64,000 nt of DNA from the NCBI RefSeq assembly GCF_004802635.2, contig NZ_CP046052.1:620001-684000 (forward strand), read 5' to 3'. This DNA comes from Methylocystis heyeri (lineage in GTDB: Bacteria > Pseudomonadota > Alphaproteobacteria > Rhizobiales > Beijerinckiaceae). How positions within the stretch are numbered: position 1 is the stretch's first letter; every line of letters begins with the position of its first letter. The translations under genes and the position numbers were made by a program. Below, one piece after another: positions 1-64,000 of the stretch. The notes under the pieces are model-generated. The model had not been told where the DNA came from and searched no databases. It was given only the letters and a program-made list of their open reading frames with translations.

Positions 1-2
1 CG

Positions 3-1322
3 CCCACCGCAACAGGCGGCATCCCCTCCGGCAGGACGACGATTTACGGCTTCGCGGGCGGAACCGACGCCGCCACGCCGAAATACGTCAAGCTGGCGAT
101 AGACAGCCAGGGGGCGCTCTATGGAACCTCGGCCTATGGCGGGGCCAATAATCTCGGAACCGTGTTCAGGCTGACCCCGCCCGGTCCGGGCCAGACCAAA
201 TGGACCGAGACAGTGCTTTACAGCTTCGCCGGCGGGAGCGACCTCGCCAATCCGCAAGCGGGCGTGGTGATGGACACCAGCGGGGCGCTTTATGGGGCGT
301 GGGGCGGACTTGTCTACAAGCTGACCCCGCCGGGGCCGAGTTGCGCCCCCACCGCCCCCAATCTTTGGTGCGAAACCATCCTTTACAATCAGGCGGTCTC
401 GCCGGAGGCGGTTCCGGATTCGCCCCTGATCTTCGATTCCCAGGGAGCGCTTTATGGGATCTCTTGGATTGCGATTGTGGGCGTTTTTGCCGGCGTCACG
501 CCAACCGAGCAGGATTTCGCTCTCGTCACCAAGCTGAGTCCGCCCGGCCCCAATTGCGCTCCCGTCGCGCCCAATCTGTGGTGCGCGGCCTCGCTCGCCA
601 GTTTCGACATGAGGGCGGGCAGCATTGCTAATCTTCCGTCGATCGCTCTCGTGATGGACTCGGCCGGCGCTCTCTACGGCACGACTCCCATTGGCGGCGC
701 GGGCGGTTACGGCACGGTGTTCAAGGCGACCCCGCCGGGGCCGAACTGCACGCCCACGGCGCCATTCCCCTGGTGCGGCTCGGTTCTGTACAACTTTTTC
801 GGCGCTGATGGCCAGACGCCCGCAGCGGAGCTGACCATCGACAGCAGCGGCAATCTCTATGGAACGACGCTCTCGAACGTCTTCAAGCTGACGCCGCCCG
901 GCCAGGATTGCAGGCCGATAAGCCAAAACCTCTGGTGCGAGACCACACTCTATGCTTTCACCGATCCATTGGGCGGCAGCGCTTCCCAGGCGGGCGTGAC
1001 CATGATCGGCGGCGCGCTCTACGGGACCGCCTCTCAGGGTGGTTCGGCCGGCAACGGCGTGCTGTTCCAGCTCAGGCCGCCGGTTCCACCCTCGACGAAA
1101 TGGACCGAAAACGTCCTTTACAACTTCTCGGGCGGCGCTGACGGCGGCAATCCTCTCGGCGGCGTGATCTTCGGTCCCACCGACTTCGGCTTCGGGGCGG
1201 CGATCTACGGCGTCACTGCGACGGGAGGCCCTGCCGGAAAAGGCGTGGTTTACCAGTTGCAGTGCAAACCGCAGACCGGCGAGATCTACGGCGGCGCGCA
1301 GCATGTCGTTTGCGCGCAATAG
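3..1322 (+). CDS. GloVer (Gloeo/Verruco) repeat protein, 5' end cut by window
   Basis: The frame is open from the window edge, so the start codon lies outside; 439 residues are visible. The protein is built of tandem repeats of about 50-60 residues with the pattern GALYGT..GG...GTVFKLTPP followed by W.E..LY.F, which matches the GloVer repeat family (TIGR03803, from memory). Such proteins are secreted or surface exposed, with a propeller-like fold presumed and no known activity. Two repeat subtypes occur: one with a cysteine pair (pattern C-P-x-x-x-x-x-W-C) and one without (KWTE). It ends with Q-C...GGA...C-A-Q, a tail shared with the next two genes, so the three are paralogues. The molecular function is unknown. 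Confidence 0.85.
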   Translation, partial: PTATGGIPSGRTTIYGFAGGTDAATPKYVKLAIDSQGALYGTSAYGGANNLGTVFRLTPPGPGQTKWTETVLYSFAGGSDLANPQAGVVMDTSGALYGAWGGLVYKLTPPGPSCAPTAPNLWCETILYNQAVSPEAVPDSPLIFDSQGALYGISWIAIVGVFAGVTPTEQDFALVTKLSPPGPNCAPVAPNLWCAASLASFDMRAGSIANLPSIALVMDSAGALYGTTPIGGAGGYGTVFKATPPGPNCTPTAPFPWCGSVLYNFFGADGQTPAAELTIDSSGNLYGTTLSNVFKLTPPGQDCRPISQNLWCETTLYAFTDPLGGSASQAGVTMIGGALYGTASQGGSAGNGVLFQLRPPVPPSTKWTENVLYNFSGGADGGNPLGGVIFGPTDFGFGAAIYGVTATGGPAGKGVVYQLQCKPQTGEIYGGAQHVVCAQ

Positions 1323-1328
1323 CGCTTC

Positions 1329-1355
1329 TTCCGCGGCGTGATTCACGCCGCGGAA
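1329..1355. terminator. 27-nt perfect hairpin between the first two GloVer genes
   Basis: Arms of 13 nt (TTCCGCGGCGTGA and its complement) flank a single T, seven bases after the upstream stop codon. The GC-rich stem could end transcription or protect the mRNA 3' end. No U-run follows, so a classical intrinsic terminator is not certain. Confidence 0.45.
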
Positions 1356-1407
1356 ACTCGCGCGGCTTAAACTTGCGGTTGAGTTTTTCACGCAGGAGTT
1401 TCGCATC

Positions 1408-2745
1408 TTGACTATCCTCGACGTCGGCCGTTTCGCGCTCGCGGCGGCGCTCGGCCTTTCGGCCTCCTCGGCTTCGGCGCAGGTTCGTGTCGGCGCCCCG
1501 CCATCGTCCTTCACCGTGGTTCGGCTTTACACTTTTTCCGGCGCCGATGGGGGAAACCCGGAAGCTGGTCTGACGGTCGACAGCGACGGCGCGCTGTATG
1601 GGACCACGGTGACAGGCGGCGGCGCCAATGCGGGCGTCGTGTTCAAACTGACTCCTCCGGCTCCCGGTAAAAGCAAGTGGACCGAGAGCGTGCTTTACAG
1701 CTTCTCGGGGCCCGACGGGGCCAGACCCTCGTTTACCCCGGCGCTCGACTCCCGAGGCGCGCTTTACGGAGCCACGTCTCAGGGCGGCGCGAACAATCTC
1801 GGAGTCGCGTTCATGCTGACTCCGCCCGTCGCCCCTTCGACGCAATGGGTCGAGACCAAGATTTTCGACTTCACTTACAGCGTCGGCAGTTGGCCCGGGG
1901 GCGCTTTCGTGTTTGACAGCAATGGAGCGCTCTACGGGGTGGGTGGGGAAGGCGGAGCCTCGGGCTATGGCACCGTATACAAGCTCACGCCCCCTGTTCC
2001 GCCGGCGACACAATGGACCGGCGTTGCTCTCTACAATTTCACCGGTGGGGCGGACGGACGCTATCCCGGACTAAAGCTCTTCATGGACACGAGCGGCGCG
2101 CTCTACGGTGGGACCGGAGATGGCGGGACGAGCGGAAATGGCGTCGTGTTCAAGCTCACGCCGCCCGGCGCCGATTGCGCACCCACGGCGCCAAATCTGT
2201 GGTGCGAGACCGTGCTCTATAGCTTTGCCGACGCCGCCGACGGCGTGGCCATTGCTGACGGCGTCACGATGGATTCCCACGGCGCGCTCTATGGCGCGAC
2301 CTACATGGGCGGCGCCAAAGGGCAGGGCCAGATTTTTAAATTGACGCCGCCGACGCCTCCTTCCAGTCAATGGAGCAAGACGACGCTCTACAGCTTCACG
2401 GGCGGCGCGGACGGAGGCAATCCTTTCGGCACTCCGGTTCTGGTGGGCGGCGCCCTTTACGGCGCAACCCTACATTATGGAAACTGTCCGAACTGCGGCG
2501 CGATCTATCAACTCAAGCCGCCGGTTACGCCATCTGCCCAATGGACCGAGAACACGCTTTGGAGCTTTACAGGCGACGCCGATGGTGGATCTGCGCCAAG
2601 CCTTACATTCGCCCCGTCCCAATTCGGACTAGGCGTCGCCGTCTATGGCGTAGCGACTTTTGGCGTCGGCGTCTTCAGCCTGCAATGCGCCCCGCGGGCG
2701 CGGCTGATCTCGGGCGGCGCCCTGCAGACGGCCTGCGCGCAATAG
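1408..2745 (+). CDS. GloVer repeat protein, secreted (second paralogue)
   Basis: 445 residues. The start is TTG at 1408, chosen because it lies at the position equivalent to the GTG start of the next gene, after the shared sequence GGAGTTT(C/T)GCATC that carries the ribosome binding site. A signal peptide is evident (residues 1-25, ...SSASAQ). Then come about eight GloVer repeats of the form F.G..G..P..G...D..GALYGTT..GG...GVVFKLTPP, one carrying the Cys-pair variant (ADCAPTAPNLWCE). The C-terminal tail has two conserved cysteines (LQC...QTACAQ). It sits 85 nt downstream of the first paralogue and 85 nt upstream of the third, consistent with tandem duplication. Export is inferred from the signal peptide; the function is not known. 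Confidence 0.88.
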   Translation: MTILDVGRFALAAALGLSASSASAQVRVGAPPSSFTVVRLYTFSGADGGNPEAGLTVDSDGALYGTTVTGGGANAGVVFKLTPPAPGKSKWTESVLYSFSGPDGARPSFTPALDSRGALYGATSQGGANNLGVAFMLTPPVAPSTQWVETKIFDFTYSVGSWPGGAFVFDSNGALYGVGGEGGASGYGTVYKLTPPVPPATQWTGVALYNFTGGADGRYPGLKLFMDTSGALYGGTGDGGTSGNGVVFKLTPPGADCAPTAPNLWCETVLYSFADAADGVAIADGVTMDSHGALYGATYMGGAKGQGQIFKLTPPTPPSSQWSKTTLYSFTGGADGGNPFGTPVLVGGALYGATLHYGNCPNCGAIYQLKPPVTPSAQWTENTLWSFTGDADGGSAPSLTFAPSQFGLGVAVYGVATFGVGVFSLQCAPRARLISGGALQTACAQ

Positions 2746-2830
2746 CTTGGTTTTGCGCAGGCGCGATTAACGGGGCGGCGACTCCTGCCGGCTAGTCTGG
2801 GGCTGAGTTTTCACGCCGGAGTTTTGCATC

Positions 2831-4150
2831 GTGTCTATCCTGAAGGCCGCCCGTTTCGCGCTTGCGGCGGCGCTCAGCCTGTCGGCCCCTTTCGCTTCGG
2901 CGCAGCAGCTTCGCCCCGAGGCCTCCTCGCACTTCGGCGTGGCGCCGCTTCATTCCTTTTCGGGCGGGGCCGACGGGGGCGGCAAAATCCTCAACCTGGC
3001 GGTCGATAGCGACGGCGCGCTTTACGGGACGACATCGGGGGGCGGCGCCAGCAATTTGGGCGTCGTATTCAAACTGACTCCGCCGGAACCCGGCAAAAGC
3101 AAATGGACCGAGACCATCCTTTACACTTTTTCCGGGGCCGATGGGGCGATTCCCATCTTTACCCCGACCATCAACTCCCAGGGAGCGCTCTACGGCGCCA
3201 CGACTTCGGGAGGGTCCGGCAACTACGGCGTCGCATTCAAGCTCACGCCGCCGGCGCCGCCCGCGACACAGTGGGTCGAGACCAAGATGGTGGACTTCAA
3301 TTTTTCCATCGGCGAAAATCCCCAAGGCGCCTTCGTAATGGACAGCAGCGGCGCGCTTTATGGGGGGGCCTATTCAGGCGGGGCCTCATACCGCGGGACG
3401 GTGTACAAGCTCACGCCGCCGGGGTCCGGCGTGGCACTTTATAATTTCACGGGCGGAGCCGACGGAGGCCAGCCGGGACTTACCTTCGCCATGGATGCGA
3501 ACCACGCGCTTTACGGCGCAGCCGGCATCGGCGGGGCGAACAGATACGGGGTCGTGTTCAAGCTGACCCCGCCCGGCGCAAATTGCACGCCCACGGCGCC
3601 CAATCTCTGGTGCGAGACCGTGCTCTACAACTTCGCCGGCGGGGCCGACGGCGGGTCTCCTGTCGGCGTCATCATGGATGCCCACGGCGCGCTCTATGGC
3701 GCGACTTTCCTCGGCGGCGCCGGCGGCTACGGCCAGGTGTTCAAACTGACGCCGCCGACCGCTCCCGCCACGCAATGGACCAAAACGGAGCTTTACAGCT
3801 TCACTGGAGGCGCCGATGGCGCCAATCCCTACAGCGCTCCCGTGCTCCTCGGCGGCGCCCTTTATGGCGCTGTTCCATATGGGGGAGGCTGCTCCTTGGA
3901 CCCCAACTGCGGCTCCATCTATCGGCTGAATCCGCCGGTTCCGCCCTCCACCCAATGGACCGAGGAAACGCTCTGGACCTTCACCGGCGGCATGGACGGC
4001 GCGCGCCCATACGCGGGTCTGACCATCGTCCCGGTCAATTTCGGACTCGGCGTCTACGGCGCCACAGCCAGCCAGGTCTTTGCCTTGCAGTGCCTGCCGC
4101 GGGCGCGGGAGGTCCTTGGCGGCGCCCTGCAAACGGCCTGCGCGCGTTAG
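2831..4150 (+). CDS. GloVer repeat protein, secreted (third paralogue)
   Basis: 439 residues with a GTG start at 2831 preceded by CCGGAG. The signal peptide (MSILKAARFALAAALSLSAP then FASAQ) closely resembles that of the preceding paralogue. About eight GloVer repeats follow, again with one Cys-pair repeat (ANCTPTAPNLWCE) and the shared C-terminal LQC...GGALQTACAR tail. Repeat order and tail match the second paralogue closely, so this pair is probably the most recent duplication. The gene converges on modC with only 18 nt between the stop codons. The function is unknown; secretion is inferred. Confidence 0.88.
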   Translation: MSILKAARFALAAALSLSAPFASAQQLRPEASSHFGVAPLHSFSGGADGGGKILNLAVDSDGALYGTTSGGGASNLGVVFKLTPPEPGKSKWTETILYTFSGADGAIPIFTPTINSQGALYGATTSGGSGNYGVAFKLTPPAPPATQWVETKMVDFNFSIGENPQGAFVMDSSGALYGGAYSGGASYRGTVYKLTPPGSGVALYNFTGGADGGQPGLTFAMDANHALYGAAGIGGANRYGVVFKLTPPGANCTPTAPNLWCETVLYNFAGGADGGSPVGVIMDAHGALYGATFLGGAGGYGQVFKLTPPTAPATQWTKTELYSFTGGADGANPYSAPVLLGGALYGAVPYGGGCSLDPNCGSIYRLNPPVPPSTQWTEETLWTFTGGMDGARPYAGLTIVPVNFGLGVYGATASQVFALQCLPRAREVLGGALQTACAR

Positions 4151-4168
4151 GGCTGCCGGATCGTCCTC

Positions 4169-5287
4169 TCAGCCTCCGCCATTGGCGCTGCCGGTGCGGC
4201 CCGGCGCGAAGGTGACCGCCTTGATCTGGGCGAACACGTCCATTCTGGGCGCAAACTCCAGCCGCTCCCAGGAAAGTCGGGTGACCCGCGCCAAAATGCG
4301 CGCGCCGGCGCCTTCCGGCCCCAAGCCGAGCACGGCCGTCATACGGTTTTCCTCGGAGGGCGCGACGCTCAGAATCCGCGCCGGAAGGACATTGAGGATC
4401 GTGCTCCTCGGCAGTAGCTCCCGCGCGAGGCTGACATCGGTCGCGAGGATACGGATGCGGCGAATTTCTCCTGCTGCGACAGGGGGAGAGGGAACCTCGA
4501 AACTGCCGCCGTCGGCCCGCAGAGAGGCGACGCCGTAGTTCGCATCATAGCGTTCCACTTTCGCGTTGAGGCTCACCGCCGCGGATCGGCTCTGCATCAG
4601 CGGCAGGTCGGGATCGCTCTGCAATCTCGCGAGCGGCCCCGAGGCGACCACGCGGCCGCCCTTCATCAGAACGAGGCGATCGGCGAGGCGCTCGACCTCC
4701 TCCATGTCGTGGCTCACATAGATGACGGGCATGGAGAGTTCTTCGTGCAGCCGCTCGAGGAAAGGAAGAATCTCGTCCTTGGTCATGCGGTCGAGCGCGG
4801 AGAGCGGCTCGTCCATCAGCATCAGTCTCGGCTGCGAAAGCAGCGCGCGGCCGATGGCGACGCGCTGGCGTTCGCCGCCGGAAAGATGCGACGGCGCCCG
4901 ATCCAGCAGCCCGGCGAGCCCGAGCAGGTCGACGACGTCGTCGAAACGGAGACTCTCGCCGTTATTGGGCTTGCGAGGCGCGCCGTAGGTCAGGTTCCGC
5001 CTCACCGACAGATGGGGAAAAAGGCTCGCTTCCTGAAACACATAGCCGATAGGCCGCTGGTGGGTGGGGCGGAAATAGCCGTCGTCCTGCCAGGTTTCGC
5101 CGTCGATGGCGATGAAGCCGTCGTCGAGGCGATTGAGGCCGGCGATGCAGCGCAGCAGCATGGTCTTGCCGCAGCCGGAATGGCCGAACAGCGCAGTGAC
5201 GCCGCGCGCCGGCGTCTCGAAAGCCGCATTGAGCTCGAATCGGCCCGCAAAGCCGCGGAACTTCGCCCGGATCGCCCCCCGGGTCAT
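4169..5287 (-). CDS. modC: Molybdate ABC transporter ATP-binding protein ModC
   Basis: 372 residues, the usual ModC length. It powers molybdate uptake through ModB. Walker A is GHSGCGKT (about residues 35-42), the ABC signature is [16 protein letters not shown], Walker B is [12 protein letters not shown], and the switch histidine lies in VIYVSHD. The C-terminal 80-90 residues form the molybdate-binding Mop/TOBE domain expected of ModC. The start ATG at 5287 overlaps the modB stop by 4 nt (ATGA), implying translational coupling. The frame stays open much further upstream, but that stretch is only a shadow of modB. Last gene of the modABC operon. Confidence 0.96.
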
Positions 5288-5973
5288 GCGCGGCCCGGGC
5301 GCGAGAAGCGCTTCTCGAGCAAAGTCATCGTCAATATCACCAGGAAAGCGAAGGCCGCCATGGCCCCGGCGAGGATATTGGCCTCGCGCCATTGCATCGT
5401 TTCGACATAATCGTAAACCGCGACGGAGAGCACTTTGGTCTTGCCCGGAATATTGCCCCCGATCATCAGCACGATTCCGAACTCGCCCACGGTATGGGCG
5501 AAGCCCAGCACGGCCCCGGTGAGAAAGCCGGGCAGGGCGAGAGGCACTGCGACGGTCCAGAACGCGCGCCATGGCGACGCCCGCAGCGTCGCCGCCGCCT
5601 CCAGCGGGCGGTCGCCCATCGCTTCGAAGGCGTTGCGAATAGGCTGGACCACGAAAGGCGTCGAATAGACCACCGAACCGATCACCAGCCCCTGGAAGGT
5701 GAACGCCAGAGTGCGGAGATTCCAGGCGCGGGCGATCCAGCCGCCGGGGCCGTCGGGCCCCAGCGCGACGAGCAGGTAAAAACCGAGCACCGTCGGCGGG
5801 AGAACCAGGGGCAGGGCGATCACCGTCGCCGCCGCCTCTTTCCACCATGCGCGGGAGCGCGCCAGCCACCAGGCCAGCGGCGTTCCGACAACGAGCAATA
5901 TCAGCGTCGTGAGCGCCGCGAGCTCGATGGTGAGACTGATGGCGGTCCAGGTTTCGGGCGGCAGGCTGGTCAT
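5284..5973 (-). CDS. modB: Molybdate ABC transporter permease ModB
   Basis: 229 residues with about five membrane helices. The binding-protein-dependent permease signature for contact with ModC is visible around [20 protein letters not shown] (EAA loop). The sequence [20 protein letters not shown] is the hallmark of the ModB/CysT family. It forms the inner-membrane channel of the molybdate importer. It starts 4 nt after the modA stop and overlaps modC by 4 nt, so the three are one operon. Confidence 0.96.
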
Positions 5974-5977
5974 CCGG

Positions 5978-6739
5978 CTAGTTCTTGTCCCCGACGCCGT
6001 AGCCGTATTTTTTGACGATGGCTACGCCATCTGGACTTTTCAGAAAGGCGAGGAAAGCGACGGCGGCCTGATTGGCCGCGCCCTTTTTCAAGAGCACGGC
6101 GTCCTGCCGGATCGGCGTATAGAGATCCTGCGGCACGACCCACCTCGAACCGCCGCTGACTTTTGCGAGCTGCGAGAGCGCGACGAAGCCCATTTCGGCG
6201 TTGCCCGAATCGACGAACTGAAACGCCTGGGAGATGTTTTCGCCCTGCACCAGTTTCGGCTGCAGTTTCTCGTAGAGTTTCAGCGATTTCAGGGTTTCGA
6301 TCGCCGCCGCTCCGTAAGGCGCGCCCAAAGGATTGCAATAGGCGAGCTTCTCGAAGGAAGGCGCCTTCAGGGCCTCGGGGCCCGCGGAAAGAGCGGGGTT
6401 CTTGCTCCAGAGAACCAGCTTGCCGATCGCATAGGTGAAACGGCTGTCGGGGAGGGCGTAGCCATCCTCGATCGCCTTCTTCGGCCGGGCTTCGTCGGCG
6501 GAAAGGAAGACCTCGAAAGGCGCCTCCTGGGTGATCTGGGTATAAAGCTGGCCGCTCGATCCAAAGCTCAAGCTCGCCTCATGGCCGGTCTTCGCCTTGA
6601 AGGCGCCGGCGATTTCCTTTGCGGCTTCGGTGAAATTGGCCGCGACCGCGACATTGGTCTGAGCCGCCAGAACCTGCGCCGGGATCGCTGCGACCAGAAA
6701 CAGGCCCAGCCAGGCCAAGAGAAGGTTTTTGGGTTTCAT
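5978..6739 (-). CDS. modA: Molybdate ABC transporter substrate-binding protein ModA
   Basis: 253 residues. The start ATG at 6739 ([20 protein letters not shown]) was chosen because it begins a clean signal peptide ending near VLAAQ; the open frame extends further upstream but reads as non-coding sequence. The mature part begins [19 protein letters not shown] and has the oxyanion-binding [11 protein letters not shown] stretch typical of ModA. It is a periplasmic molybdate or tungstate binder that delivers to ModBC. About 50-100 nt upstream lies an AT-rich stretch (about 6790-6820) including ATGT-TTT-ACAT, a plausible promoter or operator site, but no clear ModE box is seen. Confidence 0.95.
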
Positions 6740-6895
6740 TCGATCGGCGCCCCCGGATGCGGCGCCTCCCGGCGCAAATTGCGATGAGAAAAAATATGGA
6801 TGTTTTACATAATGCTTTTCAAGCGAAAACTTCGCCGGCGGGTCGGGAGAGGGCCGGAGAGGCGGATCAACTCCCCGGCCCCCGATATGCTCGGC

Positions 6896-6937
6896 GCGCT
6901 CTCGGGCCGGACGGGAAGGCCCGACCGGCGAGAGCGC
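6896..6937 (-). terminator. GC-rich hairpin after the 94-aa gene
   Basis: Arms GCGCTCTCGGGCC and GGCCCGaccggcGAGAGCGC form a long interrupted stem between the small gene at 6948-7232 and modA. A second 15-nt perfect hairpin (6944-6958) overlaps the stop codon itself. There is no U-run. If it terminates, modABC must use its own promoter in the AT-rich stretch further downstream. Confidence 0.4.
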
Positions 6938-6947
6938 CCCGGAGCGC

Positions 6948-7232
6948 TCAGTGAGCGCGCGGCGCCGCAAGCGCCTCTAATTCCGCAGGGGTAAGGCGGA
7001 AAAAGCCTCTTCCTCCGGCGCGGGTGGCGAATTTGCCGCCGGCGCGGGCGCAGAGCCGTTTGAACCATTCTTCAGGGGTGAGATCGCTCGGGCAATAGTC
7101 GATCTTCAGCACGGTGGTGTCGGGCCGAAAACGAACATGCAGCAGGATCGGAGCGTTTTGCGCCGAGGCGGAGCTTTCCCCGCCCGCGGAAACTTCGTCG
7201 GCCTCGATCGCATAGGCGAGATTGCTCTGCAT
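6948..7232 (-). CDS. Conserved-looking small protein upstream of modABC
   Basis: 94 residues, with no family recognised. It is soluble and mixed in composition, with a central stretch PILLHVRFRPDTTVLKIDYC followed by PSDLTPEEWFKRLCARAGGKF and an Ala/Leu-rich end; two cysteines are present. A real gene is supported by normal codon usage, an ATG preceded by AAAGGAGCATG-like sequence (ribosome binding site right before the start) and a strong AT-rich promoter element about 55 nt upstream. It points the same way as modABC, 208 nt upstream of modA, so a molybdenum-related role is possible but only by proximity. Confidence 0.6.
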   Translation of the reverse strand: MQSNLAYAIEADEVSAGGESSASAQNAPILLHVRFRPDTTVLKIDYCPSDLTPEEWFKRLCARAGGKFATRAGGRGFFRLTPAELEALAAPRAH

Positions 7233-7285
7233 TTCATGCTCCTTTCCAGGGCGCTGGAGTCGCGAAGGCGCGACCGACGCAGCTC

Positions 7286-7302
7286 ATTATATAAACTATA
7301 TA
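7286..7302 (-). promoter_or_regulatory. TATATA-AAC-TATATA element with -10 TATAAT
   Basis: The plus strand reads ATTATATAAACTATATA in otherwise GC-rich DNA. On the minus strand this gives a perfect -10 (TATAAT, 7291-7286) about 55 nt upstream of the small gene at 7232. No good -35 is found at 17 nt, which suggests activator dependence. The paired TATATA blocks recall ModE half-sites, but the 3-nt spacing does not fit the usual ModE operator, so a ModE role is speculative. Confidence 0.45.
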
Positions 7303-7568
7303 CATAGCCCTATTGCCCGCTTCCGTCGGTTTTTGCAAGGGGGATTTGCGACGCAGGGCAGGGCGAGGCCCAGGCGGGAGGGCGATGTGGCAGTTTTGTC
7401 GCATCTCGCGGCAAATCAATATATTGCCTAAAATCTCGGCTCGATGCTCGTTGACGCCGGTCCGCGGCGGCAATTAATTCTCCTTATCTAATTTGGATAC
7501 ATAACGAAGCGCGGGCCTCTGAGCTTTTTGACCCTTTCTGATCCCGGGCGCTTCGGAGGAGTTCGTGA

Positions 7569-8831
7569 ATGATCGTCCGCGCCCTGAATTTCGTCCTACG
7601 CCAGCCTGCCGGAAATTTTCGCCTTCGAGCGGCCGATCGCAGCCGCGCCGCCGCTTTGACGCTCGCCCTCCTCGCTTTTCCGGGGGCGGCGCGCGCGATG
7701 GATCAGATCGGCTCCGGCGCCGCGATGGATCATTCCGACGCCATGAGCCCCATGCCGGGCGGGGCGACCGCCGGACATGGCGGCTCCGGCATGGCGGGCG
7801 AGCGCATTCCAGCGGGCGTGACCGGCGCCTATATGGTTCCCGCCGGCGAGGGCATGTTCAATTACACGCCGACCTTCATGCATATGAGCGGCAATTACGT
7901 CGGCTCGGAGCAGGTGTCTCCGCAGACCATCGCCTCCACGATTTTTTCCGGCCAGTTCATGACCATGACCATGAAGATGGGCGGCATGGGAGGCATGCCG
8001 ATGACCAAGACCATGATCATGCCGGTCATGCTGCGGATCGTGCCGTCGAGCATGGATTCGCAGATGCACATGTTCAACGGCATGTACGGCCTGACCGATT
8101 CCATCAATCTGATGGTGATGGGCAGCTACGCCCAGAAATCGATGACCATGACTACGTTCGCGGGCATGTCGGGCCTCGCGGTGCTTGGTCAAAGCTCGGG
8201 AAGCACGGAAGGCTTCAACGATGCGATGGTGGGTTTGAATCTGCGGCTTTATCAGGACGACGTCAATCATCTGCAAGCGGGACTAGCCCTAGCCCTGCCG
8301 GTGGGTGCGCAGACTTCCACGATTCAGATGCTCAGCGCCATGGGCGGCTATATGACCATGCGCGCGCCCTACGCCATGCAGATCGGAACGGGGACGGTCG
8401 ATCTCGTTCCCACTCTCGCCTACACCGGAAAGATGGGCCCCTGGTCCTGGGGCGCGATGTTTCGCGGGCGCTACGCCCTGGACAAGAACAGCGAGGGTTA
8501 CCAGTTCGGCGCTTCGAACGAGCTCACCGGCTGGGGCGGATATAGTTTCATTCCCGGCGTCACGGCTACCTTCCGGGTTGCGGGCTCGACGCAGGATCAT
8601 ATCCACGGCCAGGACCCGCTCATCAATGGACTCTCCTCCCCCGCCAATCCGCTCTATTACGGCGGCAAGCGCATCGATCTGCTGGGAGGCCTCGCCGTCT
8701 CGGGACGTCCCTTCGGCCTCGGCATGACGATTCTCGCGGTGGAGGCCGGCGGCCCGGTGTTCCAGGAACTCAACGGCCCGCAATTGGGCAAGGCGTGGCA
8801 GATCTCGGTCGCCGGCAGGGTGATGTTTTAG
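7569..8831 (+). CDS. Met-rich outer-membrane beta-barrel protein, possible copper role
   Basis: 420 residues. The start at 7569 has GGAGGA 8 nt upstream. An N-terminal export segment ends near PGAARA, then comes a Met/His/Gly-rich stretch (MDHSDAMSPMPGGATAGHGG) and a region of alternating aromatic/hydrophobic strands ending in F (VAGRVMF), typical of an outer-membrane barrel. Between residues about 95 and 215 methionine is extremely frequent (MTMTMKMGGMGGMPMTKTMI). Similar proteins, annotated only as transporter, often sit among copper genes (recollection). Met and His clusters are typical Cu(I) ligands in the periplasm, so a copper uptake or tolerance role is inferred. No copper gene is adjacent. 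In a methanotroph-like organism copper handling would be important. Confidence 0.7.
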   Translation: MIVRALNFVLRQPAGNFRLRAADRSRAAALTLALLAFPGAARAMDQIGSGAAMDHSDAMSPMPGGATAGHGGSGMAGERIPAGVTGAYMVPAGEGMFNYTPTFMHMSGNYVGSEQVSPQTIASTIFSGQFMTMTMKMGGMGGMPMTKTMIMPVMLRIVPSSMDSQMHMFNGMYGLTDSINLMVMGSYAQKSMTMTTFAGMSGLAVLGQSSGSTEGFNDAMVGLNLRLYQDDVNHLQAGLALALPVGAQTSTIQMLSAMGGYMTMRAPYAMQIGTGTVDLVPTLAYTGKMGPWSWGAMFRGRYALDKNSEGYQFGASNELTGWGGYSFIPGVTATFRVAGSTQDHIHGQDPLINGLSSPANPLYYGGKRIDLLGGLAVSGRPFGLGMTILAVEAGGPVFQELNGPQLGKAWQISVAGRVMF

Positions 8832-8970
8832 GGCTGCAAGGAGGCCAAAAAAGCAGCGTGCCGCCGCCGTCTTGCGCGGGCTGGCGTCAGTTTCGCCCAT
8901 TATTAAATATTGACCATCGGACTGTTTGGGGCAGGATCGACCCTGCGAGGACAGTTTGAGGGAAATAAGA

Positions 8971-9591
8971 ATGGAGCGAATGCTCGTCACCGTACGTCAT
9001 GGCCAGAGCGAATGGAATTTGCAAAGCAGATTCACCGGATGGAAAAATCCCGGTCTGACGCCGCTGGGAATCGAAGAGGCGCGCAGCGTCGGCCGCGAAC
9101 TCAAAAAGCGCGATCTCGCTTTCACGGTCGCATTCACTTCGGCCCTTCTGCGGGCGCAGCATACCCTCGACATCATTCTCGACGAGTTGGGACAAACAGG
9201 AATCCCGACGCTCAGCGAGCCGGCGCTGAACGAACGGCACTACGGAGACTTGTCGGGAATGAGCAAGGAAGAGGCATGCCGTAAATGGGGCGACGAACAG
9301 GTGCATCTGTGGCGCCGTTCATATGAAGTCGCGCCGCCGGGCGGCGAGAGTCTGAAGGACACCTCGGCGAGGATCCTCCCGTTTTACTGTCAGAATATCC
9401 TGCCGCATGTTTTGCGCGGAGGACCCGTCCTTGTTGTCTCACATGAAAACTCGCTGCGGGCGCTGGTCATGGCGCTCGAAGGCCTGACTCCCGAAACGGT
9501 CCCCCAGGTGGAAATCGAGAATGGCGCGGCGACGGCGTATCGCTTGAACGCGGACGCCACCGTCGCATCGAAGCAGGTGTTCCGGGGGTGA
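8971..9591 (+). CDS. gpmA: 2,3-bisphosphoglycerate-dependent phosphoglycerate mutase
   Basis: 206 residues, as for alphaproteobacterial GpmA. It interconverts 3- and 2-phosphoglycerate in glycolysis and gluconeogenesis. The phosphohistidine motif VRHGQSEWN lies near the N-terminus, followed by the family motifs [31 protein letters not shown] and a second catalytic histidine in [11 protein letters not shown]. The ATG at 8971, preceded by GAGGGA, is preferred over an in-frame start 45 nt upstream that would add a non-homologous leader. It stands alone and converges on nnr. Confidence 0.95.
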
Positions 9592-9665
9592 GAACGAAAA
9601 TTCGCTGGCTCGGGGCTTAAATAAATTCGCCGCCTTCCCAGCCATCGGCCGTCAATATGCGGCGG

Positions 9666-11210
9666 TCACGTGGGCGCGGGCGTCAGCTCCCGCCACACTT
9701 GCGGAAGCGTCGCGGCGATGTCGTCGGCGATGAGGCCGGGACCGAAGATCGCCGCCGCCCGCGCATGCATCCACGCGCCGCAGGAGGCCGCCGTCAGAGG
9801 CTCCATGCCTTGCGCGAGGAGCCCAGCGATAATCCCGGTCAGCGTATCGCCGGAGCCGGCGGTCGCGAGCCATGGCGAGGCCTCGATGAGGATGGTCGCG
9901 CGGCCGTCGGGCGCGGCCACGACGGTATCCGGGCCTTTGTAGAGCACGATTGCGCCGCTCTCGCGCGCCGCCGCGCGCGCGCGCTCCAGTTTGGACACCG
10001 GCGCCTCGGCGGGCGGCTCCTCTTTGGCTCCGAACAATCTGGCGAATTCCCCCGCATGCGGCGTCAGGACCACGGGACCCGGCGCGGCGCCTATCAGTCC
10101 CCACAGGCTTTGCGGATCATGCTGGAAGCTGGTCAGGGCGTCGGCGTCGAGCACGCAGCTTCGCTTGTTCGTCGCCGGGGCCAGCGCGGCCTCCACCTGA
10201 GCCCGCGTCGCCGGGCCGACGCCGAGCCCCGGGCCGAGCGCCACGGCGTTGAGGCGAGGATCGGCGAGCAAAGCTGTGAGCCCCGCGGCCCCGTCTGCTT
10301 CCCGAATCATGACGCTGGTAAGGGCGCCGGCGTTTATCGCCATCGCCGCCGAAGGGCTTGCGAGAGTGACGAGTCCGGCTCCGGCGCGCAAAGCGGCCTG
10401 GGCCGCAAGCCGCGCGGCGCCGGTGTGGGAGGGCCCGCCCGACATCACCGCGGCGTGCCCGCGCACATATTTGTGGCCCTCGATCCGCGGAAGGGGAAGG
10501 CTGTCCAGCCAGTAGCCTGGCGCGTTGACGAAAGTGTTGGGGGCGATGTCCTTGAGCACGCGCGAGCGGATGCCGATATGGGCGCAGACGATCTGGCCGC
10601 AGTGAACGCGTCCGGGCAGCAGCAGATGCCCGCTCTTGAGACGGAAGAAGGTCACCGTCGCGTCCGCCTCGACGGCGACGCCCCGCACCGCGCCGGTCGA
10701 GCCGTCCACCCCGGAAGGCGTATCCACGGCGATCACGTTCTGACCGCTTTCGCGACGCCATTTGTTGAGTCGCTGGATCAGCTCCGCAGCCGGTCCCTGG
10801 ATGTCGCGCGAGAGACCGGCTCCGAACAGCGCGTCTATAACGAGGTCGACGCCTTGAAAGGAAGCCGTTTCGGTGGGTTCCACCGGGCCGTCCCAGGCCG
10901 AGGCGGCCGCAAGGGCGTCGCCGTGGAGTTCATCCCGCGGCGTCAGCGAAGCGACCCGGACCTTTATGCGCGGACTTCGCAGCAGCCGAGCCGCCACATA
11001 GCCGTCGCCGCCGTTGTTGCCGGGGCCGCACAACACCAGCACCCGGCGCCCGCTGCTCTTTTGGAGAAACTGGTTGGCCGCGCGCGCCACGGCGTCCGCG
11101 GCTTTCTCCATCAAAGACATGCCGGAGACGCCTTCGGCGATGGTCAGGCTGTCGGCCCTGGCCATCTGGGCGGCGGTGAGGATTTCGACGGGGTAGGGCG
11201 TCTGGATCAT
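9666..11210 (-). CDS. nnr: Bifunctional NAD(P)HX epimerase / ADP-dependent dehydratase
   Basis: 514 residues with the two-domain YjeF layout. The N-terminal epimerase (about residues 1-215) contains the Rossmann-like motif VLCGPGNNGGDGYVAARLL. The C-terminal ribokinase-fold dehydratase (about 225-510) contains GPGLGVG, TPHAGEFARLFG, LYKGPDTV and the active-site GSGDTLTGIIAGLLAQG. The protein repairs hydrated NADH and NADPH. The ATG at 11210 (MIQTPYPVEILTAAQMARAD) matches the family start; the frame is open 93 nt further but that part is Arg-rich and unlikely to be coding. It is transcribed alone, convergent with gpmA. Confidence 0.94.
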   Translation of the reverse strand: MIQTPYPVEILTAAQMARADSLTIAEGVSGMSLMEKAADAVARAANQFLQKSSGRRVLVLCGPGNNGGDGYVAARLLRSPRIKVRVASLTPRDELHGDALAAASAWDGPVEPTETASFQGVDLVIDALFGAGLSRDIQGPAAELIQRLNKWRRESGQNVIAVDTPSGVDGSTGAVRGVAVEADATVTFFRLKSGHLLLPGRVHCGQIVCAHIGIRSRVLKDIAPNTFVNAPGYWLDSLPLPRIEGHKYVRGHAAVMSGGPSHTGAARLAAQAALRAGAGLVTLASPSAAMAINAGALTSVMIREADGAAGLTALLADPRLNAVALGPGLGVGPATRAQVEAALAPATNKRSCVLDADALTSFQHDPQSLWGLIGAAPGPVVLTPHAGEFARLFGAKEEPPAEAPVSKLERARAAARESGAIVLYKGPDTVVAAPDGRATILIEASPWLATAGSGDTLTGIIAGLLAQGMEPLTAASCGAWMHARAAAIFGPGLIADDIAATLPQVWRELTPAPT

Positions 11211-11345
11211 GCGACGATGGTGGCAAATGGAACGGCGGGCGGCAATGGGAAACGCGGGCGATCCTTTGTCGCGCCCGCGCCGGCGACAGAATTTCGGACA
11301 CATTACGGGACTTTCCGATCACCCCGAGAGTTTGGTAGCGTTTGG

Positions 11346-11389
11346 AGCGTTTCCAGCCGAAGTGGACGCCGGTTCGGCGTGGGAAACGC
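11346..11389. repeat. 44-nt dispersed intergenic palindromic repeat, copy 1
   Basis: The core reads AGCGTTTCCAGCCGAAGTGG and ends CGGCGTGGGAAACGC, so the ends GCGTTTCC and GGGAAACGC can pair. A second copy at 43071-43114 differs at one base. Both are intergenic. The shape resembles the short palindromic repeats common in Hyphomicrobiales genomes. Confidence 0.85.
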
Positions 11390-11408
11390 ATATAAATAAA
11401 AGCTCAGG

Positions 11409-11441
11409 GTCTTTTCGTGTTTCCGGGAAACACGAAAAGAC
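11409..11441. repeat. 33-nt perfect inverted repeat upstream of the 11541 gene
   Basis: Arms GTCTTTTCGTGTTTCC and its exact complement flank a single G. It ends 99 nt before the start codon at 11541 and is AT-richer than its surroundings. It could be a regulator-binding palindrome, an RNA hairpin in the leader, or part of the adjacent dispersed repeat unit. Confidence 0.8.
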
Positions 11442-11540
11442 TCCAGCGCGCGCTGCCAACGGGCGGACAAGGGCGTTCCAGCCCGAAAGCGGCGCGGTCG
11501 AGGCTCGGACGCGGCGCAAAATCATCTGAGGAGAGGCGCT

Positions 11541-12056
11541 ATGCTCTCGGTTATCCTGTTGGGCTATGGCGAGGGCGAAGCTCCGCCGAGGCGCGAGAGC
11601 ATCGTGCGCAGCCTGGCTTCCCTTGTCGACGCGACCGTCCAGGGGCTGATCGCGGACGCCGTGCTCGCCGGGCCGCCCAACATCGGCCTCGAAAAAATCG
11701 CCGACGAAGCGGGCTGCGCGCTGGTCGAGCAGGAGTCTCCCGCAAGCGGGCTCGCCGCCGCTCTGGGAGCCGCGCGCCGTTGCGACGTCTTTCTTTTCGC
11801 CGCGGGTCATGCGGTCGAGCGCGGTTTCGTGGACGAAGCCCGCGATATTCTCGCCTTCGGGGGATTGGAGCGGGCGCGCGTCCTGAAGTCAGCGCCGGAC
11901 AGTTTTTTGACCCGTCTCGCCCCCAATCTCGGGCGGCCGGTTGGGCTGCTCGCCCGCAAGGAGGAGATCCTGCGGGCGGGAGCGTCGGATTTCGGCGTAT
12001 TGGCGCGGCGGCTGCGGGGCCGAGACCTCGATGTGCGCGCGCGCAAATGCTGGTGA
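11541..12056 (+). CDS. Glycosyltransferase-2-like protein lacking a clear catalytic motif
   Basis: 171 residues. It begins MLSVILLGYG, like the first strand of GT2 enzymes, and continues SIVRSLASLVDATVQGLIADAVLAG, which resembles the opening of GT2-fold proteins. The DxD-type metal motif expected after the fourth strand is replaced by FLFAAGHAVERGFVDE. A family of such short proteins ending R-P-V-G-L-L-x-x-K-x-E-I-L is known in Hyphomicrobiales as hypothetical or glycosyl transferase (recollection). GGAGAGG lies just upstream of the ATG, supporting the start. The function is uncertain; it may bind a nucleotide sugar without transferase activity. Confidence 0.65.
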   Translation: MLSVILLGYGEGEAPPRRESIVRSLASLVDATVQGLIADAVLAGPPNIGLEKIADEAGCALVEQESPASGLAAALGAARRCDVFLFAAGHAVERGFVDEARDILAFGGLERARVLKSAPDSFLTRLAPNLGRPVGLLARKEEILRAGASDFGVLARRLRGRDLDVRARKCW

Positions 12057-12071
12057 GGCGGCGCGCCGGCC

Positions 12072-12983
12072 TCAGTTCTGGCCGAAAGTGTTGCAGCTGT
12101 CGATCTGCCCGGATTGCAGTCCGCGCTGGAGCCATTGCACCCGCTGCGCCGACGAGCCGTGGGTGAAGGAATCCGGCACCACCACGCCGCGAGAGGCGCG
12201 CTGCAACCGGTCGTCGCCGATCGCCTGGGCGGTGGCGACGGCCTTCTCGACGTCTCCCGGCTCCAGAAACTGCCGCTTGGCGTTGCCGTTGGCCGCCCAG
12301 ACGCCGGCGAGGCAGTCCGCCATCAATTCTATCCGCACGGACAGGGCGTTGGCCTGAGCCCTCGAAGCGGCGCGCTGCTGGGCTTGGTGCACCTTGGGCA
12401 GAATGCCGAGCTGGTTCTGGATGTGATGTCCCATCTCATGCGAAATGACATAGGCGTAGGCGAAATCGCCGCCGCCGCCGAAGCGGTTCTTCATGTCGCG
12501 GAAGAAGGAGGTGTCGAGATAGATCTTGCGGTCGAGCGGGCAATAGAACGGACCCATCGCCGACTCCGCCGCGCCGCAGGCGGAATCGGTTTCTCCGTTG
12601 AACATCACGAGCTTGGGCGGGCGGAACTGAATGTTCTTTTGCGCCGGCAGCACCTGCGACCACACTTCTTCGTTCTCGCCGAGGATCTTGGCGACGAACT
12701 GCCCGAGCTGGTCGGAGGGAGCGCCCGTGGTCGTCTCCCGCGGCGGGTTGCTCTGGCGCGCGACCTGGCCGTTGTTGCGCATGTTGTTCAGCATCTCGGC
12801 GCCGCCGATCAGGACGGCGGGGTTGATGCCGGTCATGTAGCCGATGAGGCCGAGGATCACGATGGTTCCGAGGCCGAGATGACCCGCTCCGCCCATGCGC
12901 GGGCCGGCGCCGGCGTCGGCGTATTGATCGTCCCCGCGACGGTCCTCGATATTCTCCGAGGTCTGAAAATCTTCCCACTTCAT
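12072..12983 (-). CDS. Neutral zinc metallopeptidase, YpfJ family
   Basis: 303 residues. It begins MKWEDFQTSENIEDRRG, the usual start of this family (PF04228), so the ATG at 12983 is used rather than an in-frame start 84 nt upstream. One N-terminal membrane segment (LGLGTIVILGLIGYMTGINP) anchors it. The zinc site HEMGHHIQNQLG (HExxH) lies mid-protein, followed by the conserved ELMADCLAGVWA with the third ligand, and later GDVEKAVATAQAIGDDRLQ and DSFTHGSSAQR. The physiological substrate is not known for the family. Confidence 0.92.
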   Translation of the reverse strand: MKWEDFQTSENIEDRRGDDQYADAGAGPRMGGAGHLGLGTIVILGLIGYMTGINPAVLIGGAEMLNNMRNNGQVARQSNPPRETTTGAPSDQLGQFVAKILGENEEVWSQVLPAQKNIQFRPPKLVMFNGETDSACGAAESAMGPFYCPLDRKIYLDTSFFRDMKNRFGGGGDFAYAYVISHEMGHHIQNQLGILPKVHQAQQRAASRAQANALSVRIELMADCLAGVWAANGNAKRQFLEPGDVEKAVATAQAIGDDRLQRASRGVVVPDSFTHGSSAQRVQWLQRGLQSGQIDSCNTFGQN

Positions 12984-13075
12984 CCCATCGCTCCCCACGC
13001 GGATCCGTTTCGCTAGATAGCAGCCGCGATGGCGAAAGAGTAGGGGCGGAATCCCGTTCCGCCCCAAATCGGATT

Positions 13076-15478
13076 TTAGTAAAGGCCGCCGCCGACCTTC
13101 TGGTCGATGTTCTGCGGAGCGTCGTTTCGGGCGCGGGAGCCGCCGCCTCCGCCGCCGAAGGAATCCGGCGGCGCGGTGCCGGGCTTGAAGGCTTCGAGTA
13201 TCGCCCCCTGGCCCGAGGAACGCAGGCCGGAGTGGGGATCGACGGAGATCAGCTTGATGCCCGGCGGCACGCGGAAAGGCACGTCGGGCTTGTCCTTGAG
13301 CGCGACCGTCATGAAGTCGCGGAAGATCGGCGCGGCGTAGAGCGCGGCCTGGGCGTGGTCGCCCATGGAGCGAGGCCGGTCATAGCCGATGAAGACGCCG
13401 ACGCAGAGATCCGGGGAATAGCCGATGAACCAGAGGTCCTTCGCCTCGTTGGTGGTGCCGGTCTTGCCCGCGAGATGCTTTCCGACGGACTTGATCGAGA
13501 CGCCCGTGCCGCGCTGTATGACGCCTTCCATGATGGAGGTGATCTGATAGGCGGTGAGGGGGTCGATCACCTGCTCGCGCTTGTCGATCAGCTTGGGCTC
13601 GTTCTGGTTCTCCCATTTCGGGGCGTCGCAGCCGAGGCACTGGCGATCGTCGTGACGATAGATGGTGTGGCCCCAGCGATCCTGGACCCGGTCGATCAGC
13701 GTCTCCTGGATGCGCTTCCCGCCATTGGCCAGCATCGAATAGGCGGTCACCATGCGCATCAGCGTGGTCTCGCCGGCGCCGAGCGACATGGCGAGATAGG
13801 CCGGCATGTCGTCATAGATGCGGAACCGCTTGGCGAATTCGGCGATGATCGGCATGCCCACGTCCTTGGCGAGGCGAACCGTCATCATGTTCTTGGAGTG
13901 CTCGACGCCATAGCGCAGGGGATGCGCGCCGGTGCCGTGGCCGCCTTCGAAGTTTTCCGGGCTCCAGGTGGAGCCGTCGGCCTGGACGATGGAGATCGGC
14001 TCGTCCAGAATCTGCGAAGAAGGCGTATAGCCGCCGTCGAGGGCCGCCGCATAGACGAAGGGCTTGAAGGACGAGCCGGGCTGGCGCAGCGCCTGGGTGG
14101 CGCGATTGAATTCCGATTGGTCGAAGGAGAAGCCGCCGACCATCGAGAACACGCGGCCCGTATAGGGGTCCATCGCCACCATCGCGCCCGAGATTTCCGG
14201 AATTTGGCGCAAGCGGTATTGGCCCGGCCGCCCCGCCATGGGCTCGACATAGATGACGTCGCCCGGGGTGAGGATGCTGCGCACGGAACGGCCCGCCCAG
14301 CGGGCGCCCTCCGCGGGGAGAACGCCGGTCTCGCGCTCTCTTGCGACCTCACCCGATTTTTCGCGCGGGGGCTGCAGACCGATGCGGGCCTGTGCGTCGT
14401 TGACGTCCAGGACGACGGCGAGCCGCCAGGGTCTGACGTCGCCGAGTGCGGGAATCGCCGCGAGCGGGGTTCCCCAGTCCGAGTAGGTGTCGATGTGGTT
14501 CATGGCGCCGCGGAAGCCATGGGCCTCGTCGAAGCGAACCAGGCCGTCGGCGAGCGCCTTGCGGGTGAGGGCCTGCATCTTGGGATCGAGGGTGGTCCTC
14601 ACCGAAAGGCCGCCCTCGTAGAGCTTTTTCTCGCCGTAGCGCTCGAGCAGCTCGCGCCTTACTTCTTCGGCGAAAAAGCCGGCGACATAAGTGTTCGGGG
14701 AAAGCACGCGGGGATTGACGCCCAGCGGCTCGGCCTTGGCCTTGGCGCCGTCCGCGGCGGAGACATATCCGTCGGCGACCAGGCGGTCGATCACGTAATT
14801 GCGCCGCTCGATGGCGCGGTCGTGATGGAGGAAGGGGTGGTAGTTGTTCGGCCCCTTGGGCAGCGCCGCGAGATAGGCGGCCTCCGCGATGGTCAGTTCG
14901 TTGACCGATTTGTTGAAATAGTTCAGCGCCGCCGCGCCGACGCCATAGTTGCCGAGGCCGAGGAAAATCTCGTTCAGGTAGAGCTCGAGAATCCGCTCCT
15001 TGGAGTAGGCGGCTTCGATTCGGAACGAGACCAGCGCCTCGCGGATCTTGCGCTCGATGTTGCGTTCGTTGCCGACGAGGAAGTTCTTGGCGACCTGCTG
15101 CGTGATGGTCGAAGCGCCCTGAACGTGCCGGCCGCCCTGCAGCAGCACGGTGACGGCGCGGCCGACGCCCTCGAGGTCGATGCCGTTATGGGTGTAGAAG
15201 TTCTTGTCTTCGGCCGAGATGAAAGCCTGCTTCACCAATGGCGGAATGGCCGAGCTCGGCAGGAACAGGCGCCGCTCATGCGAGTATTCTGCGAGGATCG
15301 AGCCGTCGCCCGCGTGCATCCTCGTCGTGACCGGAGGCTCGTAGTTGCGGAGCTGGGCCGTGTCCGGCAGGTCCTTCGAGAAGACATAGGCGAGACCTGC
15401 GACGGCGACCGCGCCGATCAGGAAGACGATAGTCCCCGTCGCGAACAGAAATCCCAGAAATCGGGCGAACAATCGCAT
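13076..15478 (-). CDS. mrcA: Penicillin-binding protein 1A, bifunctional peptidoglycan synthase
   Basis: 800 residues. A short cytoplasmic stretch and one membrane helix (about residues 5-30) are followed by a GT51 glycosyltransferase domain (motifs SAEDKNFYTHNGID, GASTITQQVAKN, KIREALVSF, ELYLNEIFLG, AAYLAALPKGPNNY). An intervening OB-like domain leads to the transpeptidase with active serine in GSSFKP, the second motif SKN and the third KTGTT. It polymerises and crosslinks peptidoglycan at the outer face of the inner membrane. The ATG at 15478 is preferred to TTG one codon upstream. It follows amiC in the same direction, the usual alphaproteobacterial order, so cell-wall synthesis and cleavage are neighbours. 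Confidence 0.96.
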   Translation of the reverse strand: MRLFARFLGFLFATGTIVFLIGAVAVAGLAYVFSKDLPDTAQLRNYEPPVTTRMHAGDGSILAEYSHERRLFLPSSAIPPLVKQAFISAEDKNFYTHNGIDLEGVGRAVTVLLQGGRHVQGASTITQQVAKNFLVGNERNIERKIREALVSFRIEAAYSKERILELYLNEIFLGLGNYGVGAAALNYFNKSVNELTIAEAAYLAALPKGPNNYHPFLHHDRAIERRNYVIDRLVADGYVSAADGAKAKAEPLGVNPRVLSPNTYVAGFFAEEVRRELLERYGEKKLYEGGLSVRTTLDPKMQALTRKALADGLVRFDEAHGFRGAMNHIDTYSDWGTPLAAIPALGDVRPWRLAVVLDVNDAQARIGLQPPREKSGEVARERETGVLPAEGARWAGRSVRSILTPGDVIYVEPMAGRPGQYRLRQIPEISGAMVAMDPYTGRVFSMVGGFSFDQSEFNRATQALRQPGSSFKPFVYAAALDGGYTPSSQILDEPISIVQADGSTWSPENFEGGHGTGAHPLRYGVEHSKNMMTVRLAKDVGMPIIAEFAKRFRIYDDMPAYLAMSLGAGETTLMRMVTAYSMLANGGKRIQETLIDRVQDRWGHTIYRHDDRQCLGCDAPKWENQNEPKLIDKREQVIDPLTAYQITSIMEGVIQRGTGVSIKSVGKHLAGKTGTTNEAKDLWFIGYSPDLCVGVFIGYDRPRSMGDHAQAALYAAPIFRDFMTVALKDKPDVPFRVPPGIKLISVDPHSGLRSSGQGAILEAFKPGTAPPDSFGGGGGGSRARNDAPQNIDQKVGGGLY

Positions 15479-15773
15479 CAATCATATCCCCATAGCGACC
15501 AAACCAGGGCCTCGAACCTCCAGCCCGCCGCGCTTCTTCCGACCTTTCCGGCTACGCCGACGGCGCCGGTCAGGCCATTGTTGTATTTGCGCTCGACCGG
15601 GCCGCAAGACAATGGGGCGGGCGGGCGCAAAGCAGAGCCAGGACGTCCACTGAATTTTCAAGCGCTTTTAGCATCTGCTGCGCTGTCGGTTCCAGTCTTC
15701 CGACACGGACCAAGACGCCGGAAGCGGAGCTCCGACGATGTGGGCCTGGAATTCAAGCGCGAACTTTATGTTC

Positions 15774-17105
15774 TTATTGTGGGCGCGGGGGCCCTTCGGA
15801 CAATTGGGGCGTTGCGCGGGCGTCGCGGCTCCGCGCTGCGAAATAGGCCTCTATCGCCTCCGCCGTGGTTCCGGCGGCGTGTTCGCGCCACTGCGCGGAG
15901 GTGAGATTGGCGAGGTCTTTTTCGCTGGATAGATAGCCGAGCTCCAGCAGCACGGAAGGCACGTCATGCGCCTTGAGCACGACGAAGCCCGCGGACCGGC
16001 TTGGATTTTTGTTGAGACTCCCGGCGTCGCGCCATTTTCCGACCAGCTTTGCGGCGAAATCGCGGCTATGCGCGCGGGTTTCCCGGCGCGTGAGGTCGAA
16101 CAATATGTCGCCGATTTCCTCCGCGGTCGCCTGCTGCTCGAGGCCGGCCGCCTGGTCGGCGAAGTTTTCCTTCTCGGCGATCCGGGCCGATTCGGCGTCG
16201 GAGGCGCGCGAGGCTACGGTGTAGACAGTGGCGCCCTGGACGCTGGCTTCGCCGAGCGTGTCGGCGTGAATCGATATGAACAGGGCGGCTCCGGCCTGCC
16301 GGGCGAAGCGCACTCTGTCGTCGAGGGCGACAAAGACGTCGTCGCTGCGCGTGAGCAGGGTCCGGAGGCGTCCCTGGGCCTCGATCTTGGCCTTCAACGC
16401 CCTGGCGAATTCGAGCACGATGTTTTTTTCGAGTTCGCCCCGCTTGCTGGCGGCGCCCACGTCGACCCCGCCATGGCCCGGATCGATCACCACGAGGGGC
16501 AGCGGCGACGGGTTGTCGTCCGCCTGCGGGCTCGCGGGCGGGACGCCCGGCCGGTGGTCGCTCGCCTGCGGCGCAGCGGCTGCGGCGCTGCGGGCGTGTT
16601 CGGCGGCGGCCTCTGAAAATCTGGCCGGTTCGGTCGGCGCGAGGTCGATCTCCAGCCGGGCGCCTTCGGAGCGGTTGACGGACTCGGCGCCAAGGACCTT
16701 TGCGGGGCGGGAGAGGTCGATCACGATGCGCGAACGGCCCGGCGCGAATTGTCCGAAACGATAGGATTTCACCACCGTCTCGCCCGACGGGGCGTCCTTG
16801 GGTCGGCCGATGGCCGGATCGATTCGGAACGCGACCTCCGGCAGATCGACGATGATTCGATCCGGCGCCGAAACCGCGAAAGTTTCCGCCCGGACCGGCC
16901 CCGTCAGCTCGAAAATAAGGCGTGTTCGGTCTTTTTTCTGCTCGAGACGCGCCGCGATCGCTTCGATTCGGGTGGAATCGGCGGCTTTCGCGTCATTTTC
17001 TCCCGCCCAGACCGGCTCAGCCGTCGGCGCGCCGGCTATCAAAGCGGCGACGAGCAACGCCCGAAAACCTCGGATGAAGGCGGGAAAACGCGATAGGCGG
17101 GCCAT
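15774..17105 (-). CDS. amiC: N-acetylmuramoyl-L-alanine amidase with AMIN domain
   Basis: 443 residues. A signal peptide (to about residue 34, PTAEPVWA) is followed by an AMIN domain (about 45-155; RIIVDLPEVAFRID, RFGQFAPGRSRIVIDLS), which binds peptidoglycan and localises the enzyme, then a Pro/Ala-rich linker and an Amidase_3 zinc domain (about 200-425). The domain carries VVIDPGHGGVDVGA (zinc His), the catalytic-region motif NIVLEFARAL, FISIHADT (zinc His) and a C-terminal VLLELGYLSSEKD with the catalytic Glu. It cleaves septal peptidoglycan. It lies between mrcA and rne, divergent from rne. Confidence 0.95.
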   Translation of the reverse strand: MARLSRFPAFIRGFRALLVAALIAGAPTAEPVWAGENDAKAADSTRIEAIAARLEQKKDRTRLIFELTGPVRAETFAVSAPDRIIVDLPEVAFRIDPAIGRPKDAPSGETVVKSYRFGQFAPGRSRIVIDLSRPAKVLGAESVNRSEGARLEIDLAPTEPARFSEAAAEHARSAAAAAPQASDHRPGVPPASPQADDNPSPLPLVVIDPGHGGVDVGAASKRGELEKNIVLEFARALKAKIEAQGRLRTLLTRSDDVFVALDDRVRFARQAGAALFISIHADTLGEASVQGATVYTVASRASDAESARIAEKENFADQAAGLEQQATAEEIGDILFDLTRRETRAHSRDFAAKLVGKWRDAGSLNKNPSRSAGFVVLKAHDVPSVLLELGYLSSEKDLANLTSAQWREHAAGTTAEAIEAYFAARSRDARATPQLSEGPPRPQ

Positions 17106-17806
17106 CGGGAACCCTTGAGATAAGGCGGAAATCGCTGGTCGCGAGAGGTAAACGATTCTGGAAGACCGTGGTTACGGGAGGGTTAACCCGCGGATGGCGC
17201 TTTCGCCACAAATTTATCTCAATCTTCGCAATTCGGCCTGTACTTTGTCGATATTCGCCCGGCGCTTGCGAGAATTTGAGGCAGACGCTATGTATGGGGC
17301 AGGGTTCTGAGAAGGGATGGCGCCTTCGCAATCAAGAGCGTTGCGGCCCGCCTTGGGTCGAGCGCCTTCCCCGGACCTGAAACTTCGGCCGCGCTTTGGC
17401 GTCGGCCGTCATGGTTGTGTGCCTAAAGAGGCGCCCGAAAGGTTTTTTGTGACGAGCTCATGGTCAGGCTTCATGGCTAGGTCCATGGCGGACGAATTTT
17501 TTGCAGTGCGATTCGTGAACCCAAAGGTCGCGGCCGCATTGCCCATGTTCTGCGCCGCTGCTCGTCCGGATCTCGTCCTGGCCGGCGATGAACGCGACGT
17601 TCGTCGTTCATGCTTCGCCAAGGCTGAGTATCTGTCGGTCGGCGGTTTCGCCGGCAAGCGTTCACGAAGTCACACAACTTCTCCCTCATCTCCAGACATA
17701 CGCGTAGGCGCAGCGAGGCGAGGCCGATCAGCGGCCGCCGAACACTGCGGCGAAGTTGGGCGGTTGCCGCCGGCTTTGTCGCGCGCCGCGCGCGAAAGAG
17801 TCGCTC
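17106..17806 (+). other. Long rne leader / amiC-rne divergent region, no gene seen
   Basis: 701 nt separate the amiC and rne start codons. An open plus-strand frame from 17317 overlaps the rne start, but its product is Arg/Ser/Ala-rich without domains and is rejected. The region near rne (17740-17800) is rich in GCCGCC/GGCGGC blocks that could fold. A long structured leader is known to mediate RNase E autoregulation in enterobacteria; the same is only inferred here. Confidence 0.5.
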
Positions 17807-20800
17807 ATGGCCAACAAAATGTTGATAGACGCCTCCCACCCGGAAGAAACCCGGGTGGTGGTGTTGCGCGGTAACAAAGTCCAGGAATTCGATTTCGAGG
17901 CCGCAGACAAGAAACCGTTACGAGGCAATATATACCTCGCCAAAGTGACGCGCGTGGAGCCTTCGCTCCAGGCGGCGTTCGTCGATTACGGCGGCAACCG
18001 TCACGGTTTTCTGGCCTTCGCCGAAATACATCCCGACTATTACCAGATCCCCGTCGCCGACCGGATCGCCCTGCTCGAAGAAGAGAGCAGAGCCCATCGC
18101 CAGGCGGAGGAGGAAGAACCCCGGCCTCAGCCCCAGGGTCGCCTTCGCCGCTCGCGCCGCCGGCATTCGGAGAGCGCCGAGAAGCGTTCCGCCCGCGAAG
18201 ACGGCGTGATGGTCGGCTCCGCCCCCGACGCGGAGAATTTCGACCGGTTCGAGCTGCAGGCCGGAGCCGAACCCGAATCGAGCGACGCTCCCGAGGCGAT
18301 CGCCGAACTGCTTCCGCTCGAGACCGCCGGGGAGGGTTTCGAAGGGTTCGCAAGCGGGGACGCGATCGAGTCCGACGCCGTGAGCATCGAAGCTCCGACG
18401 GCGGGCGAGCCTGCGTTTGCCGCAAGCCCTTCTCCCGAAACGGCGGAGGCAGAGGCTCCGGGCGAGAGCGAAGTCGAGTCTGATCAGGACGAAGGCGAAC
18501 AGATTCCCGGCGCCGAGCCGCTGATCTCGATCGATCCGTCGGGTTTTGGCACCGTCGAGGTGAGCTCCTCCGAGGAGATCGAATTCGCCGCGGTCGAACA
18601 TGATCACGAAATCAAGGCGCGTCGCCAGGACGAACGCGACGAAGAGCTGGAGCGGAGCCGCGAGGAAAGCCGCGAGCGTCCCTCTCACGACGACGAGCAT
18701 CACGACGACCACGATCACGACCACGACGACGAAGCCGATCATGTCGAGCACATCGGCGGCGACGCGATGGAGGAGTTGCCGTTCCGGACTCCCCGCACCC
18801 GCAAGCAATATAAAATCCAGGAAGTGATCAAGCGTCGCCAGGTTCTTCTGGTCCAGGTCGTGAAGGAGGAGCGCGGCAACAAGGGCGCGGCGCTCACCAC
18901 CTATCTTTCGCTGGCCGGGCGTTTCTCGGTTCTGATGCCCAATACGGCGCGCGGCGGCGGCATCTCCCGCAAGATCACGGACGGCGCCGACCGCAAGCGG
19001 CTCAAAGAGATCGTTCAGGAACTCGAGGTGCCCGAAGGAATGGGCGTCATCCTGCGCACCGCGGGAGCGACGCGCACCAAGGCCGAGGTCAAGCGCGATT
19101 TCGAATATCTGCTGCGCATGTGGGAGAACGTGCGCGAATTGACCCTGCGGTCGACTGCGCCGACCCTCGTTTACGAGGAAGGCTCGCTGATCAAGCGCGC
19201 GATTCGCGACCTCTATGGCCGCGACGTGGACGAAGTGATCGTCTCCGGCGAGGAGTCCTATCGCGAAGCGCGCGATTTCATGCGCATGCTGATGCCGAGC
19301 CACGCCAAGAACGTGAAGCTGCATCGCGAGTCGGCTCCGATCTTCGCGGAATCGGGCGTCGAGGCCCAGCTCGACGCGATGTTCTCGAATCAGGTGACGC
19401 TGAAATCCGGCGGCTATCTGGTCATCAATCAGACCGAGGCGCTGGTCGCCATCGACGTGAACTCCGGCCGTTCGACGCGCGAGCACAATATCGAGGACAC
19501 TGCGCTCCGCACCAACCTCGAAGCCGCCGACGAGATCGCCCGTCAGCTGCGACTGCGGGACCTCGCCGGGCTCATCGTGGTCGATTTCATCGACATGGAG
19601 GAGAGCCGCAACAACCGGTCCGTCGAGCGCCGCATCAAGGATGCGCTGAAGAACGACCGCGCCCGAATCCAGGTCGGCAGGATATCGCACTTCGGCCTGC
19701 TGGAGATGTCGCGCCAGCGCATCCGGGCCGGCGTCGTCGAAGGCTCGACGGTGCCCTGTCCGCATTGCTCGGGCTCGGGCGCCGTACGGTCGACGGCCTC
19801 TATCGCGCTGCATGTTCTGCGCGTGCTCGAAGAGGCTCTGGTGCGCAGCTCCGCGCACAACATCACCCTGCGCACCCGCGCCGCGGTCGCGCTCTATATC
19901 CTCAACCAGAAGCGCAACCATCTGCAGGATCTGGAGCAGCGTTTCGGGGTGCATATCACCGTCGGCGCCGACGATACGCTGACCGGCTCCACCTATCACG
20001 CGCTGGAGCGGGGCGAGCTGGCGTCCGGCGTCCGCACGCCTCCGCCGCAGCACTTGCGGCTCGATTCCATCAGCCCCGAGGTGCTCGAAGAAGAAGCCAT
20101 CGAGGAAGAGCGCCCGATCGTCGAGGCCGAAGAGGCGGCCGGCCCCGTTCAGGAAAAGGTGCGCGAGAGCGGTCGCGGCGCCGGGCGGTTCCCGCGTCAG
20201 GTCGCGCGGCAAGAAGGCGGCGAGGTCGAGGAAACCGGCGCAGAGCCTCCCGTCGAGGGCGAGGAGGAAGGCGAAGGCTTCCAGAGGTCGCGCCGGCGGC
20301 GGCGGCGGCGCGGAAGAGGCGGCGGAAACGGCGCCATCAACGAGTTGGCCCAGCCGGGCGCGGAGCAGCCTTCGGATGACGCGCTCGCCTTCATGGCGAA
20401 CATCGAAGGGACGCCGGCGCCCGAAGAGGGCCGCCGCGCCGAACCTCGCGTCAGGCGCGGACCTGGACGCTGGATGCGTTCGACCCCGCTCGCGCCCGAG
20501 TTCAAGGAGCCCGCGACCTTCCCGGTCGACGAGGGAGAGCAATTGAGCGAGAATTTCGTCTCGCCGACCGAAGCCCATATGCCGCCATTCGCCGAGGCCG
20601 CCTCGGAGGCGCCTGCGTTGCCGCCCGCGAGTGAAACGCCGGCTGTCGAGGCCCCTGTTTCGGCGCAGGCGGAACCGACCGCGCCGGAGTCCGTTGCGCC
20701 GGTTGAGACGCCGCCGGTTCCCGCCGTCGCCGCTGAGGCGCCTGCCGCCGCAGAGACTGTCGAAGCCGCTCCGGAGGCGCCTGCGACCGTCGTGGAGGAG

Positions 20801-20911
20801 GTTACGCCCCGGCCCTCGACCGAAGTGGTGATCACCAAAGCCGATCCGGGTCAGCCCAAGAAAGGCGGCTGGTGGCAGCGCGCCAAGGCCTCGCTGGGCG
20901 GCGGCGATTGA
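17807..20911 (+). CDS. rne: Ribonuclease E
   Basis: 1034 residues. The ATG at 17807 (MANKMLIDASHPEETRV) is the family start. An S1 domain (about 35-110 and 330-400) is split by an acidic insertion of some 220 residues ending in a His/Asp run (about residues 298-320), a known alphaproteobacterial feature that is unusually extreme here. The DNase I-like catalytic part follows, with VAIDVNSGRSTREHNIEDTA and the catalytic aspartate in LIVVDFIDMEE, then the Zn-link CPHCSGSGAV that joins dimers. The C-terminal 300 residues are disordered (Glu, Pro, Ala, an Arg-rich RNA-binding patch SRRRRRRRGRGGG) and end with GGWWQRAKASLGG, a conserved alphaproteobacterial terminal microdomain. It is the main endonuclease of mRNA decay and the degradosome scaffold. 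Confidence 0.96.
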   Translation: MANKMLIDASHPEETRVVVLRGNKVQEFDFEAADKKPLRGNIYLAKVTRVEPSLQAAFVDYGGNRHGFLAFAEIHPDYYQIPVADRIALLEEESRAHRQAEEEEPRPQPQGRLRRSRRRHSESAEKRSAREDGVMVGSAPDAENFDRFELQAGAEPESSDAPEAIAELLPLETAGEGFEGFASGDAIESDAVSIEAPTAGEPAFAASPSPETAEAEAPGESEVESDQDEGEQIPGAEPLISIDPSGFGTVEVSSSEEIEFAAVEHDHEIKARRQDERDEELERSREESRERPSHDDEHHDDHDHDHDDEADHVEHIGGDAMEELPFRTPRTRKQYKIQEVIKRRQVLLVQVVKEERGNKGAALTTYLSLAGRFSVLMPNTARGGGISRKITDGADRKRLKEIVQELEVPEGMGVILRTAGATRTKAEVKRDFEYLLRMWENVRELTLRSTAPTLVYEEGSLIKRAIRDLYGRDVDEVIVSGEESYREARDFMRMLMPSHAKNVKLHRESAPIFAESGVEAQLDAMFSNQVTLKSGGYLVINQTEALVAIDVNSGRSTREHNIEDTALRTNLEAADEIARQLRLRDLAGLIVVDFIDMEESRNNRSVERRIKDALKNDRARIQVGRISHFGLLEMSRQRIRAGVVEGSTVPCPHCSGSGAVRSTASIALHVLRVLEEALVRSSAHNITLRTRAAVALYILNQKRNHLQDLEQRFGVHITVGADDTLTGSTYHALERGELASGVRTPPPQHLRLDSISPEVLEEEAIEEERPIVEAEEAAGPVQEKVRESGRGAGRFPRQVARQEGGEVEETGAEPPVEGEEEGEGFQRSRRRRRRRGRGGGNGAINELAQPGAEQPSDDALAFMANIEGTPAPEEGRRAEPRVRRGPGRWMRSTPLAPEFKEPATFPVDEGEQLSENFVSPTEAHMPPFAEAASEAPALPPASETPAVEAPVSAQAEPTAPESVAPVETPPVPAVAAEAPAAAETVEAAPEAPATVVEEVTPRPSTEVVITKADPGQPKKGGWWQRAKASLGGGD

Positions 20912-20920
20912 CGAGAGTTT

Positions 20921-20954
20921 GAGCGCATCCCGCAAGAGCCTGTGGGATGCGCTC
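20921..20954. terminator. Hairpin after rne
   Basis: Arms GAGCGCATCCC and GGGATGCGCTC begin 10 nt after the rne stop. No U-run follows, so it may be a processing or stabilising stem, or part of the dispersed repeat that continues with GATCTGGAGCGCGTTCG (20986-21002). Confidence 0.5.
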
Positions 20955-21076
20955 TCGCGGAAGGCGGAACATGCTCCATCAACAAGATCTGGAGCGCGTT
21001 CGGTTCAGGCGCCTCATACGGCTTCCGGCTGATCTGCTCGGGAGCCGCACATCGAGAAAACCAATCCCCTCGCCCC

Positions 21077-21099
21077 GAGGAGCCCGTGCAGCGGGCGTC
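21077..21099. repeat. 23-nt dispersed repeat GAGGAGCCCG...AGCGGGCGTC, copy 1
   Basis: The same 23-nt palindromic core recurs at 39544-39566 with two differences in the loop. Both copies lie between genes. The flanks here (CTTCGAGGCTTTTT...AAAAAGCGCCTCGGGATGAGG) form a further stem that may end transcription between the convergent rne and the aminotransferase gene. Confidence 0.75.
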
Positions 21100-21204
21100 G
21101 CGTCTCCTGGAACATCCTTCGAGGCTTTTTGGGTTTCCGCAAAAAGCGCCTCGGGATGAGGCGTCGGGTGGGCTTCAGGACGTAGGGATCAACCGGAAAT
21201 CGTA

Positions 21205-22371
21205 TCAGCCCGACCGGGCGAGCCAATCCGCCAGCCGTTCGAGGCCCAGCGCCACTTCTTCGGCCGGGCCTGCGTAAGAGATGCGTAGCGTCGCGGCGCC
21301 GCGGGCGCGGTCGAAATCGACGCCCGGCGTCAGCGCCACGCCCGCCTCCTGCAATATGTCGTCGCAGAGTTTCTTGGAATCCTGCGTCAGATGGGAGACG
21401 TCGGCATAGACATAGAAAGCCGCGTCCGGTGGCGCGAAACGCGTGACGCCCATTTGCGGTAGACGACGCAGCAGCAATTCGCGGCTTTTGGCGTATCCCG
21501 ACTTGATCGCCTCCAGCTCTTCCGTCGCGTCGAAGGCCGCCAGGGCGGCTTTTTGCGACAGGGTGGGGGCGCAGATCGCCAGCGATTGCTGGAGTCGCTC
21601 CAGAGACCGCGTCATGCCGGGCGGGGCGACGATCCAGCCGAGCCGCCAGCCGGTCATGGCGTAATATTTCGAGAATGAATTCACCACGATCGCGTTTTGC
21701 GCGTAGCGCAACGCGGTCTCCGCCCGCCCGACATACTCCAGCCGATGGTAGATCTCGTCGCTGATCAGCACTATGCCCGCGCTGTCGCAGAATCGGCAGA
21801 TTTTCTCCAGCTCCGGGGGCGGGATCATCGCCCCGGTCGGATTTGCCGGACTCATCAAAAGCAGGCCTTCGAAGCGTTCACGCCGATGCGCGGCCTCGAT
21901 GATTTCGGCGGTAGGCGAAAAGCCGGTTTCCGCCCCGACGAAAATGGGCGCGCAGGAAAGGCCGAGCGCGTCCAGAATATTGGCGTAAGCGGGATAGCCG
22001 GGCTGGACCACGCCGATCCTGGCGCCCGCGTCGAAGCCGCAGATGAAGGCCAGAAGAAAGGCTCCCGACGAACCGGTGGTGACGATGATCCGGTCCGCCG
22101 GCAGATCGACGCCATAATGCTCGGCATAATGTCTCGCGATGCGCGAGCGCAGGGTGAAGTCGCCGAGAGCCTCTCCATAGCCGATATTGCCGCTGCGGAG
22201 CGCTTCCTCGGCCGCTTTTCGCACGAGAACGGGCGCCGGCGCGCCCGGTTCACCCAGTTCCATATGAACGATGCGGCGCCCGGCTTGCTCGAGCCGCCTT
22301 GCCTCGCGCAGGACGTCCATCGCCATGAAGGGGGCGATCGCCGCGCGGTTGGAAGCTTTCAGTTCTTTCAT
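21205..22371 (-). CDS. Pyridoxal-phosphate aminotransferase, class I/II
   Basis: 388 residues, the usual fold-type I aminotransferase length. Visible motifs are HMELGEPGAPAP, NIGYGEALGDFTLRSRIARH, TTGSSGAFLLAF, SPANPTGAMIPPPEL, LISDEIYHRLEY, the PLP lysine in NSFSKYYAMTGWRLG, and the C-terminal RISYA that binds the substrate carboxylate. Family members are aspartate/alanine/aromatic aminotransferases; the substrate cannot be read from the sequence. It converges with rne and stands upstream of no obvious partner. Confidence 0.9.
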   Translation of the reverse strand: MKELKASNRAAIAPFMAMDVLREARRLEQAGRRIVHMELGEPGAPAPVLVRKAAEEALRSGNIGYGEALGDFTLRSRIARHYAEHYGVDLPADRIIVTTGSSGAFLLAFICGFDAGARIGVVQPGYPAYANILDALGLSCAPIFVGAETGFSPTAEIIEAAHRRERFEGLLLMSPANPTGAMIPPPELEKICRFCDSAGIVLISDEIYHRLEYVGRAETALRYAQNAIVVNSFSKYYAMTGWRLGWIVAPPGMTRSLERLQQSLAICAPTLSQKAALAAFDATEELEAIKSGYAKSRELLLRRLPQMGVTRFAPPDAAFYVYADVSHLTQDSKKLCDDILQEAGVALTPGVDFDRARGAATLRISYAGPAEEVALGLERLADWLARSG

Positions 22372-22422
22372 GGGCCGCCTTATAACCCAACAGGGCGGCG
22401 GCCCAATGTTTTAGAGTGCTCT

Positions 22423-22815
22423 TTACGCGCCGGCGCCGCCTTTTCTCGTCCGCATGAAGGACTCGAATTCCTCGCGGTCGCGCGCGCGGCGCAATTGCTC
22501 GATATGGTCGGCGAACTCGCGTTCGGCTTCGGCGAGCTTGCGGCGTTCCTCTTCGAGGCGAGAAAGTTCGCTCTCACGCCATTCGTCGAAGGCGGAGTTG
22601 CCGCTGGACCGCCAGCCGGAAAAGCCGCTCCTGGCCTTGCAAGGGCGCAGGCTCTCCTCGAACCGGCCCGCTTTTTCCTGGACGAAGGCGAAAAGGTCGC
22701 GTTCCGCCCCGGATTGGCGCTGCCAGATCTTCGCAAGGAGTATCGCCAGTCCCAGGGGCCAGAATATCATGAAGCCCAGGACCATCGCGGCGATCTCTCC
22801 GAGCTTCCAGTTCAT
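22423..22815 (-). CDS. DUF2852 family membrane protein
   Basis: 130 residues. The ATG at 22815 gives MNWKLGEIAAMVLGFMIFWP, the conserved start of this alphaproteobacterial family; the open frame runs 78 nt further upstream without homology. One transmembrane helix is followed by a charged helical tail (RLEEERRKLAEAEREFADHI) likely to form a coiled coil, ending EFESFMRTRKGG. The function is unknown. It ends 51 nt before the aminotransferase start and may be co-transcribed with it. Confidence 0.85.
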   Translation of the reverse strand: MNWKLGEIAAMVLGFMIFWPLGLAILLAKIWQRQSGAERDLFAFVQEKAGRFEESLRPCKARSGFSGWRSSGNSAFDEWRESELSRLEEERRKLAEAEREFADHIEQLRRARDREEFESFMRTRKGGAGA

Positions 22816-23026
22816 GCGCCCGCAGCTCTGCGCGCTCCAGGCGGAACCCTCGCCTTGCGAAGACCACGCGCGGGAATTTCTATAGCAGCCCATAATCGGC
22901 TCCGAAGTTGACCGGCCGGACGCCTTTGCGCCGGCGCGGCCATAGATTTAGGAGGCCCATAGGCTGACGCAAGGGAGGCCGTCGCGAATGCTCCAGGCCC
23001 TTGCGAGAGAACAGAGGCCGCGCGCG

Positions 23027-24583
23027 TCAGGTCGGCTGCGCGGCGTCGTTTCCGGCGGTAAGTCGCTCGACCTCCTGGCGAAGCGCTGCAACCTCGGCCG
23101 TCGCACTCGTCCGTTCGTCCGACAGCGCCGCAATATGTTGATTGCGTATCTCGATGTCGTGATCGCGCCTGGGGATTTCCTCGTTTTGAAGCTGGTCGGC
23201 GCGCTGGCGCTGCGCTCCGGCCTCCGCGACCCAATTGTCGCGGTCCTGCGTCAGCGCGGCGATGTGCTGGTCGCGCACGCCGATCTCATGGTTTCGCCCG
23301 GCGATTTCGTGGTGAAGCCTGGCGATTTCCTGGTCGCGCCGCCCGATCTCGTCCTGCAGACGTCCCTGATCCCGCAGGGCGTTGTCCCTTTCGGCCTGCA
23401 AGTGGTCTCCTCGACCGCGCTGCGCCCCGGCCTCGGCGACCCAATTGTCGCGGTCTTGCGTCAGGGCGGCGATGTGCTGGTCGCGCACCGAGATTTCCTG
23501 CGCCAGTCTTGCGATTTCTTCGTCGCGCCGCCGCCACTCGTTCATGGCGTTGTCACGTTCGGCGCGGGCAATATCGGCGGAGTGACGTTCGCGAGCCTGG
23601 CTGTCTTCGAAATCGACCAGGGTTCTTCCGAAAATTCGTTCGGCCATATCGAATTTGACCGCGATTTCGTCCAGCGCTGCGCGCGCCACGATCGAGCTCG
23701 AGTCCTCGGCCAGCGTCAGCAGCGCTTCATAGGCGTTCAGCACCCATTCATTCACATCGGGGTGAGATATCAATTCGTCGAGGGAGGCAGAATTATGCCT
23801 CAGGCCCGGCGACAGGAAAGCGTCGATGTCGGCGGCCGAAATATCGGAGAGTCGAGGCCATTCGATCCCGAGCTTCTCTCCCACCCGTTTCAGCGTGAGG
23901 GGCCAGTCGGAAAGAAATTCCGACCATCCGACATATGCGGTTGGATAGGCGCGACTCGCGGCGTGGGCGTCGACCATATGGCGCAGCCAGAGCAGCAGGC
24001 CTTTGGAGATAGGAAATCCATTTCTCAGCCATAGCGATCTCGCGACTTCCAGGGGCGAGCGAACCGGAATGATCACGCGAAGGTCGTATTCCGCCTTGTC
24101 CATCACGCTGGACCAGAAAGGCGTCATCATCCGGCAAAAGCGCGGATCTTTCATCACGATGAGCGGAGCCGAGCCGAACTCTTCCTCGAGCACGGCGATC
24201 GCTTTATCCTCGAAACCGCCCGCCACCGGGCTCAACCGCCAGCGAGGATTGAAGCGTCTCCAATCGTCCCAGCGCGTTCCTGCGGAAGCTAGAATCTCGT
24301 CGTTCAGGTCGGCGATCGACTGGGATTCGAAAAAGCCGCGCTCGTTGTCGGCCGCATTCGGCAACAGATTGTTGGGCGCTTTCGCCCCCAGCTTGGCGAC
24401 GGCGCCCGCGATCGAGGACGTGCCGCTGCGGTGCATGCCCAGCACCAGGACGGCTGTTTTTCTCGCCACCCGAGGATCGTTGGGGACGGCCGCCGCCTCA
24501 ATGGAAGCATCGATGGCCACGGGATCGGAGCTCCTGCGTTCGTCGATATCGAACCGGGCCAAATTCTCGCTGCTGTGGTTCAT
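23027..24583 (-). CDS. Sulfotransferase-family protein with C-terminal coiled-coil repeats
   Basis: 518 residues. The N-terminal 300 residues carry a P-loop-like PAPS-binding motif LGMHRSGTSSIAGAVAKLGA and the downstream VRSPLEVARSLWLR stretch, as in bacterial sulfotransferases. From about residue 320 on, the protein is a long coiled coil with repeats of the form VRDQHIAALTQDRDNWVAEA, encoded by two 69-nt direct DNA repeats. This fusion of sulfotransferase and coiled coil is seen in surface-glycan loci (recollection). The ATG at 24583 precedes MNHSSENLARFD; upstream frame sequence is rejected. It is divergent from the NeuD-type acyltransferase, suggesting a common glycan-modification role. 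The acceptor is unknown. Confidence 0.8.
   Translation of the reverse strand: MNHSSENLARFDIDERRSSDPVAIDASIEAAAVPNDPRVARKTAVLVLGMHRSGTSSIAGAVAKLGAKAPNNLLPNAADNERGFFESQSIADLNDEILASAGTRWDDWRRFNPRWRLSPVAGGFEDKAIAVLEEEFGSAPLIVMKDPRFCRMMTPFWSSVMDKAEYDLRVIIPVRSPLEVARSLWLRNGFPISKGLLLWLRHMVDAHAASRAYPTAYVGWSEFLSDWPLTLKRVGEKLGIEWPRLSDISAADIDAFLSPGLRHNSASLDELISHPDVNEWVLNAYEALLTLAEDSSSIVARAALDEIAVKFDMAERIFGRTLVDFEDSQARERHSADIARAERDNAMNEWRRRDEEIARLAQEISVRDQHIAALTQDRDNWVAEAGAQRGRGDHLQAERDNALRDQGRLQDEIGRRDQEIARLHHEIAGRNHEIGVRDQHIAALTQDRDNWVAEAGAQRQRADQLQNEEIPRRDHDIEIRNQHIAALSDERTSATAEVAALRQEVERLTAGNDAAQPT
23210..23278. repeat. 69-nt direct repeat inside coiled-coil gene, unit 1
   Basis: It encodes the heptad-like block ending QHIAALTQDRDNWVAEAGAQR. 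It is nearly identical to 23420-23488, 210 nt away, so the coiled coil can lengthen or shorten by recombination. Confidence 0.85.
23420..23488. repeat. 69-nt direct repeat inside coiled-coil gene, unit 2
   Basis: Second unit of the direct repeat, differing at only a few positions. A third, more diverged copy of the peptide motif (RNQHIAALSDERTSATAEVA) lies nearer the C-terminus of the protein. Confidence 0.85.
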
Positions 24584-24931
24584 GCGTTTTTCCCGCTTTG
24601 GCCTGTTACGCAGCGAAGCCGGAATCTTCGCGGAGGCGGCGAAGAGACTGTCTTTACTACTGAGCCGTAGGTACGCTCGGCCGAATTCAAGTCGCGCGGC
24701 GAAGCCGTGCACGCATTTCTAAATCTAAACAAAGGCGACAGAATGTAAACCGGCCGCCCGCCCGTCGCCATGTGGATAACAGAGTGAACTCCGACCTTTC
24801 AAACGATTCAGTCGATCGGGAAGAGCGTCGACTTTGCGCCTGCGCCGCTCCTGGGAGGGCGTGGAGTTTGCCTTCGCCGCAGGGGCCGTTATCCTCCGAA
24901 AACCGAGGTAAGAAGGGAGCTTGCGATAGGC
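24584..24931. other. Divergent intergenic region, no gene seen
   Basis: 348 nt between the sulfotransferase and acyltransferase starts. The middle (24715-24800) is AT-richer (TTTCTAAATCTAAACAAAGG) and probably holds the promoters, but no convincing -35/-10 pair was identified. GAAGGGAG at 24912-24919 is the likely ribosome binding site for 24932. Confidence 0.5.
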
Positions 24932-25597
24932 ATGGCGGATATCGTCATTTTTGGAGCCAGCATGAGCGCGGAGGTCGTAAAGGCCTATATCGACGCGCAC
25001 AGCGGGCATCGCGTCGTCGGATTTACGGTCGACCGCGCTTATGCCTCCAGCCCTCATTTTCTCGGATTGCCCTTGGTTCCATGGGACCGCCTGGAGGAAA
25101 GCTTTCCTCCGCATCGCGTCGAGCTGATGGGGCCGATCAGCTACAGATTGATGAACGAGCTTCGCCGCGACCGCTTTCATGAAGGCAAAGCCAGAAACTA
25201 CCGCTTCGCTTCCTTCATCCATCCCGCTTGTCTGCGTTACGACGACCCCATCGGCGAGAACTGCTTTATCGGCCCCCATAATGTGATCGAACCCAGGGCG
25301 CAGATCGGCGACAACGTCATCATCTGGGGCGGCAGCTACGTCGCTCATCATTGCGTCATCGGCAGCCACACTTTTATTTCGGGGGAAGTTGGAATTTCCG
25401 GCGGGACGACGATCGGCGAACGCTGCTTCCTGGGCGGCGGCGCGGTGGTGGGAGAAGGGCTGACCGTCGGCGACGCCTGCCTTCTGTCGATGGGCGTCGT
25501 CGTCACCAGGAATATTCCGGCCAATTCGGTCGTGCGGCGCAGCAGCGAGGACCGACTCGCGCGTTTTCCAAGTTCGCGCGTGAAACATTTGCTTTGA
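24932..25597 (+). CDS. NeuD/PglD-type sugar O- or N-acyltransferase
   Basis: 221 residues. An N-terminal nucleotide-sugar-binding-like domain (VIFGASMSAEVVKAYIDAHSG, residues 1-90) is followed by left-handed beta-helix hexapeptide repeats (about 95-200: IGENCFIGPHNVIEPRAQIG, IGSHTFISGEVGISGGTTIG, VGDACLLSMGVVVTRNIPAN). A histidine in AHHCVIG is the likely catalytic base. Such enzymes acetylate sugars of surface polysaccharides or lipopolysaccharide from acetyl-CoA. It is divergent from the long sulfotransferase, and the pair probably decorates the same glycan (inference). Confidence 0.85.
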   Translation: MADIVIFGASMSAEVVKAYIDAHSGHRVVGFTVDRAYASSPHFLGLPLVPWDRLEESFPPHRVELMGPISYRLMNELRRDRFHEGKARNYRFASFIHPACLRYDDPIGENCFIGPHNVIEPRAQIGDNVIIWGGSYVAHHCVIGSHTFISGEVGISGGTTIGERCFLGGGAVVGEGLTVGDACLLSMGVVVTRNIPANSVVRRSSEDRLARFPSSRVKHLL

Positions 25598-25677
25598 CCG
25601 TCGGGCGTCGTCGTCGCGAAGCCGGCGTCACGCTGTTCCCGGAAAGTGCGAAGCCCAAAACCCAGCACAAAGAAAAA

Positions 25678-25707
25678 GGCGCCGGCGGGTAATATCCCTC
25701 CGGCGCC
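25678..25707. terminator. Bidirectional intrinsic terminator
   Basis: The stem GGCGCCGGcGGG-TAATAT-CCCtCCGGCGCC has one mismatch and is flanked by AAAAA on the left and GGTTTTT on the right. It can end both the plus-strand acyltransferase and the minus-strand sedolisin transcripts. Confidence 0.85.
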
Positions 25708-25815
25708 TGTCTGGTTTTTAGAGCGGCGTTTCACGGGAACTCAGGCTCTCGTGAAAAGAACGCGCTTCAACTCTTCGTCTCTTCCGTTCCGCTCGGGATT
25801 CGAGCGGAAGGCGGC

Positions 25816-27213
25816 TCAGAAGTGACCGGCGTGGCTGCCTCTCGGCGAACCCCAACCCGTGCACCAGTCCCAGGCAATATTGGTGTTGTATTCGATGAAC
25901 TGGGGATCGTAGCCGTTGCCGAAGCCGCCGGCCGCGCCCGCAGGACCGCAGAGACCGTTGTTGATGTCGGTGGTGTAGGTGCCGACCAGCTTGCCCTGCG
26001 AGGCCAGATTGTAAATGTTGTTCAAGCCGTTGAAGCTCGAACCCCAGAAGAAGCTGGCGCGATTGATGACCGCCGTCACGAGCGGAGCCGCGACGCTGGT
26101 GCCGCCAAGGCCGATCCAGCCGCCCGCGGAATAGCTGTTGTAGACCCATACGCCGCTCAGCGGGTCCGCGACCATGGCGAGATCGGGGGTGCCGCGCTTG
26201 CTGCCCACAATGCCGGCGATGCCGGACTGGTAGCTCGGAATGGCTTCGTAAGCGCTCGGTCCGCCGCCGGTGCCCCAGCCATAGGCCCAGTCGTTCCAGG
26301 TGGACTGGCTCTGGTAGGCGCCGGTGGTCTGGTCGCGGCTGATCGTGGTGCCGCCGACGCCGAAGACGTTGGGCGAAGCCGCGGGATATTCGACGCCAGC
26401 CGTATCGCCGGCAGAGGCGAAATAGGCGACGCCGGCTCCGGTGAAATAAGAATCAAGCGCGGTTTCGCCGGACCATTCGGCGCTGCCCCAGCTGTTGGAG
26501 ACTTCACCGCCGCCAGCCGACTGAACGCAGGCCGTCGCGATCGACTCGGCGTTCATCATGTCGGTGTAGGAAGAGGAAGCCGCCTCGACGAGATAGAGCT
26601 TGGCGCCCGGCGCGATCGCATGCGCCATCTCGATATCCAGGGCTGCTTCGACGTCCCATCCGCTCGTCGACGCCGTGGGGGCGGTTCCGGTCCGCGCGGC
26701 GGGGCAGGTCGAGGCGGCGCCGGTGCCGTAAATGACCTGGAAGTTCGCGGGCGCCAGACCGAACTGGGAGATGAAGGTGTTCAGGTCCGATTCGGCGGTC
26801 GGATAGTCGAACGCGTCGACGATCGCGATAGCTTTGGAGCCGCCGCTCGTGACCGTCGTCACCGAGTTGGGATTGCAGCCGCTCGACTGGGCGACGAAGC
26901 CGTAAACGCACGCCAGCGACGCAGGCGTTTCATAGAGATATCCCGGCAGGGGCGGGCCGGCCTGGGGACGCACGCCGGCCGGGGCGGGTTTTTCCCAGTT
27001 GACGATCTTGATGTTGGTGTGAGCGAAGCCGGGCTTCGCCTGACCCGAGGCGGGGGTCAGAATCGCCGGGAGATTGGCGCGCGGCTTCGTGATCACCGCC
27101 CCCGGCTGGACCGCCAGATTCTGAGCTGCGAAGACGGCTCCAGGGCTGACCGTCAGGAAAAGCGCGGCCAGCAAAGGCTGTGCGAGGAGTTTATGCGTAG
27201 TTTGCTTTGACAT
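25816..27213 (-). CDS. S53 family (sedolisin-like) secreted serine-carboxyl peptidase
   Basis: 465 residues. The ATG at 27213 is preceded by AGGAGAG and begins a signal peptide (to about residue 35, ...PGAVFAAQ). The catalytic Glu and Asp of sedolisins are seen as ExxxD in WDVEAALDIEMAHAIAPGA, the oxyanion-region motif is EVSNSWGSAEWSG, and the nucleophile lies in LGGTSVAAPLVTAV. The large pro-kumamolisin N-terminal domain is absent: only about 70 residues (PAILTPASGQAKPG...) separate the signal peptide from the catalytic part. Members are acid-active extracellular proteases, some without prodomain. Substrate unknown. It lies inside a glycan-gene region and is divergent from a sulfotransferase gene. 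Confidence 0.88.
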   Translation of the reverse strand: MSKQTTHKLLAQPLLAALFLTVSPGAVFAAQNLAVQPGAVITKPRANLPAILTPASGQAKPGFAHTNIKIVNWEKPAPAGVRPQAGPPLPGYLYETPASLACVYGFVAQSSGCNPNSVTTVTSGGSKAIAIVDAFDYPTAESDLNTFISQFGLAPANFQVIYGTGAASTCPAARTGTAPTASTSGWDVEAALDIEMAHAIAPGAKLYLVEAASSSYTDMMNAESIATACVQSAGGGEVSNSWGSAEWSGETALDSYFTGAGVAYFASAGDTAGVEYPAASPNVFGVGGTTISRDQTTGAYQSQSTWNDWAYGWGTGGGPSAYEAIPSYQSGIAGIVGSKRGTPDLAMVADPLSGVWVYNSYSAGGWIGLGGTSVAAPLVTAVINRASFFWGSSFNGLNNIYNLASQGKLVGTYTTDINNGLCGPAGAAGGFGNGYDPQFIEYNTNIAWDWCTGWGSPRGSHAGHF

Positions 27214-27546
27214 GGTCTCTCCTGAAACCGAACGGAAGGGCGTTGTTTCAAAACAGGCAAAATCGTTTAGCCCAAACCTATCGCCCAATAAGTTTGGCGG
27301 CGCGACATAACAATGCTAATGCGGCAATCAAATGAAAACCCCGTAAAAAGTCAACTCCAAAACTCTTTTTGGTCCCGGTCGGACATGGCGGCGATGGAAA
27401 ACGTCGCCTCTCTTTGCTAGTATTTTCCCGGCCGGGGCGGAGTATGTCTGTCCGTCGAACTTGGTTTGTCAAAACCATATTCACGAGCTTTTCGTCGCTG
27501 TTTCAAGCTCTAACGCCTCACCGTCATACGGAGCCTCCTCATCCAC
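27214..27546. other. Divergent promoter region, no gene seen
   Basis: 333 nt between the peptidase and sulfotransferase starts. On the minus strand TTGATT (27329-27324) and TATGTC (27307-27302) are 16 nt apart and may be the peptidase promoter. The rest shows no clear element. Confidence 0.4.
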
Positions 27547-28239
27547 ATGCGCATGGCGGACTTCATTTGCGCTGGAGCCCAGAAATCCGGCACGACCTGG
27601 CTCTATGCCCAGATCAATCGGCATCCGCAGGTCTTCATGCAGGACAAGGAGCTGAATTATTTCTATCGGGACCTGCCGCTGTCCTGGTACCGCGAACAAT
27701 TCGCCGCCGCCGCCGACGGGCAGCTCTGCGGCGACATTTCTCCAAATTACGCCGCTTTCGAAGGGCTCGCCGGCGCGATTCATGCTCTGTGTCCGCAGGC
27801 GCTCCTGCTTCATCTGCTGAGGAACCCGGTCGATCGCGCCTTCTCCCAGTGGAAAATGGCGCGCTATCTCGGCAACATCCCGCGCGACGCCCCGTTTATC
27901 GAGGCCTTTCGCCAGAACATGCAGTTCATGAAGCGGCGCGGAGAATATGCCGTCATTCTGGAGGAATATTCCCGCTATTATCCGCTCGGAGACCGGCTCG
28001 GCGTCTTCTGGTACGACGACATAAGCCGGCGTCCGGCCGAACTCTTCGGGGATATCTGCTCGTTCCTCGGGATCGACAGCAATTGGAGGCCGCAGGAGCT
28101 GAACGCGGTTGTCGCGCCGAGCCCTGAAAAGGGAACGATCGATGCGGGGGACGCGGAAGAAGTCGCGGCTTATTATCAGCCTTTCGACGCACGGCTCTGC
28201 GCTCTGCTCGGATTGTCTTCGCTGCCCTGGTCTCGATAA
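27547..28239 (+). CDS. Sulfotransferase domain protein
   Basis: 230 residues. The 5'-phosphosulfate loop CAGAQKSGTTWLYAQINRHP and the 3'-phosphate-binding motif LLRNPVDRAFSQWKMA, both diagnostic of PAPS-dependent sulfotransferases (PF00685), are intact. It is predicted to be cytosolic and to transfer sulfate to a carbohydrate or lipid acceptor. The ATG at 27547 is used; an ATG two codons later would serve equally. It lies just upstream of the DegT aminotransferase in the same direction. It differs from the 518-residue sulfotransferase at 23027 in having no coiled coil. Confidence 0.85.
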   Translation: MRMADFICAGAQKSGTTWLYAQINRHPQVFMQDKELNYFYRDLPLSWYREQFAAAADGQLCGDISPNYAAFEGLAGAIHALCPQALLLHLLRNPVDRAFSQWKMARYLGNIPRDAPFIEAFRQNMQFMKRRGEYAVILEEYSRYYPLGDRLGVFWYDDISRRPAELFGDICSFLGIDSNWRPQELNAVVAPSPEKGTIDAGDAEEVAAYYQPFDARLCALLGLSSLPWSR

Positions 28240-28421
28240 TCGCCGTAGCTCGACGTGAATCCGCGCTCGGAGAAATCGGACCTTAGAATTGAGCCGGCGC
28301 GTTCTTGCCGCGCTTCTATGGTTACCCGGGAGCGGAAAGCGCGACAGCCCCGGTTTCGAGGCTTCAACTTCGACGGCCCGGGTTTCGCCAAGCCTGGCTG
28401 CGCTCGCAATGGCTAGGAAAA

Positions 28422-29549
28422 ATGAGCAGTTCTTCGTTTGCACCGACGCCGGTGCTCAGGCCGCGTCTCCCTGATGCCGATCGTCTTCTCCCCTATCTGA
28501 GGCGGATAGACCAGAATCGCGTCTACGCCAATTTTGGTCCTCTGGCTCTGGAGCTCGCCGAAAGACTGGCCGCGCGCTTTTCGCTCAGCGGCGAGAACAT
28601 AGTGACGGCGGCCTCCGGCACTGCGGCTCTGATCGGCGCGATACTCGGGACCGTCGGCAGGGCCGGCGGCGAGAGGCCGCTGGCGCTGGTTCCTGGCTTC
28701 TCATTCATCGCGACGGCTGTCGCCGCGGAAAGCTGCGGTTATGAAGTCGTTTTCGCGGACGTCGACGAACGCAGCGGGCTGCTCGAGCCCGCCGGGGCTT
28801 TGAACCATCCCTTGCTCGATCGCATAGGACTTGTCATCCCGGTAGGAGCGTTCGGGAAAGGCATCCCGCAATCCGGCTGGGTGGATTTCGGGGAAAAAAC
28901 CGGCGTCGGGGTGGTCATCGACGGCGCCGCTTGTTTTGAAGCTATAGACCGCGCCCCAGGCGAGCTTCTCGGCGATATCCCCGTGGCGGTCAGTTTTCAC
29001 GCGACCAAGAGCTTCGCCTCCGGCGAAGGCGGCTGCGCGATCGCCGGCGACGCCGACGCCGCACGCAACATCGTGCGCGCGCTCAATTTCGGGTTCTATG
29101 GCTCGCGGGAGTGCCGCGCGGCGAGCATAAACGGCAAGATGAGCGAATATCACGCCGCTGTCGGCCTCGCCGAGCTCGACGGCTGGAGCGAAAAGAGCAG
29201 GGCGCTGACGGCGGTGGCCGATCAATATCGAAAGAGCTTAAAAGAGGCCGGCCTCGACGGGCGATTCCTCGGCGCGCCCGAAACCGCCTCCTGCTATGCC
29301 TTGTTCGGCTGCAAATCCGCCCGCGAGGGCCAGGGATTGTCGGAATATCTCGAGGCCAGGGGGATCGGCGGGAGGTTCTGGTACGGCGGCGGCGGGCACA
29401 GGGAGCCTTATTTCGCTCCGCGTCCGGCCTTGCGCGTCGTCGAGGAAACCGCTGGGGCGCTGTTCGGCCTTCCCGTGGCGCCGGACCTCGAGCCCGAAAA
29501 AATCAGCGAGATCGTGAGCTGGATCGCCGCCTTCGAGAAGCTCGCCTAA
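28422..29549 (+). CDS. DegT/DnrJ/EryC1/StrS family sugar aminotransferase
   Basis: 375 residues. It is a PLP-dependent aminotransferase, usually acting on keto-sugars in deoxyaminosugar synthesis. Motifs: NIVTAASGTAALIGAILGTV, ALVPGFSFIATAVAAESCGY, VVIDGAACFEA and the PLP lysine in SFHATKSFASGEGGCAI, then the typical INGKMSEYHAAVGLAELDG. The ATG at 28422 is preceded by AGGAAA and gives the best start. Its stop overlaps the convergent stop of the GT2 gene by a few bases. It follows the 27547 sulfotransferase, so both may modify the same surface sugar. Confidence 0.87.
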   Translation: MSSSSFAPTPVLRPRLPDADRLLPYLRRIDQNRVYANFGPLALELAERLAARFSLSGENIVTAASGTAALIGAILGTVGRAGGERPLALVPGFSFIATAVAAESCGYEVVFADVDERSGLLEPAGALNHPLLDRIGLVIPVGAFGKGIPQSGWVDFGEKTGVGVVIDGAACFEAIDRAPGELLGDIPVAVSFHATKSFASGEGGCAIAGDADAARNIVRALNFGFYGSRECRAASINGKMSEYHAAVGLAELDGWSEKSRALTAVADQYRKSLKEAGLDGRFLGAPETASCYALFGCKSAREGQGLSEYLEARGIGGRFWYGGGGHREPYFAPRPALRVVEETAGALFGLPVAPDLEPEKISEIVSWIAAFEKLA

Positions 29550-30313
29550 TCCCCATCCCCTTGTTTGAATTCGTCCAATTTGGACATGAATTTGTTTCGC
29601 GCGGACATGTCGTAATCGGGATAGTCGAACAGCTGAACCAGCGACAGGTGGCGGTGACGCACCTTAGTCGCCACCGCGGTTTCGTAACCGGCCTCGCGCA
29701 TCAGCCGATCGAGCACGCTGTCCTGCGCCACACCCACTTCTTTAATCGCCTCGCTGCGAAGCATCAGCAGGCGTCCAGCCGGATTGTGCGGCCGGAACAG
29801 CGGCTTCCCCTCGGCGGATGAAACATCCTGTCCGCGCTCAGGGCTATCGGCCTTGATCAGCGCCCGCCAATGGGCCTCGTCCCGGTCTTCGCGCAGATGT
29901 TCGACCGCTGCCGGCTCGAGGAAATCCCGTTTGTCGATAGCGGAGCCCAACATGCCGAGGCGGGGGTTGGACTCCATGAGCGAGGTCATCCGCTCCAGCC
30001 AGCAGGGCTCGGCGTCTTCGACCACGACGTCGCTTTCGATATAGGCGAAATAGGGTCCCCAGCTTTCGAGCTCGCCGAACACCAGTTCGGCGAGCGCGTT
30101 CAAATTGTTCTGCGGCGAACGCAGGATTTTGTCGAACATGCCGCGCCGTTCGAAGCCGGCCAGGACCTTTTCGACGAGCGGATCGTCGGACGCCATGTCG
30201 ACGAGGATGAATCTGCAGGGAATGCGCGTTCTCGCATACAGCGCGTCGAGACAGGCCCACAGATACAGCGGGCGGTTCCGGGATGAAATCAGAACGGTGA
30301 CCGGTTTCGTCAT
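29546..30313 (-). CDS. Glycosyltransferase family 2 protein
   Basis: 255 residues. It has the GT-A opening VTVLISSRNRPLYLWACLDAL and FILVDMASDD, and an E-S-D motif in AYIESDVVVEDAEPCW taking the place of the DxD metal site. The C-terminal part contains RHRHLSLVQLFDYPDYD, which may help substrate binding. There is no membrane segment. The ATG at 30313 is preferred over TTG one codon before. It converges with the DegT aminotransferase, overlapping it at the stop codons. It belongs by position to the surface-sugar set at 23-30 kb. Confidence 0.82.
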   Translation of the reverse strand: MTKPVTVLISSRNRPLYLWACLDALYARTRIPCRFILVDMASDDPLVEKVLAGFERRGMFDKILRSPQNNLNALAELVFGELESWGPYFAYIESDVVVEDAEPCWLERMTSLMESNPRLGMLGSAIDKRDFLEPAAVEHLREDRDEAHWRALIKADSPERGQDVSSAEGKPLFRPHNPAGRLLMLRSEAIKEVGVAQDSVLDRLMREAGYETAVATKVRHRHLSLVQLFDYPDYDMSARNKFMSKLDEFKQGDGD

Positions 30314-30405
30314 CAAGCGCGCCGCTGGGGTTCCTTACCGCCTTATGCCTGTCGGGCGGCGTCGGGGCAAATGGATTCGCCCCGACGGTTGATCTCCTGG
30401 GGCGA

Positions 30406-30436
30406 TTGTCCTACAAAGTTTAGGTCAATTGTCCTA
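30406..30436 (+). promoter_or_regulatory. Probable TetR operator: three alternating half-sites
   Basis: Half-sites TTGTCCTA (30406-30413), TAGGTCAA (30421-30428) and TTGTCCTA (30429-30436) alternate in orientation. The last two form the near-perfect palindrome TAGGTCAATTGTCCTA, centred about 45 nt before the TetR start codon. This size and symmetry suit autoregulation by the adjacent TetR protein. Confidence 0.7.
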
Positions 30437-30473
30437 CTGCGCGGAGTCGGTTTCTCTCCACGACGGAGGTTCG

Positions 30474-31088
30474 ATGAAAGGGAGCCATATGGGCGCCAGC
30501 GACACGCGCCGGCAGATCGTGGAAGCCGCCGACCGGCTGTTCTACGAGCGCGGGTTCGAGGCGACGTCATTTGCGGACATCGCCGAGGCGGTCGGCCTCT
30601 CTCGGGGGAATTTTTATTATCACTTCAAGGCCAAGGACGAGATCCTGGCGGCTGTGATTGAAAGGCGCGCCGCGAAGACCCACGCGATGCTCCGCGAATG
30701 GGAGGGCGCGAGCGAGTCTGCCCGTGAACGCATTCGCGCCTTTGTTCATATTCTCATCGCCAACAAGACCATGATCATGGCGCACGGCTGCCCGGTAGGG
30801 ACGCTGTGCAGCGAACTGGCGCGGCTGGAACATGTCGCGAAAAACGACGCGTCGGGCATTCTTTCCCTGTTTCGCGATTGGCTGGCGCGCCAATTCGCAG
30901 CGCTCGGCCGTCAGGCGGAGGCCGATGCGCTCGCCCTGCATATTCTGATGCGCAGCCAGGGCGTCGCCGCCCTCGCTGCCGCTTTCCGCGACGAGGAGTT
31001 TATTCGCCGCGAGGTCGAGGCCATGGAGGCATGGCTGGAAAACCAATGCGCCGCGGCCTCTTCGCTCAAGTCCCGCCCGCGCCTGTGA
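30474..31088 (+). CDS. TetR/AcrR family transcriptional regulator
   Basis: 204 residues. The N-terminal HTH is clear (RRQIVEAADRLFYERGFEAT, FADIAEAVGLSRGNFYYHFKAKDEIL). The ligand domain has a cysteine in MAHGCPVGTLCSEL, a spot used for electrophile sensing in NemR-like relatives (family knowledge; the link here is inference). Two starts are possible: ATG 30474 (GGAGG 4 nt upstream, used here) or ATG 30489 (GGGAG upstream). A probable operator lies 40-70 nt upstream. The YciI-like gene follows after 11 nt and the tag gene 4 nt later, so the three probably form an operon autorepressed by this protein. Confidence 0.9.
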   Translation: MKGSHMGASDTRRQIVEAADRLFYERGFEATSFADIAEAVGLSRGNFYYHFKAKDEILAAVIERRAAKTHAMLREWEGASESARERIRAFVHILIANKTMIMAHGCPVGTLCSELARLEHVAKNDASGILSLFRDWLARQFAALGRQAEADALALHILMRSQGVAALAAAFRDEEFIRREVEAMEAWLENQCAAASSLKSRPRL

Positions 31089-31099
31089 AGGAGGTTTTA

Positions 31100-31384
31100 A
31101 TGTTCGTCGTAACTTTGAGATTAGTCGACAAAACCAAAGCGCCGCAGTTCATGGAGCAGCATAACGCCTGGATCAGACGCGGTTTCGACGAAGGCGTCTT
31201 TCTGCTGGCCGGCGGTCTTCAGCCCAACGCCGGCGGCGCTATTCTCGCCCATGATGTTTCTCGAGCTGAAATTGAAGCGCGCATACAGGGAGATCCCTTC
31301 GTCGCGCATGGCGTGGCGCGCGCCGACATTCTCGAAATCGCGCCGGGGCGGACCGACGACCGCCTCGCCTTCCTGAAAGCCTAA
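31100..31384 (+). CDS. YciI family protein
   Basis: 94 residues. The ATG at 31100 has AGGAGG 5 nt upstream. The ferredoxin-like YciI fold is suggested by MFVVTLRLVDKTKAPQFMEQ, HNAWIRRGFDEGVFLLAGGL, DPFVAHGVARADILEI. The conserved His of the family is present in MEQHNAWI. YciI proteins are small dimeric proteins, one of which dehydrochlorinates chlorinated aromatics; the role here is unknown. It lies between the TetR gene and tag. Confidence 0.85.
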   Translation: MFVVTLRLVDKTKAPQFMEQHNAWIRRGFDEGVFLLAGGLQPNAGGAILAHDVSRAEIEARIQGDPFVAHGVARADILEIAPGRTDDRLAFLKA

Positions 31385-31388
31385 AGCG

Positions 31389-32009
31389 ATGAGCGCGACC
31401 ATCGTCGGCACCGACGGGCGTCCTCGCTGCCGCTGGTGCGCGGCGGCCCCCGAATTCCTCGCCTATCATGATAGAGAATGGGGGTTTCCCGTCGCGGACG
31501 ATCGCAGATTGTTCGAGAAGCTGTGCCTGGAAGGTTTTCAATCCGGCCTGAGCTGGCGCACAATTCTCGCCAAGCGCGAGAACTTCCGCGCCGCCTTCCA
31601 GGGGTTCGATTTCGACGCAATCGCGACTTTTGGCGAAGCCGATGTGGAGCGCCTGTTGAAGGACGAAGGCATCGTGCGCCATCGCGGCAAGATCGCCGCT
31701 GTCGTCAACAATGCGCGGCGAGCGCAGGAGCTCGTGAGGCAGGAAGGCTCGATCGCGGCCTATGTCTGGCGTTTCGAGCCCAAAGCAGATGAGCTTTCGT
31801 CGTCCCAGACGGCTTCCGTCTCGGCATCGTCAATTGCAATGTCGAAGGACCTCAAGAAGCGCGGATGGGCCTTCGTCGGGCCGACGACCGTCTACGCCTT
31901 CATGCAGGCGATGGGTTTGATCAACGATCACGCCGAAGGCTGCGTCGTGCGCGAAGAAGCCGCGCGGGCGAGAAACCAATTCAAGCGCCCGGCGGACGGT
32001 TTCGTTTAA
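31389..32009 (+). CDS. tag: DNA-3-methyladenine glycosylase I
   Basis: 206 residues. It removes 3-methyladenine from alkylated DNA, starting base excision repair. The HhH-fold markers are CRWCAAAPEFLAYHDREWGF (zinc Cys and His), KLCLEGFQSGLSWRTILAKR with the catalytic Glu, and KKRGWAFVGPTTVYAFMQA then INDHAEGC with the second His and Cys of the zinc site. The length is slightly above the E. coli enzyme. It starts 4 nt after the YciI-like gene, so it is coupled to the TetR operon, perhaps induced by reactive electrophiles (inference). Confidence 0.95.
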   Translation: MSATIVGTDGRPRCRWCAAAPEFLAYHDREWGFPVADDRRLFEKLCLEGFQSGLSWRTILAKRENFRAAFQGFDFDAIATFGEADVERLLKDEGIVRHRGKIAAVVNNARRAQELVRQEGSIAAYVWRFEPKADELSSSQTASVSASSIAMSKDLKKRGWAFVGPTTVYAFMQAMGLINDHAEGCVVREEAARARNQFKRPADGFV

Positions 32010-32066
32010 TCCGCAGATGGGATAGGAGAGCGCTAATTCCCTTTGAAAAACAGGAAACGGATAGAC

Positions 32067-32408
32067 ATGAAGTGTCCCAAATGCGGTTCGGAATACGCTT
32101 ATCAGGACGGGTCCTTGTGGACTTGTCCCGAATGCGCGCATGAATGGAACGAAGCCGAGGGCGCGCAAGAAAATCCAGCGCAGGACGAAGGCGTGCGCGA
32201 CGCCAACGGCAATCAGCTTGCGAACGGCGATTCAGTTACGCTGATCAAGGATTTGAAGGTCAAGGGATCGTCGTCGACGGTTAAGAGCGGGACCAAGGTC
32301 AAGAACATCCGCCTGGTCGAGGACGCCGTGGACGGTCACAATATCTCCTGCAAGATCGACGGCATCGGCGCGATGTATCTGAAGTCGGAATTTGTCAGGA
32401 AGGCCTGA
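32067..32408 (+). CDS. yjdM: Zinc ribbon protein YjdM (PhnA-like)
   Basis: 113 residues, full length for the family. An N-terminal zinc ribbon ([20 protein letters not shown] then PECAHEW) is followed by the SH3-like PhnA domain ([50 protein letters not shown]). Despite the historical PhnA name, a role in phosphonate use is not supported; function unknown. The ATG at 32067 is chosen over a TTG 24 nt earlier. Confidence 0.93.
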
Positions 32409-32474
32409 TCGGTCGGCTTGGCCGGCTCCGAGCCGATCAGCCATCGCATAATGGCGTAGGCGCCGGGACCAATG

Positions 32475-32518
32475 AAAAAGCCCGTTAGAACACGGCTGAC
32501 GCCTTGATCTAACGGGCT
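32475..32518 (-). terminator. Intrinsic terminator of the tRNA-fMet gene
   Basis: Arms AGCCCGTTAGA and TCTAACGGGCT form an 11-bp perfect stem; on the minus strand it is followed by CTTTTTC. It lies 7 nt beyond the tRNA 3' end. It can also weakly stop plus-strand transcription from yjdM. Confidence 0.88.
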
Positions 32519-32524
32519 CTTTGT

Positions 32525-32601
<77 letters not shown>

Positions 32602-32654
32602 CCAATACCGTATATGTAGGCGAAGCGCCGCCGAACGCAAGCTGCAACGCAGAA

Positions 32655-33824
32655 TTAAGCCGCGAGATCGGCCACCACCGCATCGAGAACCGGGAAGCCT
32701 TCCGAGCTCACGCGCAAGCGGTTTTCGCGGGTGATCTCGACGAGGCCGTCGCCGATCAGCTCGGAGATGCGGGACTGCGCCAGCGGCTTGCCGGCGACGA
32801 GGAAATAGCGCTGCGGATCGATGCCTTCGCGCAGGCGGAGCCCCATCAGCAGGAACTCGTCGCCCTGCTGCTCGGCGCTGAGCAGATCGTCCTCGACGAG
32901 GCCGTGGCCCTCGGTCTCCACGCAGGTCAGCCACATTTCGGGGTGGCGCTCCGCAGCCTGCGCGCGCCTGCCGCGCGCCGTGTTCAGACGGCCATGCGCG
33001 CCCGGCCCGATCCCGGCATATTCGCCATAGCGCCAGTAAACCAGATTGTGCCGGCATTCCGAGCCCGGCCGGGCATGGTTCGAGACCTCGTAAGAGGGCA
33101 GGCCGGCCCGCGCGGTCGCTTCCTGCGTCACGTCCCACAGCGCCCGTTGCAGGTCCATGTCCGGCAGCGCGAGCTTGCCGGCGTTGAACATGCGCTCGTA
33201 CATCGTGTCCGGCTCGATGGTGAGCTGATAGAGCGAGAGATGCTCCGGGGCGTAGGCGAGGGCGAGATCGAGCTCCTTGCGCCAGCTCGCCGCGGTCTGG
33301 CCCGGGCGGGCGTAGATGAGATCGAAGGAAGTGCGTTCGAAAACGGAATTGGCGACGCCGAGCGCGGCCAGGGCTTCCGCCACCGAATGCTGACGGCCGA
33401 GGCTCTTGAGGTCGAAATCGCTCAAGGCCTGGATGCCGAGCGAGACCCGATTGACGCCCGCGGCCTTGAAGCTGCGAAAGCGCGAGGCTTCGACGCTGGT
33501 CGGATTGGCTTCGAGCGAGACCTCGACATCCTTGGCGACGGTCCAGCGCTTGGCGATTTCATCCAGGATCGCCGCGACCGTGCCGGGAGACATCAGCGAG
33601 GGCGTGCCCCCGCCGAAAAAGACCGAGCGGACCTCCCGGCCCGGGGCCAGTGATGCACGATGCGCGATCTCCACGCGAAAGGCGTCGACGAAGCGGTCTT
33701 CGTCGACGTCGCCACGGCGAACGTGGCTGTTGAAATCGCAATAGGGGCATTTCGACAGGCAGAACGGCCAGTGGACGTAAACGCCGAAGCCTGGGTCGAA
33801 TGCATTCCGAATCGTCGCGGCCAT
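32655..33824 (-). CDS. hemW: Radical SAM heme chaperone HemW
   Basis: 389 residues. The radical SAM cluster motif is CLSKCPYCDF (CX3CX2C with the HemW-specific extra Cys/Phe neighbourhood), preceded by VYVHWPF, the HemW start. Further motifs are VFFGGGTPSL, LEANPTS, RVSLGIQAL, FDLIYARPGQT, EHLSLYQLTIEPDT, YEVSNHARPG and CRHNLVYWRYGEYAGIGPGAHG. The enzyme inserts heme into target proteins and is often misnamed coproporphyrinogen oxidase. It is last in the rph-rdgB-hemW group, 86 nt after rdgB. Confidence 0.95.
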   Translation of the reverse strand: MAATIRNAFDPGFGVYVHWPFCLSKCPYCDFNSHVRRGDVDEDRFVDAFRVEIAHRASLAPGREVRSVFFGGGTPSLMSPGTVAAILDEIAKRWTVAKDVEVSLEANPTSVEASRFRSFKAAGVNRVSLGIQALSDFDLKSLGRQHSVAEALAALGVANSVFERTSFDLIYARPGQTAASWRKELDLALAYAPEHLSLYQLTIEPDTMYERMFNAGKLALPDMDLQRALWDVTQEATARAGLPSYEVSNHARPGSECRHNLVYWRYGEYAGIGPGAHGRLNTARGRRAQAAERHPEMWLTCVETEGHGLVEDDLLSAEQQGDEFLLMGLRLREGIDPQRYFLVAGKPLAQSRISELIGDGLVEITRENRLRVSSEGFPVLDAVVADLAA

Positions 33825-33910
33825 GTTTCCTTATGGCACGGCCAGCGCGAAAGGTCATCACGGACCCGGGCGAGGCCTCTCGTTTCTGGCGATTTCCGGT
33901 TGAAGACGGT

Positions 33911-34543
33911 TCAATCGGCGAGGCAGGCCTTGGCCAGCGCCTGAAAGGCGCGCGCCCGATGCGACAAAGCGATGGAGCCGTCGTCCGGCATGGCGTGCTT
34001 TTCCGCCGACATCATCTCGCCGAAGGTTTTGTCGAGCCCGTCGGGCAGGAATATCGGATCGTAGCCGAAGCCCTTGGTTCCGCGTGGCGGAAACAGCAGC
34101 ACGCCGTCGACGCGTCCTTCGAACTCCTCGACATGGCCGTCGGGCCAGACGATGGCGAGCGCGCAAATGAAATGCGCCGCAAAGGGCGGCTCGGCCTCGC
34201 GCTCCTTCAACTCGCGTTCGACGCGCGCGATCGCCGCCGCGAAATCGCGGTTCTCGCCGCCCCAGCGCGCCGAATAGACGCCCGGAGCGCCGTCCAGCGC
34301 GTCGACGCAAAGCCCGGAATCGTCTGCGAAGGCGGGCAGTTGCGCCGCCTCGGCCGCGGCTTTCGCCTTGAGCAAGGCGTTGCCGCGAAAAGTGGTCTCG
34401 GTTTCGTCGGGCTCGGCCAGGCCGAGTTCACCTGCGCTCACCGCGTCGACGCCATGCGGCCCGAGAAGCTGCTGCAGCTCCCAGAGTTTTCCGGGATTGT
34501 GCGAGGCGATGACGAGGCGGCCCTCGATCTTGCGCGCGCTCAC
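33911..34543 (-). CDS. rdgB: dITP/XTP pyrophosphatase RdgB
   Basis: 210 residues. It hydrolyses non-canonical purine triphosphates (dITP, XTP). Motifs: [14 protein letters not shown], the metal/nucleotide loop [30 protein letters not shown], and [10 protein letters not shown] at the C-terminus. No ATG precedes the conserved N-terminus, so GTG at 34543 is taken; its GTGA overlaps the rph stop, strong support for this start and for translational coupling. The frame remains open far upstream through rph, but that is a shadow. Confidence 0.95.
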
Positions 34544-35253
34544 GCCAGCGCCGCTTTCTGCAAGGCGACCAGATCGGCGACGCCTTTTTGCGCCAGCTCC
34601 AGCAGCGATTGAAGCTCCTGCGGAGAGAATACCGAGACTTCCGCGGTCGCCTGGATCTCGACGAGGCCGCCGGAGCCGGTGATCACGAAATTGGCGTCGG
34701 TCTGGGCCGTCGAGTCTTCGGCGTAGTCGAGGTCGGTGATCGGCTTGCCGTTGAAGATGCCGCAGGAAACCGCCGCGACATGGTCCCGCAGCGGGTTCTC
34801 CTTGATGATGGAGCGCGAGCGCATCCATTCGAAACAGTCGCGCAAGGCCAGCCAGGCGCCGGTGATCGAAGCCGTGCGCGTTCCGCCGTCGGCCTGGATC
34901 ACGTCGCAGTCGATCATGATCTGGCGCTCGCCGAGTTGGGGGAGGTTGGTCACGGCGCGCAAGGAACGGCCGATCAGTCGCTGGATTTCCTGCGTGCGGC
35001 CCGAGGGCTTGCCCGAGGTGGATTCCCGCTTGGTGCGGGTGTGGGTGGCGCGGGGAAGCATGGCGTATTCGGCCGTCACCCAGCCGCGCCCCTGGCCCCG
35101 CAGCCACGGCGGCGGCTTGTCCTCGAGCGTCGCCGTGCAGAGCACATGGGTGGAGCCGAATTTCACCAGACACGAGCCTTCCGCATAGCGGGCGACCCCG
35201 CGCTCGAAGCTGACCGGACGCATTTCGTCGAAAGCGCGTTTGCTGGGACGCAT
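34540..35253 (-). CDS. rph: Ribonuclease PH
   Basis: 237 residues, standard length. It trims tRNA 3' ends phosphorolytically. Motifs: [51 protein letters not shown], the phosphate-binding [20 protein letters not shown], and [19 protein letters not shown]. It overlaps rdgB by 4 nt. In many alphaproteobacteria hrcA-grpE lie divergently next to rph; here an EF-G paralogue occupies that place. Confidence 0.96.
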
Positions 35254-35500
35254 AAAACCTGAGGCTCCTGAAGTGGGTGTGAAGCTTTCTAACGCGCTTT
35301 TCCCGGCGATGGAAGCGGAGGCGGGGAAAGGCGCGCTTGCTGCGCTGCGGCGTAATGCGTCCTGGTTTCGCCTTGCGCTTCAACCGGTCTGGTGGGACGA
35401 TCCGATGAACTAAGGAGCCGACCAACGGCGCCCTCGAGGACGCCTTCGCCGTATGCAAAGGGCTGCGTCGACATTCCGGCTCCGATGAAGGGAGCAGGCC

Positions 35501-37561
35501 ATGGGTGCAAACGCAAATGACCACGGCAGAAGAATTGGGGGGCCGCGACTCGTCGCCCTGATCGGCCCCTTCCAAAGCGGCAAATCAAAACTGTTCGAGG
35601 CTCTGCTGGCCCGGGTCGGGGCGGCGCGGGAAGGCGTCGCGGCGGCGGATTTGAGCCCCGAAGCCAAAGCCCATCAGATGAGCGTCGAGGCCAATATCGG
35701 CCATGCCGATTATCTCGGCGATCAATACACTTTCATCGACATCCCCGGATCGCTGGAGTTCTCGCACGAGGCCCGCTACGTGCTGCCTCTGGTCGACGCG
35801 GCCGTCGTCGTCTGCGAGGCCGATCCGCGCAAGGTCTTCTCGCTTCAGCTCGTGCTGCGCGAACTCGAGGAGCTGAAGGTTCCGCATTTTCTTTTTCTCA
35901 ACAAGGTGGACTCTGCGGCTTTCGGCGTTCGCGAGGCGCTGGCCATGCTCCAGCCGGCGTCGCGCACGCCGCTGCTGTTGCGCCAGATTCCGATATGGAA
36001 GAACGGCGTCGCCATCGGCTTCATCGATCTCGCGCTCGAGCGCGCCTATGTCTATCGCGAACACGCCCCTTCGGAAGTTGTCGCAATCCCCGCGGGCGAC
36101 GCGGCCCAGGAGAAGGAAGAGCGCTACTCCATGCTGGAGAGGCTGGCCGACTATGACGACCATCTGATGGAGGAGCTGATCGCGGAAATCGAGCCGCCGC
36201 GCGACGAAGTGTTCGACGACCTCGCCAAGGAGCTGCAGGCGGGACAAGTCGTTCCGCTGTTCATCGGATCGGCGCTGCGCGGCGCGGGCGTGACGCGCCT
36301 GCTGAAAGCCCTGCGACACGAGGCCCCCGGCGTCGTCCAGACCCGCGCGCGCCTCGGCGTCGCGGACAAGGGGCCGCCGCTCGCCCGCGTCCTGCGCACG
36401 ATCCACACCACCCATGGCGGCAAGCTTTCGCTCGCCCGGGTGCTGCGCGGGACTTTCGTCGACGGTCAGGCGGCGCTGTCTCCCGGCGGCGAAGACAAGA
36501 TCAGCGGCTTCTCCCGCCTTCTCGGGGGGGCCGTCTCCAAGCGCAGCGAAGCCTCCGAAGGCGATACGCTGGCCTTCGGCCATCTGGAAAACGCGGCGAC
36601 CGGAGACAGCCTGAGCGGCGATCCGCGCTCCGGCGCCAAAGACGCCGTGCGCTCCTCGATCGCGCCGCCGGCGCCGGTGCATGCGCTCGCCCTGAAGGCC
36701 AAGGACCGAAAGGACGAGATGAAGCTCGCCAGCGCCATAGCCAAGCTCGTCGATGAAGACCCGGCGCTGGTCTATGTCCACGATCAGGCCATGTCCGAGA
36801 TCAAATTGCTGGGGCAGGGCGAGATGCATCTGCGTGTGGCGCTCGAGCGTCTGGCGTCGCGCTTCGGCGTCGCGGTCGAGGCCCTCAGGCCGGCGGTGGC
36901 CTATAAGGAGACTATCCGCAAAAGCGTCGCGGTGCGCGGCCGCCACAAGAAGCAATCGGGCGGGCATGGACAGTTCGGCGATGTCGCGCTGGAGGTCGCC
37001 CCGCGACCTCGCGGCTCGGGTTTCGCCTTCTCCGAGCGCGTGCATGGCGGCGCGGTGCCGAGGCAGTATTTTTCCTCGGTCGAGGCCGGATGCGCAGACG
37101 CGCTCGCCCATGGTCCCTTGGGCTTTCCCGTTGTCGATGTCGAGGCGGTGCTGACCGACGGCTCCTATCACACCGTCGACTCGTCGGACATGGCCTTCCG
37201 GACGGCGGCGCGCATCGGCATGAGCGAGGCGCTCGCGCTCGGCGACTCTGTGCTGCTGGAGCCGATGCTGGCGGTCACGATCTACACGCCGAGCGAGGGC
37301 ATGTCGCGCGCCACCGGCATCGTCTCGGGAAGGCGGGGCCAGATCCTGGGGTTTGGCCCGCGCGAAGGCTGGGACGGCTGGGACCGGCTGGAGGCGATCA
37401 TTCCCGAGGCCGAGATGGACAACCTGATCGTGGAGCTGCGCTCGGCGACGGCCGGGGCGGGCTTCTACGAGGCCCGCTTCGACCATCTCGCCGAGGTGAC
37501 GGGGCGCCTCGCGCGTGAGGTCGTCGCCGCCCACGGCGGGAGGGCTCACACCGCGGCGTGA
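35501..37561 (+). CDS. EF-G-like translational GTPase paralogue
   Basis: 686 residues, a little shorter than canonical EF-G (about 690-700). GTPase motifs are G1 GPFQSGKSKL, G3 DIPG and G4 NKVD, so G1 lacks the usual HVDHGKT/HIDAGKT histidine and the catalytic region reads IPGSLEF instead of DTPGHVDF. Domains II-V follow (RVLRGTFVDG; PVHALALKAKDRKDEMKL; GQGEMHLRVALERL; HGQFGDVAL; EPMLAVTIYTPSEGMSRATG). It is not the main elongation factor; such paralogues may act in ribosome recycling or stress. GGGAG upstream supports the ATG. It is divergent from rph. Confidence 0.88.
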   Translation: MGANANDHGRRIGGPRLVALIGPFQSGKSKLFEALLARVGAAREGVAAADLSPEAKAHQMSVEANIGHADYLGDQYTFIDIPGSLEFSHEARYVLPLVDAAVVVCEADPRKVFSLQLVLRELEELKVPHFLFLNKVDSAAFGVREALAMLQPASRTPLLLRQIPIWKNGVAIGFIDLALERAYVYREHAPSEVVAIPAGDAAQEKEERYSMLERLADYDDHLMEELIAEIEPPRDEVFDDLAKELQAGQVVPLFIGSALRGAGVTRLLKALRHEAPGVVQTRARLGVADKGPPLARVLRTIHTTHGGKLSLARVLRGTFVDGQAALSPGGEDKISGFSRLLGGAVSKRSEASEGDTLAFGHLENAATGDSLSGDPRSGAKDAVRSSIAPPAPVHALALKAKDRKDEMKLASAIAKLVDEDPALVYVHDQAMSEIKLLGQGEMHLRVALERLASRFGVAVEALRPAVAYKETIRKSVAVRGRHKKQSGGHGQFGDVALEVAPRPRGSGFAFSERVHGGAVPRQYFSSVEAGCADALAHGPLGFPVVDVEAVLTDGSYHTVDSSDMAFRTAARIGMSEALALGDSVLLEPMLAVTIYTPSEGMSRATGIVSGRRGQILGFGPREGWDGWDRLEAIIPEAEMDNLIVELRSATAGAGFYEARFDHLAEVTGRLAREVVAAHGGRAHTAA

Positions 37562-37732
37562 GGGGCGGTTAGACGGCGGGGTAGGGGCGACGACCGTTTG
37601 GCGTGAGTCGCCCCGACCTTCCCCGAGCGCGGGAGGTTGCCGCGCGGGATGCGGCGGCGTGAAATACGCAAAAACCCTAGATCAACCACCCCCCGCGTGG
37701 GCGACAGGCGCGGGGAAATAACGGGGGCGCAA

Positions 37733-37849
37733 TCAGTTGCAGCCGCTGCCGCAATCGGCGACGGCGGGTTGGGCGGTCAGGGTCGAGACGGCCGCGACGC
37801 CGCCGGTCAGGGCCAGAGCGAGCAGGGCGAGGGCGAGCAATTTGCGCAT
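37733..37849 (-). CDS. 38-aa exported small peptide
   Basis: Translated as MRKLLALALLALALTGGVAA, VSTLTAQPAVA then DCGSGCN. The first 30 or so residues form a clean signal peptide, leaving a mature tail of only seven to eight residues with two cysteines (DCGSGCN). AGGAG lies a few bases upstream of the ATG. A closely related sequence lies immediately upstream, as a truncated remnant (37864-37938). The presence of a twin supports a real, once-duplicated gene. Function unknown; candidates are a metal- or redox-related secreted micro-peptide or a lipid-anchored leader. Confidence 0.6.
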   Translation of the reverse strand: MRKLLALALLALALTGGVAAVSTLTAQPAVADCGSGCN

Positions 37850-37863
37850 GAAGGGCTCCTAAA

Positions 37864-37938
37864 TCAGTTGCCGCCGTCGTTGCCGCTTAGATCCGCCAGG
37901 GCCGGGGCCGCCGTCATCGTCGAGACGGTGCCCACGCC
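37864..37938 (-). pseudogene. 5'-truncated twin of the 38-aa peptide gene
   Basis: The minus strand encodes GVGTVSTMTAAPALADLSGN then DGGN and a stop, aligning with the C-terminal two thirds of the neighbouring peptide (GGVAAVSTLTAQPAVADCGS). The start codon and first half of the signal peptide are missing. Upstream, in the same frame, lies the TGA of the AT-rich gene at 37939, so the remnant begins exactly at the boundary of the foreign-looking segment. The cysteines of the twin are replaced by L/S and D/G residues. Confidence 0.6.
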
Positions 37939-39051
37939 TCAAAGAAAGTTCGCACAGAGGCAAAGCACGTTGGCCGGACTAGCTAGTTGGTCACAGCTCC
38001 AAGGGGAGTCGTTCGGCGGCGCTAATTTCGCAGCGACGCACGTGCCGGCCCCTTCTGGGGTTGTCCACCTAGTTGCGTCTCTACAAAACTGACCACAAGT
38101 GGCCATCCCGTTATTACCAGCCTTCCAAAAAAGTTTTAGCTTGGATTTGTTGGCGTCTTCCAGAAGCTTAATTCTTGTATCTAGGGCATCTATTTGTTTC
38201 GAGTTAGTTGAGGTTGAGCTGCTTAGCAGGTCTAATTGACTCTGAATGTTATGCAATGTCCCTTCGATGCTTGCTATTCTATCATCAGGTGTTATCAGTC
38301 TTGATATACCGATTAATGGAATTGTTATGCTTTGAGCATCTGTGGCAATAGTTACAAGTCCTTCCGGAAATGTCTTGCTTACATCATGTGTTTTCTGATC
38401 AGTAACCATATGCGGATTTCGATCGCAAGTTACCGTTACATTACTACCAGATGCCAATTGGAACGGTTTTTTGATGTCAGTCTGATCCTTGTAGCTGACA
38501 GAGCAAACTGCAACTCTTTTTATTAATCCAGATGGGTCAAGAAGATTCGAGTCAGCACTAACTATAACGCTGCTAAACGTAATGTTGCCTGGGCCATTCC
38601 AGACAAATGAAGAGCTGAACGAATTTTCTACATAAGTTAGAGATTTCAAGTGGAACTGTGTCGAGTCATAACATGCCTTCAAAGCGTCAACGGACTGCTG
38701 AGATACGATCTGACTCTGCTGTATTCCCATAGAACTAAGGTATTCCTTACCGTAATGTCCATGGCATTGCTTTTCCTGTTCTTCTTGTATTTCTTGTTCA
38801 CTTGCTTGTGCTTTTCCTGAAAACACGTTGTAGCTTGCTTCGATTTGAGCTGCTCGTGCTCCGCTTTGTTTTCTATATTTTTCTGAGCAAAATGACGCCA
38901 TATTTATTTGTTCAGTGGTGAGCTGGCTGTAATTGTAATTGGTATTATAATTTATATATTTCAGTATATCTTCACATCCTCCTGCCTGTGCGGCTGCTGG
39001 AATAATAACATATATTAATGTCGCTACTGCTCCTAATAAAGTTTTGTTCAT
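37939..39051 (-). CDS. Secreted Cys-rich protein of AT-rich, foreign-looking DNA
   Basis: 370 residues. The start MNKTLLGAVATLIYVIIPAA begins a signal peptide (cut near AQA). The mature part is Ser/Gln/Asn-rich with several cysteines; residues about 265-310 form a short coiled coil (RIASIEGTLHNIQSQLDLLS, DALDTRIKLLEDANK). The last 55 residues form a cysteine-dense module (MATCGQFCRDATRW, GAGTCVAAK, WSCDQL, LCLCANF) that resembles a small secreted Cys domain repeated in other bacterial proteins (recollection; unnamed). Base composition is far lower in GC than neighbours and A/T-ending codons abound, so recent transfer is likely. A putative promoter lies about 200 nt upstream. Function unknown. 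Confidence 0.75.
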   Translation of the reverse strand: MNKTLLGAVATLIYVIIPAAAQAGGCEDILKYINYNTNYNYSQLTTEQINMASFCSEKYRKQSGARAAQIEASYNVFSGKAQASEQEIQEEQEKQCHGHYGKEYLSSMGIQQSQIVSQQSVDALKACYDSTQFHLKSLTYVENSFSSSFVWNGPGNITFSSVIVSADSNLLDPSGLIKRVAVCSVSYKDQTDIKKPFQLASGSNVTVTCDRNPHMVTDQKTHDVSKTFPEGLVTIATDAQSITIPLIGISRLITPDDRIASIEGTLHNIQSQLDLLSSSTSTNSKQIDALDTRIKLLEDANKSKLKLFWKAGNNGMATCGQFCRDATRWTTPEGAGTCVAAKLAPPNDSPWSCDQLASPANVLCLCANFL

Positions 39052-39248
39052 TGCTCTCCACTCCAATTAGCTGCTTCCGGGCAGTGCCAGAGCGTCGCTA
39101 CCCGTTCGGTCTCCATTGATGGATTGCGACAGCTTCGACTGGATGGCGCGAGCGTGTCAAGGGAGACCCGAGAAGCCTCTTGGGCGACAGCAGCATTCGC
39201 GAATCGAACGAGCATCGCATCTCAAGTCTAACCCTTTTCGGTCTTGGG

Positions 39249-39277
39249 TATATATGATAATATCCCTTATATAACAA
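39249..39277 (-). promoter_or_regulatory. Putative sigma70 promoter of the AT-rich gene
   Basis: On the minus strand TTGTTA (39277-39272) and TATATA (39254-39249) are separated by exactly 17 nt. Each matches the consensus at four of six positions. The predicted transcript has a leader of about 190 nt before the 39051 start. Confidence 0.45.
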
Positions 39278-39543
39278 AGGCATGCGCTCTCGCTCATTTA
39301 TGATGGGCCTTATACGACTTCTGGCGCGCGATCACCCGGAGCGTAGGAATAGCGAATGACCAGGCCGGGCGTGGGTGTTGGAAACGTCACGCGGTTACGG
39401 TTTCAGCTCATGGTCAAACGCTGGTCGAGGTGCCCGAAGTGAGCATCACCCTCTTGCCGTGCAAAAGCGGGGGCACAAGGCGCAAGATAGGGCTGTATTT
39501 CACCCCACCCCGCCGCTTTGCGGCGACCCTCCCCCCTCGTCCA

Positions 39544-39566
39544 GAGGAGCCCGCATAGCGGGCGTC
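39544..39566. repeat. 23-nt dispersed repeat GAGGAGCCCG...AGCGGGCGTC, copy 2
   Basis: Same element as 21077-21099. Here it is followed by TCTCGAAGGACG, a longer version of a palindromic repeat typical of Hyphomicrobiales intergenic DNA. Confidence 0.75.
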
Positions 39567-39669
39567 TCGAAGGACGGGGAGGACAAATGATCCTCGCCCT
39601 TCGAGACGGCCTCTTTCGATGCCTCCTCAGGGCGAGGGGTTCTGCAAGATCAACTGCGCCGCTTCCCCC

Positions 39670-40308
39670 TCACCAGCGTAGGAAGCGGGGGCCGAGCGCA
39701 TAGCCCGCCGCGACCACCATGGCGATCGCGAGCGAATACCAGGTCGCGCCGAAAAGAGGGCTGTCGTCGGTGCAGTGAAACGCATAAAGCGCCGCGCCGA
39801 TGCTGCTCGCCAGAAGTCCCGCCGCGGCGCCCGCGATTCTCGTATTCGAGGGCGCTCCCCGGCGCAGCGCCAGAAAGAGGCAGAACAGCGGCCCGGCCGA
39901 AAGCAAGGGGATCAGCACGAGGCAATATCTGGCGTAGTGCCCGATCAGTTTCGGCCACCAGCTCGACATCGGCGAAAGCGAGAGTTCCGCAATCACGCCC
40001 AGCCCGAGCAAGGCGGGTCCCGCGAGAAGCGCCCATCCCCAGACGCCGACGGATTGGCCGGGAACGCCCAATCGCGGCAGGACCTTAGCGCTGGTTACGA
40101 CCAGCGCCAGCGTGACCGCCACCTTCAGCCAAAGCCGCGGCGTGGCGGCCGCTGCGGCGAGATCCGGCCTCAAATGGATGGCGGAAAAGAAAAGCAGCGC
40201 CGCCAGTGAGGCTCCCGCGAGCAGCGAGATTGCAAAGATCAGGGAGAAACGAGCCTGCCGCGCGGCGTTGTCGGCGACGAGGGCGTTGATCAGATCTTCC
40301 GTTTTCAT
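39670..40308 (-). CDS. nrsF: NrsF family anti-sigma factor (membrane)
   Basis: 212 residues with about six transmembrane helices (DUF1109/NrsF). In Caulobacter and Bradyrhizobium such proteins hold SigF at the membrane and release it on oxidative or metal stress through conserved cysteines; Cys residues here lie in HYARYCLVL, GPLFCLFLAL and YAFHCTDDSP. The start ATG overlaps the sigF stop (ATGA), so the pair is translationally coupled. It ends next to a repeat-rich intergenic region. Confidence 0.9.
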   Translation of the reverse strand: MKTEDLINALVADNAARQARFSLIFAISLLAGASLAALLFFSAIHLRPDLAAAAATPRLWLKVAVTLALVVTSAKVLPRLGVPGQSVGVWGWALLAGPALLGLGVIAELSLSPMSSWWPKLIGHYARYCLVLIPLLSAGPLFCLFLALRRGAPSNTRIAGAAAGLLASSIGAALYAFHCTDDSPLFGATWYSLAIAMVVAAGYALGPRFLRW

Positions 40309-40874
40309 TGGCCGTCTCCCCGATAAAGGGACGCGAGCGCCTTGATCGCTCTGTGCAACGCCACTCTCACCGCCCCTTCGCTCATGGCCAGCCGATCGGC
40401 GGTTTCCTTTATCGAACGCCCCTCCATCGACAGGGAGCGCACCAGGTCGCGCTGACGGGGCCCAAGCTGTTCAAGCATTCGATCGAGATCGCTCCGGTCC
40501 ATGGAATTGCCGTCGCTCGGGGCGGGCAGAATTTCCGCCATGTCGTCGATCGGCAGGTTGACGCCGTTGCCCCGGCGGCGGCGCGCATCGATCAGCTTGT
40601 TCCGGGCTATCGCCATGATCCATGGCGCGATCGGCCGCTCGGGGTCCCATGTGTGCCGTTTGAGATGGATCGCGAGCAAGGTCTCCTGCACCACATCCTC
40701 GGCCTCTCCGCCGTCGAGGCCAATGCGGGCGCATTTGCGGCGGGCGGCCGATCGCAGGACCGGAGCCAGAGATTCCAGAAACCGGCGATAGGCGTCGTCG
40801 TCGCCTCCAATCGCCTCGCGCATCAGGCGCGCCCATTCTTCGGCTTCTCCATCTGAGTGCAAGCGCCGCTCCAT
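40305..40874 (-). CDS. sigF: ECF sigma factor SigF
   Basis: 189 residues. Region sigma2 (about 20-90: DDDAYRRFLESLAPVLRSAA, EDVVQETLLAIH, PIAPWIMAIARNKLIDARRR) and region sigma4 (about 125-185: LGPRQRDLVRSLSMEGRSIK, ADRLAMSEGAVRVALHRAIK) are both intact. It directs transcription of a small metal/oxidative stress regulon from GTAACC-N16-CGAA-type promoters in relatives. It is coupled to nrsF. Divergent, 175 nt away, is a BufA2 gene with a matching promoter, so it is its likely activator. A downstream ATG (codon 18, MREAIGGDD) is an alternative start. Confidence 0.93.
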   Translation of the reverse strand: MERRLHSDGEAEEWARLMREAIGGDDDAYRRFLESLAPVLRSAARRKCARIGLDGGEAEDVVQETLLAIHLKRHTWDPERPIAPWIMAIARNKLIDARRRRGNGVNLPIDDMAEILPAPSDGNSMDRSDLDRMLEQLGPRQRDLVRSLSMEGRSIKETADRLAMSEGAVRVALHRAIKALASLYRGDGQ

Positions 40875-40876
40875 TC

Positions 40877-40902
40877 CTCGTTCGAAGCCGCGCCTTTGTT
40901 AC
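40877..40902 (-). promoter_or_regulatory. Possible SigF-type promoter of sigF-nrsF
   Basis: On the minus strand GTAACA (40902-40897), 16 nt, then CGAG (40880-40877). It differs from GTAACC-N16-CGAA at one base in each box. Transcription would begin at or just inside the annotated start codon, which would favour a leaderless message or the internal ATG. It suggests autoregulation. Confidence 0.45.
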
Positions 40903-40945
40903 ATCAGCCTGCCGCCGACGGTCCAGAATTCTGCGCGCCGCCCAT

Positions 40946-40971
40946 GTAACGGCCGGGCGCGGCTGCGCGAA
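40946..40971 (+). promoter_or_regulatory. SigF-type promoter of the bufferin gene
   Basis: GTAACG (40946-40951), exactly 16 nt, CGAA (40968-40971). This matches the Caulobacter/Bradyrhizobium SigF consensus GTAACC-N16-CGAA at all but one base. The bufA2 start lies about 78 nt downstream. Confidence 0.8.
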
Positions 40972-41049
40972 GAGGTTGTTGCGCCTCGTCGGCCAAGGCC
41001 GGATCGGGGCGCTCTTCGATTGTGGAAGAAATTTCTCGGGAGAAAGACA

Positions 41050-41310
41050 ATGAAAGTGAGAATAGTTTCGGGCGCCGCGGCGGCCAGCGCGGCCATCGCC
41101 TTGGCTTTGAGCGGCATGGCGGCGACTCCCGCCGCCGCCAAGAAGGCGGCCAAGACCGTCCATTGCACGGGCGGCAACGCCTGCAAGGGAATGAGCGCCT
41201 GCAAGAGCGCCAACAACAGCTGCAAAGGACAGAACTCCTGCAAGGGGCAGGGGTGGACGCGGGCGAAATCGAAGGCCGCCTGCGAAAAGTCTGGCGGCGC
41301 CGAAGGTTGA
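41050..41310 (+). CDS. bufA2: BufA2 family periplasmic bufferin-type metallophore precursor
   Basis: 86 residues. The signal peptide (1-30, ATPAAA) is followed by a mature peptide with six cysteines at 39, 45, 51, 58, 64 and 79, mostly in the motif C-K-G/S (NACKGMSACKSANNSCKGQ, NSCKGQGW). This is the BufA2 bufferin pattern. Bufferins are ribosomal peptides whose cysteines can be modified by a DUF692 (MNIO) enzyme BufB with BufC and which buffer copper and other metals in the periplasm. No bufB/bufC/bufD gene accompanies it. GGGAGA precedes the ATG at 41050. A SigF promoter upstream and a terminator downstream show it is monocistronic. Confidence 0.88.
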   Translation: MKVRIVSGAAAASAAIALALSGMAATPAAAKKAAKTVHCTGGNACKGMSACKSANNSCKGQNSCKGQGWTRAKSKAACEKSGGAEG

Positions 41311-41315
41311 TCGAC

Positions 41316-41347
41316 AGCCGGGCGGGCGCGCGAAAGTCCGCCCGGCT
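41316..41347 (+). terminator. Terminator after bufA2
   Basis: Arms AGCCGGGCGG and CCGCCCGGCT (10 bp, loop of 12) lie 5 nt after the stop and are followed by CTTCTATT. It separates bufA2 from the glycosylphosphotransferase gene. Confidence 0.7.
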
Positions 41348-41469
41348 CTTCTATTGGAAAAACTGGGGTTCTTCGAGAGTAATCAAATCTTTACCCGGTG
41401 TGGGCGATCGTTGCCCCGTTCCGGCGCGAGGGGCGCCGTTCGCCATTTGCGGGTTAAAGTCGAAGAGCC

Positions 41470-42960
41470 ATGAGCAGTTCGGTGCGTGCGTCTCTTTCAG
41501 CGTCCGATCGTCGCGAGTCGGCCTCGCCCAGGCGGGCGCCGATTCTGCCGCCCGATCGCCTCATCTCCCAGCCGGCGGTCATCTCCGGGGTTCTGCTGTT
41601 CGACTTCGCGGCTGTCGCGGGCGCCGGAATCGCCGCTCACGCCGCCTGTTCCTGCGACGGGACCTTTCAATTCGCGCTCGTCAATTCGCTGGCCGCCGCC
41701 GCCGGCGCCCTCACGATTCTCGGCGCGCGCTGGACCTATACGATACGCGCCCTCGGCTCCGTGGTCCGACAGGCCGTCGATCTCGCTCTCGCCCTGACGC
41801 TGTCGCTCGCGGGCCTGATCGTGCTCGGCGCGCTGACCGAGGTCTATTCGGCGGGGGAAAAAACCTGGCTGTTCGACTGGCTTCTCGCCGCCTGGGCGAT
41901 CTGCGTGGCCGTGCGTTTCTTTCTCGCCAGAGCCCTGGCCGATTGGGCGGCTGAAGGCCGTCTGGCGCGCCGCGCGGTGATCGTCGGCGGGGGCGAGCCC
42001 GCCAATGAACTCATCGAGCGCCTGGACAAGACCGCAAGCGAGACGATCCAGATTCTCGGCCTGTTCGACGATCGCGACAGGGAGCGCTCTCCCGAAACGG
42101 TCGGTTCCTATCGCAAGCTGGGACGCTTCGACGATCTCGTGAGCTTTTGCCGGGAACAGCGCGTAGACCTCCTGATCATCGCGCTCCCGATCACGGCGGA
42201 GGATCGGATTCTCTACATCCTAAGGAAATTATGGGTGTTGCCGATCGATGTCCGCATCGCTGCCCTCGACAGTAAGCTGAGGCTGCGCTCGCGCGTTTAC
42301 AATTATATCGGCGACGTTCCGTTCCTCCCGATATTCGACCGGCCGATGTCGGACTGGAACGTGGCTTTGAAGTCGATAGAAGACCGTCTCCTCGCCACGA
42401 TTGCGCTCGTGCTGCTCTCGCCGGTCATGGGCCTGATCGCCCTCGCCGTGAAGCTCGACTCGCGCGGACCCGTGCTGTTCAAGCAGGTCCGTTACGGCTT
42501 CAACAACGAGAAGATCGAGGTCTACAAGTTCCGCTCGATGTATGTCGACAGGCTCGACGCCGGCGGGGCCAGGCTCGTCACGCGCAACGACTCGCGCGTC
42601 ACCCGCGTCGGCTATTTCATCCGCAGAGCCTCGCTGGATGAACTGCCTCAGCTTTTCAATGTCGCGTTCAAGGGCAATCTGTCCCTGGTCGGCCCGCGCC
42701 CGCACGCCTTGCAATCGACCGCCGGAAACCGTCTCTATGACGAGGTCGTCGACGGCTATTTCGCGCGCCACCGCGTCAAGCCGGGCATAACCGGCTGGGC
42801 GCAGATCAACGGCTGGCGCGGGGAAACCGACACCGAGGAAAAGCTGGAACAGCGCATCGCGCACGATCTCTTTTATATCGAGAACTGGTCGATGCTGTTC
42901 GACCTGCGCATTTTGTTCGCGACGCCTGTCGCCCTGCTCTCCGCCAAGAACGCTTACTGA
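41470..42960 (+). CDS. Undecaprenyl-phosphate glucose phosphotransferase (WcaJ-type)
   Basis: 496 residues. Four N-terminal membrane helices and a CoA-binding-like domain (VIVGGGEPANELIERLDKTA) precede a fifth helix (LLATIALVLLSPVMGLIALA) and the bacterial sugar transferase domain (about 300-496) with DSRGPVLFKQVRYGFNNEKI, KFRSM, TRVGYFIRRASLDELPQLFN, LVGPRPHA, HRVKPGITGWAQINGWRGET. It transfers hexose-1-phosphate to undecaprenyl phosphate and so initiates exopolysaccharide synthesis. Other polymer genes are not adjacent. Confidence 0.93.
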   Translation: MSSSVRASLSASDRRESASPRRAPILPPDRLISQPAVISGVLLFDFAAVAGAGIAAHAACSCDGTFQFALVNSLAAAAGALTILGARWTYTIRALGSVVRQAVDLALALTLSLAGLIVLGALTEVYSAGEKTWLFDWLLAAWAICVAVRFFLARALADWAAEGRLARRAVIVGGGEPANELIERLDKTASETIQILGLFDDRDRERSPETVGSYRKLGRFDDLVSFCREQRVDLLIIALPITAEDRILYILRKLWVLPIDVRIAALDSKLRLRSRVYNYIGDVPFLPIFDRPMSDWNVALKSIEDRLLATIALVLLSPVMGLIALAVKLDSRGPVLFKQVRYGFNNEKIEVYKFRSMYVDRLDAGGARLVTRNDSRVTRVGYFIRRASLDELPQLFNVAFKGNLSLVGPRPHALQSTAGNRLYDEVVDGYFARHRVKPGITGWAQINGWRGETDTEEKLEQRIAHDLFYIENWSMLFDLRILFATPVALLSAKNAY

Positions 42961-43070
42961 GGGAGAGGGGCGGCGCCGCTCCCGCGCTGGGTGGCGACGA
43001 ACCGCGCGCCGCAGTTTTTGCGCCACTGCTTAAAATTTACACGTCCAACCTTCTTCCAGCCAATTTCAAG

Positions 43071-43114
43071 AGCGTTTCCAGCCGAAGTGGATGCCGGTTC
43101 GGCGTGGGAAACGC
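43071..43114. repeat. 44-nt dispersed intergenic palindromic repeat, copy 2
   Basis: Identical to 11346-11389 except at one base. It is followed 26 nt later by GATCTGGAGCGCGTTCG (43140-43156), also found at 20986-21002 after rne, and by its inverse GAACGTGCTC, so a larger composite repeat occupies the sigma transferase-gltX convergent gap. Confidence 0.85.
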
Positions 43115-43232
43115 GTTAAAACAAAAACTCCGTCAATGAGATCTGGAGCGCGTTCGACTGCGTTTGAACCGAACGTGCTCAATCAGGCCGCGTGAATGAT
43201 ATCGGCGTCCGCGATTGCCTGCCAGACGCCCC

Positions 43233-44594
43233 CTAAGCCGCCTGTCCCCGGCAAGGCGCCAGACGCGCCGCAACCTTGGCGTGGCCGATCAGCGGCAGCA
43301 GGGCGGCGAGTTCCGGGCCGGTCTCTTTTCCGGTGAGCGCCAGCCGCAAGGGATGAAACAGGGCGCGGCCCTTGCGCCCGGTGAGCGCCTTGATAGCGGC
43401 AGTCCACTGGCCCCAGATTGTGCCGTCCCACGGCTCGGCCGGCAGCAGCTCGAACGCCCTTGCGAGCATCTCCTCGTCCTCGCGAACCGGCTCGATCTCT
43501 CCCTCGACCACCCGCCACCATTCCAGAACGTCGTCGAAACGCGACAGGTTGGAGCGCACCGCAAGCCAGAAGGGCTCGGCCTTGAAGCCCACGATGTCAT
43601 GGGCGGACAGACGCTCGCGGACGTCCTCGTAATGAAGCAGGGCGAGCGTCCGATGGGTGAGGGGCGCGAGATCGCCGGGATCGAAACGGGCCGGGTTGCG
43701 CGAGACATGGGCGAGATCGAAATGGCTCGCCAGCTCCTCCAGCGTGCGGACCGCGCGCACGGCCTCGGAGGAGCCTGTCAGCGTCGCCAGGGCGGCGACG
43801 GCGAGCGGCTCGTACCCTTCCTCGCGCAGCGAGGCGATCGACAATGAGCCGGTGCGCTTGGAGAGGCCTTCTCCCTCCCCCGAAACCAGAAGATTGTGGT
43901 GAGCGAAGACGGGAACCGGCTCTTCGGGGGCCAGCGCCTCGAAGAGCTGGATCTGCACCGCCGTATTGGTGACGTGATCCTCGCCGCGGATGATGTGGCT
44001 GATCCCGAGTTCTATGTCGTCGACGATCGAGGGCAGGGTGTAGAGAAAGCTGCCGTCCTCGCGGATCAGCACGGGGTCCGACAGCGAAGCGCAATCTATA
44101 TGGGACGGGCCGCGGATGAGATCGGCCCATTCGACCGTCTTGCGCTCCAGCAGGAAACGCCAGTGCGGACGCCGGCCCTCCGCCTCCCAGCGGGCGCGGT
44201 CCTCCCCCGAAGCGTTCAGGGCCGCGCGATCGTAAACCGGGGGCAGCCCGCGCGCCTGGCTGATCTTGCGCCTTTTCTCCAGCTCCTCCTGCGTCTCCCA
44301 GCAGGGGTAGAGCCGCCCCATAGCGCGCAGGCGCTCCGCCGTCGCTTCGTAAGAGGAGGTCCTCTCCGACTGCCGCAAAGTGACCTGCGGCGCGATCCCG
44401 AGCCAGGCGAGATCGATCTCGATGCCTTCCGCGAAAGCCGCTGTCGATCTTGCGAAATCGGTGTCATCGAAACGCAGCACGAATCTTCCATTGTGCGTCG
44501 CGGCAAAGAGATAGTTGAACAGCGCCACGCGCGCGTTTCCAATGTGGATGCGGCCGGTGGGCGAGGGGGCGAATCTTACTACTGGAGTTGTCAT
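43233..44594 (-). CDS. gltX: Glutamyl-tRNA synthetase
   Basis: 453 residues. Class I synthetase motifs: [20 protein letters not shown] (HIGH as HIGN), [11 protein letters not shown] and [13 protein letters not shown] (KMSKS as LSKRTG). The anticodon-binding C-terminal domain is present ([29 protein letters not shown]). Alphaproteobacteria usually carry two GltX copies; which tRNA this one charges cannot be read here. The ATG at 44594 is used; a TTG two codons earlier is unlikely. Confidence 0.93.
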
Positions 44595-44908
44595 GAGCAA
44601 GCTTCAACAGGGGCTTTGGGAGCATTCGCGGCGGGAGCCGCGCTTCGCTTCCCCACCCTTTTGCCAAGACGGCGCGCAAATGTCAGGCGGAATATTAGGA
44701 CTCCCCCGTCCCGGACTCCGCCCAAAGGAACGCCCCGAAACCGCCGCCGGCGGGAGCCGCCATGCGGTTCTCCCGCGGGATGAGATCGCCAACCCCCCGG
44801 GATTGCTGCGCCTTCAGCACGCCATGGCCGAATGGGAGCCATCCGCGTCGCCTTTTGAAACCCAGCCGCGGCAAGCCCTGAGACACTGAGCCTGACGGGA
44901 CCGTCCAG
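44595..44908. other. Divergent intergenic region, nothing clear
   Basis: 314 nt between the gltX and GT21-type gene starts. It is GC-rich with scattered short palindromes (GCCGGCGGGAGCC). No promoter, RNA or coding sequence is convincing. Confidence 0.5.
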
Positions 44909-46051
44909 ATGACGATTGTTGCTTATATATGCGCCATTTGGTGTTTGGCGCTTCTGGTGCTGAATTTTTCCGCCGTTTTCGTCACGGCTCGCAAATGCCG
45001 CGCCCGTTCGCGCAACATGCCGGCTGCTGAAAACGCTCCTCCGGTTTCGGTGATACGTCCCTTGCGCGGCGTGGAGACCTTCAGCGAGGAGACCCTGCGC
45101 GCCTCCTTCGAGTTCGATTACCCCCATTACGAGCTGCTTTTCTGCGTCCAGAATTCCCACGACCCGATCATTCCCATGGTCGAGGGGATGATGGCCGAAT
45201 ATCCCTCCATTCCGAGCCGACTGCTGATCGGCGACGATTATGTGAGCGTCAATCCCAAGCTGAACAATTGCGTGAAGGGCTGGGACGCCGCCAGATACGA
45301 CTTCGTCGTGCTGGCCGATTCCAACGCCCTGACGCCGCGCGACTATATCCAGACCATGCTGGCCGGGTTCCGGGACGACGACACCGCCATGGTCGTTTCG
45401 ATGCCGATAGGCTCGCAGCCGGACGGCTACTGGGCCCATGTCGAATGCGCGATTCTGAACACGTTCCAGGCGCGGTGGCAGTACGGGGCCGAGGCGATCG
45501 GCATCGGTTTCGCTCAGGGCAAGAACATGATGTGGCGGCGGGAGGTGCTCGACCGCGCCGGCGGCATACGCGCCCTCGGTTCGGACATCGCCGAGGATGC
45601 AGCGTCGACCAAGATCATCCGCGCCCAGGGCATGAAGATTCGCCTCGTCGACATGCCCTTCGAGCAGCCGCTCGGGCGGCGCACCGCGCGGGAGGTTTAT
45701 TCGCGGCATGTGCGCTGGGCGCGCCTGCGCCGGGTGACTTTCCCGGGCTATTTCCTTCCCGAGTTCCAGAACGGCAGCTTCCTGCCGGTCGTCCTAGGGG
45801 CCTATTCCGCGCTTCTGTTCGAGGCCGATGCGGCCCTGACCGCCGGCGCGATCCTGACGTCGCTCTACGCTGCGGAATTCGCGCTGGCGCGGGTTTGCGG
45901 ATGGGCGTTCGATTGGCGCTTCCCCTTTGCCCTGCTGATGCGCGACGCGCTGCTGCCCGCCATGTTCGTCGACGCTTGCCTGTTCGACGATTTTGTTTGG
46001 CATGGCAACGCCATGACCGTGCGGGAGGGAACCGAAACCACGGCCGGATAG
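44909..46051 (+). CDS. GT21-type ceramide glucosyltransferase-like protein
   Basis: 380 residues. An N-terminal membrane helix (AYICAIWCLALLVLNFSAVF) leads to a GT-A domain with the GT21 signature residues: VIRPLRG, the D2 site VVLADSN, D3 in SDIAEDAASTK and the (Q/R)xxRW motif in SRHVRWARLRR. Two or three C-terminal helices follow. The family includes bacterial and eukaryotic ceramide glucosyltransferases and the hopanoid enzyme HpnI. No hopanoid gene is adjacent, so a sphingolipid or other lipid glycosylation is more likely, but this is open. Confidence 0.82.
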   Translation: MTIVAYICAIWCLALLVLNFSAVFVTARKCRARSRNMPAAENAPPVSVIRPLRGVETFSEETLRASFEFDYPHYELLFCVQNSHDPIIPMVEGMMAEYPSIPSRLLIGDDYVSVNPKLNNCVKGWDAARYDFVVLADSNALTPRDYIQTMLAGFRDDDTAMVVSMPIGSQPDGYWAHVECAILNTFQARWQYGAEAIGIGFAQGKNMMWRREVLDRAGGIRALGSDIAEDAASTKIIRAQGMKIRLVDMPFEQPLGRRTAREVYSRHVRWARLRRVTFPGYFLPEFQNGSFLPVVLGAYSALLFEADAALTAGAILTSLYAAEFALARVCGWAFDWRFPFALLMRDALLPAMFVDACLFDDFVWHGNAMTVREGTETTAG

Positions 46052-46071
46052 TCGGCCGGAAATTTCGGCGC

Positions 46072-46108
46072 AAAAAAAGCGCGGGGCCTTCGCCTCGCGC
46101 TATTTTTT
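46072..46108. terminator. Bidirectional intrinsic terminator
   Basis: The hairpin 46078-46101 (AGCGCGGGGCCTTCGCCTCG then CGCT) is flanked by AAAAAAA on the left and TTTTTT on the right. It serves the convergent GT21-type gene and DAHP synthase gene. Confidence 0.9.
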
Positions 46109-46131
46109 GGTGTGCCGATTGGAGCCTGCCT

Positions 46132-47526
46132 TTATTCCGCGGCCGCCTGCCGCTTGGCCCCGCGCGCGAGACGCTCGGACTTGAGCAGTTCCGCGACCAG
46201 GAAGGCCACTTCGATCGCCTGTTCGGCGTTGAGGCGCGGATCGCAATAGGTGTGGTAGCGGTCTCTCAGATCATTTTCCGAGATGGCCCGGGCGCCGCCG
46301 GTGCATTCGGTGACATCCTTGCCGGTCATTTCGAGATGAATGCCGCCCGCATAGGTTCCCTCCGCCTGATGGACGGAGAAGAAGTTACGGATTTCCGACA
46401 TTATGCGGTCGAAGGGACGGGTCTTGTAGCCGCTGGCGCTGATGGTGTTGCCGTGCATCGGATCGCAGGACCAGATCACGCTTCTGCCTTCGCGCGCTAC
46501 GGCGCGGATCAGGCTCGGCAATTTGTCCTCGACCTTGTCGGCCCCGAAGCGGCAGATCAGGGTTAGGCGGCCCGGAGCGTTCTCCGGATTGAGGAGATCG
46601 ATCAGTCTCAGCAGTCCGTCCGGCGACAGGCTGGGGCCGCATTTCAGACCGAGCGGGTTCTTCACGCCTCGCAAATATTCGATATGCGCGCCGTCCGGCT
46701 GACGGGTGCGGTCTCCGGCCCATAGCATGTGGCCCGAAGTGGCGTAGTAGTCGCCGGTGGTGGAGTCGACCCGCGTCAGGGCCTGCTCATATCCCAGCAG
46801 CAGGGCCTCGTGAGAGGTGTAGAAATCTGTTTGACGCAGCTCCGGATGGTGCTCGGGATCGAGGCCGATCGCGCGCATGAAGCCGAGCGTTTCCGTAATA
46901 TGGTCGGCCAGCTTCTGATAGCGTTCCGATTGCGGGCTGTTCATGACGAAGCCCAGCATCCAGCGATGGGCGTTCTCGAGGTTGGCGAAGCCGCCCGCCG
47001 CGAAGGCCCGGATGAGATTCAGGGTCGCCGCCGACTGGCGATAGGCCAGAAGCTGCCGCTCCGGATTGGGAACGCGGGCGGTTTCGGTGAACTCGATGTC
47101 GTTGATGATGTCGCCGCGATAGCTCGGAAGCTCCTTATCGCCCTGTTTCTCGGTGGGCGAGGAACGCGGCTTCGCGAATTGCCCGGCGATGCGGCCGACC
47201 TTGACCACGGGAGAAGCGGCGGCGAAGCTCAGCACGACCGCCATCTGCAGGAACACGCGGAAGAAATCACGGATGTTGTCGGCGCTGTGCTCGGAGAAAG
47301 ATTCGGCGCAATCGCCGCCCTGAAGCAGGAAAGCCTTGCCGGCTGCGACATCCGCCAGGGCGCGGGTGAGGTTGCGCGCCTCGCCTGCAAAAACGAGCGG
47401 AGGAAAACCGGCCAGCTGCCGCTCGACGTCGGCGAGGGCCTCCTGGTCGCGATAGACCGGCGTCTGCTCGATCGGCTTGCTTCTCCAGCTGCTGGGGCTC
47501 CAACGTTCCAATGTTCCAAACTCCAC
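46132..47526 (-). CDS. aroG: 3-deoxy-7-phosphoheptulonate synthase, class II
   Basis: 464 residues. The first enzyme of the shikimate pathway (phosphoenolpyruvate plus erythrose 4-phosphate). Type II (plant-like) motifs: [94 protein letters not shown] (as [11 protein letters not shown]), [20 protein letters not shown], and [13 protein letters not shown]. The start is GTG at 47526 in MEFGTLERW; the TTG four codons later is an alternative. Regulation is not visible. Confidence 0.96.
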
Positions 47527-47832
47527 TGATCGAGCCGCGCCGGGCGTTGCGCGGGCGGCGCGCCAGAACGAATCGCCAAAAAAGCCGTAAGACTTTCAAT
47601 CGGGAATTCGCATGGCGTTGTTGGCGCGGCGCGACTTCACCCCGCGCGCGGATTTCAAGCGAGCGGATTGCGCGCTTGGGCGCTTATATAGGAATGGTCG
47701 CGTTCTGGCGAGATTTTTACAGCAGTTCGGCGCCTCAGGCTTGACAGGAGCCCATCGCCCCCGGGCGCCTTATTTGGCCCGGCTGCGTCGAAGCGGCTAT
47801 AAACGCCCGTGATCACGCCGCCAGAGGACCAA
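47527..47832. other. Divergent region upstream of aroG and acyltransferase
   Basis: 306 nt. A TTATATAGGAA stretch at 47683-47693 may contain the -10 of the aroG promoter. No gene is seen. Confidence 0.45.
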
Positions 47833-48990
47833 ATGCCCTTTATTTTATCGCAGATGCTTGAAGCCTATCGCTGGATCGGCGCCCTGGTGGTTCTTTGCGT
47901 TCATGCGACAAACACATTCGTCAGCCTCGCCGACATCATGTCGGCCCCCCATGCCCCGCAGGTCTATGTGTGGTGGTTTTTCATGAGCTTCGAGCTCGGC
48001 CATCAGCTCGTGCTCGGGTTTTTCGTCATGTCGGGCTATCTCGTGGGCGGGGCCGTTCTCGCCAACCTCGCGAAAGGCAAGGATTTTCTGCGCGAGTATT
48101 TCATCCACCGCTTCGCACGGATTTATATCGTTATCGTTCCCGCGCTGGTTCTCACCTTCGTCGCCGACACTATCGGGCGCAACCTGCCCGTTCCAGTTTT
48201 CTACGACCTGCCGCTGTTCCGCGGCCATTTCGGCGCCGACATATTTGTCGCCAATATTTTCAATCTTCAGGAAATCGTCAGCATATTCTACGGCACCAAC
48301 AGCCCCTTGTGGTCGCTCGCCTGCGAATTCTGGTATTATATTTGTTTTCCTTTGCTGCTTCTTCCGCTGGCGCGCAATTATCCCACCGCCCTGCGCTATG
48401 GCGGCTTCGCGATAGGTCTCACGATCTTCCTGTACTTCGCTTTCGCTTCGCCATGGTTTCGCTTCGGCTTCGTCATTTGGGTCGTCGGCGCGCTCGCGTC
48501 CCTGCCGAAGCGTCCGTTGATAGCATCGCGCTGGTTCGCGCTCGGACTTTATTTCGCCGCGCTGGTTCCGATCAGGCTGCTGGTCAGAGGCCCGTTGCTC
48601 GCCTCGCATCCCTGGCTGCAGGACATTGCGGATCTCGCCGGATCGATCGCGCTCGCAAATCTGATGCTGACCGTACGCCATTCTCCGGATTTGGGCTGGA
48701 ATCTGCTGCGACCGCACTTTCACAGAACGCTCGCGGATTTTTCCTTTTCGCTCTACAGCATCCATATGCCCTTGCTGATACTGTGGCGTGCGGTCGCCGA
48801 CTCCGTCATGGGACCGGAGTGGGCCAAACAATTGGCCAGTCCGGCGCATTGGGGCCTGCTCGGGGTCGTTGTCTCCAGCGTGGTCGTGACAGCCTATGGG
48901 TTTTCGCGTCTCACCGAGGCCCATACGGGCGCGGCGCGGCGCAGGCTCAGCGAGATCCTGCCGCGCCTGGCTCTCGCCCGTGCGGCTTGA
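47833..48990 (+). CDS. Acyltransferase 3 family membrane protein
   Basis: 385 residues with about ten transmembrane helices. The family motif with catalytic His is seen near the N-terminus (RWIGALVVLCVHATNTFVSL), followed by GFFVMSGYLVGGAVL and FIHRFARIY, and later SPLWSLACEFWYYICFPLLL and SFSLYSIHMPLLILW. Members O-acylate sugars of lipopolysaccharide, exopolysaccharide or other surface molecules at the inner membrane. The ATG at 47833 is preferred because AGAGGA lies just upstream; an in-frame GTG 24 nt earlier has no such site. Confidence 0.87.
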   Translation: MPFILSQMLEAYRWIGALVVLCVHATNTFVSLADIMSAPHAPQVYVWWFFMSFELGHQLVLGFFVMSGYLVGGAVLANLAKGKDFLREYFIHRFARIYIVIVPALVLTFVADTIGRNLPVPVFYDLPLFRGHFGADIFVANIFNLQEIVSIFYGTNSPLWSLACEFWYYICFPLLLLPLARNYPTALRYGGFAIGLTIFLYFAFASPWFRFGFVIWVVGALASLPKRPLIASRWFALGLYFAALVPIRLLVRGPLLASHPWLQDIADLAGSIALANLMLTVRHSPDLGWNLLRPHFHRTLADFSFSLYSIHMPLLILWRAVADSVMGPEWAKQLASPAHWGLLGVVVSSVVVTAYGFSRLTEAHTGAARRRLSEILPRLALARAA

Positions 48991-49015
48991 GATTTTGGAG
49001 CGGGTGCGACCCTGT

Positions 49016-49714
49016 TCAGTCTGAATGCGTTCGCAAGAGCGCGGCAGGCGCAAGGGCCGCAAGCGCGGCTCCGCCCGAGACGATCCCGGATCTGGGCCAG
49101 ACCCAGAAATCGGGCGCCGGAGGAGACATCGCGTCCTGCAGCAGCAGGCGATAATCCTGGCGAGAAACCTCCTTGGCCCCGAGCGAAGCGAGATGAGTAG
49201 TCAGAAATTGCGTGTCCAGAAGCCGGAAGGAACCGGCGCGCAGGCGCGCCACGAGATGGGTCAGCGCGACTTTGGAGGCGTCGGCTTCGCGGTGGAACAT
49301 GCTTTCCCCGAAAAAGGCCGCGCCCAGCGCCACGCCGTACAAGCCGCCGACGAGGCGGCCCCCGCGCCAACATTCCACCGTGTGGGCCACCCCGAGGTCG
49401 AACAGGGCGCGATAGAGGCGGCGGATCTGCCCGTTGATCCAAGTGCTTTCCCGGTCGGGCGCGGGGGCCGCGCAAGCCTCGATTGTCGCGTCGAAATCGA
49501 AATCGACCCGCACCTCGAAGCGATCGGATCGCACGGTCTTGGCGAGGGAGCGGGAGACCCTGAACTCGTCGAGCGGAAAAATTGCACGCTCTTCGGGCTC
49601 GACCCAGAACAGGTCTTCGTCATCGGCGCTGTCCGCCATCGGAAAAAGACCGAGCGAATAGGCGCGCAGCAATATTTGCGGGGTGATCTCGAAGCTGGGG
49701 GCGGCGCGGGACAT
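49016..49714 (-). CDS. aat: Leucyl/phenylalanyl-tRNA-protein transferase
   Basis: 232 residues. It adds Leu or Phe to N-terminal Arg/Lys, marking proteins for ClpS/ClpAP. Motifs: [119 protein letters not shown]. In many relatives aat follows accBC; here it is separated by about 6 kb and a glycosyltransferase gene pair. Confidence 0.95.
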
Positions 49715-49949
49715 GGAGGGATTCTATCGCATTTGCGCCATTTGGCGAGGGGCGCGGCGAGGGTTCTTGTGTTGCCGAAATCGCTCCCCGTTGTTGAAAA
49801 GCAGGATATCCCTTGGTATGAGCAGCTACCTCGCTCGCGCCGGAATATCTTTTCGCTATTAAGGGCGCTTTTCGATTCAGTAGCGCGGTTCGCAGGTCGA
49901 GGTCAGTCTACCCCCTCCGCTGTTATTCTTCCTCCAAGGATATCGACTT

Positions 49950-52900
49950 ATGATCTACCGCCTGATTAACGGTCTGTCCGATGCAGCCGGTTTTTCCCAA
50001 CGGACGGGGCGGGGGGTGTTTCGGCTTTCGCTAGAGACTCTCATCGTGCAATCGGGGTTGTTCGACGCGAATTGGTATATCCTGGACAATCATGACGTGC
50101 GCGATTCCGGTATGAATCCGCTCCATCATTTTTGCGCCTTCGGGGATCGCGAAGGGAGGTCGCCCGGGCCTGCATTCAATAGCGCCGCCTATGCGGAGGC
50201 TTGGGCGGACGTGGCGTCCTCGAACATGGGTATGCTCGAGCATTATTTGAGGATAGGGCGTGACCTTGGCCGACAAGCTCCGGAGTTTTCGCGCGATTTT
50301 CTGCAGCAATGCGATTTTCGTGAAAAGATCCATGCTTCGGGATTGTTCGACGTCCAATGGTACCGCGACCATAACCCCGACCTTAGAGATCCATCGATCG
50401 ACGTTTTGACCCACGTCGCCAGTTTCGGGGCCAAAGAAGGAAGAGATCCTGGGCCTAAGTTTAGCAGTCTGCTTTACTCCTTGGCTTATTCCGAGGACAT
50501 AGCCGTCAATGAGAGCGCGCTTTGGCACTATTTATACAAGGGTCGGGATAACGGATTCAAACCTTTTGCGAAATCAGACTACGGGGCGTGGGCCCACATT
50601 TTCGATCGGATCGACGCCGAAGATCGCGATCTCATGTGCGCCTCCGCCGCGGAAAGAGGCTTTCCCGGCATAGAGATCGTTCATGTTTTCGATGCGCTCG
50701 CCTGCCGCAGGGCCAGCGAAATTTTCGAGTCCTTCCAGAACCAGGTCTTAGGGAGGTGGAACGCACGAATCATATTCGCCGATGATGTGTCGGCCGCCGA
50801 TCGGGCGGCGGTCGTCGCGCGCGCGGCGAATGAAGCGGGCATTTCCGTCGTAGCTGATCTCGATGAAGGCTTCTGGCGCTCTCTGAACGGCAAGCATGTG
50901 CTTTACATACATGGTTGCGTCCGATTGGAGCCGCATGCCGCATATATGTTCATCGAACGCGTCCTCACGGCGTCGGCCGACATCGTGTACAGCGACCATG
51001 ACCGTTGGAACGACGAAGGAAAGCGCAGCGCTCCGAGATTCAAGCCGGTTTTTTCTCCTGAATTGCTGCGAAACGGCTTCTATGTCGGCCCCTGCCTTCT
51101 GATGCGTATGACGCCCGAGAAGTCCAATTTGGCGAAGGGCGTGATCGAGGATCTTCGTCTTGGCGGATGCGATCGGCTTTCGGACGCCTTGCTTGCTGCA
51201 CCGCATCGTTCCGTCGCGCATATCCCTTTCGTCAGTTTTAGTCTTTTCGACCAGTCGCCGGATCTCGTCCGCCGTCGCAGCTCGGCGCCCCCTTTGGCCG
51301 CCGCGACTCCTCAGCCTCGCGTCAGCATCGTGATCGCCACTCGCGATCGGATCGAATTAATGCGTAGTTGCGTCGACAGCATTGAACAAAACACAAGCTA
51401 TCCGAGAGATCGGTTCGAAATCGTCATCGTCGACAACGGCTCAGTATCCGAGGAAGCGCGGGCGTATTTCACGGGGCTTCGCGGGCGCGCCGGCTATAAG
51501 CTGGTCAACGACCCGGGAGACTTCAATTTTTCGCGCATCTACAACCGCGGCGCCCGGGAGTCCGGCGGGGACATATTGATTCTGCTCAATAACGACATGA
51601 CCGTTATTGAGCCCCGGTGGATCGACCTCATAGTCGCCCAGTGCCTTCAGGCCGACGTCGGCGCTGTCGGCGCCAAATTGCTCTATCCTGACGACACGAT
51701 CCAGCACGCCGGATGCAATATCGGCGTCGCCGGCCTGGCCGCGCATCGGTTGGTTGGCAAGAAGGCGGAGGCTGTGGAGGCCAGCGACGTCACTCGTGAG
51801 CTCGCGGCGATCACCGGCGCCTGTCTCGGCGTTCGTCGCGACGTCTTCGAGCTCGTCGGCGGGCTCGACGAAACCTTGCGCGTCGCATTCAACGACACGA
51901 AGTTTTGCCTGTCTTGCCTCGAACAAGGATTTCGCAATATCTACATCGCGAAACCTCTCCTGTATCATTTCGAGTCAAAGTCCCGCGGTCTCGACGACAC
52001 CAAGAAGAAGCTGGATTTACAGTATCGGGAATCGCTTTACACAAGGCGTCAATTCCCGAGCTATTTCAAAAACGATCCTTATTACAGTCCGAATTTGTCG
52101 GTAGAACGGATCGATGAATTGGCGTTGCCGCCGAGACGCAAAAGGCCATGGCGCTCCGCCTCGAAGAACTTCCGCCCGCGCATCATGTTCCTGTGTTCGA
52201 CGCTCGCCGTCGGGCATGGCGTTCCGCTGATCATACAGATGCAGGCGAGGGGGCTCGTTAAGGAAGGATTCGACGTTATCGTGGCCGGCCCGTCGAGCGA
52301 GAAGGAGTTCGCCTTCGATGGTTGCAGAAGAATTTTCGTGGCTGCGCCGCTGACGGCGGCCATCATCGCCGTGCGCGAAAACGTCGATTGCATCATCGTT
52401 CACTCGCCGCCGTTTTATTCGATAACTCGGTACCTCGGCGCTTGTCCGATCGTATATTTTTCAGATGCGGGAGAGCCCAATCCCGAACTGTTTCCCGATC
52501 GGGAACACCGCGAATACGTCAACAGGGAAAAGCGGTTCTGCGCGACGGCGGCGGATCGGATTTTCGCGATTTCACAGGCGATTAAAGATGAGTCGCTGGA
52601 CAAAAACGTTTCCGTGATGCCGCTCGGAAACTCGCACATGGCGAATTGGTCGGATGCGCTGATCGCTCCCCGCAAGGCCATGCGCGAAAAATTCGGTTGG
52701 GAAGACAAGTATGTCGTTTTCAATGTCTGCCGCTTCCATGCTGGAGAGCGCAATTACAAGGGCATTGATAAATATGTGGAGCTCATGGAGGAACTGTCGG
52801 TTTCAGATTCGCGGGCGCGTGGAAAAGCCGTCTTCGTGCTCGCGGGCAAAGCCCATCCTGATGATGTCGCCGAGATGAAGAGTCTCGGGCTGACGGTTTT

Positions 52901-53345
52901 CCCAAATGTTTCCGAGGAACTCTTGCTCGAGCTTTACGCGGCGAGCGACCTGTACGCGAATTTCTCAAAATGGGAGGGCTACAATTTAGGGATCGCGCAG
53001 GCGCTGGCGATGGGTCTTCCCGTCATTGCCTCCGATATTCCGGCGCACCGTGAATTTCCGATCAACACCACAGATAGCATGCGCGTCGCAATCGAGAAGC
53101 TCACCGAGGCCTACCTTTCGTTTGCCGAAGGGAAATCTCAGCGTCGGCCCGTGATCTATGATTGGGAGGCGCCCGTGAGCGAATTAGTGCAGATCATACG
53201 CGCTGATATGAACGTCGTTTCCGAGCAGCCGGCCGGGCAGCCGCCGAAGAATTCTGAAGCAATGCGCGATAAGCTCGACGAAGACGTGAAACGCGATAGG
53301 CCGGAGCGATGGGGATTGGCGCGTTTTTTTCGCGGGATGCCCTGA
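49950..53345 (+). CDS. Giant bimodular glycosyltransferase (GT2 + GT4) with N-terminal repeats
   Basis: 1131 residues. Residues 34-107 and 130-206 are two copies of a module reading SGLFD.xWY....PD.RD...D.L.H...FG..EGR.PGP.F...Y....... L.HYL..GRD.G. A GT2 domain (about 455-690) has VSIVIATRDRIELMRSCVDS, FEIVIVDNGS, ILILLNNDM (DxD-like NND) and GGLDETLRVAFNDTKFCLSC. A GT4-like GT-B domain (about 730-1080) has PLGNSHMANW, VVFNVCRFHAGERNYKGIDK and FSKWEGYNLGIAQALAMGLP with the conserved Glu. It likely builds a branched surface glycan. It precedes, in the same direction, the fucosyltransferase-like gene. The start is ATG at 49950. Confidence 0.88.
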   Translation: MIYRLINGLSDAAGFSQRTGRGVFRLSLETLIVQSGLFDANWYILDNHDVRDSGMNPLHHFCAFGDREGRSPGPAFNSAAYAEAWADVASSNMGMLEHYLRIGRDLGRQAPEFSRDFLQQCDFREKIHASGLFDVQWYRDHNPDLRDPSIDVLTHVASFGAKEGRDPGPKFSSLLYSLAYSEDIAVNESALWHYLYKGRDNGFKPFAKSDYGAWAHIFDRIDAEDRDLMCASAAERGFPGIEIVHVFDALACRRASEIFESFQNQVLGRWNARIIFADDVSAADRAAVVARAANEAGISVVADLDEGFWRSLNGKHVLYIHGCVRLEPHAAYMFIERVLTASADIVYSDHDRWNDEGKRSAPRFKPVFSPELLRNGFYVGPCLLMRMTPEKSNLAKGVIEDLRLGGCDRLSDALLAAPHRSVAHIPFVSFSLFDQSPDLVRRRSSAPPLAAATPQPRVSIVIATRDRIELMRSCVDSIEQNTSYPRDRFEIVIVDNGSVSEEARAYFTGLRGRAGYKLVNDPGDFNFSRIYNRGARESGGDILILLNNDMTVIEPRWIDLIVAQCLQADVGAVGAKLLYPDDTIQHAGCNIGVAGLAAHRLVGKKAEAVEASDVTRELAAITGACLGVRRDVFELVGGLDETLRVAFNDTKFCLSCLEQGFRNIYIAKPLLYHFESKSRGLDDTKKKLDLQYRESLYTRRQFPSYFKNDPYYSPNLSVERIDELALPPRRKRPWRSASKNFRPRIMFLCSTLAVGHGVPLIIQMQARGLVKEGFDVIVAGPSSEKEFAFDGCRRIFVAAPLTAAIIAVRENVDCIIVHSPPFYSITRYLGACPIVYFSDAGEPNPELFPDREHREYVNREKRFCATAADRIFAISQAIKDESLDKNVSVMPLGNSHMANWSDALIAPRKAMREKFGWEDKYVVFNVCRFHAGERNYKGIDKYVELMEELSVSDSRARGKAVFVLAGKAHPDDVAEMKSLGLTVFPNVSEELLLELYAASDLYANFSKWEGYNLGIAQALAMGLPVIASDIPAHREFPINTTDSMRVAIEKLTEAYLSFAEGKSQRRPVIYDWEAPVSELVQIIRADMNVVSEQPAGQPPKNSEAMRDKLDEDVKRDRPERWGLARFFRGMP

Positions 53346-53540
53346 ACAAGGAATGGCTTCTCTGGATTGATGGGCGGCTTCCGGCTGCCGGGGCCGTCTC
53401 AACCCCATGGCCGGATTGCTGACTAGGCTCCCGCTTGTCGAAAGCGCGGTCTCAATGCATGCTCAAAACAGATCCGAAGACCATCGGGGTAACGTCAGGC
53501 AAAGACGAAGTTGAGTCTTATCGTGAAAGGCGCTGAGATT

Positions 53541-54971
53541 ATGAAAAGCCTTCTTGAACGGGCGAAGGTTTTTACCGATCCTCGAGCAGAGGGATTCGAT
53601 GCTGAATTCTATTATCAATATTACAAAGACTTGGCCGCTTTGAAAGGAGCCGAGTTGCTCAATCATTACAAAAGCATGGGAATTGATGAGGGCCGTTTCA
53701 AGAACGTAAAAGAACTGATGGCGGACAGGGAGGCGAGGTATGGAAGTCTTCCTGATGATTTCGACAGAGAATCATACAAGGCTATCAATAAAGATATTTC
53801 GAAATGTTTTGCTTATGGATGGGAGTTTGATGTCCATTATATTGAGTTTGGCCGCAGCGAAGGGAGAAGATATAAAAACAATCTAAAAATAAAGCCTCAA
53901 TATAATGAGCGTGGGCAGCGCCGCTGCGTGTATGGGTACCGCGGCGATGGGCTTGGTACGCGTTTTCTAACCATCATTTATGCTAAGATACTAGCTGATA
54001 TGATTGGTTTTGAATTAAAATACATATGGCAGGAAATCGGGAGTCCTTTTTATAGCTCTTTGTTCCAGCCGGATAAAATCGGCGACATTTTTTTGGACAT
54101 GCAAATTTTCAGCGAGGGGGGCGAGGACCGGGGAGAATTCTTAACGAGCGGCCTATTGGATCCCTCTCTCAGGATCTTGCGTCTCGACGGCGATCTTTTC
54201 GCAGATATGAATAGAGAAAGTTTCCTGGAGCTCGTCGAGGGCTATGATGTCGTATTTTACGAGCAGCCTTTTGCGCTGCTCAAGTTCATGAGCCGGGAAA
54301 CGGATATCGCCTCCGAGGTCAAGCGTATATGGAGAAATATTGCTTGGAGTGCGCGAATAGAGGGTTTTATAGATAGAACATGTTCGACGAGGAACATCGG
54401 AAATGCAATTGCAATACATATCCGCCGTGGCGATATTATCAAAATGCTCGTCGAGGCTGACGTAGAATATTTGGTAGATGGCGGGATGGTGCTGATATTC
54501 CAAAGATTCACTGCCATGAGATCCGTAATGGACGCGATCGATAAGGTGAGAGTCAATGAGAATATCTTGGTCTGTAGCGACGATAGCGAGGTAGTTGAGG
54601 TATTATCGCGGAAGTTCGGGGTGGATTCCGTGTACTCTAGTTATGAGACTAATGATCTGACTGACGATCAAAGGTCTGCAATTGACATTATGCTTCTGTC
54701 TAGAGCGAAAATACTTATTTCGCCTTACATAAGTTACTTCTCCAAATGTGCGGCTGAGGTCGGTGAATGCAAACACATTCCCATCCAGTTGGATCTGCCG
54801 TCCGCGGTCCATGAACTTATCGAAATTGCGGATAAAATCCCTGACGGTCGCGCTCTGCATGTAAAGGCGCTCGTTTACCGAACGGCCGCAGGGCTGTCAT
54901 CGGACGACGAACAGCGCGCGCAATTTTTGGAGCGGGCCGAATTTTTAGAGGCCTCCGCGGCGTCGTCCTGA
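53541..54971 (+). CDS. Fucosyltransferase-like protein with shared N-terminal module
   Basis: 476 residues. Two N-terminal modules (about 19-52 and 74-109) have the same pattern FD...Y...... L.HY...G..EGR as the upstream giant glycosyltransferase. The catalytic part resembles O-/alpha-fucosyltransferases of GT11/GT23/GT74 style: GYRGDGLGTRFLTIIYAKIL near residue 132 and HIRRGDII near 293, and ENILVCSDDSEVVEVL. The gene is clearly lower in GC than its surroundings. The start ATG at 53541 is preferred to TTG at 53511. The acceptor and sugar are not known; NodZ-type fucosylation is one possibility. Confidence 0.72.
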   Translation: MKSLLERAKVFTDPRAEGFDAEFYYQYYKDLAALKGAELLNHYKSMGIDEGRFKNVKELMADREARYGSLPDDFDRESYKAINKDISKCFAYGWEFDVHYIEFGRSEGRRYKNNLKIKPQYNERGQRRCVYGYRGDGLGTRFLTIIYAKILADMIGFELKYIWQEIGSPFYSSLFQPDKIGDIFLDMQIFSEGGEDRGEFLTSGLLDPSLRILRLDGDLFADMNRESFLELVEGYDVVFYEQPFALLKFMSRETDIASEVKRIWRNIAWSARIEGFIDRTCSTRNIGNAIAIHIRRGDIIKMLVEADVEYLVDGGMVLIFQRFTAMRSVMDAIDKVRVNENILVCSDDSEVVEVLSRKFGVDSVYSSYETNDLTDDQRSAIDIMLLSRAKILISPYISYFSKCAAEVGECKHIPIQLDLPSAVHELIEIADKIPDGRALHVKALVYRTAAGLSSDDEQRAQFLERAEFLEASAASS

Positions 54972-55230
54972 ACGGCCTCGCGTCTCGCGCGCCCGATCGC
55001 GGGCGCTCGTCAGGCCTCGCCTTATGGTCGGCTCCGGGCGCGTTTGAGTCTGGTCTTGGCGCGTACAAACAAACGACTTGATTCAGTGGCCTATCCGGGC
55101 GAGCGTCCCGGCGCCGGGAGACGATTCGTCCGGCTGCACTCATCCTTGCCGTCTTCCCGCCGGCCGAACGCTCGCCGAGGCCCGTTTCACCGGGCCTGCT
55201 TGGGCGAAAGTCCAAAAAGGGGTTTCTCGA

Positions 55231-55779
55231 ATGACGCTGACATCGGTGGTGAAAATTATTTCGGCCGGAGCGCTTTGCCTGTCGCTGGGCGCATGCGCCA
55301 GCACAGGGCCGGCCATGCCCCAGGTTCCGGTGATGCCGGGCAAGAAGAAATCCTACGCCGCTTTCCAGAGAGACGATGAATATTGTCAGGGCTCGGCCCA
55401 GGCAGCGATCGGCGGTCAGTCTCCCGGGCAGGCCGCCAATGACGCCGCGATCGGCAGCGCCGTAATCGGCACCGCCCTCGGCGCCGCCGCAGGCGCCGCC
55501 ATAGGGGCGGCGGCTCACAACGCCGGAACCGGCGCGGCGATCGGCGCCGGTTCGGGCCTCCTCGCCGGCAGCGCAATCGGCGCCGGCAATGCGAGCGCCG
55601 CCGGCGGCTCGATTCAGGGCCGCTACGATATGGTCTATGCGCAATGCATGGCGGCCAGGGGCAATCATGTCGGCGGCCCGCCGGCGCCGGTTGTGGCCGC
55701 TCCGGTCGTGGCCGCTCCCGTCGTCTATGGCGAGCCCGCGCCCTATTATTACGGCCCCGCTCCCGCCCCCTGGTATTGA
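55231..55779 (+). CDS. Glycine-zipper lipoprotein
   Basis: 182 residues. The signal peptide ends in the lipobox LSLGAC (Cys about residue 21), so it is lipid anchored, probably in the outer membrane. The central part is a strong Gly/Ala zipper (IGSAVIGTALGAAAGAAIGA, TGAAIGAGSGLLAGSAIGAG), preceded by DDEYCQGSAQAAIG and followed by YDMVYAQCMAARGNHVGG (the two cysteines may pair), then a Pro/Val/Ala-rich tail ending YYYGPAPAPWY. Similar YMGG-like or OmpA-associated lipoproteins are known; function unknown. AAAAGGGG upstream supports the ATG. Confidence 0.85.
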   Translation: MTLTSVVKIISAGALCLSLGACASTGPAMPQVPVMPGKKKSYAAFQRDDEYCQGSAQAAIGGQSPGQAANDAAIGSAVIGTALGAAAGAAIGAAAHNAGTGAAIGAGSGLLAGSAIGAGNASAAGGSIQGRYDMVYAQCMAARGNHVGGPPAPVVAAPVVAAPVVYGEPAPYYYGPAPAPWY

Positions 55780-55933
55780 CGCGCGCAGGATGCGCGCGGA
55801 GCGCTGATAAAATCGGGGCTCATTCTGCAAAACCACCCGGCTGTTGCGGAATGCGCCCCAACTATTTCCTGGGCGATTTCTGTTTCGGCTCCAAAAACCG
55901 CTCCGTATCTTTCGTTTCTCTTGGGAGCAGGCC

Positions 55934-57292
55934 CTAAAAGCTCGGCTCGATGCCGCCCGTCGCCAAAAAATGCTCCAGCCAGTGGATGTCGTACACGCCG
56001 TTCTGGACATCGGCGTTGCGCACCAGGGTGCGGAACAACGGCAAGGTGGTGTCGACGCCGTCTACGATGAATTCGTCGAGCGAGCGACGCAGGCGCATCA
56101 GCGCCTCGGTGCGGTTGCGACCGTGAACGATGAGCTTGCCGATCAGCGAATCGTAATTCGGCGGGATGACGTAGCCCTGGTAGGCAGCCGAATCGACCCG
56201 AACCCCGACGCCGCCGGGCGGATGATAATAGGCGATGCGGCCGGGGGACGGCCGGAATGTGGAATGATGTTCCGCATTCACGCGGCACTCGATGGCGTGT
56301 CCGTAAAAGCGGATGTCTTCCTGCTTCAGGGACAGCGGCGAACCCGCCGCGACGCGAATCTGTTCGGCGACGAGGTCGACGCCGGTGATCGCTTCGGTGA
56401 CGGGGTGCTCGACCTGAATGCGCGTGTTCATTTCGATGAAATAAAACGCGCCGTTCTCATACAGGAATTCGATGGTGCCCGCGCCGGAATATTGCATCTC
56501 GCGCATCGCCCTGGCGCAAATCTCGCCGATTTCCTGACGTTGCGCGTCGTTCAGCGCTGGGGAGGGGCTTTCCTCCCACACCTTCTGGTGGCGGCGCTGC
56601 AGGGAGCAATCGCGCTCGCCGAGATGGATCGCTTCGCCCTTGCCGTCTCCGAACACCTGGATTTCGATGTGCCGCGGCTTCTGGAGATATTTTTCGAGAT
56701 AGACCGTGTCGTCGCCGAACGCGGCTTTGGCCTCGACCTGCGCGGCGCTTATCGCGTGAAGCAGTTCCTGCTTGTCGTGGGCGACTTTCATGCCGCGTCC
56801 GCCGCCGCCGGAGGCCGCCTTCACCAGAACCGGATAGCCGATTTTTTCGGCTGCGCTCAGCGCTTCCCGATCGTTGGAGATGGCGCCGTCGGAGCCGGGC
56901 ACGCAAGGGATTCCAAGCCGTTTGGCGGTGGCCTTGGCTTCGATCTTGTCGCCCATCAGGCGGATATGCTCGGCCTTCGGACCGATGAAGGTGATGCCGT
57001 GCTCTTCGAGAATGCCGGCGAAGCGGGCGTTCTCCGAGAGAAAGCCGTATCCGGGATGGACCGCGTCCGCACCCGTGATTTCGCAGGCCGACAAAAGCGC
57101 CGGAATGTTGAGATAGGAGTCGCGCGCCGGGGCGGGGCCGATACAAACGGATTCGTCCGCCAGCTTCACATGCATGGCGTGAGCGTCCGAGGTCGAATGC
57201 ACCGCCACGGTGGCGATGCCGAGTTCTTTCGCCGCGCGGAGGATTCGGAGCGCGATTTCGCCGCGGTTGGCGATGAGGATCTTGTCAATCAT
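55934..57292 (-). CDS. accC: Acetyl-CoA carboxylase biotin carboxylase subunit AccC
   Basis: 452 residues. It carboxylates biotin on AccB with ATP and bicarbonate, the first step of fatty acid synthesis. ATP-grasp motifs: [109 protein letters not shown] and [11 protein letters not shown]. It follows accB by 12 nt in the aroQ-accB-accC operon. Confidence 0.97.
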
Positions 57293-57304
57293 TTGTCGCG
57301 CCGC

Positions 57305-57892
57305 TTATTCGATCACGAGCAGTGGCTCGCCATATTCCACCGGCTGTCCGTCTTCGACCAGTATCGCCGTGACCACTCCCGCTTTGGGGGCGACGATGTC
57401 GTTGAAGGTTTTCATGGCCTCGATGAGCAGGAGCTTGTCGCCGGCGGAAACCCTGGAGCCGATCTCGACGAAGGCCTTGGCGTCCGGATTGGGGCGAAGA
57501 TAGGCCGTTCCCACCATGGGCGACTTCACGGCGTCGGCGTAATCCGCCTTTGCCGCCGGTTCGGGCAGGGCGGGAGTCGCCGCTTGCGGCCTGGGCGCGG
57601 CGACAGCCGGCAGCGCCGGGGCGGGAACCGCATGGATCTGTTGAGGGGCCACGACCAGCGGCGCCGCGGTCGTGCGGGCGGCGCGAATGCGCAGGTCGCC
57701 TTTTTCGATCTCGATTTCGGTGAGGTCGCTCTCCGCCAGCAGGCCGGCGACGAGTCGCAGCAGGTCCTGATCCGGCTGCGAAGCCGGCGCAGCGGCCGTC
57801 GCCGCCTCCCTGGCTCTGGGCGCGGTTACTCGCCTCGGGGCTGGTTTTGCAGTTCTCGCGGCGGAACGGCTGGACTGGGTTTTGCGCGCCAT
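57305..57892 (-). CDS. accB: Acetyl-CoA carboxylase biotin carboxyl carrier protein AccB
   Basis: 195 residues. The biotinylated lysine lies in [19 protein letters not shown]. The N-terminal third is a disordered Ala/Arg-rich tail followed by [33 protein letters not shown]; an Ala/Pro linker precedes the biotinyl domain ([19 protein letters not shown]). It starts 6 nt after the aroQ stop and ends 12 nt before accC. Confidence 0.97.
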
Positions 57893-57898
57893 GGATGC

Positions 57899-58342
57899 TC
57901 AGGTCTTTCTTATAGTGTTGCCGAAAAGAGCCTCGAGGGCCAGCAGATAGGAAGAGGGGCCGAAGCCCGCGATAACGCCTCGTGCGGCAGGAGATATGAA
58001 GGAGTGATGGCGAAAGCTCTCCCGCGCATGCACATTGGAGAGATGAACCTCGACAACTTCGGCCTGCGACCCTTTGATGGCGTCGTACAGGGCGATGGAC
58101 GTGTGGGTGAGCGCGCCAGCGTTCAAGATCACAGGTGCGCCCGAGGCTCCCGCCTCCTGAATCCAGGTGACGAGATCTCCCTCGAAGTTCGATTGCTTGA
58201 AAACGAGATCCACGCCGAGCGTCGCGCAACGCACGGCGAGCGCGGCGCGAATGTCGTCGAGCGTGGCGCGCCCGTAGACTTCGGGCTCCCGGCTCCCAAG
58301 CAGATTCAGATTTGGACCGTTCAAGACGTGGACGGCTGTCAT
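57899..58342 (-). CDS. aroQ: 3-dehydroquinate dehydratase, type II
   Basis: 147 residues, a dodecamer-forming type II enzyme of the shikimate pathway. Motifs: VLNGPNLNLLGSREPEVYGR (with the catalytic Tyr of YG), FKQSNFEGDLVTWI, GAPVILNAGALTHTSIALYD, VEVHLSNVHARESFRHHSFI and GVIAGFGPSSYLLALEAL. First gene of the aroQ-accB-accC operon. Confidence 0.96.
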   Translation of the reverse strand: MTAVHVLNGPNLNLLGSREPEVYGRATLDDIRAALAVRCATLGVDLVFKQSNFEGDLVTWIQEAGASGAPVILNAGALTHTSIALYDAIKGSQAEVVEVHLSNVHARESFRHHSFISPAARGVIAGFGPSSYLLALEALFGNTIRKT

Positions 58343-58405
58343 TTCAGCACCAGGAAATGGCGCCTCGCGCCGATGCGGTCTTCATAATCCTATCATCCAC
58401 GCAAA

Positions 58406-58445
58406 GAAAGCGCCCTCTGAAGCCGCTCTGCACGAGGGCGCTTTC
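58406..58445 (-). terminator. Intrinsic terminator of dsbA
   Basis: Arms GAAAGCGCCCTC and GAGGGCGCTTTC make a 12-bp perfect stem, 70 nt after the oxidoreductase stop, followed on the minus strand by TTTGCG. It separates dsbA from the aroQ operon. Confidence 0.75.
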
Positions 58446-58517
58446 TCCGTCCGGATCGCCTTGCCAGTCTTGCGCTCGAACCAACCGGTTCGAGCGTGAA
58501 TATTTAAGGCGTTGGAA

Positions 58518-59297
58518 TCAGCAGGTCGCCTTGCCGCACTTGCGGACATTGTCGATCTTGCTCTTGAGCTCCCCGAAGGAAACGCCGCCGATGATCGCTT
58601 CCTTGCCGATCACCCAGGAGGGCGTGCCGCTGAAATGGAGCCCTTCGGCCAGCAGGTCGACTTCCTCGAGGGTGGCCCGGGTCTCGGGGCGCTTGATGTC
58701 TTTCTCGAGCTGGTCGACGTCCGCCCCGAGCTCCTTGGCCACGGCGACCGCCTGCTGCTTGCCGATATGCCCGCGCGTTTCAAGCAGCTTGCGATGGAAG
58801 TCCCAGAATTTGGCTCCCTTGAATTGCGTTCGGACCGCGGTGGCGACCTCGGCGGCTTCCACCGAATCCGGTCCGAGGATGGCGAAATCCTTCAGCACGA
58901 CCCTCACTTTCGGATCGGTTTCGATCAGCTTGGCGACATTGGCCAAGGACTGCTTGCAATAGCCGCAGTTGTAATCGAAGAATTCGACCACGGTCACGTC
59001 GCCGTTGGGATTTCCGACCACGGCCTGATTGGACGAGTTGAACAGCTTGTCTGCGTCCTTGGTCAGGATCTTTTCGCGCGCGGCGGCTTCGGCGAGCTTT
59101 TCCTTCTTGTTCAGCGCCTCGATCGCTTCCTTGATGACCTCGGGCTTGGTCACGAGGTAGTCGTGAACGATTCTTTCGATGTCCATTTTCTGGGCGCCGG
59201 AGAATTCCTCGGCCCGCGCCTGCGGGGAGATCAGGAAGGCGCTGGCCCCAAGGAAGGCGAGAGCGCACGCTGTCAGGCGGTGTCGTGTCAGTTTCAT
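58518..59297 (-). CDS. DsbA/Com1-like thiol oxidoreductase
   Basis: 259 residues. The signal peptide ends near ISPQARA. An N-terminal helical region (FSGAQKMDIERIVHDYLVTK, PEVIKEAIEALNKKEKLAEA) resembles the ScsC/Com1 oligomerisation domain, then the thioredoxin fold with active site FDYNCGYCKQSLAN (CxxC = CGYC) and the cis-Pro in SGTPSWVIG. It acts in periplasmic disulfide formation or isomerisation. It is downstream of lptD (35 nt), which itself needs disulfides, so LptD is a plausible client (inference). The C-terminal KCGKATC pair is an oddity. Confidence 0.9.
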   Translation of the reverse strand: MKLTRHRLTACALAFLGASAFLISPQARAEEFSGAQKMDIERIVHDYLVTKPEVIKEAIEALNKKEKLAEAAAREKILTKDADKLFNSSNQAVVGNPNGDVTVVEFFDYNCGYCKQSLANVAKLIETDPKVRVVLKDFAILGPDSVEAAEVATAVRTQFKGAKFWDFHRKLLETRGHIGKQQAVAVAKELGADVDQLEKDIKRPETRATLEEVDLLAEGLHFSGTPSWVIGKEAIIGGVSFGELKSKIDNVRKCGKATC

Positions 59298-59331
59298 CTT
59301 GTTTCCTTTGCCGTTCCGGGACAGGCGGAGA

Positions 59332-61962
59332 TTATGGCTGAGCCTTCACGCCGTCATTGAGCAGGACGGATCCTAGGCCGACGCCGGTCTTGATCTCGCC
59401 GAGAGTGCGCAGTTTCAGGCTTAAGAGGATGGTCTGGTTGCGCGCCGGCAAGCCGGTCGAGGCCTGAGGCGCATAAATCGACGTGTAATTGAGCGTAAAT
59501 TCAGTGCATTCGTCGTGGTAGCCGCCGCCGAGGCCCATCGCGGCGATCGAGAACACCGGCGCAGCGCCGGTCACATTGACGCTGGTCAGCGTAGTGGTGT
59601 TCACGCCGAACAGGCTGGTGGTGAACTGCTGCGTGGTCAACGGGTTGTAGAGATACCGGCTCATGTCGAAAGTTACGTTGCCGGCGAGAAAGTAGTTCTT
59701 GGCGATGTCCCAGCGGCCGTTCACGGCCATGCCCTGCCGGCGGACGTCGAAGCCGATTTCCGGCTGGGCGGTGTAATTGGCGTAGTGCAGTTCCAGAGTG
59801 AGCGGCTGCAGCTTGTAGGACGTGAAGAGATCGATGCGTCTCGCAGCCAGGCTCGAGCTGTCGAAGCGCCCTTTGGCGACGAAGGTGAGGTTGTCGATCG
59901 GATTGATCGCCAGACGTCCGACGATGTCCGAGGTTCGCGTGTCGAGGCCCGATTGAAGCCCGACATTGGCGGCGTCGGCGACCGAATAGGGATTGGCCCC
60001 CGCGATCTGTCGGGATTGCCCCACCAGAGCGTTGACATAGGCGCCGTTGACGAAAGTCATGCTGGCCTGGCCGCCGTAATTCACGCGCGTGCCGGTCTCG
60101 AAGCGGTCGTAACCGGAATATTTGCTCCAATCGAAGAGATTGGTGTCGTCGAAGACGAGGCTCTGGGCGTCGAGATTGACGAGAGAGGGGATCGACGACT
60201 GATTGGGACGGGCGACGATCTGCGCGATCGGTTCGATGACCATGTCGCCGAGGCTGCTTCGCGCCAGCAGTGGATAGCGCCATTCGGCGCCGACGCCCGG
60301 CGTCGCCTGGCCATGGAACGCATTGTCGGCCCCGTTGACGAACGCGCCCTGGGCCGAGTTGGGCATGGGCAGATAGACGTTGTTGTATATCGGCGCCACG
60401 CCCTGGGTGTCGTAGTTCAGGAAGGAGCCGAAAAACCGCGAGAAGGCGAACGGCTCCCACACGCCGCCGATCGGGTCGATCACCTTCCGTTTCCAGGAGG
60501 TCTCGATCGTGCCCGACTGGTAATCGCCGCCGATTCCGCGCAGCAGGCAGCCGCTCTTCGAGCGGTCTGCGGCGGGGGCGTATATCTGGCAGACGTTGTA
60601 GAGGCCGTAGATGCTGTCGAGCGTGCGCGGCTGAATCGACTCGTAATTGGCGGTCTGGGCGGAAGTGCTCGTGAAATTGGCGTTCACAGTGAGCTGTCCG
60701 CCGATCCCGCCGGTCTTGGCCGGGTCGATGTCGAAGGCGCGGTCGTAATCCAGGATCGGATGCGCGACTCCTTGCTGGGACTGCACGTCGCTGGCGGACA
60801 GCACTTGGAAATAATAGGCGCGCAGATCAAACCAGCTGCGGTCGCCCTGGCCGGTCAGATAGGCGGTAGAGGAGGCCTCGCGGAAAAAATAGTTCTGGTA
60901 GAGCGTGTTGTGCTGCTTGTAGTCCTGCAGGAAGAAGCGGTCGGACAGGGCGGTCACATCCCAGCCGAAACGCCATTGGTCGTTCAGGAAGAACTCGCCC
61001 GCGCTCTGCGCCGAACCGCGCCAGATCCTGTCTCCGGCTCCATAAGGAGCGATCGCGAAGGCGCCCGGATTGCCGACATGCGTTCCCTCGAGCTTGATCC
61101 AGTAGGAGCCGTTCTCCATGCGCTGCCGGAACTCGGCGGAGACGAAGGGACCCTGCGAGGTGAAATAGGTCGGCGTTATGGTGAGGTCGTAATCGGGCGC
61201 CAGCGCCCAGTAGATCGGCTGGCCCACCCCGAATCCGAGCTGCGAGCGGTAGGCGAAGACCGGCGTCAACAAGCCCGACTGGCGCGCCCGGGAAGGATCC
61301 GGCGACGACCAGAAGGGAACGTAAGCGATCGGAGTGTCCAGAAACTCGAGGGTGGCGTCCTCGTAGTAGATCATCTTCTCCGTATTGTCGTGGATGATTC
61401 TCTTCGCCTTGAGCTGCCAAGTGCGCGGGCGCGAGGGATCGTCCTTGCAGGCTTCGCAGGCGGTGTAGGCGCCGTGGTCGAAGACGGTGGTCTCTCCGGC
61501 GGCGCGCTCCGCGTGCGGCGCGCTGAAGTGGGTGTTGTTGGGCGTGTCGACCTGGAGGCTTTCGATGAAGCCGTCCTTGAAGTCGTCGGTCAGATCGAAG
61601 CGTTCGGCCCTGACGATGGAGCCGTCACGCTCCGTCAGCCGGGCGTGGCCCTCCGCATAGACGCGCTCGGTCTTGCGGTCGTAAACGACATGGTCGGCTT
61701 CGAGAAGCCGCCCCTTGTAATAGATCTGGACAGCCCCTTTGGCGGAGACGGTGTCCTTGTCCTTGTCGTAGACGAGCTCGCGCGCTTCGACCACCATGCG
61801 GGCGGCCGGCTGGTCGGACTTTTGCTCGGACGCCTGAAGCGAGGGAACTTCTATAAAGGCGAGAGCGATTGCCAGCGCCATTGCGCTCGCTCGATGGAGA
61901 TTAGGCCTCGAGGTCGCAGCTGCATGGAACGCGATACGGTGGAGGTCGCCATGGCGTTTCAT
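59332..61962 (-). CDS. lptD: LPS-assembly protein LptD (OstA/Imp)
   Basis: 876 residues. The ATG at 61962 starts MKRHGDLHRIAFHAAATSRP and a signal peptide ending near EVPSLQAS; the long open frame upstream is a shadow of lptG. The OstA jellyroll (about 60-180: VEARELVYDKDKDTVSAKGA, YYKGRLLEADHVVYDRKTER) is followed by the 26-strand barrel (PIAYVPFWSSPDPSRARQSG, QSGLLTPVFAYRSQLGFGVG, ...). It inserts lipopolysaccharide into the outer leaflet with LptE. The ATG overlaps the lptG stop by one base (TGATG), so both are coupled. Confidence 0.95.
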   Translation of the reverse strand: MKRHGDLHRIAFHAAATSRPNLHRASAMALAIALAFIEVPSLQASEQKSDQPAARMVVEARELVYDKDKDTVSAKGAVQIYYKGRLLEADHVVYDRKTERVYAEGHARLTERDGSIVRAERFDLTDDFKDGFIESLQVDTPNNTHFSAPHAERAAGETTVFDHGAYTACEACKDDPSRPRTWQLKAKRIIHDNTEKMIYYEDATLEFLDTPIAYVPFWSSPDPSRARQSGLLTPVFAYRSQLGFGVGQPIYWALAPDYDLTITPTYFTSQGPFVSAEFRQRMENGSYWIKLEGTHVGNPGAFAIAPYGAGDRIWRGSAQSAGEFFLNDQWRFGWDVTALSDRFFLQDYKQHNTLYQNYFFREASSTAYLTGQGDRSWFDLRAYYFQVLSASDVQSQQGVAHPILDYDRAFDIDPAKTGGIGGQLTVNANFTSTSAQTANYESIQPRTLDSIYGLYNVCQIYAPAADRSKSGCLLRGIGGDYQSGTIETSWKRKVIDPIGGVWEPFAFSRFFGSFLNYDTQGVAPIYNNVYLPMPNSAQGAFVNGADNAFHGQATPGVGAEWRYPLLARSSLGDMVIEPIAQIVARPNQSSIPSLVNLDAQSLVFDDTNLFDWSKYSGYDRFETGTRVNYGGQASMTFVNGAYVNALVGQSRQIAGANPYSVADAANVGLQSGLDTRTSDIVGRLAINPIDNLTFVAKGRFDSSSLAARRIDLFTSYKLQPLTLELHYANYTAQPEIGFDVRRQGMAVNGRWDIAKNYFLAGNVTFDMSRYLYNPLTTQQFTTSLFGVNTTTLTSVNVTGAAPVFSIAAMGLGGGYHDECTEFTLNYTSIYAPQASTGLPARNQTILLSLKLRTLGEIKTGVGLGSVLLNDGVKAQP

Positions 61963-63047
61963 CAGCCATCCTCCGAATGCAAGAGCGACAAGGTACCCAA
62001 CATGCTCCCGACTATCGTAGGCGACCAAGCAGCCAGCACGGGACTTATCGTTCCGGAACCGCCGAGGTCGGATAGGACTTCTGTCATGATATAAAGCACG
62101 AAGCCGGCCGCGACGCCACCCGCAAGGGTTCTGGCTATTCCACCAAATCGAAAAAATCTTAACGAAAACGATGCGGCCACGAGCACCATGGCCACCAGCA
62201 GGAGCGGCCGGGCGAGCAGCTTCTGGAACTGCAATTCGTAGCCGAGCGCGTCGAGGCCCGCTTCCATGGTCTGCGCCGTCAGTCTGGGCAAGGCCCAGAA
62301 CGGAACGGCCTGGGGCGCCGCCGCGGTGGCGGCGAGCTCCTCCGGCGTGACGTCGGTGGCCAGAAGGTAGTTGCCGACGAGAGTCGCGGGTTCGCCCGGC
62401 GCGCTCACGCGCGCTTGCTCGAGCCGCCATGCGCCCGGCTGCAAAGTCGCCCGGGCGGCCTCCACGCGTTCGATGAAGCCGCCCTCGGGCGAATAGACAT
62501 TGACGCTCACGCCTTCGAGTTCGGCGCCGCCGCGCCGGGTGTTGGCAGCGTGAATCACCGCAAGTCCGTCGACGCCGTGGTAGCGTCGCCATACGCCGTG
62601 GTCGAGGCGGACGCTGCCCTGAACGCCGAAGAGATCCAGCTCCATCTGGTCCGACCGCTGCTTGAGCGCCGACGACACCGGATTGTAGACGGTCACCGAA
62701 ACGAGGCCGATCATGAAGGCCGCGAAAAGGGGCGGGGCCAGGATCTGCCAGACCGAGACGCCCGCGGCGCGCGCGACGACCAGCTCGAGCTTTCTCGTCA
62801 GATCGACGAATGTCGCCATCGCGCCGAAAAGCACGGCGAAAGGCAGGATCGTTTCGGTCTGGAACGGGACCCGCATCAGGGCGAGAACCGCCACCGTGCC
62901 GGCCCCGGCCTCGGGGTTGTCGCTCGCGCGTCGAATCAGCTCGACGAAGACGATGACGAACATCAGGCAGAAGATGGTGAGGAAAATCGCCAATATGACG
63001 CGCAGAAACCGCCACGCGAGATAGCGCGAGAGCGTGTTCCCGATCAT
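61962..63047 (-). CDS. lptG: LPS export ABC permease LptG
   Basis: 361 residues. Family features: an N-terminal helix pair (LAWRFLRVILAIFLTIFCLM), a long periplasmic jellyroll with RYHGVDGLAVIHAANTRRGG, and C-terminal helices (LLLVAMVLVAASFSLRFFRF, AAGFVLYIMTEVLSDLGGSG). It is a membrane half of the LptB2FG extractor. The ATG at 63047 (MIGNTLSRYLAWRF) matches the family start; seven codons upstream are rejected. The usual partner lptF, normally just upstream, is absent here, so it must lie elsewhere if present. Confidence 0.93.
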   Translation of the reverse strand: MIGNTLSRYLAWRFLRVILAIFLTIFCLMFVIVFVELIRRASDNPEAGAGTVAVLALMRVPFQTETILPFAVLFGAMATFVDLTRKLELVVARAAGVSVWQILAPPLFAAFMIGLVSVTVYNPVSSALKQRSDQMELDLFGVQGSVRLDHGVWRRYHGVDGLAVIHAANTRRGGAELEGVSVNVYSPEGGFIERVEAARATLQPGAWRLEQARVSAPGEPATLVGNYLLATDVTPEELAATAAAPQAVPFWALPRLTAQTMEAGLDALGYELQFQKLLARPLLLVAMVLVAASFSLRFFRFGGIARTLAGGVAAGFVLYIMTEVLSDLGGSGTISPVLAAWSPTIVGSMLGTLSLLHSEDG

Positions 63048-63299
63048 GGGCGCAGGCTCTCGGCGCAAGGCGGGGGCGGAATAAGCGTCTGTTTCTCCAT
63101 GGCGCTTCTTGTAACGGCGGCGTCCAAAAGGAATCCTATTCGCGAATGGCTAGACGGTTCAATTGGTTCGCGCAAGCCCGGGCCCTCATTATCGGGGCTC
63201 GATTTGAATTGACCCTGAACGGCGCGAAGATAATAGTGCGCGACTTCCCTCCGCGCCGCGGTCCAAAGGCGGACCGCCACGCCTTCCACGAGGCCCCTA

Positions 63300-64000
63300 A
63301 TGTCGCTGGACATCAAGTTTGAGTTGATTTCGTTCGATGACGCGAAAAACCGTCTGGCTTCCCCGGAGGAGAGCGGAAAGCCCCGGACGCTCGTGGTTTA
63401 TGCAGGCGCGGAGCTGTCGTTCGGCGCAACCGCCAAATCCCTTCTGCATGATGCGAGCGCACAGATTTCCCGCGCCGCGGCCTTTTCGAAATTCACGGGA
63501 AAATCAGGATCATCCCTGGAAATCCTCGCGCCTGCCGGCCTTCCGGGCGTTTCGCGCCTTCTGGTTCTCGGCGTCGGCGCGGCGCCCGGAGAGGGAGCCG
63601 AGGCCGAAAAGCCCAAAGTCTTCGACGATTTCGTAGCCCTCGGCGGCCAGACCGTCGCCAAGCTGGGCGCCGGAGCCAACGCCGTCGTGTTTTTCGATCC
63701 GCCGCAGCCTCCCGCCGATGCGGGGCAGGCCGCCGGCCAGTTCGCCCTCGGCGGCTGGCTCCGGGCCTATAAATTCGAGCAATACAAGACGAAGAAGAAG
63801 AAAGACGACTCCGAGCGCGATGGTCCCGGCGAGATCGCTCTGGCCGCGCCCGATGTCGCCGCGGCAAAGCAGGCCGAGACCGAGGCCGCCGGCCTCGCCG
63901 AGGGCGTCCTGCTCGCCCGCAGCCTCGTGAACGAGCCCGCCAACGTCCTTACGCCGGTGGAATTCGCAAGGCGGGCGGCCAAGCTGGCTTCTCTCGGGGT
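63300..64000 (+). CDS. pepA: Leucyl aminopeptidase PepA, 3' end cut by window
   Basis: Only 233 residues are visible. They begin MSLDIKFELISFDDAKNRLA and reach ARSLVNEPANVLTPVEFA, the boundary motif between the N-terminal and catalytic domains of M17 cytosol aminopeptidases; the metal-binding motifs and NTDAEGRL box lie outside. It is a cytosolic manganese/zinc peptidase, sometimes a DNA-binding regulator. It is divergent from lptG, the usual alphaproteobacterial arrangement. Confidence 0.94.
   Translation, partial: MSLDIKFELISFDDAKNRLASPEESGKPRTLVVYAGAELSFGATAKSLLHDASAQISRAAAFSKFTGKSGSSLEILAPAGLPGVSRLLVLGVGAAPGEGAEAEKPKVFDDFVALGGQTVAKLGAGANAVVFFDPPQPPADAGQAAGQFALGGWLRAYKFEQYKTKKKKDDSERDGPGEIALAAPDVAAAKQAETEAAGLAEGVLLARSLVNEPANVLTPVEFARRAAKLASLG

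Follow-up and report, generated by a model that had tools for sequence, protein, structure and literature searches.

A lone bufA2 gene of Methylocystis heyeri, divergent from a sigF-nrsF pair, encodes a BufA2 bufferin precursor, and exactly one MNIO (DUF692, PF05114) gene and one DUF2063 gene are found in the genome, in an operon about 3.7 Mb from the window, by which we mean the whole 64-kb stretch of DNA that was analysed. We consider it moderately probable that the gene is a SigF-induced bufferin whose own enzymes were lost and which is modified in trans. The arrangement is real and mostly explained; its parts are known and the wiring is a variant.

The lone gene and its promoter

The product of bufA2 scores 86.6 bits against the NCBIfam BufA2 model NF050166 (cut-off 60), and a Pfam profile search gave no family above cut-off. 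The precursor consists of a leader of about residues 1-30 and a six-cysteine core, and all six cysteines and the Cys-Lys motifs are retained in an alignment with nine relatives. The N-terminus has the typical n/h/AxA layout by inspection and resembles bufferin leaders. The original prediction was of an 86-residue, BufA2-like product with a signal peptide and six cysteines, and its assignment to the BufA2 family is supported. The gene shares the six-Cys core and the Cys-Lys motifs, along with a leader that looks Sec-like, with the Buf2 (BufA2) bufferins, or Cys-Lys captophorins, of the available texts of PMC12452194 and PMC12668002. Compared with ten relatives, the core has a dN/dS of 0.19-0.50 and the gene is thus constrained, which speaks for a working product, although the constraint is weaker than in a pair from intact operons (L040 and L048, core dN 0.05 and dS 1.10).

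A GTAACG-N16-CGAA promoter had been predicted upstream of the gene, and the box is found at exactly those positions (Table 1). The predicted hairpin is real as well: the stretch 41305-41365 folds with -28.5 kcal/mol (z -2.9; 2 of 200 shuffles equally low), with a tail 3' of the stem, UCUUCUAUU, that is not a clean T run. Box and terminator-like stem flank bufA2, in support of the proposed single-gene layout. On the opposite strand a second box, absent from the original prediction, faces sigF, and the divergent sigF-nrsF pair has in this way a candidate promoter of its own.

Table 1. Features of the sigF-nrsF and bufA2 locus, with positions in the window
Feature	Position	Strand	Basis or remark
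NrsF-family anti-sigma factor, 212 aa	39670..40308	-	PF06532 176.5 bits, cut-off 26.8
ECF sigma factor (called sigF), 189 aa	40305..40874	-	NF009165 267.3 bits, cut-off 198; Sigma70_r2 and r4_2
SigF-type box GTAACA-N16-CGAG, candidate promoter of sigF-nrsF	40877..40902	-	pattern match, recurs in G007
SigF-type box GTAACG-N16-CGAA, candidate promoter of bufA2	40946..40971	+	ends 78 nt 5' of ATG
Candidate ribosome-binding site GGGAG	41038..41042	+	sequence inspection
bufA2 (clade II)	41050..41310	+	NF050166 match, alignment, tree
Terminator-like hairpin	41316..41347	+	12-bp stem, weak U tail

Both boxes are one or two letters off the Caulobacter SigF consensus, GTAACC-N16-CGAA, as printed in PMC3511200. 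The pattern GTAAC-N17-CGA[AG] occurs 23 times in the genome, against 57 times for a reversed control, and is thus not enriched genome-wide, for which reason a single match is weak evidence. A pair of matches with the right orientation within a single 175-bp gap would be rare, by a hand estimate 2e-7 with the genome rate and 1e-6 with that of the control. Both boxes recur in a second Methylocystis genome, G007, where the one facing sigF lies at L100 3147-3172 on the minus strand. A chance promoter at bufA2 is rejected on a comparison of the two clades of the gene (see below), since a box is present upstream of 29 of the 30 clade II genes, ending 53-81 nt 5' of the start, and upstream of only 2 of 35 clade I genes. 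The genome has 21 further box sites beyond the sigF-bufA2 gap, which did not lead to a wider SigF regulon; 14 fall inside a mechanical ORF of at least 150 codons and 7 do not, and a few of these 7 have an ORF downstream, such as L007 and L012, where long ORFs begin 18 and 129 nt away.

Profile matches confirm a sigma factor and an NrsF-family protein, as expected from the suggestion that SigF-NrsF is the likely regulator pair. The sigma factor is called SigF because of its NrsF neighbour and the box, not by comparison with Caulobacter SigF, and the neighbour misses the cut-off of the NCBIfam NrsF equivalog (85.0 vs 300 bits) and is therefore assigned to the NrsF family and not to the named equivalog.

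The enzymes and the leader of the precursor

It had also been claimed that the gene has no modifying enzymes. This is true of the window, in which profile searches of the genome detected no MNIO gene, no DUF2063 gene and no second BufA2 above cut-off, and the gene's own cluster contains neither partner; it nevertheless stays a member of the BufA2/Buf2 group, because the available text of PMC12452194 includes precursor genes that stand alone among the bufferins. It is not true of the organism, and a genome devoid of such enzymes is rejected by the whole-genome profile searches, which place the single MNIO and DUF2063 genes at C1:4.375-4.378 Mb in an operon of a gene for a 73-aa secreted protein followed by bufA2, bufB and bufC. 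The original prediction had set against itself a bufBC operon elsewhere with its own bufA and no modification of this peptide, and the first half of that, the operon, exists. The genome has two BufA2 precursors above cut-off, one adjoining the enzymes and one alone beside sigF-nrsF. A Buf1 precursor was considered and rejected, as the whole-genome search gave no match to one.

Residues 247-251 of BufB read ERDDN, in a comparison from which rows with identical first 60 letters were dropped and which covers the 15 commonest motifs among the matches listed; the motif of the solved MNIO 3bww is ERDFN. Cys-Lys MNIOs such as BufB2 are reported to have an Asp after the catalytic Asp (PMC12668002, available text), and we infer that the second Asp of ERDDN corresponds to it. 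Upstream of the enzyme operon no SigF box was found, the best score being the background median and 51% of 2000 random stretches scoring as high, so that precursor and enzyme need not be co-induced. The equivalent operon of G007 has a SigF box.

The window leader aligns with that of the operon BufA2 with a score of 62 (1 of 2000 shuffles as high), with that of the 73-aa protein with 71, and with those of six His/Cys-rich precursors from MNIO operons with 86-99; three Buf1 leaders score 29-38, and 12 Sec-like N-termini of the M. heyeri genome, a small set, at most 28. Preliminary data in PMC12452194 make the signal peptide a part of the recognition of Buf1 by BufB-BufC. In eight of eight examined Methylocystis BufB2-type MNIO operons without BufA2 (L152-L159), one or two secreted precursors lie upstream of bufB, His/Cys-rich, about 75-93 aa long, with at least six Cys, CHHK-like motifs and a BufA2-like leader. 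Some MNIO operons open with a small secreted C-x4/5-C protein (L001 2710-2931, minus strand; similar in L119, L125, L146, L152 and L156-L159), and the L001 protein has the leader in common and may be another substrate.

In a set of 101 genomes (M. heyeri and 100 relatives), the BufA2 model found 73 genes above cut-off in 39 genomes, counting a row of G017 with a stop codon in the match, and only weaker matches in ten more. A full-length BufB2-type MNIO, with at least 57% identity to M. heyeri BufB, is present in all 39; the 40th genome with this enzyme is G069, in which a fragment of BufA2 stands at the end of a contig, and the other 61 have neither above the thresholds. The co-occurrence is dominated by one genus, Methylocystis, which supplies 32 of the 39 genomes. 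The search can miss members, as the model was silent in the genome of the control C. vibrioides, which has a Buf2 according to PMC12452194. Outside this set, an MNIO is present in 17 of 19 genomes reached via other BufA2 loci, and no match was found in the remaining two, G114 and G116 (MAG records L219 and L226, of 2.4 and 2.1 Mb).

Two explanations had originally been offered, an unmodified peptide and modification in trans, and the latter is the better supported, because of the BufB2-type MNIO in 39 of 39 BufA2 genomes, the leader in common and the retained Cys-Lys motifs. The former, in which the peptide is exported as it is and acts under SigF as a simple Cys-rich thiol buffer for metals, while the MNIO serves its operon partners only, seems to us possible but rather unlikely. 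It is an alternative named in the available text of PMC12452194 where a genome combines several precursors with a single MNIO pair, and it would suit the boxless enzyme operon, a bufB that is truncated in a sister lineage (L101) and the two MNIO-less MAG records. It fits poorly, however, with a BufA2 that never occurs above cut-off without a BufB2-type MNIO in the 101 genomes, and with the retained leader. Modification in trans has its own difficulties, since the leaders in common may reflect common descent only and the BufB of the genome is paired with a clade I BufA2, not with the clade II copy of the window; the boxless operon, the two genomes without MNIO, the weaker constraint and a long branch in the tree also count against it.

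Lone and operon copies in Methylocystis and beyond

A lone BufA2 is the rule in Methylocystis: only 12 of the 64 genes adjoin an intact BufB2-type MNIO and the other 52 stand away from it, with a few genes perhaps miscounted as some contigs are short, and with the partial MNIO matches in G009, G033 and G076 left out as not intact. No copy adjoins the intact enzyme in 21 of the 32 Methylocystis genomes with BufA2, and still the enzyme is present in all 32.

The BufA2 tree (73 rows, the duplicate L047, equal to L100, being dropped) is built on 88 kept columns and leaves many forks unresolved for that reason. Clade I (support 100/98) holds 35 Methylocystis rows, among them the operon copy of the M. 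heyeri genome, and clade II (30 rows, 97/98) holds the window gene, 28 other Methylocystis genes and one gene of the same family (G047). The sisters of the window gene (96/85) are five genes of intact bufABC operons, adjoining bufB and bufC in G004 (twice), G014, G021 and G031, and a gene of G009 beside a truncated bufB; the window branch itself is long (0.3). Clade II operons of Methylocystis (L106, L107, L108, L130 and L132) resemble the window locus in having a sister BufA2 with a box of SigF type about as far from the gene, but they retain the bufB and bufC that the window gene is without. The simplest reading would be that the window lineage lost bufBC.

In G007 (L100) a lone bufA2 is likewise divergent from sigF-nrsF with both boxes present, and the window's next gene was not found in the 6-kb stretch of this locus. 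In G009 (L101) bufA2, a partial bufB, sigF and nrsF stand in a row; this bufB (2767-3351), between bufA2 and sigF, matches residues 1-201 only. The syntenic locus of G033 (L102) matches in sigF-nrsF (79 and 70% identity) and in the next gene (75%), with no bufA2 in between, an absence that rests on a tblastn map, the two-sequence DNA alignment having placed the right flank poorly. Another locus of G033 (L109 2216-3846) consists of a bufA2 with five Cys, a bufB without match for about 120 internal residues, and bufC. No bufA2 was found within the 5-kb stretch of L103 in G034, where an ORF like a cation diffusion facilitator by eye (3552-4853, plus strand) is divergent from the same type of sigF-nrsF.

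Outside the genus, the loci named here are the best 80 of 554 confirmed ones and therefore close to the query. An MNIO match lies within 3.5 kb at 60 of these 80 and at none of the other 20, some of which are at contig ends. Three of the best 80 have a boxed lone bufA2 with a divergent sigF-nrsF, namely L198 (an Alphaproteobacteria MAG) with both boxes, and L209 (a Rhodospirillales MAG) and L234 (Reyranella soli), where the pattern fits the bufA2 box only. These three genomes, together with G007 and the 52 Methylocystis copies that stand apart, led us to reject a unique arrangement. The genomes of L198, L209 and L234 have 1, 3 and 4 MNIO matches above cut-off, respectively. In the latter two, one of the MNIO genes has at least three BufA2 genes ahead of it, the leaders of which resemble that of the lone copy (in each of five comparisons no more than 1 of 2000 shuffles reached the score). 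At L248 and L250, Reyranella-type genomes show this arrangement of at least three BufA2 paralogues ahead of a single MNIO. A box lies 73 nt upstream of a bufA2-bufB locus in a Caulobacter sp. (L227), and in that genus a Buf2 operon may thus already be under SigF. Another Buf2-SigF link is seen in Novosphingobium and Sphingomonas (L190, L193, L229 and L232), where Buf1 and Buf2 genes, an MNIO and sigF-nrsF occur together.

This recurrence could be taken further, with sigF-nrsF and a lone Buf2 as a self-contained alphaproteobacterial copper-stress switch, the bufferin of which has no enzymes of its own and is either unmodified or a feedback element that resets NrsF; we find this decidedly improbable. 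Still less probable is a bufferin that is mainly a feedback part, binding periplasmic metal and so removing the signal on the NrsF cysteines, which would make sigF-nrsF and bufA2 a self-limiting loop. The linkage holds in different neighbourhoods (the window, L100 of G007, L101 of G009, L198, L209 and L234), and C129 and C179 of NrsF are invariant in five of five aligned sequences; a Caulobacter Cys pair, taken to correspond although not aligned, is needed to hold the SigF targets at basal level (PMC3511200, available text). A simple target gene predicts the linkage equally well, however, and G033 and G034 retain the same type of sigF-nrsF without an adjoining bufA2, while other box sites in the genome, e.g. 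L007 and L012, have long ORFs downstream. Just as doubtful is an evolutionary leftover with a decaying or rarely expressed precursor after loss of the enzymes, which the long branch, the G033 locus without bufA2 and the altered bufA2-bufB copies of G009 and G033 might suggest, but six cysteines, leader, box and terminator stem are all present and the core dN/dS is 0.19-0.50.

A proposed copper response with borrowed enzymes

Modification in trans, the explanation we prefer, would work as follows. By analogy with Caulobacter, a metal signal, probably copper, would act on the membrane anti-sigma factor NrsF and free SigF, which would then transcribe its own operon and the divergent lone bufA2, itself a presumed descendant of a bufA2-bufB-bufC operon that lost its enzymes. 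The precursor, carrying the leader common to precursors of Methylocystis BufB2-type MNIOs, would be finished by the single BufB-BufC pair from the distant, boxless operon, turning core Cys into a Cu-binding heterocycle before Sec export, and the product would be a periplasmic copper buffer. That the distant enzymes finish the peptide, and that it binds copper, is in our opinion probable. The host is likely a methanotroph, judged from three AMO/PmoA-family matches in the genome, and methanotrophs are a group of high copper demand.

Copper induces the SigF regulon of Caulobacter, in which a sigF::Tn5 mutant shows sensitivity to copper (PMC8224329). The window locus is like that regulon, as described in the available texts of PMC3511200 and PMC8224329, in box type, sigF-nrsF operon, bufferin targets (predicted in M. 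heyeri) and the NrsF Cys pair. The printed Caulobacter targets are, however, precursor-MNIO-DUF2063 operons and a sulfoxide reductase gene, whereas in M. heyeri a solitary Buf2 gene is the neighbour of sigF and no box precedes the enzyme operon. A literature search, of few wordings and with little reach into subscription journals, found no paper linking bufferins with SigF or MNIO with Methylocystis.

Bufferin genes that stand alone have already been described, as have genomes in which precursors outnumber MNIOs (PMC12452194). According to the available text of that survey, genes for sigma factors and NrsF occur in Buf1 and not in Buf2 clusters, and the locus described here ties SigF-NrsF to a Buf2 gene. 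The survey also leaves open if several bufferins can be modified by the same MNIO-partner pair or if some are left unmodified, and the genome of M. heyeri, with a single MNIO, a single DUF2063 gene, two BufA2 above cut-off and no match to Buf1, is a clean test of whether one enzyme can serve several bufferins.
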